Shown here piece after piece: positions 1-20,518 of a stretch of DNA of 20,518 nucleotides. The number at the start of each line of letters is the position of its first letter. Position 1 is the first letter of the stretch. Where the stretch lies: the IMG/VR virus record IMGVR_UViG_3300045125_000097, positions 1 through 20,518 of that record, one strand, 5' to 3'. The position numbers were made by a program, and so were the translations under genes. The DNA is from a virus. The notes below the pieces were generated by a model. The model searched no databases. It saw only the letters and a program-made list of their open reading frames with translations, and had not been told where the DNA came from.

Positions 1-119
1 AAGAATAAAACTACATCACTCATGGCTGGTAAGAAACTTAATATCTTACCTAACACTACAAAACAAATTGTTAAACTTGTTCCTTCTAAACTGTTCATAT
101 CTAAATTGGGAGTATGCAT
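1..119 (-). CDS. N-terminus of small membrane protein (holin-like), cut by window edge
   Basis: The first 39 codons of a minus-strand gene run off the left edge. It starts with ATG 3 nt after the stop of the upstream DUF1566 gene. It reads MHTPNLDMNSLEGTSLTICF and continues with a hydrophobic stretch (about residues 16-32, ICFVVLGKILSFLPAM). A short polar N-terminus followed by one early hydrophobic helix at the end of a structural gene run suggests a small membrane protein such as a holin, but this is inference because the rest is missing. The plus strand is also open here (1-126). The minus reading is preferred because it continues the compact co-oriented operon. Confidence 0.5.
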   Translation of the reverse strand, partial: MHTPNLDMNSLEGTSLTICFVVLGKILSFLPAMSDVVLF

Positions 120-122
120 AAA

Positions 123-740
123 TTAAATGTCTTTTGTAATTATATCATATTTAGAGTTACATCCGCATTGATCGCATAATTCCAATGTTTCTTGAATTAT
201 ATCTTCTATTTCATCATTAGTTAAGCAAGAGTCTAAATCATAAGGAGGGCCTAAACTTCTTACAGGTTGTACACTTTTAATATTTAAAGAATCACAAAAT
301 AAGAAGTTATTCCTGTGATAGGGTTTACAGTATAATGTGTATTAGCATTAGGTCCTAAATCTGAACTCCAATAATCAGTTGAAGTTAAACCACTAATAGA
401 AGATTGATTAGCATAAATTGATAATAATTCAGCTACAGTAGGTAATCTCCAATTACCTCCTAAATTAGTACATACTGTAACAGCATTTGTATAAGTAGCA
501 GGACTTATATGTGTTGTATATACTTCAAATGTTACTCCATAAGTAGCAGGAATATCATATACAGAAGCATAATGCTTATTTAAAATATTTACTAAGCTCA
601 TAATATATCTTACATTTTTATATGTAGAGAATCTATTAGGTTTAGTAAACATTTCTTCCTTTAATCCTTTATAAGCTAAATCTGCAGCACAGCATTTAGC
701 ATTAAAAATGATTTTCAAAGTCAACTATACTTCTAGCCAT
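123..740 (-). CDS. Virion-associated protein with DUF1566 (Lcl C-terminal-like) domain
   Basis: About 205 residues. It starts at ATG 740 (MARSIVDFENHF, then NAKCCAADLAYKGL) and overlaps by frame the TAA of the upstream gene at 742. The middle shows the DUF1566 signature: GGNWRLPTVAELLSIY, then TDYWSSD, a Thr/Tyr strand, and the closing VQPVRSLG. DUF1566 is a C-type-lectin-like fold often found in phage and surface adhesion proteins. After the domain comes an acidic tail with a Cys cluster (LCDQCGCN). Two frame changes are needed, at about 703 (a T5 run that should be T4) and at about 285 (after TSYF). Corrected, the gene is continuous to TAA 123. Probable role: tail or fibre tip, or host-surface binding. 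The domain call is fairly sure; the role is inferred. Confidence 0.7.
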
Positions 741-741
741 A

Positions 742-1582
742 TTAACAATTTAAACAATTTTGTTCACTACAAATCCATTGAGCTTTAGCTAAATGTTTAT
801 TAGCCATATTTAATTTACCACAAGCTGCTGCATATTTAGCTGCTTTTAAATAACTTTCTGCTTCTAATGCTTTATTTAATTTTTCACTTTTACAATCTGT
901 GCAATCAAGCCTGAGAAGCTAGATGAAATAATTTATCTACACAACATGCTACAGCTGTAGTTACTAATAAATAAGTAGTAGCTGTATAAGAAGTTTTAGC
1001 AATAGGCGCATCAACAGTATATACAAATTTATAAACTCCATCATCAAATGCTTCAGTAGTTGTATTAGAACTATATGCTAAAGAATTAGTTAATGTAGGA
1101 GTACCTGTAGTAGTACCTGTTATAATAAAAGTTTGATTGCCAACTGAAACAGGATAAGCATTTGTTATATTGTATCCTGTTATAGAAGAACCTGTAGTAT
1201 TTAATAAACTAGAAGTTGTAAAATTATGATAAGCAGCAAAAGTAGTATAAGTTACTTGAGAACCATTTCCTAAAATAGCATCAAGGCTAAATTTACTATT
1301 TAAAGCTTTAGTAATATCAAAAGTATATGTTTCTGTACTATCAGGAAAATTAGATGAAAATCCTCCTCCATAATATTGACCTTTTGTATAAAATAAAGTT
1401 TTAGTAGTATTATCAGGAGTAGTTATACTTAATGTAGCAAATCCTATGTTAGTTAAAACTTCATTAGGACTTCCCCAACCTGTAGGATTTAAATTAACAT
1501 TATAAGCTCCTGTAGTTTCTGTAAATGTCATTGTCTTTCCATTAGAAGAGAGACTAACATTAATACTTAATTCTAAAGCCAT
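742..1582 (-). CDS. Beta-rich structural protein with Cys-rich alpha-helical C-terminus
   Basis: About 280 residues starting at ATG 1582 (MALELSINVSLSSNGKTMTF). Residues 1-210 are Thr/Ser/Gly-rich beta-strand sequence typical of phage appendage proteins. Residues near 212-280 switch to a Cys-rich segment: ACCVDKLFH, then DCTDCKSEKL, a helical repeat ALEAESYLKAAKYAAACGKL, and the ending ICSEQNCLNC. The frame changes at about 905-912, where the first frame hits TGA and the Cys-rich tail continues in another frame to TAA 742. This tail type (CC...DC.DC...ALEAE...ACG...C) recurs in structural proteins of Bacteroidota phages to my recollection, and its paired Cys suggest metal binding. It starts a new unit just after the 1609-1642 terminator. 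Exact function unknown. Confidence 0.7.
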
Positions 1583-1608
1583 TTTATTTTTTTTAAAGAT
1601 TATATTTT

Positions 1609-1642
1609 AAAAAGGGTAGGCTAATTTTAACCTACCCTTTTA
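1609..1642 (-). terminator. Rho-independent terminator
   Basis: A perfect 10-bp inverted repeat (aaagggtagg at 1611-1620 and cctacccttt at 1631-1640) has a 10-nt loop and ends in a U-rich tail on the minus strand. It lies between the structural gene ending at 1675 and the gene starting at 1582, so it should end the capsid transcript. The stem is symmetric, with A/T tracts on both sides. Confidence 0.85.
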
Positions 1643-1674
1643 ATCAACACTAGGAAACTAGGTGAGAGTTTTTA

Positions 1675-3262
1675 TTACATTACAGCTATTGCAGGAGATA
1701 TAGCAGTCCAATCATTTAACGCAACTTGTACAGCAGTAGTAGTACCAGTTGTGCCTTGAGAAGCTCCAGCAGGAATCATAATTTTTACTAATTGCGGCAT
1801 ATCAGCTGAACTAACTACTACTTCATCCATATGAGTATAATGCTCAATTGTTAATGTAGAATAGTTTGTAGCAGATACAGGGAAAATATCTCCATTTGCT
1901 GCTGTACTAGTAGGAGTAGCAGTACCTGCACCTACAGTTACACCACTTGCAGCTGCTACAGTACTAGCAAATACAAAAGTAGTTGTAGATGGAACAGCTA
2001 CAATTTGAACAGTTACAGGTTACCAATTGCAGGAGTAGTTACACCAGCAATAGTTACAGTTTGGCCTACTACAAATCCATGTGCAGCAGATGAAGTAAGA
2101 GTAGCAAATGCACCAGTAGTTACATAAGCAGAACCTGCAGAAATAGTAGCAGCTGCAGTAGCTCCAACTGTATTACTAACTGAACCATCAGCTGTAAAAG
2201 TCTCATTAGCTAAAGGCAATGGAATACTCATACGGTTTAATGCTCCTTGGAATCCTTTGCTAAATGATTCTTCTTCTAACACTAAACGTCCATCTCCATA
2301 ACCATAACCCATTTCTTGAGTTTTAGATAATAGAGTAGCACCAAATCCACTCATTTGAAGAGTGAAAGATACACGCTTAAATTTAAAGAAGTCACGACGG
2401 AAAGGTAAGAGCTTACCTGTAAAACGAACACCCCAAGATGCACCTGCAGTTACTAATCCTGCATCAGCTGTAACTGATAAAGCTGTATTGCTAGGACCTG
2501 CATAAGGCTGGTCAAGAATCCAAGCATTACCAATAGTAGGATGTGCCGCTTGTACAGTATATACAGGAACTGTTGTACCACGTCCTGAACCTGTAGCTCC
2601 TAATATGAAGTACTGAACCTGCCAGCTACGTTAGTCATTGTACCATTAGGAACAATAACATTAGAACCATGCACTACTGCAGCAGTAGTAGCTGTTCCTG
2701 TTGCTGTAGCAGCTGAACCTGAGTTTAACATAGCAGCAGTAATAGATAAACCATCTGTTGTATACTTCTTCATTACATTCTTAACAACAGCTTTAGCTAA
2801 GTCTTGTTGAGAAGTAACTAAGTTGTTAGGAACAGAAGTTACATTTTTCTTCTTTTGTTCTGCCCACATCATGTCATCTTGATTCTCAATTACAGTTAAT
2901 TGAAAATCTAAGCCTGCAGTAATGTCTAAAGAACCAGTTGAAGTCCAGTATAACCAATATGATAAATTTGCTCTTGGCCAAAGCTAAAAGCTCTACCACG
3001 ATAAGCAACTAATTTATTATAATTGATTTTTGCAAGACACACACTAAATTGTCACCATTACGTTGTACAATTTGAATCCAAGGTGATGTAATATTGCTCA
3101 TAGAAGTTGCATCATAAACAACACCTGCGCTATTTACTACTACAATTTCACCATCAGCAATATATCCTGTAGCATTAGGATCAGTTACCTGAGCACTTGC
3201 TGTACGTGCAATATTTTTTCCAATGAATGTTTCTTGAGATTTCTTACGCTTAATACGCTCAT
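1675..3262 (-). CDS. Large beta-rich virion structural protein (crAss-like head/tail protein)
   Basis: About 530 residues. The N-terminus is uncertain. The coding frame reads ..SNERIKRKKSQETFIGKN from about 3265, while the only nearby ATG (3262) is one frame off, so an indel is likely there. Recognisable stretches, in order: DPNATGYIADGEIVVVNSAG, IQIVQRNGDNLVC, a Lys/Gln-rich linker (DDMMWAEQKKKNVTS), FRRDFFKFKRVSF, GYGDGRLVLEEESFSKGFQ, and YSTLTIEHYTHMDEVVVSS near the C-terminus. Near residues 400-460 lies an Ig-like insert (ATLTSSAAHGFVVGQTVTIA...GVTT) that resembles one in the gene at 3724-4703. Frame changes are needed near 2020, 2600, 2960 and 3035. It ends at TAA 1675, just before a terminator. 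I take it as an abundant head or tail component, not MCP; the exact role is unknown. Confidence 0.7.
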
Positions 3263-3281
3263 TTGATTTAAATTTTAAAGA

Positions 3282-3722
3282 TTAAAGAATTATGAATTTG
3301 AAGATAAGTGTACCATTCAATGCATTTGTAGCATGTACATTTCTAAAAGAAATTACAAAGCTACCTGCACTAGGTACAACTTTTATAACTACAGGTTCAC
3401 CTGTTGTATAGGAACCTCCTGCAATTTGAACTAATACTGTACTACTTGCTGTGCAATATGCATCTGTTACTGTAAGAGTAGCTGTAGTTACAGCAGCAGT
3501 AGTTAAAGATTCAGTAGTAATTGTACCACTAAGAGCATTTAGTGTAGCCGCAGCTGAAGCACTAGTAGCTGTATTAGCAGCAGTAGTAACATCTGAACGA
3601 TTGTTAACCCAATCAATAATTGGATTAACGTCTGAAGCACGAGCTGGTTGATTATTCCCAGTTCCACCTTCTAATTGAACCAATCTTCTAGAAAGAGTTC
3701 TGATTTTTTGAAGTAAAGCCAT
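3282..3722 (-). CDS. Small head-decoration/fibre-like structural protein
   Basis: 146 residues in one intact frame, starting at ATG 3722 one base-pair step after the TAA of the upstream gene (3724-3726). The N-terminal 60 residues are helical and basic (MALLQKIRTLSRRLVQLEGG). The rest is a compact beta domain: LNALSGTITTESLTTAAVTT, LTVTDAYCTASSTVLVQIAG, and a closing strand NALNGTLIFKFIIL. The pattern of an NALSG.IT.E.LTTAA start and a final NGT.....F strand is, from memory, shared by small structural proteins of many podoviruses and crAss-like phages. Probable head decoration or connector accessory, by inference. An antisense open frame at 3451-3651 is a composition shadow. Confidence 0.7.
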   Translation of the reverse strand: MALLQKIRTLSRRLVQLEGGTGNNQPARASDVNPIIDWVNNRSDVTTAANTATSASAAATLNALSGTITTESLTTAAVTTATLTVTDAYCTASSTVLVQIAGGSYTTGEPVVIKVVPSAGSFVISFRNVHATNALNGTLIFKFIIL

Positions 3723-3723
3723 T

Positions 3724-4703
3724 TTATATAGTCTTTATGTGTTTATCTAATTGTTCTAATTGTAATCTAGGGTCTCCAAGAGTCTTCATTGCTAATTCTA
3801 CAGCCATTTCGAGCTATTTTAGTTGCAGCTTTGGAGAGTAGTTCACAGTTTTGGTTTATATTATATCCTAAGCTTGTGCTAGAATAGTTTGTACCATATT
3901 GAATTCTTATCGGCTCTTTTAATACAATCTAAGTAGTATGTATTTATAGTAGCTCCTGTATATCTCAATAACTTCAAAATAGTGTGTAATTCTTGTAACA
4001 GTAGCATTAGGTAAACTTAATACTGCAGGAGAAGTTAATCCATTTGTAGTATAAAATGTAAATTGACTAGGTATAGCTGTATTTATTTGATAAGTACCAT
4101 TATATCCTGTCTGTAGTTACACCAGTTAAAGTTACTGTTTCACCAGCTACAAAAGTATTAGCAGCTGTAACTGTTACTAAACCTGTCAAAGCATTTTGAA
4201 TTATACCTGTTGAGTAGCTATCAGCTGTAGTAGAAGTATAATCACTCAGTTAACCTAAAGATTTCTCTTTCCAAGGTTTCTTAAAAGGATTGCTTATAGC
4301 TTTGTTATACTCATCTCTAGTCATATGGAATCACAGGAACTCTTTAGTTACTTGATTTACCACAATCTGTATAAGTAATACTAGCTTCTTCTAACAAGGA
4401 AAGCCTATAATCATATCCATTTGCAGAAGAACGTAGGTAAAGGAACTTTACACCTGAAGGTTTTGAACCACTTGAGAATGGATCTACTTACTGTATAGGA
4501 TTTAGTTATATCCTTAGTAAAATCCATCCAACCCTGAGATTTTTCTAAACCATCTTCTGTTAAGGATTTTTAAGAATTGGTAATAAGCATTATTCAAATA
4601 AATGTCAATCTCTTCTGCAGTTAGCTTCTGGAGCAGAGTTATTACTCTGCTTGTCAAGCCAATGCAAGAATTGTTCATGCATTTGTTGAACAGTCATTAT
4701 CAT
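3724..4703 (-). CDS. Head-tail connector-type (ring) protein, crAss-like conserved structural protein
   Basis: About 320 residues, translationally coupled to the upstream gene (TAATG at 4703-4705; a second in-frame ATG is at 4697). The N-terminus MTVQQMHEQFLHWLDKQSNN, then ELTAEEIDIYLNNAYYQFLK, matches the helical start of crAss-like connector proteins placed after MCP. The C-terminus returns to helix (CELLSKAATKIA, then MAVELAMKTLGDPRLQLEQL) and ends at TAA 3724. Between them is an Ig-like insert (ALTGLVTVTAANTFVAGETV, then TLTGVTTGYNGTYQI). At least eight frame changes are needed across 3780-4660, so no long open frame appears although coding character continues throughout. Family assignment comes from the N-terminal pattern and position; which ring it forms cannot be told. 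Confidence 0.65.
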
Positions 4704-5587
4704 TACTTAGCTCCTTTTAGTTTAGCCAATAAGCTAATTTTAGTTTCTTGAAAATCATCAGAACGTAGTTTATTAATTACATCTAACTTAGACATACCTA
4801 ACTCTACACCACCATTAATAAAGAACTTGCCACCTTTTCTTATAATAACATTTTTAGAAATTAAATCTTTCTAACAATACATAGTCTTTATAATAAGGAT
4901 TATCAAACGCTTGTAAGAATTCTTCAGGACGTGCTTCTAACAATATTACCTAAAGTCTGCTCAATTCAAGTCAGGCTTAGTAGTACTATCAATTTTATAT
5001 GCACCTTCATCAAATACTTTAAGGTAGTTAACCTTATCAGCAAGACTCATGTTACTGTATTTAACATAAGCTTTAGTCTTCATATTGATTTTCTCAGTAT
5101 CATATTTAGCTTCTTGTTCTACTGAACTAAGTACAACATCTGCTAAACCATTTACTGCTAAATCTTCTTTGCCTTTAGCTACATCGGAGCTGAAGCATTA
5201 AGAATTTTATACCAAAGTTTATGTTTAATGTTATTATCACAATCTAATGTTAGTCCCTCTTTAGGAACTTTAACTGCGTTTCTATGTTCTGACCAAAACT
5301 TCTTATTGTAAGGTGACAATGAACCTGGTTGTAAGAACATTTCTGTTTCAAACGCAATTCTTTCTGCATCAGATAATCCTGTTATTACAATATCAGAGTT
5401 TTCTCTAGACCTTGCTGGTACTATCCAAATCTGAGAACCAGAGAAGATAGTATTACCATCATGGTTAGGGTTAATGGCGTGAAGCCAAGACTTTCTGCAA
5501 GGCTTCACAGACCATTTACCTGATATTTGAGAGAGAGGATTACTCACTGTTTTTTTGGGTTTGTGTTTCAACTGCACTTTTCTCCAT
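4703..5587 (-). CDS. Conserved crAss-like protein following MCP, function unknown
   Basis: About 295 residues, from ATG 5587 (MEKSAVETQTQKNS) to TAA 4703. Parts in order: a Pro/Trp-containing N-terminus (ISGKWSVKPCRKSWLHAINP), DIVITGLSDAERIAFETEMF (helical), KFWSEHRNAVKVPKEG, then ADVVLSSVEQEAKYDTEKIN and a charged helical region, EARPEEFLQAFDNPYYKDYV, and a C-terminal GGVELGMSKLDVINKLRSDD and KISLLAKLKGAK. Frame changes lie near 5545, 5190, 4965-4950 and 4870. Its place directly after the capsid gene and its soluble, charged composition suggest a head-completion or virion-assembly role. I do not recognise a named domain. Confidence 0.7.
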
Positions 5588-5609
5588 CACGATTTAATTT
5601 TTATAGTTA

Positions 5610-7057
5610 TTAATAAGTAATATCTGGAATTAATTCACACGCACTCAAAGGATTTTTCAACATAATACCTTGCGTAGCTCTGGCAATACATTTCATATCC
5701 ATCAACTGGAGATGCACCCATACCACCATTTTGAGGACCAAAAGGAGTAGTAGAACCTGGTACATACCATTTAATTTCTGAACGTCCTTTAGGAGCTACT
5801 TTCTGAATGTTTGGCTCACCATTAGTTGTTCCAATATTGAAGATAGTCATACGATAGTTTTCAGTATAACCTCCATCAGGATGCTCCATACGGTGCAACA
5901 CTGCATCATCATACTGAGGCATATGAGCTACAGTAATCTTGATACCTTGAGGTCCTAAGAACTGCTTGTATTGTCCTCCTAAAGTTTTGTTTTGACCTGA
6001 ACCTTTAATACGCTCACTATCACCTAGAGGAATTAATACTCCAATTTTATCTTCAATTAATTTGTGGAATTGAATCATTCCTCTTTCACCTGTTAGAATT
6101 AAGAACTCACGCTCATCTTCAGGTAAAATGTTAATTGACAAGTTAGTCATTACTTCCAACAAATAATCTAATGTTAATGTGTTGTAGTAAAACTTATAAG
6201 TCGGAGAGATTTGCTCACGTAAACCTGCACCTTGCTTAATAGGGAATCCATTAGGAGCTTTCTGAGTGAAAGTACCATCTGCATTACTATTTAAAGTAGA
6301 GTACATTAATTGGTTAGCTTTCTCTTTAGCCCATTGGAAGTTGAATTCCATCTCTTGCCATTTAGTCCAAACAGTTACAGATTTTCCTTCTGAACCTGTC
6401 ATCTTAATTAACAAAGGACGGTCTTGCATATTTCCAGGTACTACATACTTCTTAGATAAAGTAGAGAACTGGTTACGCATTTCAAACATTGAGCTGAATT
6501 GAGTCTCACCATATTGGTCATTTAATGTGTTAGTAACAGAGTTGTACAACTTAGCACACTTTACGACCTGCACGAAGCAATTCAGTAGGAGTGAAGTATG
6601 CACCATCTGCACGCATATGACGAACAGTATATACCCAATTTGTACCATCAGGACGACCATCATCTTCAATACGTACACCATGTTCTACATCATCAAATGA
6701 AACATAGTCAGAAGCTACAAAGAACTTCTCAGTTAATGTAATTTCGTAAGTAGTCTTACCTAATCCTGGCGTAGCAGAGTTAGTTGCAGAGTATCCTACG
6801 ATAGTAATAGCACGACGGCTATCACCTTTTAACATCCACTTATATTCACCATCATGATCAAACAATTTAGTAGGGTATTTAGATAAGAATGAATCTAATC
6901 CAATGTATCCCATACGGTTGAATACTTCAGTTACAATATCTGAAGCTAATTGTACGTCATTTTGATAAATAGCGTATAAGTGGTTTTCAGTAGTTAGGCC
7001 AGCCCAAGACTTAGCGTAACTAACCTGCAAGGAATTTAATTTTTGTGTTGCAGCCAT
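5610..7057 (-). CDS. Major capsid protein (crAss-like, HK97-type fold expected)
   Basis: About 480 residues from ATG 7057 (MAATQKLNSLQVSYAKSWAG). It is broken once at about 6558: the first frame ends ..LRAGRKVC and the second continues ..CAKLYNSVTNTLNDQYGET; removing one A restores RKCAKLYNSV. Recognised stretches are ASDYVSFDDVEHGVRIEDDG, EREFLILTGERGMIQFHKLI, KQFLGPQGIKITVAHMPQYD and YEMYCQSYARYYVEKSFEC. These match crAss-like MCPs in order and length as I know them. The first frame stops at TGA 5635. Shifting by one base near 5637 adds ..ELIPDITY with TAA at 5610, the more likely true end. It forms the icosahedral shell and is preceded by a scaffold-like gene and a putative promoter at 8195-8226. 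Confidence 0.9.
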
Positions 7058-7082
7058 TTAACAGTTAATTTTAGTTAGTTTA

Positions 7083-8151
7083 TTAGAATTTATAAGATTT
7101 TTTAGATGCGTCAATAGCTTTTTTAATTACTGACATATCTATTTTATTATTTTTTACAGTGCTATTTTCAGTATTAATAACACTCTTAGTTTTTTGAGCA
7201 GCTTTAGTGTAAGCTTTTCTTTCTACTGCATCTAGTTTACCTTCTAGTTGTAGTACAAATTGAGCTACTGCTAATTGCATTTCTTTAGAAGCCATTCTAT
7301 TTTCAAGTTCTGTACGACCATTTCTATCTCTACGAGTAATAGCCATAAATAACTTTTCTTTATCTTGCTTTTGCAAAGGAACTCCAGGAATAAAACCTTC
7401 TGCTGTTTCTATTTCCCTTTTTAGTTGAGTAATTTGATGCATATATTGTTGTTGAGCCATCATTTGTTTCTGCTCAGCTTCATATGCTAATTGCTGTTGA
7501 TAAGAAGCTTCATATTTCTTAAGTTTTTTAAGAGCTACTTTAGCTTCTTTTTCTAACAACAAACCATCTTTATAACCTTCAAGTTTTTCTTTAATTTCTT
7601 CAGGATCATGGTCTTGTAATGCAAGCCATTGCCCAACTAAACTTTCTTGTAGGTCCTCATTTTCCTTTAGAGTTTCATCATTAATAGAAGCAAATGCTTC
7701 TTGACGACCTCTAGAATTAATTAAATCATTTAATGGAACACCTCTCATGTATCCATCAGCTAGATATTTAATCTCATCTGGCAAAGCATTAAATGCTTCT
7801 TGTTTTACTTTTTCAAAGAACTTATTTCTAAAGTAATCCTCAGAGGATTGAAACTCCTGTTCATCATAATCAAAGATTCCTAAGTCATGTGCCCATTTAG
7901 CAATTTCTCTAAGAGAATCTTCATCATTATTTTCAGAACTTTCAGAACTTTCAGATGCAGGAGCATCATCCATTTCTACTTCTTCATTTGGGTCAAAAGT
8001 ATCAATACTTTCAACCTCTTTTAAGGCAGCTTCTTCAAGCTCATCCTTACTTTCTTGTTCCACCTTTTTGCTCGAAAGTTTCAATACTTTCAACTTCTGG
8101 AATAGTGATTTTGTCTAATACAGACAAATCTAATTTAGTCTCTTGATTCAT
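7083..8151 (-). CDS. Scaffold-like acidic coiled-coil protein upstream of MCP
   Basis: About 355 residues from ATG 8151 (MNQETKLDLSVLDKITIPEV). One frame change near 8065 joins ..SIETFEQK to ..VEQESKDELEEAALKEVESI. The N-terminal 90 residues are strongly acidic with a Ser/Glu run (ASESSESSENNDEDS). The middle and C-terminus are long amphipathic helices with Lys/Glu/Gln periodicity (EKEAKVALKKLKKYEASYQQ, then a Gln/Met-rich AEQKQMMAQQQYMHQ). The C-terminus is basic (KAIDASKKSYKF). Acidic start, coiled-coil body, basic end and position directly before MCP fit a capsid scaffolding protein whose C-terminus contacts MCP. The role is inferred, as no signature motif is visible. A gap of 25 nt separates it from MCP. 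Confidence 0.7.
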
Positions 8152-8194
8152 ATTTATATTCTTTACAACTTACAACTTCACCTATGAAGACAAA

Positions 8195-8226
8195 CAAAAA
8201 TACTTTAAGCTTAGAACTTTAAACAA
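8195..8226 (-). promoter_or_regulatory. Putative Bacteroidota-type promoter upstream of scaffold/MCP genes
   Basis: On the minus strand TTG (8224-8226) is followed after 21 nt by TATTTTTG (8195-8202), matching the TAnnTTTG -7 element of Bacteroidota housekeeping sigma promoters. It lies in the 116-nt gap between the basic-peptide gene (stop 8268) and the scaffold start (8151), leaving a leader of about 40 nt. It would give capsid genes their own transcript. Confidence 0.4.
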
Positions 8227-8267
8227 TAGTTTGTATCAAATTTTTGCATGCCTCTATAGCATTTTAT

Positions 8268-8420
8268 CTATTTACCTTGTCCTTTATACAATTTTTTGTA
8301 GTTTTTGGACTTTTTTAGCCCACTAACTTTCTTCTTTGCATGGACTCCTGGTCTTTTTCTTCTAGGTTTTTTCTTATATGTATTACCTGAAGATTTACTT
8401 GCGCTAGGTTTTTTAGCCAT
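8268..8420 (-). CDS. Small Lys/Arg-rich virion peptide (50 aa)
   Basis: A 50-residue intact frame that is easy to miss. It starts at ATG 8420, sharing TAATG with the stop of the upstream appendage gene, and ends at TAG 8268-8270. It begins MAKKPSASKSSGNTYKKKPR and continues RKRPGVHAKKKVSG and KKSKNYKKLYKGQGK. More than a third of residues are Lys or Arg, with almost no acidic or hydrophobic positions. Such a peptide between fibre and scaffold genes could neutralise packaged DNA or bind the acidic scaffold protein encoded next. Similar short basic genes occur in crAss-like genomes as far as I recall, but no function is established that I can cite. Use of TAG as its stop argues against TAG recoding. 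Confidence 0.75.
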   Translation of the reverse strand: MAKKPSASKSSGNTYKKKPRRKRPGVHAKKKVSGLKKSKNYKKLYKGQGK

Positions 8421-9826
8421 TATCTTATTTCTTTAAATTTTAATGCTCCATAACAAGTCTGAGAACCTGATAATGAAGTCATCTTTATTGTAACTGTACC
8501 TAAACTTCTAACTGCTCCTGCAGCATCTAGAGTTATAGGGTATCTAGAATTAATAGATTCACCAACAGAAACTTTACTACTGCCACTTGCAGGAAGCCAT
8601 CCACCATCTATTACTATAGTAGGACTACCACTAAGAGTTCCTAAAAAATTATATTGCATACTAGAATATGTAGTATTTATATCATTAAATGTAGTAGTAC
8701 CACTTATAGCTTGCCCTAGACATAATTCCCAATATACAGGTTGATTGCCTGAATTAAATAGTTCTATTCCTGTTAATATTACTTTTATTCTATTAGTAAT
8801 AGAATTAAATGTAGTCTTAGGTCTTATACTTAAAACATGTGTACCTCCTGTACCTACAGAAATAGCATCACTTTTTTGTATAAAATCATATCCAAATAAA
8901 TTAGAACTTTCTGTACCACCTTCTGAAACTACAGCACAACAAATAAATTTCATTGTAGTTACTTACAGTATTAGTACAAGTCATTCCACATCTTATAGGA
9001 AGATTAGCAGTTTGAATGTAAGGATATAAAGAAGAATTAGCATGTAAGAATTCATGGCAATAAATTATATTTCCTCCTATATCAAAACCTACTACTTACT
9101 CTACCTACATATAAAGCTTGAAAATCTATAACTACTATTTGAGTAGTAGTTAAATCTAATGTTATACCACTAAGACCTGTACCATCTAATGTATCTAAAT
9201 TCCAATCAGTTTGTGCAACTGTTTCATCTCCTAATGTAGTATCTGAATAAATAGTAAATTGATATGTACCTCCATTATTTTGAAACTCAAATCCATTATT
9301 ACCATCTGATAAACCTGCAAATTTTAATACATCAGGCATATCTTCAACCATATTAAATGTAATGAAAACTAACTGAGACTTGCTAGGTTGATATGGAATA
9401 TATTCATAACTCTGCATATATGCTTTACCTCCTGTAGGAGTAGAACTAAATGTCATTAAAGCATTTCTATCTGTAGAACTATGAGATATTGAAGCTCCTA
9501 AACCATTTGTAATTTGTTCAAAAAGTAAAGTTATTTAAGTTATAAGTAAATTGAGAACTAAATAATGTAGTAGGTGTACTAATTCTTAATCTACTAAATG
9601 CATCTAAGTTAGCTGAATCTGAAAAAGCAAAATTCATTAGTTACTATAGCTGTATTATTTGTAGTAGTTGTATTATCTACTACTGTAGTTGTAGAAGCAG
9701 TAGAAACATATTTAGTTAAACGCCCTTCTTTAGTTCCTATATATACATCACCATTACTGTCTATGTACTTATAATTGTACTTAGCTAGTTCCTATTTACA
9801 TGTATATTAGAGAGTGTACTGTTCAT
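8420..9826 (-). CDS. Large phage appendage/fibre protein (conserved podoviral virion family)
   Basis: About 468 residues from ATG 9826, overlapping the TGA of the upstream gene (ATGA). Recognisable stretches: KYNYKYIDSNGDVYIGTKEG, then the family-typical SANLDAFSRLRISTPTTLFS, SQLVFITFNMVEDMPDVLKF, VAQTDWNLDTLDGTGLSG, IVVIDFQALYVGRV, GFDIGGNIIYCHEFLHANS, LPIRCGMTCTNT, AVVSEGGTESSNLFGYDF and a C-terminal MTSLSGSQTCYGALKFKEI. The DAF.RLR.STP.TLF, IDFQ.L.VGRV and LPIR elements recur, in my memory, in a beta-rich virion family spread over many podoviruses, including crAss-like phages (head fibre or appendage). Frame changes are needed near 9795, 9640, 9535, 9100 and 8960, with a net change of zero. 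The upstream part may trimerise; the receptor is unknown. Confidence 0.8.
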
Positions 9827-10779
9827 ACTATGGAGTTGGGATTTACATTAGCACTAGCTGAGAAAGTAGCTAATAATTGAGGTGAAATTGTACTAATATT
9901 ATTTAAATCTACATTTACACTTGCAACACCTGCTGTAGTTTTACCTCCTACTGCAAATGTAATATAATCATTATTACTTACATCAAATATTGTACCTCCT
10001 GATGTTTATAGGTGTAACCATCTATGCTGCAGGATCTGTAGTAGACCATTGAGCTTGATTTGTATATGGACTTGCAGTAACTTTATAATAAAGAGTAGCG
10101 ATAGTATCCCACATAAGATCAGCATATTGAATATCTATATCTATTTTATTACCACTTGGGAATATACCTGTTACTTTAGCAGAACTAGAATATAACATAA
10201 ACTAGGGTCATTATTACTCATCATAGCCTGGGCCAGTATCAAAAGTTAATGGATTAGCATAATTAGCTTGTAAATTATAATAAGCATTTTAGAAATTATA
10301 CCAATAATGAACCACTATCAGTTATATTAACAATAGTTCCTGTAATACCAATAAGTGAAGTTGCAGCTGTATACCATCTACTGCTAAAATTAACCATTGA
10401 TTAGGATTAATAGTAATTTCAGTAGGTAGTTCCTAGTGTTGCTGACACGTAGGACAAATATAACTACTGTTTACGGGATAAAAGGTTCCATAAATATGAC
10501 TAAGAGGTCCATTAATATCCTTATACATTAGTACCATATGTCCATGTAGTAGCTCTACTGATAATATATAATTCCATATGTAGGATCTAAATCACTAATT
10601 AATGTATAAATCTATAGGTTGGATTATATACCTGTTATTTGTTGAGCTACATATGAATATCTATATTCAGGAACCTAATAGTATTATCAGCTACTAACCC
10701 ATCAAAATTTACAGGCATTAGGTGTAACATCTGGAATAACAGGCTCCTGAAAAGGTGCAAGAAAGCCTATTTTAAACAT
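9823..10779 (-). CDS. Beta-rich fibre-like protein B (multiply frameshifted)
   Basis: About 315 residues from ATG 10779 (MFKIGFLAPFQEPVIPDVTP) to TGA 9823-9825, which overlaps the next ATG. Coding pieces in different frames include APVNFDGLVADNTI, EYRYSYVAQQITGI, IYGTFYPVNSSYICPTC, ITINPNQWLILAVDG, KVTGIFPSGNKIDIDIQYAD, TIATLYYKVTASPYTNQAQW, FDVSNNDYITFAVGGKTTAG and the ending ATFSASANVNPNSIV. At least eight indels break it. Its start resembles the upstream gene (MYKLGFIVG), and both end with an SxDYITFAV segment, so the two look like tandem paralogues. Probable head or tail fibre. A CPTC pair near the middle might bind metal. No named domain recognised. Confidence 0.6.
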
Positions 10780-10787
10780 TTAATATT

Positions 10788-11644
10788 TTAATTATCTAAT
10801 ATTTTAGTTATAGTAATAGTTCCTATAGGAGTTGTTGATGTTATTGTACCTGCAGCTGAACTTAAGCACCAAAACTATAAGCATTAGCTGGTAAAACTGC
10901 AAATGTAATATAATCTGAAGACGCAAGTCCTGTTATAGTACCCCCTGATGTTATTTCAGTAAATCCTACATTTAATGGTGTATTTGTAGTTCCACTAGAT
11001 AATCCTGTTACAGTAGTTGCTCCAGTAGTTGTAGTATAATTTTTATAATAGAATAATCTACCTGAATCTGTACCTGAAGTAGCAGCCCATGTTATAGTAA
11101 TACTAGCAGTAGTAGGAATACCTAATATTTGTGTAGTATAACAAGCATAACTATAAGTTGGAGTACTAGTTCTAACAACTGATAAGAGGAGCTTACATCA
11201 AAAGGTGATATAATAGGTCCTGCTGTTAGAGTAACTGTATCTAAAAGTGTATCATTATTAGAAGCATTATATACTGTAACAGTTCTACTCTACTCCAGCA
11301 GTGCCTAACCTAAACCACATATAAGTATTTTTAGGCTACAGTTATAGTAAAAAATCTAAAGATGGATATAGTGGTAATAGTAGCACCTCCTCCTGCAGTA
11401 GAATCATTACTAGTATTAGTAAGAACTCTAAAAGTTCCTGCAGTAGGACCTAAAATTCCGATTTTGATAAATAGGATTTGATACTATTCTTAAATTTACA
11501 GTTGTTTGGGGCTGAGCCCATGTTACTAAGACCTGAACCTGTAGTAACAGTATTAAGTGCAGTAACATCATTCCAAGTTACAGGTGTTAATGAAATAGGT
11601 GTAACAGGTGCTGTACTACCAACTATAAATCCTAATTTATACAT
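10788..11644 (-). CDS. Beta-rich fibre-like protein A (multiply frameshifted)
   Basis: About 285 residues from ATG 11644, 4 nt after the TAA of the upstream gene, to TAA 10788. It begins MYKLGFIVGSTAPVTPISLT and continues across frames as TTVNLRIVSNPIYQ, IGILGPTAGTFRVLTNTSND, NTYMWFRLGTAGV, TVTVYNASNNDTLLDTVTLT, ACYTTQILGIPTTASITITW, GTDSGRLFYYKNYTT, ASSDYITFAVLPANAYSFGA and PIGTITITKILDN. Thr/Ser/Gly-rich alternating strands suggest Ig-like or FnIII-like beta sandwiches. Indels near 11505, 11465, 11340, 11290, 11190 and 10865 hide it. Similarity to the following gene at both ends suggests duplication. Role: probably a fibre or head-appendage subunit, by context. Confidence 0.6.
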
Positions 11645-11648
11645 ATTA

Positions 11649-12005
11649 TTAAGTTAAATCTCCTGTTAAAAACCATTCAGTAGCAGATAATTTTATAGCT
11701 GTAGCTGGAGTATATAAAGTAGCTAAGTTTAAAGAACCTGCTTTACTACGAATAGTAACTCCTGTATCTGCAGCAAAAAGTACAGAACCTGCTCCTGTTC
11801 TTATAAAATCAATTTGTGAACCAATAGGTACACTAAGAGCAGCTAGTGTAATAGTAGTAGCTGAACCTGAGTTTAAAATAAGAACATATCCTTTATCTTC
11901 ATTACTAGTAGTATAAGTAGAACTACTAATAGTCTTCATATAATTTACTCCACGTTTAAGATCTACTTTAGGATAGTCACGTGTTTTAGTGGTAGATAAA
12001 CTCAT
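11649..12005 (-). CDS. Small fibre/appendage protein with beta-structured tip-like domain
   Basis: 118 residues in one intact frame. ATG 12005 overlaps the TGA of the portal gene (ATGA). After a basic N-terminus (TKTRDYPKVDLKRGVNYM) it carries a pattern I recognise from many phage fibre ends: GYVLILNSGSATTITLAALS, VPIGSQIDFIRTGAGSVLFA, GVTIRSKAGSLNLA, LYTPATAIKLSATEWFLTGD. In that family, roughly P.G..I...Q.GAG.V.....G.T..S..G....A.YS.A.LIK.....W.L.GDL is common. The position right after the portal matches head-fibre genes of crAss-like phages. Likely a trimeric fibre component; domain recognition is good, placement on the virion is inferred. Confidence 0.75.
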   Translation of the reverse strand: MSLSTTKTRDYPKVDLKRGVNYMKTISSSTYTTSNEDKGYVLILNSGSATTITLAALSVPIGSQIDFIRTGAGSVLFAADTGVTIRSKAGSLNLATLYTPATAIKLSATEWFLTGDLT

Positions 12006-14475
12006 TTTTTATCGTATTTATTTTTATTAGTTTGAGCAATTCTTAAAGCTGTATCAGCTTTCATTTTTTCAATCTTTTCTCTAGATTGAATTTCTTTTTC
12101 TTTAATAGAAAGCTCTCTATTTTTTATATTTTTCTTCTTTAGCAACTTTTACTTTTTCAGCTTCTAATTTCATTTTATCAATAAATGATTTAGAATACTC
12201 AGCTTGTTGTTTTAAAAGCATGGTCAGTTATTTCCATAGGGTCAGGAATAGAATTCATATTTAAATCTAATTCCTGTTGACGTGCATATACTCCTATCTC
12301 TGCAACTTGAATCTTAGTTTGATTAGAAGTATCATTAATATACTGCTTTAACTGCATATCTTCTTGATGCATTTGTTGTTGTGCAGCAATTTGCTGTTGT
12401 TGCATCTGAGATTGTTGCTCTTGTTGAGATTGTTGCTGTTGCATCTTCTCATCATAGTAAGCTTTAAGAGTAGCACGAATTTCAGATACAGATTCTGTAG
12501 AATAAATATCTGCAATTTGATGGAAATGCCATTTGATCATTCTGAAGAGCAAACTTCATATGTTCTTTCATAGCTTGGAATACTTCCATATCCTTGTTAT
12601 CATCTGTAACAAATACTCCATAATCTGCATTATTAAACTGCTCTCCATCTACTTGGAATAATACAGTTTGCATATCATCTGTTACATATTGTAATGTCTT
12701 ACTACCATCTCTATATACATCTTTAGCAACTTCTAACAAAGCTTCACATACATCTAACTTAGTTAAATTATGCATCCTGAATAAATCTTCAGTTACTAAA
12801 GAAGATTGTACAATACTTCTTTCAACATTACCTACTAACTCTTGATTAGAAATAGCACCTAGACGTTGAGGAGGAACACCTGCAGTATTTTGAATCTTTC
12901 TTTCAATTTCTTGAAGAAGCTGAATATTAAACTGAATGTAACTACCCATCTCAAGATTTAATTCTTTATTTTGAGTAGACATATTCTGATTAATACCCAT
13001 ACGCTTGTTACCTTCATTCATTGAATTAACAAAACCTACACGCATTGCTCTAGCATAGTACATCCATTTATCTATCTCCCATCCATCAGGAATCATAGAC
13101 ACATCAAGTAAAGCAATTTTACCCATGTTTGTAGCTAATGCTAACTCTGTATCATACCATATAATAAAGTACAAATAAACCCAAGGAACTAAACGGTCCA
13201 TTAAACTAGTACTTTGAGTATTTGTAGCTGAGCACATTCTACCAAAATATCCAGATTTACATTTAGACATATTATCCATAGACCTAAATTGCTGTGGTCT
13301 ACGACGAATCATAGGTTCAATGTACATATCCATACCAATACGTATACCTTCCCAATACTCAGATACCCAATACCATTCAATTCTTTGTTGAGGGTCTTTT
13401 TTATCCCATTTCCATGACTCGTCTACAGTAAAACTTTGTTCTTCTCCTGTTTGTGGATCAATGTAATAAAATGTACCTATCTTTCTAAATGACTTCCAAC
13501 GTACTCTGTATACAGGAATCCTATCAATAAAACTTTCTTGGTTCTGAAAGTGATAGATAGTTTCTACCTCTTTAATAGTAAGAGGATTAATTACCTGATT
13601 TCCAGGAATACCACTAGGATAATAGTTCTCAAGCTCATCAATTTGTTCAGGTGTAAGCACCTCATAAAACTCATCAATGATTTGATTAACTGTCATATAA
13701 TTCTCTTCTAAGATTTGGTCACATTCTTCAATTGAATCATTATTCTCACCAATCTTAAAAAATATTTGTAAAGGATTTACACGAATAACTCGTGCTTCTC
13801 CTGCCACTTCTTCTACTCTATAAAATTCTTCTCCTGCAATTAACCAATCTTTCCAACCTGTAGCAAACTTATCTTTAAGTCTTTCATGTTTTTTATAATA
13901 AGTTAAAAACTTTTCAGCTGTAACTTCACGCATATCTTTAACAGACATTTGTGAAGCTTTAATTACATCTTCAGGAGTAGGAATTTCTTGTGGCTGTTCA
14001 CCTTTTGCTGAGCTTCTTGAGCAGCCATCTGAGCATCCATTGTTAAAAATCATATAATCCTTTTACAATAGCTTGTTTTAATTTTTCTTCTTTATCTGTT
14101 ACTGCTGTATCATTAACTACACGTACAATTGGATTGAAAAATCTTTTATGTTCTTCTCCAAACAATACATTAAATATAGGAAAAAGAATATCATAAGGTT
14201 GTAATGTAGCAGGTAACTGAAATTTATTAGGTTGATTTTTACCTAAATTAAAGGATTAGTTATATGTTCAAAATGAGTAATATCAATCTTATTATTTAAT
14301 AAGTCGTAATTTCTCTTTCTTTCTGTAACTGACCTTCTTCTTTGTTGAGTCTTTACCTTTTGTTGAAGCTATAATAGCATCTACACACTTGTGTTTCCAC
14401 TCAAGTGTTTCTTTTAACTTCCCTAAGCACTTTCTGCCTAGGAAGTATGACTCTATCTTGATATACTACTTCCAT
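12002..14475 (-). CDS. Portal protein
   Basis: About 825 residues from ATG 14475 (MEVVYQDRVILPRQKVLREV) to TGA 12002. The N-terminus is spread over several frames: CVDAIIASTKGKDSTKKK, RNYDLLNNKIDITHFEHITN, QLPATLQPYDILFPIFNVLF, EEHKRFFNPIVRVVNDTAVT. The long frame then holds the core: SVKDMREVTAEKFLTYYKKH, DWLIAGEEFYRVEEVAGEAR, RVNPLQIFFKIGENNDSIEE, AGVPPQRLGAISNQELVGNV. After a break near 12538 comes a Gln-rich coiled coil (EKMQQQQSQQEQQ..QMHQED) and a Lys/Glu helix ending TALRIAQTNKNKYDKK. The length, the INPLQIFFK-type segment and the Q-rich tail fit crAss-like portals. It forms the dodecameric DNA channel that docks TerL. Frame changes fall near 14400, 14320, 14250, 14050-14010, 12538, 12215 and 12135. 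Confidence 0.88.
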
Positions 14476-14498
14476 TTAAATCTAATTAACCTAATTTA

Positions 14499-14528
14499 CA
14501 AAACTATTTTTTTTACTATAATAATCAA
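14499..14528 (-). promoter_or_regulatory. Putative Bacteroidota-type promoter upstream of portal gene
   Basis: On the minus strand TTG (14526-14528) is followed by a 19-nt spacer and TAGTTTTG (14499-14506), a full match to TAnnTTTG. It sits between the TerL stop (14533) and the portal start (14475), leaving a leader of about 20 nt. The spacer contains A8, so its length may be miscounted by a base. Confidence 0.45.
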
Positions 14529-14532
14529 TAGG

Positions 14533-16607
14533 TTACTGATAATAATTAGTACGTCCTATAGCAAATTGTGACTTCTTCTCAAAGCCATTTTGAAAGAAGT
14601 CATGGTCTAAGAAAGTTTTAACTTTTTCTTCAATCTTAACATCATACTTACGCATTTCTTCTTTCTGATATAAAGCTACCATTAAAGCCATTACACGGTC
14701 AAAGTTACCATTAGGATTATAAAGAATAAGCTCTTTTAATAAAGGCTGGCATCTAATCTTATGAGCTACTTTAACATCACCTTCATACGACTTTCTAAGC
14801 CACGTATTAATTAAACCTTCTCCATATCTTTTAATCTCATTAGACATATGTATACCATAGCCTCTATCTACAGTACTACCTGCTACTACATCCTTAATTA
14901 ACTTAGGCTGCTTAGCAAGTAAGTGCAATGCTCCACAAGACTCAAAGTAAGTGAACACACCTTTCTTTTCATTCTCATATAAAGCCACAGCATTATAGTA
15001 TAATAAAAGTCGTCTACAATATTCATAAAAGTCATTTGCTGTTTCAGGTCTACCTGAGTATTCTGCTACAATTCTATTAGTTAAATTATCTAGAATTATA
15101 ATAGAACCCAAGGAACCTGAGTTTGATTTATCATGATCATAAGGGTCAATACCTGCAATATATCTACCCCAAGGAATTATACCATCTTCATCTTTAATAG
15201 GATGCTCGTATAATACTATTGAACCTTCTACTGAAGCTTCTGCTTTTAATGGGAAGTCATAGATAGGTCTATTCTTAGGATTATTCCTCCACTCTGTTTC
15301 TCCTTCAGGACTAATAATAACATCCCCTATCCATTCAGCATCTGCTAGTTTACTACTCTCTATATGAGCAAGAGTATACTGTAAATCTTTAAGTGGGAAG
15401 ATGTTATTTGTTTTTGACAAGAATACTTCACTAGGAACAATAGGATTGTACACAACATACTCGTCATAAGCACTAGCATCTTTAGCCAGTTTTTTCTTTC
15501 TCTTTGCTCTTCCTCACCAAGTTTAGCAAGATGGAGATTAGTATTACCAAGCTCATCTTTATAATTTATTTTAGTATATGTTGATGGAAAGAATAAACCT
15601 ATTTTTCCCCTATTCTCATAAATGTCTTCAAACACCAAACAATCATAAGCTTCAGGGTCATAAAACATTTTCTGAGAAGCAAGAGTTCCGCCACCCACCA
15701 TATCACCACCTGTACCAATGTAAAGAGTAGAGCCAAACTTATAATTATTGAGTCTTTGAGTGTTTTCATCTGCAAAATGTGATTCTATAAGATTCTCCCA
15801 CACCCCTATCTCTTCACCAATCTTTATTGTATTTCTACCCCCTACTCCCGCAAGAGGTTTATCTTTATAAACTCTAGGTTTAAAACAGCTTCTAGTTCCT
15901 ACCATTTGCCATTTACCACCTACTTTCTTTTTGTAATAATTTTCTACCTTCTTCCCAGGCAACCAAGTACCTGCTAAAGTCTTAGAAAAAGGAGCAGGAT
16001 AATATATCCCATTAACTTCCATACCGCCAGGATAGTTATTCAACACGTCCTGTATTTTAGTAATCAAGTCATTTACATAAGGAGCATTATATGCACTAAG
16101 CATAATCTCTGCAGTTTCCTTAGGTATTTCTCCAGGTGTATATTCTTTTTGACCATCAGTTAGATACTCATGTGCAGCTACATTAGCAGCCCAATAAGAT
16201 TTACCCCAACCACGAGGTCCCATTAATAAAAGATTTTTGGCTTCTTTATTGTATAAGGTTTACCTAAATCTTCTTTTTGTCTAGTCCTAAGAAAAGACCT
16301 TATATCTTCTACATCTCCTACCTTTTCAAATCCAGATAGACCTCTAGCTTCAATCCAATAATAGGCTAAATCCCACACATAGTCTAAATCCCAAGGCCTA
16401 TCTTTCTTTCTAGTTTTCTTTTCTCCTAATACAATAGTGGCATAGTTCAAGTAATGGTACAATTGTGGAGGACACCACGCACCATCAATCCATACTCCCT
16501 CTATAACCTTCTTCTTTTCACCTCTCCAAAAAGTCAAGATAACCTTGACTAAGAGGATGCAACTTAGGTATATTAGGTAGTACAAAATCTCTTCTATCGT
16601 TCCACAT
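14533..16607 (-). CDS. terL: Terminase large subunit (ATPase-nuclease DNA-packaging motor)
   Basis: About 690 residues from ATG 16607 (MWNDRRDFVLPNIPKLHPLS), with GAGGAG 8 nt upstream. Frame changes lie near 16545 (T5 for T4, giving ..YLDFWRGEKKKV), 16240 and 15490 (A-run). ATPase domain: NLLLMGPRGWGKSYW is the Walker A loop (GxxGxGKS), TIKIGEEIGVW a likely Walker B with acidic pair, and YIGTGGDM the coupling motif. Nuclease domain: IAGIDPYDHD carries the first Asp, ALYENEKKG the second acid, and NGNFDRVMALMVALYQ the last Asp, in the order of RNase-H-like terminase nucleases. It translocates DNA through the portal, whose gene follows, and cuts concatemers. Family call is firm. The gene ends at 14533. 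Confidence 0.92.
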
Positions 16608-17132
16608 TATATTTCTCCTCGTTCAGTTAAACTTTCCATACCACCTCCTATCATAGTACCAGCTTCACCATCTTGTACTAACCTAGACATAATTTCTTCA
16701 TACTCTGAGTATAACTTAGAATTAGATAAAAGTCTTTTTCAATCTCATCAGCAGTCTCTGCAGAATACTTAAGAGTCTTCATATACTCAGTCTTCTCATT
16801 CATAAGCCTTTCCCATTCAGCCATCTGCTTCATAGGTACTGACTTATACCTTTCCCACTCCTTAATATACTTTTCTAATGTACTCCAATCAAAAGAAACA
16901 TCCTTCAATATATCTTCAGACACAAGCTTCTTACGTTCAGCTTCAGACAATGGCTCTATATTTAGAATCAAAGTCTGAGAATAAAGCTATAGCCCACATC
17001 AATCTACTTGACTGAGTTTTACCTTTACTCTTATCTTCTAATATACAACGTATTGTAAATACCAGGAGCTTTTAACTGAGGATTAACTTCCCAAAAGTTA
17101 GCAGTTACATCCCATGAATCAATAACTTTCAT
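16607..17132 (-). CDS. Conserved protein upstream of TerL (possible small terminase or packaging factor)
   Basis: About 175 residues from ATG 17132 (MKVIDSWDVTANFWEVNPQL) to a TAA overlapping the TerL ATG (TAATG). Frame changes near 17045, 16955 and 16735 join LKAPGIYNTLYI to EDKSKGKTQSSRLMWAIALF, then EPLSEAERKKLVSEDILKDV, then STLEKYIKEWERYKSVPMKQ with further helices, then SNSKLYSEYEEIMSRLVQDG. The C-terminus is Gly-rich (TMIGGGMESLTERGEI). It is mostly helical and charged with no transmembrane segment. Translational coupling to TerL makes a packaging role plausible, and it occupies the usual small-terminase place, but I see no clear helix-turn-helix, so TerS identity is only a suggestion. 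It overlaps the upstream gene by 14 nt. Confidence 0.65.
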
Positions 17133-17331
17133 AGTTTGGATAAGGTACGTATTCTCTAATTAAGATACTATCAAAATTTAAGAATGAGTTTCTTTTAAGA
17201 CTTCTTAATAAAGTACTTTTATCTGTAAATCCTTCTAAACAAGTAGCTAATTCTTTAGTACCTTTCTGTAAAGTCCAGTACCACTTATTATCTACTGTAG
17301 AAAAATAATACAGCAGAGTATACTTCTTCAT
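17119..17331 (-). CDS. Small DUF1508/YegP-like protein
   Basis: 70 residues, intact, beginning at ATG 17331 which shares TAATG with the upstream stop. The body reads LYYFSTVDNKWYWTLQKGTK, then ELATCLEGFTDKSTLLRSLK. This follows the DUF1508 (YegP) pattern of F....dg.W.W.L..g...ia...egy..k......i, a beta-beta-beta-alpha unit. The C-terminus (LIREYVPYPNYESY) is Tyr-rich. DUF1508 has no agreed biochemical role. The assignment is by eye and moderate. Stop TGA-free end at TAA 17119. Confidence 0.55.
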   Translation of the reverse strand: MKKYTLLYYFSTVDNKWYWTLQKGTKELATCLEGFTDKSTLLRSLKRNSFLNFDSILIREYVPYPNYESY

Positions 17332-17759
17332 TATTGTAGGTTTTCTAATTTGTAAATTGTACTATAAAATAATTCTTCAATACCATCAATCTGATTTTGT
17401 ACATAACTATCCTGACAGATACCTTTACGAGATTCTTTTACATAGTTTAAACAACCTCTTACATAATTAAGTGGAGTACCTGCTACACTATTATCATAAG
17501 AAACAGAATAACTATAGTCTAAAAGACCCATTTTACCTTGCATAGATTCAGCTAAGCTATCTACTAAATCAGGTAACTCATCATACAAACTTCCTAAAGC
17601 CATATGTGCAGCATACGCACCTGGACCTTTAGCTCTTAAATGTAAAATATGTACCTGTACAGCAGCAGCCATTAAATATGCACAAAATTCACCTTCTGAA
17701 GGATAATTTACTCTACTAGCCATACTAGTAGCTTTCTTTGGAGGAGTTGGAATAGCCAT
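17331..17759 (-). CDS. Helical Dps/DUF5856-like protein
   Basis: 142 residues, intact, ATG 17759 coupled to the GroES-like gene through TAATG. After a short Pro/Lys leader (MAIPTPPKKATSMASRVNYP) the sequence looks like a four-helix bundle: AYLMAAAVQVHILHLRAKGP, AAHMALGSLYDELPDLVDSL, PLNYVRGCLNYVKESRKG, QNQIDGIEELFYSTIYKLEN. The first helix has VHILHLRAKG and the second AHMALGSLYDELPDLVDSLAE, the pattern of Dps/ferritin-like proteins (H near the end of helix A, then D/E in helix B), also of phage DUF5856 proteins. Whether it binds metal is unclear. It could protect DNA or sit in the virion; function is not established. Confidence 0.6.
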   Translation of the reverse strand: MAIPTPPKKATSMASRVNYPSEGEFCAYLMAAAVQVHILHLRAKGPGAYAAHMALGSLYDELPDLVDSLAESMQGKMGLLDYSYSVSYDNSVAGTPLNYVRGCLNYVKESRKGICQDSYVQNQIDGIEELFYSTIYKLENLQ

Positions 17760-18145
17760 TAATTTAATTTTTGTGTTTTAAGTGATTCTTTATATTCTTT
17801 TTCATCCTTGATATAAGCCATATCTACCTTAACCATTACATCAAAGTCACGTATAATAGCCCAATCTCTATCATACATTCTAAATACATCTATCTGTCTA
17901 CCTTGTAAAGCTACCCAATCACCTACTTTTAACTCTTCAATTACAGATCCTGGTGTATGTTGTGTTGGTAAAGCTACTACAGGGTGTGCAATAGACTTAG
18001 TTTCTTCAGCTCCTGTAGGTAAATAAATACCACCTGAAGTTTTTAAGTTACGAACATACTCAATAAGAATATGTCCATTCATAGGAGTGAAATGCTTACG
18101 CATTTTTTCGTGTAGAACGCTTTGTTCTGTTGGTTGATTTTCCAT
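17759..18145 (-). CDS. GroES-like co-chaperonin
   Basis: 128 residues, intact, from ATG 18145 (MENQPTEQSVLHEKMRKHFT). Residues 20-110 match the GroES beta-barrel: FTPMNGHILIEYVRNLKTSG, then GIYLPTGAEETKSIAHPVVA, IEELKVGDWVALQGRQIDVF and WAIIRDFDVMVKVDMAYIKD. GroES hallmarks kept are the P...ILI start, the K(T/S)xGGIxLP loop (GroES mobile loop GGI), the KVGD.V strand and the final ..I.D.DV....V. It probably pairs with the host GroEL to fold phage proteins such as MCP, as T4 gp31 does for its capsid protein. It is larger than GroES (about 97 aa) by N- and C-terminal extensions (C-terminal KEYKESLKTQKLN). Confidence 0.8.
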   Translation of the reverse strand: MENQPTEQSVLHEKMRKHFTPMNGHILIEYVRNLKTSGGIYLPTGAEETKSIAHPVVALPTQHTPGSVIEELKVGDWVALQGRQIDVFRMYDRDWAIIRDFDVMVKVDMAYIKDEKEYKESLKTQKLN

Positions 18146-18446
18146 TTATATTATTAGTTTGTTTAAATCCTTGTATTTGTACATCTGTACCATCCATTTT
18201 ATATTGCATTATTTCTTCATAAGCTTCTTCTAACACCATCCATCCTAAATTATCTACATAAATTCTACATCTATTTAGCATTGGATTACCTTTATTATTA
18301 AAAAAATAATCTACAATCTTTATATCACTTAAGTCAATAACACTTTTACCTTTTGCATTCCTCTTAATTACTTTTTCTTTAGCATCTGTAAGGTTTGTTA
18401 TGTATGATACTTCTATTGAGTATCCTCCTTTGTTACGTCTGGCCAT
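18096..18446 (-). CDS. Conserved hypothetical protein, function unknown
   Basis: About 116 residues. The start is taken at ATG 18446 (MARRNKGGYSIEVSYITNLT) rather than 18461, to reduce overlap with the zinc-ribbon gene ending at 18413. The sequence alternates short strands and basic segments (EKVIKRNAKGKSVIDLSDIK, VDYFFNNKGNPMLNRCRIYV) and ends in a helix (WMVLEEAYEEIMQYKMDGTD). The last 16 codons overlap the GroES-like start by 50 nt and are low-quality (KSTNRTKRSTRKNA), so an indel may have removed a stop near 18150. No domain recognised. Small, basic and inside the DNA-binding/packaging operon, it might bind nucleic acid. Confidence 0.6.
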   Translation of the reverse strand: MARRNKGGYSIEVSYITNLTDAKEKVIKRNAKGKSVIDLSDIKIVDYFFNNKGNPMLNRCRIYVDNLGWMVLEEAYEEIMQYKMDGTDVQIQGFKQTNNINGKSTNRTKRSTRKNA

Positions 18447-18664
18447 AAATTTAAAGGGCATTCTGATTTTAAACTTCTACTTTTAGCCTCTAATACACAG
18501 CCGCATAACTTACATCTTGAAAGCATTCCTATTTCAGGAGTAGTACTATTATGTTTACAAGATATACATAATCCTAATCTTTCTGCTGCTATAGCTTCTA
18601 CCTTAGGATTTAAGTCAATCAGGTTTTTCCAACCTTCTGCTATTTCTGCTAACTTCTTTATCAT
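18413..18664 (-). CDS. Zinc-ribbon protein
   Basis: 83 residues, intact, from ATG 18664. An N-terminal helix (MIKKLAEIAEGWKNLIDLNP) is followed by four Cys in two knuckles, LGLCISCKHNS and LSRCKLCGCVLEAK, plus another Cys in KSECPLNLWPD. The CxxC...CxxC spacing is typical of a zinc ribbon that binds nucleic acid or a partner. Similar CISCxHN...C.LCGC proteins sit in crAss-like genomes beside IHF-type genes, to my memory. It overlaps the IHF/HU gene by 50 nt in another frame. Both frames are well-formed. Confidence 0.7.
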   Translation of the reverse strand: MIKKLAEIAEGWKNLIDLNPKVEAIAAERLGLCISCKHNSTTPEIGMLSRCKLCGCVLEAKSRSLKSECPLNLWPDVTKEDTQ

Positions 18665-18869
18665 ACTTTTCTTTATTAATATACTTCAACTTCATAGTAG
18701 GAACAACAAACTTACCAAACTTAGGTAACAATATATTATCTCCTTTCTCTTCCCTCATTGTATTAGCAACCATTTCAAACATACTCCTAAAAGCAAGTTC
18801 TATTTTATGCTTTGGTATACCTGTTTCAAATGCTACTTTCTTGTATATTTCATCCAAATCTATCTTCAT
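18615..18869 (-). CDS. IHF/HU-family DNA-bending protein
   Basis: 84 residues, intact, from ATG 18869, which overlaps the TGA of the upstream frame (ATGA). It has the HU/IHF order: two helices (DLDEIYKKVAFETGIPKHKI, LAFRSMFEMVANTMREEK), then the saddle strands GDNILLPKFGKFVVPTMKLK, where the (I/V).L..FG.F.V element is the family signature. The long beta arm is short or missing (the typical RxGRNPxT segment is absent), and it ends KYDKEVSRNSRRLEKPD. IHF-like proteins are a known trait of crAss-like phages. Probable roles are DNA bending in packaging, replication or transcription. Confidence 0.82.
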   Translation of the reverse strand: MKIDLDEIYKKVAFETGIPKHKIELAFRSMFEMVANTMREEKGDNILLPKFGKFVVPTMKLKYINKEKYDKEVSRNSRRLEKPD

Positions 18870-19215
18870 TTCTCAGGTTCAAATGCTATATACAACCTAA
18901 ACTTGTTATCTTTAGGATAATTAGTCAATTTAGGATTTATACCATCTACATCTATAAACCCTCTATCCTTCAAAGACTGTAACAACTTATTAAATAACTT
19001 AGCATTTATCTTCATTTTTTCCTAATAGCTTCATATGTCTTCTCATTAAAAAGAAGCTCATTTAAAACTGCAGGATCATAATGTTTATGAGTATAATGAA
19101 GAGTCATTAAAGATGACAATATATCTACCTCTCCTTTACTAAGGTGTAACACTGGATTTAACCATGTAAGATAAGTAGCAAAGAATCTATCTTTAGGTGT
19201 CTTAATAGTAATCAT
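18866..19215 (-). CDS. Winged-helix-like DNA-binding protein (one gene split by an A-run indel)
   Basis: Two abutting frames: 67 codons from ATG 19215 to TGA 19012, and 49 codons from ATG 19015 to TGA 18866, which is below the usual ORF cut-off. The junction is an A6 run; adding one A fuses ..YEAIRKK to MKINAKLF.. into a single 116-residue protein. Joined, it reads like a winged helix: LSKGEVDILSSLMTLH, then EKTYEAIRKKMKINAKLFNK, LLQSLKDRGFIDVDGINPKL, and a wing KDNKFRLYIAFEPEK. If the stops are real, two coupled small proteins result, joined by ATGA. It is the first gene after the terminator and the putative promoter at 19221-19253, so a regulator role is plausible. Confidence 0.65.
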
Positions 19216-19220
19216 ATATT

Positions 19221-19253
19221 CAAAGATAATAGGAATAACATATTCGTGACAAA
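19221..19253 (-). promoter_or_regulatory. Putative Bacteroidota-type promoter of the packaging operon
   Basis: On the minus strand TTTG (19250-19253) is followed after 21 nt by TATCTTTG (19221-19228), a complete TAnnTTTG match. The start codon at 19215 follows the box by only 5 nt, so the transcript would be leaderless or nearly so. It lies directly downstream of the terminator at 19258-19284, as expected for the start of a new unit. Confidence 0.5.
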
Positions 19254-19284
19254 AAAATAGCCTAACTCATTAAGAATCAGGCTA
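19251..19284 (-). terminator. Rho-independent terminator (after the lipoprotein gene)
   Basis: The inverted repeat at 19258-19284 forms an 11-bp stem (with two G:U pairs on the minus strand) around a 5-nt loop TTAAT. On the minus strand it is followed by T7. It ends the lipoprotein transcript (stop 19311). On the plus strand the stem is followed by ATTATTTTTT, so it may also work in that direction. Confidence 0.8.
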
Positions 19285-19310
19285 ATTATTTTTTAAGCTA
19301 ATTTTTTACC

Positions 19311-19641
19311 TTAATATGGGGTATGTCCATTATAATACCACCTTCTTAAAGTAATTAAATCACAAGTATCCATACCTGTAGGAGGCATATCATGTAAATA
19401 AATAACTCTTTTAAAGAAAGTCCCATCTTCACAAGCTTCATTTAACTTATCATTACCATATATTCTTGATGACAAGCTTTACAGTTCTTAGAAATGATAG
19501 GTTTAATATCTAGCTACATAACTAATATTCTTCTTACCACAAGGAGCCATGTTCTCTTTCATCATTTTCTTTATTCTTACAACCAAGTCCTAAGAATAAG
19601 AAAAATAACAAGATAGTCAATAATAACAATAGTTTTTTCAT
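19311..19641 (-). CDS. Small lipoprotein with c-type heme (CxxCH) domain, frameshifted
   Basis: About 110 residues from ATG 19641 to TAA 19311, in three or four frames. The start MKKLLLLLTILLFFLFLGLG and the following C give a lipoprotein signal peptide with a Cys at residue 21 (LGLGC, a loose lipobox), then a charged linker (KNKENDERE). The body reads MAPCGKKNISYVA, DIKPIISKNCKACHQ, LNEACEDGTFFKRVIYLHDM and PPTGMDTCDLITLRRWYYNG. DIxPIIxxNCxxCH followed by a later MPP..........L..W...G is the layout of small Bacteroidota c-type cytochrome-like lipoproteins: CKACH (19469-19483) would bind heme covalently and the MPP Met may be the second ligand. Breaks lie near 19555, 19515 and 19463. Expected place: periplasmic face or outer membrane of the host. 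Role in a phage unknown. Not seen as standard in this phage group. Confidence 0.65.
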
Positions 19642-19655
19642 AACATAATTTTAAG

Positions 19656-19688
19656 CTAAAGTAACTATTTAACTCTTTAACTACCAAA
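19656..19688 (-). promoter_or_regulatory. Possible Bacteroidota-type promoter of the lipoprotein gene
   Basis: On the minus strand TTTG (19685-19688) is followed after 21 nt by TACTTTAG (19656-19663), a partial match to TAnnTTTG. It lies 14 nt upstream of the lipoprotein start codon (19641). Weaker than the other candidates because the -7 element ends TTAG. Confidence 0.3.
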
Positions 19689-19699
19689 TAATTACAATT

Positions 19700-19940
19700 A
19701 CGACTAATCTCCATAGCCCTGCAAAGTTGGTGCCATTTTTCACATGATATAAGTAATAATGTATCATCTTAGTGGTTTGGCTCAGCGTCGGTGGAGGATT
19801 CTGCTGCCTCAATATGGCATCAATCTGCCCATAAGCCCCCTATGCTACTTATTCGGTATGGATTCCCTTTACCCATTACCACGGTTTTACGGGTGATACC
19901 TTTGTATGTTACCCTGTGACGGCTTTATTGATCTTTAGTG
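19700..19940. other. GC-rich intergenic island, candidate structured RNA or decayed gene
   Basis: About 240 bases with clearly higher G+C than the rest of the window lie between the minus-strand lipoprotein and the plus-strand cassette. On the plus strand I can draw several helices: GGTA-TGG (from 19855) with CCA-T-TACC, GGGTGA..TAC (19891) with GTA..TTACCC closed on CTTT, ATGGCA (19814) with TGCCCAT, and CTTTAGT/ACTAAAG (19933-19954). Short open frames exist on both strands (plus 19759-19896, 46 codons; minus readings in several frames), but GC-rich DNA lacks stops anyway and codon use differs from the phage genes. It matches no tRNA, tmRNA or RNase P landmark that I know. From 19941 to 20111 I see only AT-rich DNA and no certain gene. 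Confidence 0.4.
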
Positions 19941-20111
19941 CTTATGTACTAAAGCTATAAATATTATAATTATGATATTTATTTGTTGCGTTTTGTATTC
20001 AACATTTTCATGTGTATGCTGTTGATCTTCAAAAAGTTCATAGAATCTTACTGTTCATTTCAAAGTACAAAAAGCGTGCAAGTAAAAATTTTTATTACAT
20101 TTTTCAGTTTT

Positions 20112-20198
20112 ATGAGTGACGATCGACCGCATTTTTATTATAAGCTAAAGAATTACAGTCCACTACAAATTTTACTTTTGAAGGAGTATCGAAAATGA
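20112..20198 (+). CDS. Small plus-strand protein, unknown (start uncertain)
   Basis: 28 codons from ATG 20112 (MSDDRPHFYYKLKNYSPLQI, then LLLKEYRK) to TGA 20196-20198, which overlaps the next ATG. The frame is open back to 19983, so a longer hydrophobic N-terminus (IFMCMLLIFKKFIESY) is possible with a TTG or inner ATG start. Support for reality: orientation with the next gene, the ATGA coupling, and tandem terminators downstream. The minus strand is also open over part of this stretch, so confidence is low. No family recognised. Confidence 0.35.
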   Translation: MSDDRPHFYYKLKNYSPLQILLLKEYRK

Positions 20199-20404
20199 AA
20201 GGCGTAGTCAACTCATCATAAAATTATTGATATGTTCCACTCTCAAAGGAGCTTACCTACTTACCACTACATATTTTACAGCATATAATATCAAAGAAAA
20301 ATGAAACTACTAATAACGCAGAGTTGGCAGGAAAACTTATCTCTAATTTAGAGTTAAGAAAGAATGACAATGGCGAGTTTTATGTGTGGAACGGGAAATT
20401 ATAA
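20195..20404 (+). CDS. Small plus-strand protein with SD start, function unknown (internally broken)
   Basis: A start at ATG 20195 (MKGVVNSS) has a strong AAGGAG 8 nt upstream. The same frame, 70 codons long, ends at TAA 20402-20404 and its last two thirds are clearly coding: YVPLSKELTYLPLHILQHII, SKKNETTNNAELAGKLISNL, ELRKNDNGEFYVWNGKL. In between, codons 9 and 12 are TAA and TGA. Reading one base over across 20210-20237 gives THHKIIDM, so two compensating indels would heal the gene to about 70 residues. The predicted protein is short, mostly helical and mildly basic; no domain recognised. Its stop codon lies in the loop of the first terminator hairpin. Confidence 0.55.
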
Positions 20405-20416
20405 TCCCGTTTTTTT
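20390..20416 (+). terminator. Rho-independent terminator 1 of the plus-strand cassette
   Basis: AACGGGA (20390-20396) pairs with TCCCGTT (20405-20411) around an 8-nt loop that holds the TAA stop, followed by a T-run to 20416. Confidence 0.75.
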
Positions 20417-20458
20417 AAGTAAGAGCAGTGATTTACACAGCACTGCTCTTTTTTACTT
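20417..20458 (+). terminator. Rho-independent terminator 2 (tandem)
   Basis: GAGCAGTG (20423-20430) pairs perfectly with CACTGCTC (20441-20448), loop 10 nt, followed by TTTTTT. The outer AAGTAA (20417-20422) can also pair with TTACTT (20453-20458). It follows terminator 1 directly. Bases 20459-20518 show nothing I can name. Confidence 0.85.
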
Positions 20459-20518
20459 AATGTTAAGCAAATAGCCTTAATTCTAGTTAAACGGGTTAAA
20501 TGCTTGATATACTAGATT

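Follow-up and report, generated by a model that had tools for sequence, protein, structure and literature searches.

A probable c-type cytochrome lipoprotein in three phage lineages, related to small lipoproteins of Bacteroidota

Does a small gene that is broken over three reading frames in a virus record code for a real c-type cytochrome, and what could a phage use it for? The window analysed here is a virus record of 20,518 bases, and the gene is located on its minus strand with the ATG at 19641 and the stop codon at 19313-19311 (Table 1). Read from its start, it runs from MKKLLLLLTILLFFLFLGLGC in one frame to MAPCGKKNISYVA in a second, DIKPIISKNCKACHQ in the third and KLNEACEDGTFFKRVIYLHDMPPTGMDTCDLITLRRWYYNGHTPY in the second again. 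After the lipoprotein signal Cys the joined protein reads PCGKKNISYVA-DIKPIISKNCKACHQ, followed by KLNEACEDGTFFKRVIYLHDMPPTGMDTCDLITLRRWYYNGHTPY. The original prediction combined a signal peptide ending in Cys, CKACH, MPP and a closing segment over three frames into one haem-binding lipoprotein; these pieces (the signal with its Cys, DIKPIISKNCKACHQ, DMPPTG and a W..NGH tail) are all seen between 19641 and 19311, and they are intact in relatives of the gene.

Table 1. Features of the cytochrome locus in the window.
Feature	Positions	Strand	Remarks
Cytochrome-c-like lipoprotein gene, split over three frames in the window record	19311..19641	-	intact homologs
Lipoprotein (type II) signal peptide MKKLLLLLTILLFFLFLGLG-C	19579..19641	-	lipid-attachment Cys at 19581-19579
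CKACH, haem-c attachment motif and proximal His	19469..19483	-	CxxCH in all phage homologs
MPP with presumed distal axial Met	19380..19388	-	Met invariant in phage and host sets
Intrinsic terminator TAGCCTGATTCTTAATGAGTTAGGCTA + TTTTTTT, closes cargo unit	19258..19284	-	conserved in L002, L003 and L004
Conserved leader/putative promoter block, with TATTTGGTA at 19682-19690	19642..19725	-	conserved in L002 and L003; function inferred
Site of the relatives' second gene, absent in the window	19285..19310	-	relatives: 403-414 aa choice-of-anchor-V/FN3 protein with Cx4CH
Downstream neighbour gene, weakly similar to TrmB/winged-helix proteins, packaging operon start, conserved edge of cargo unit	18869..19215	-	

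By sequence comparison, chance is ruled out as the origin of this layout, since homologs with a single open frame are present in other viral contigs and the nearest of them share the position and the neighbour genes. The gene was found in eight other viral contigs; seven copies are complete and open (L002, L003, L004, L006, L007, L008 and L009) and one is cut by the contig end (L010). All eight have the lipobox Cys, CxxCH, MPP and one extra Cys pair. Across the seven complete proteins, whose identity to the first goes down to 45%, the lipobox Cys, C34, CxxCH, M85PP, C93 and W101 are invariant, as are the CG preceding the domain, Y..D.KPII, KRV, DTCD and W.YNGH. The extra pair corresponds to C34 and C93 of L002, which could form a disulfide. 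CxxCH and MPP, which had been required to be joinable, share a single frame in all intact relatives. The gene had been proposed for a search at the same locus in related crAss-like genomes, and in the nearest relatives it is there, beside the same neighbours. With plain tblastn, intact relatives matched the window gene at 1e-33 and 6e-29; a profile search of the window gave 1.1e-37 through the broken frames, a value that is partly circular because the joined window sequence is among the five rows of the profile. Pairwise dN/dS of the phage genes is mostly about 0.1-0.35 (pairs with unsaturated dS) and 0.60 for the close pair G001-G003; judged from these ratios, the phage relatives are under purifying selection. 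Extending the viral scans with both the phage and the host alignment yielded nothing beyond the same eight contigs, and phage GenBank records showed no match to the window DNA, the cytochrome or the partner protein described below.

The family almost certainly belongs to the cytochromes c. The CxxCH haem attachment motif is present in all seven complete phage proteins and in the window, and the distal axial ligand would, by alignment, be the Met of MPP, located C-terminal to CxxCH and invariant in the phage and the host sets. The homology to known cytochromes c is a two-step one, from the phage to the host profile and from there to cytochrome c6. Phage and host profiles were aligned by hhalign with 99.7% probability (E 2e-26), part of this resemblance being due to selection, since the host alignment was gathered with phage-seeded patterns. 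The host profile matched cytochrome c6 in the PDB (E 1.3e-4), and its match list consists nearly entirely of c-type cytochromes, whereas the phage profile alone matched PDB cytochromes weakly (E 0.07). This agrees with the proposed type, a small c-type cytochrome lipoprotein of the Bacteroidota kind. The HMM search suggested for the protein thus succeeded through the host family, but no phage or host cytochrome member reached a curated Pfam or NCBIfam threshold. Single-protein scans of the cytochrome against Pfam, PHROG and NCBIfam gave sub-threshold matches only, some of them weak ones to cytochrome families. For PF13442 (Cytochrome_CBB3) the joined window protein scored 14.1 bits against a gathering cutoff of 27, and host relatives also stayed below it (best 24.0 bits); because of these scores the cytochrome is not filed under this family. 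In structure prediction the model is all-helical and confident (pLDDT 92-98 from residue 41 on), but Foldseek against the PDB returned no significant fold match (best E 7.2). Among solved structures the closest one is the monohaem cytochrome PccH of Geobacter (VIA Z 7.5, rmsd 1.9 over 71 residues), with a Z that can be noise for a small helical protein. The phage proteins share CxxCH, a C-terminal Met and a small all-helical domain with cytochrome c6 and PccH; both are distant, and the phage proteins differ from them as lipoproteins with an extra Cys pair. Haem would very likely be attached to the phage cytochrome in vivo.

Relatives of the cytochrome are encoded in 93 of 296 sampled Bacteroidota genomes and also among L011-L042, and this host family shares the haem features of the phage family. 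Each of 7 phage and 16 host proteins has the lipid-attachment Cys at the end of a hydrophobic segment. Small cytochrome-c-like lipoproteins of Bacteroidota (L011-L014, L015, L069) resemble the phage versions in the lipobox Cys, Y..DIKPII..C..CH, RV....MPP and the W...G tail. They are 115-122 aa long, compared to 103-109 aa in phages, and their tail is GAPNN where the phages have NGH; L011-L014 have Cx4CH, whereas the phage versions are strictly Cx2CH and make up a separate clade. In a tree of 38 rows with midpoint root this single phage clade (99/98) is located on a long stem amid Bacteroidota proteins. Because it is nested there, the tree suggests one capture from Bacteroidota and subsequent passage between phages, in line with the acquisition of a host gene that had been postulated. 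A DNA pattern search of 395 Bacteroidota genomes for the phage tail signature had no match, thus a close host donor did not come to light. Host relatives of this layout immediately precede genes for a di-haem, peroxidase-type oxidoreductase (DHOR, E 4e-69) and a Rieske protein, or are encoded beside a DUF5777 beta-barrel and another cytochrome. At several host loci (L069, L070, L076 and others) the relatives cluster with DHOR, Rieske, DUF5777 barrel and PSCyt1 proteins. Such loci are perhaps a Bacteroidota envelope electron-transfer locus.

The cytochrome gene is present in three phage lineages, one crAss-like including the window, one deep crAss-like and one unrelated. Lineage A comprises the window, G001, G002 and G003 and is crAss-like by portal, capsid and terminase. 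In the window these three proteins match PHROGs 6547, 11589 and 6681, and tblastn with the window portal and capsid found about 130-150 mostly crAss-like records (best rows 33-37% identity), so the genome was correctly called crAss-like from the start. Lineage B is represented by G004 (69.6 kb), which is deep crAss-like by its portal (phrog_6547, E 4e-25) and terminase (phrog_6681, E 2e-9). Lineage C consists of G005-G008, whose terminase (phrog_2) and portal (phrog_7376) are unrelated. In each of the three lineages the gene shares its strand with the structural genes: upstream of the terminase in A and B, and after the structural genes in C, where it overlaps a 77-aa two-transmembrane holin-like gene. 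Searching 50,697 phage records by tblastn with the G005 portal and the G004 terminase gave no match. G004 (L051-L054) and G005 (L055, L056) represent two phage lineages without close GenBank relatives.

The reading we lean towards, with some reservation, is that the gene codes for a monohaem c-type cytochrome lipoprotein, that its family was captured from Bacteroidota on one occasion and later moved between phages, and that the protein serves as a late envelope electron carrier. Going by the gene position, the protein would be made late in infection; it would then be exported by Sec and lipidated, obtain its haem from the host cytochrome c maturation system and stay anchored in the envelope (outer membrane), where it would carry electrons. 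It is probably an outer-membrane lipoprotein. Most likely it would plug into the periplasmic electron-transfer chain of the host, and since host relatives adjoin DHOR and Rieske proteins or the DUF5777 barrel, the same host chain is the likely partner. Electrons, peroxide removal or proton-motive force might in this way be kept flowing until lysis. The presence of such a gene suggests that these phages supply the host envelope with an electron-carrying component late in infection; that this component supports electron transfer at that stage is a tentative proposal, to which we give somewhat less than an even chance.

Some phage lipoproteins block or mask receptors. The protein might accordingly be a superinfection-exclusion lipoprotein, its cytochrome fold being merely a stable scaffold that blocks or masks an outer-membrane receptor, and the lipoprotein signal, the small size and the location in its own cargo unit would fit such a function. 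Acidic residues near +4 to +8 after the lipid-attachment Cys also resemble the published Bacteroidota surface-export signal C-X-K-(D/E)2 (PMC5080379), without an exact match. However, a blocker needs no haem ligands, and these are all invariant in the phage copies while other positions diverge. The location on the structural-gene strand in three lineages, together with the holin-like neighbour in one, favours a late envelope role over early superinfection exclusion, which we consider unlikely.

The window copy of the cytochrome gene is broken. Compared to G001, the other window genes have 30 frame changes in 17.98 kb (about 1.7 per kb), portal, terminase and capsid genes included. Because frames are broken throughout, the window appears to be an error-rich sequence, and most of its frame changes are likely sequence errors. 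For the cytochrome gene the number is three within 0.33 kb, slightly more than expected (Poisson p about 0.02), and this excess as well as the partner gene missing from the window could indicate that the window copy is decayed and functionless, or a sequence-error artefact without active protein. Since even terminase, portal and capsid frames are interrupted, the window pieces still keep the haem motif, MPP and tail, and the intact relatives are under purifying selection, this reading is rather improbable. Slightly less probable again is a lysis-related part, which would help to set the moment of lysis or the energisation of the membrane, or be a lysis lipoprotein of the outer membrane. In G005-G007 the cytochrome gene ends inside the start of the 77-aa gene, a homolog of which is encoded near a lysozyme-type endolysin in G004, and the joined window protein has one very weak spanin PHROG match (E 0.21), but in the window lineage and in G004 the cytochrome gene is far from the endolysin. 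That CxxCH is a thiol-redox motif or a site for zinc or some other metal, instead of carrying haem, is hardly credible, since weak single-protein zinc-finger matches (E about 0.08) are opposed by the invariant His and distal Met, the cytochrome c6 match via host relatives, the signal peptide and the haem enzymes adjoining the host relatives.

The cytochrome gene is part of a separable cargo unit. In G001, G002 and G003 it is followed after 7-16 bases by a second gene and then by the terminator; in the window a nearly identical copy of this terminator is located directly after the cytochrome gene and the second gene is cleanly absent. The terminator is conserved after the unit in four genomes. 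Separability follows from the second gene being present or absent with the terminator kept, and from its different location in G004. The independent unit with its own terminator that had been predicted is thus supported, while the promoter predicted with it has indirect support from a conserved AT-rich block upstream, sigma-70-like matches upstream of the window cytochrome gene being at chance level. This block, with TATTTGGTA, is located about 40-60 bases upstream of the ATG, and the DNA farther upstream is not conserved; as a repeated late promoter within the window, TATTTGGTA was at chance level. A long non-coding leader is found upstream of the unit (window 19650-20160; L002 1420-2137; L003 about 6391-7107). 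Compared to shuffled sequences it folds better in L002 (z -3.4, 20 shuffles) but not in the window (z -0.35), and Rfam reported nothing above gathering for it; a structured RNA or a promoter region is possible.

Besides CxxCH, CxxxxCH is also known as a haem c motif, though a less common one. The partner protein encoded by the second gene contains a choice-of-anchor-V domain (NF041895, 82.3 bits, cutoff 42) with a CATSGCH motif, a putative haem-type Cx4CH, and then FN3 repeats. It has the domain in common with NF041895 proteins, to which it adds the FN3 repeats and, in lineage A, the location next to the cytochrome gene. Full-length copies are also present in G004, G009, G010 and G011, and a short copy without the motif in G005. 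In G004 the partner gene is located in the structural region, away from the cytochrome gene, between genes for a 434-aa phrog_1645 virion protein and a small basic protein, homologs of which adjoin each other in G001. Partner proteins (L002 2475-3686, L052 3782-4963, L057, L058, L059) share 66-93% identity with the L002 copy although the phages are otherwise very unlike each other, which points to a recent exchange of the gene between phage lineages. The two adjacent genes might even constitute a phage haem module, a lipoprotein cytochrome and a secreted Cx4CH/FN3 protein, that rewires electron flow in the outer envelope and has spread across phages since late infection depends on it; we regard this as speculative and doubtful. 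A structure model of the partner Cx4CH domain was discarded due to low confidence. The C-terminal end of the partner resembles a secretion sorting tail, and no model matched it.

Phage electron-transfer genes are known chiefly from cyanophages and from phages of sulfur oxidisers. The latter carry such genes, and phage SoxD auxiliary genes are a precedent for a phage gene from a c-type cytochrome family (PMC8190135). SoxD belongs to sulfur oxidation, and two viral SoxD proteins were reported to be without cytochrome c motifs (PMC8190135), whereas the motif is kept in every copy of the present family, in crAss-like and in other phages. A literature search for cytochrome c in crAss-like phages, with most subscription journals outside its coverage, found no report. 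Thus, a host-derived electron-transfer gene is a known kind of phage cargo, and for a c-type cytochrome in crAss-like phages no report was found. A selected c-type cytochrome lipoprotein in these phages would, if true, extend electron-transfer cargo to Bacteroidota viruses and to the envelope. Since the same clade is present in three lineages and the unit is separable, the role can be tested directly via one small gene. The packaging operon of the window also encodes a GroES-like co-chaperonin (17759-18145, phrog_3188) and a starvation-inducible-regulator-like protein (17331-17759, phrog_858).

Follow-up and report, generated by a model that had tools for sequence, protein, structure and literature searches.

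The question raised by a GC-rich island in the genome of a phage is what it encodes and which of the transcription units around it it serves. The window analysed here, 20,518 bases long, is an entire virus record from IMG/VR, and the island lies at 19700-19940. The terminase, portal and head proteins of the record match phage families. The terminase and portal are of the Crassvirales type (phrog_6681, phrog_6547), and the terminase is ∼44% identical to that of cr10_1 and other gut crAss phages. The phage thus appears to be crAss-like, an assignment made from its genes. The late module (terminase, portal and capsid genes) is on the minus strand and heads leftwards from the island. A small plus-strand gene, common to relatives, lies beyond the island and ends near 20404; the island is therefore situated between opposing transcription units, as had been predicted. 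It is proposed, with a probability of about 0.6, that the island is a minus-strand copy of a conserved structured RNA found at the head of the late genes.

Composition, reading frames and fold of the island

The GC content of the island is 43.6%, compared with a mean of 32.5% (sd 4.0) over all 200-base segments of the record, and the predicted jump above A + T-rich surroundings is real. Its best 200-base stretch, 19701-19900 (45%), is surpassed in the record by one other GC peak, at 2431-2630 (46%), outside the island. No open reading frame of at least 50 amino acids extends across the island, in agreement with the original prediction that it holds no convincing gene. Neither Rfam nor ARAGORN recognised an RNA family or a tRNA in the window.

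The island had also been described as hairpin-rich. The window alone does not show this: the plus-strand fold of a 276 nt segment has a z-score of -1.80 (8/200 shuffles as good) and the minus-strand fold one of +0.20 (112/200). Single-sequence energy decides nothing here, because true members of the family described below also score near zero. The evidence for structure is provided by the relatives, and concerns the minus strand.

A conserved RNA in related contigs

Relatives were collected by a terminase search, which gave 32 contigs. Three of these (L003, L006 and L028) align with the window through base 19699, where blastn similarity ends, and the plus-strand gene past the island is common to L006 and, weakly, L003. 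Between the shared flanks, L003 and L006 display a GC-richer block with short words as on the minus strand of the window. In more distant contigs (L010, L012, L014-L018, L021, L022, L024 and L027) the corresponding place, flanked by a small open reading frame (MILQLDPMIPIFSIEH...) and by the first late gene (MITIKTPKDRFFATYLTWLNP...), holds a conserved block.

The core search pattern GGCTAAGGGTN{0,4}GATNGAGANGCC, run on IMG/VR, matched 19 contigs, 16 of the type of these more distant contigs and three (L173, L180 and L184) of another lineage. Together with L003 and L006, the total is 21 IMG/VR contigs with the RNA, from two lineages, the L003/L027 types and the L173 type. There is one copy per contig, and in each lineage the same strand carries a crAss-type terminase farther downstream. 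The first late gene was found in 18 contigs and the RNA is at the same place in 17 of them; the remaining contig, L028, stops at the edge of the RNA. The two lineages differ in their first late genes and neighbours, and the position of the RNA before the late module is kept. A core pattern specific to the window matched no further contig.

Covariance model R2 matches 11 of 14 IMG/VR records tested. The three misses are L028, which ends at the edge of the RNA, L026, which is seemingly cut before the place, and L033, a distant relative. R2 gave no match in any of 14 phage records with names (crAss001, DAC17, cr10_1, FpV21, phi4:1, ProJPt-Bp1 and others), a set that includes no known positive, and nucleotide searches of named phages gave short marginal matches or nothing. 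Two further scans yielded candidates that were dropped. Matches of the loose motif GGTAAAA...AGACGA at new loci, among those listed, were read as chance matches in coding sequence, and the one match in a scan of genome contigs is, judging by its sequence, in a bacterial coding region.

A conserved 70-residue protein with no family assigned adjoins the RNA (L003, 1196-1411, minus strand; L027, 4031-4255, plus strand). The orientation of its gene relative to the RNA is opposite in the two groups, and the gene was not found in the window.

Secondary structure and covariation

The conserved RNA is ∼300-450 nt long. Eight members, with the window excluded, were aligned with MAFFT; the RNAalifold consensus has 54 pairs, 29 of which are changed on both sides in at least one sequence. 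Covariance model R1, built from four sequences, matches L003 (E-value 5e-10), L180 (1.3e-9), L173 (4.5e-9), L006 (7.5e-9) and L010 (3e-5), these E-values being rough. The R1 search gave 19 matches, and 16 rows were kept in the alignment; the three not used were a second match in L014 (10.6 bits) and two near-duplicates, L016 and L184. L017, L018 and L177 were outside the R1 search set; L017 and L177 are matched by R2.

The original prediction had suggested covariation analysis of homologous loci as a check, and compensatory changes are present. In the 161-position core of 15 distinct sequences, an alignment that leans toward structure because it was fitted to structure, standard pairs fill 98.7% of the 475 cells and 24 of the 33 pairs are changed on both sides. 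The covariation score is 0.567, against 0.152 +/- 0.017 for shuffles (0/500 reach 0.567) and at most 0.140 for a slid-partner control.

The helices comprise a 5′ hairpin with outer and inner parts, a long closing helix, three inner helices and a hairpin within GGUAAAA...AGACGA. The core is multi-branched, with invariant loops GGCUAAGGGUUGAUAGAGAUGCC and GGUAAAA...AGACGA, and is followed in the relatives by a conserved tail. Among the unpaired positions, those of AGACGA and of UAAGGGUUGAUAGAGAU, which sits in the loop flanked by GGC and GCC, are near-invariant. Kept pairs include G-U pairs. From these comparisons, the locus is a new structured-RNA family of crAss-like phages, on the minus strand of the window.

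Transcription signals and possible function

Signals for transcription were searched at 16 loci with TAnnTTTG, which we take to be the consensus of the Bacteroidota -7 promoter element, and with a full promoter pattern, TTG-N17-24-TAnnTTTG. Upstream of the core, the -7 element is present at 15/16 loci (2.7 expected) and the full pattern at 10/16 (0.45 expected). A second promoter match is located within 900 bases downstream at 9/16 loci. A near-identical terminator follows the RNA at 7/16 loci by pattern, with a variant before the first late gene in L003; a conserved terminator separates the RNA from the late operon at eight loci and in the window. Among the 16 loci it was not recognised in L021, L022, L024, L027 and L181. 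Upstream of the island in the window there is no clear promoter match. RNA, promoter elements and terminators all face the minus-strand late module, which speaks against the proposal that the island is a leader for the plus-strand cassette.

To our knowledge, little is established about how late genes are switched on in crAss-like phages. In the relatives, the RNA would start directly after a host-type (Bacteroidota sigma) promoter and fold into hairpins and the multi-branched core; the terminator, the second promoter and the late genes follow. In the lineage of the window, a lipoprotein gene separates the RNA from the terminator. The RNA is presumably transcribed, and it might act in cis on RNA polymerase to allow passage through the terminator into the late operon. 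A cis-acting leader that controls transcription into the late operon is the first choice, if a tentative one, because of the order promoter, RNA, terminator and late genes, which is found in two lineages whose first late genes differ, and because of the place of the RNA before protein genes in the window lineage. The wider proposal, that RNAs of this size control how host RNA polymerase enters the operon of virion genes, as an RNA-based late switch that replaces or stands beside a protein antiterminator, is more doubtful. Read-through is not needed at the 9/16 loci where the late operon has a promoter-like element of its own.

The same signals can be read in another way, and about equally well. 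The RNA may be a free-standing phage product that acts in trans, as a protein scaffold or a regulator of host RNA or polymerase, and that lies before the late operon by chance; the terminator would then end the RNA and the late operon would be under its own promoter. The RNA has a promoter and a terminator of its own, and another promoter precedes the late gene; these are consistent with this reading, as are the single copy per contig and the invariant unpaired loops, which resemble those of partner-binding RNAs. On the other hand, both lineages keep the RNA in front of the late module, and in L003, L006 and the window there are protein genes between the RNA and the late operon, and these precede the terminator.

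Whether the RNA acts on RNA polymerase, binds a phage protein or functions in trans, a late-module RNA with invariant loops, in two lineages with different neighbours, represents a concrete target for functional tests. It may help to time the switch-on of virion-building genes in environmental crAss-like phages.

The copy in the window

On its minus strand, the island aligns with L006 with a local alignment score of 54 (shuffles 25.5 +/- 3.8, 0/300) and with L003 with a score of 45 (24.7 +/- 3.6, 0/300). Without the last 75 bases, the scores are 43 for L006 (0/300 shuffles) and 32 for L003 (13/300). The syntenic spot is the best-aligning place in the stretches of L003 and L006 examined, and 2000 random segments of other loci score at most 38 in the same comparison. 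No significant local alignment was found with six other family members. The similarity to L003 and L006 is limited to the 3′ half of the RNA. Position and strand agree as well: the flank through 19699 is common to L003, L006 and L028, and the plus-strand gene is on the opposite side. Sequence and position together make it probable that the island descends from the conserved RNA.

Features of the window are listed in Table 1.

Table 1. Positions of features discussed in the text
Feature	Position	Strand	Basis
Capsid gene, split over two frames	6551-7057 + 5635-6681	minus	
Terminase gene, split over two frames	15360-16223 + 14533-15453	minus	
First late-operon gene (MITIKTPKDRFFATYLTWLNP...), frame-broken	18869..19215	minus	tblastn, two frames; 18 relatives
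TATCTTTG, match to putative Bacteroidota -7 element, directly before first late gene	19221..19228	minus	read from sequence; same place in L003
Predicted intrinsic terminator, between RNA/lipoprotein unit and late operon	19258..19284	minus	terminator scan; same element in L015, L003
Frame-broken gene for lipoprotein-like product (CxxCH motif), first protein gene after RNA	19311..19641	minus	tblastn; start codon read from sequence
RNA 3′ half, GGCTTATGGG to tail GCAGGGCTATGG	19711..19837	minus	aligns with core and tail of L003/L006
Island 5′ half, at position of relatives' 5′ domain, without detectable similarity	19838..19932	minus	position only; alignment starts at 19837
Predicted 7 bp hairpin CTTTAGT/ACTAAAG, at place of relatives' conserved first hairpin (loop there CCGTAA)	19933..19954	minus	predicted fold; correspondence inferred by position

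The covariance models R1, R2 and R3, the last made from L003 and L006 only, do not detect the copy in the window. The best match of R3 in the window is elsewhere, at 15515-15622 (10.3 bits), against a score of 3.2 for the island; R3 does find L027. The predicted structured phage RNA is thus upheld for the locus by covariation in the relatives, and the window copy itself goes unrecognised. One set of helices proposed for the window (GUAUCA/UGAUAC, GUGGU/ACCAC) was rejected, as pairing between the two halves of the 5′ part of the island is no better than in shuffles (139/500 as good), and no structure is claimed for the window copy for this reason. The same test is also weak for true members (60, 16 and 224 of 500 shuffles for L003, L006 and L027, respectively).

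Given that no covariance model matches, the window copy is called a diverged descendant and not a demonstrated functional member; by sequence comparison, what the window carries is a copy of the RNA that has diverged, recombined or degenerated. That it is a degenerate or recombined remnant, from a real family whose conserved fold has been lost here, is a rather unlikely reading. It would explain the lack of a covariance-model match, the unrelated 5′ half, and the weak similarity of the island where flanking genes are 81-85% identical to those of L003. Yet GC content and some conserved words have been retained, and indel errors of the record may add to the damage.

Other readings of the island

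The place of the island between divergent modules would suit a DNA element with secondary structure, such as a replication origin or a packaging or recombination site. Nothing was found in favour of the origin-like element that had been suggested, and this reading is very improbable because the fixed orientation, the upstream promoter and downstream terminator, and the G-U pairs point to RNA. Least credible of all is a decayed minus-strand protein gene, which had been considered on the basis of short protein-like words in different frames and which frameshifts elsewhere in the record might seem to favour: the homologues maintain their helices through paired substitutions, differ in length by single bases, and have longest stop-free stretches of 36 to 85 codons across the region with no common open frame. 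We read the protein-like words as frame noise of a GC-rich stretch.

Comparison with known RNAs

Rfam had been named as a check on the RNA and gives no family there. In Rfam 15, which includes GOLLD, ROOL, 6S, RNase P and group I/II introns, no family matched at the gathering threshold, and permissive E-values gave low-scoring chance matches. No tmRNA or tRNA was detected by ARAGORN in the window, L003 or L006. Group I/II introns, RNase P, 6S and tmRNA were also weighed by their motifs, and were dropped for want of support from Rfam or ARAGORN. In a search of the published literature the RNA was not named; coverage of subscription papers and preprints was thin, so this is no proof that it is unpublished. 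Within the already known broad class of large structured phage RNAs, it is a previously uncatalogued family, and one missed by current annotation (Rfam 15).

GOLLD and ROOL are similar in being structured, phage-borne and one per genome; they are large phage or prophage RNAs without known function. They are described as lying close to tRNA islands in many cases (PMC12286853). The present RNA differs in that it is shorter, matches neither in Rfam and heads the late operon. A tmRNA of similar length (386 nt) is present in the related phage cr10_1, which R2 does not match; cr10_1 (L205), a gut crAss-like phage, has its annotated tmRNA gene at 26352-26737.

The late leader of phage lambda (pR′-6S RNA-tR′) has the same order of promoter, leader RNA, terminator and late genes, a likeness in possible mode of working only. 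The lambda leader relies on protein Q. The HK022 put and EAR RNA antiterminators are likewise compared only for how they work, from the order of elements, and put RNAs are much smaller.

Neighbouring genes

Four genes that are intact in relatives (the capsid, terminase, first late and lipoprotein genes) are each split over two frames in the window, and the record therefore probably holds indel errors. By tblastn, the lipoprotein-like gene matches L003 2138-2467 at 67% over residues 28-109. The window lacks a 403-residue fibronectin-III-like gene (∼1.2 kb) at 19308-19311; L003 and L006 have it, in the order lipoprotein gene, fibronectin-III-like gene, terminator. Within the late module, at 17331-18145 (minus strand), are a GroES-like gene (phrog_3188) and another that matches phrog_858, which is annotated as 'starvation-inducible transcriptional regulator'.
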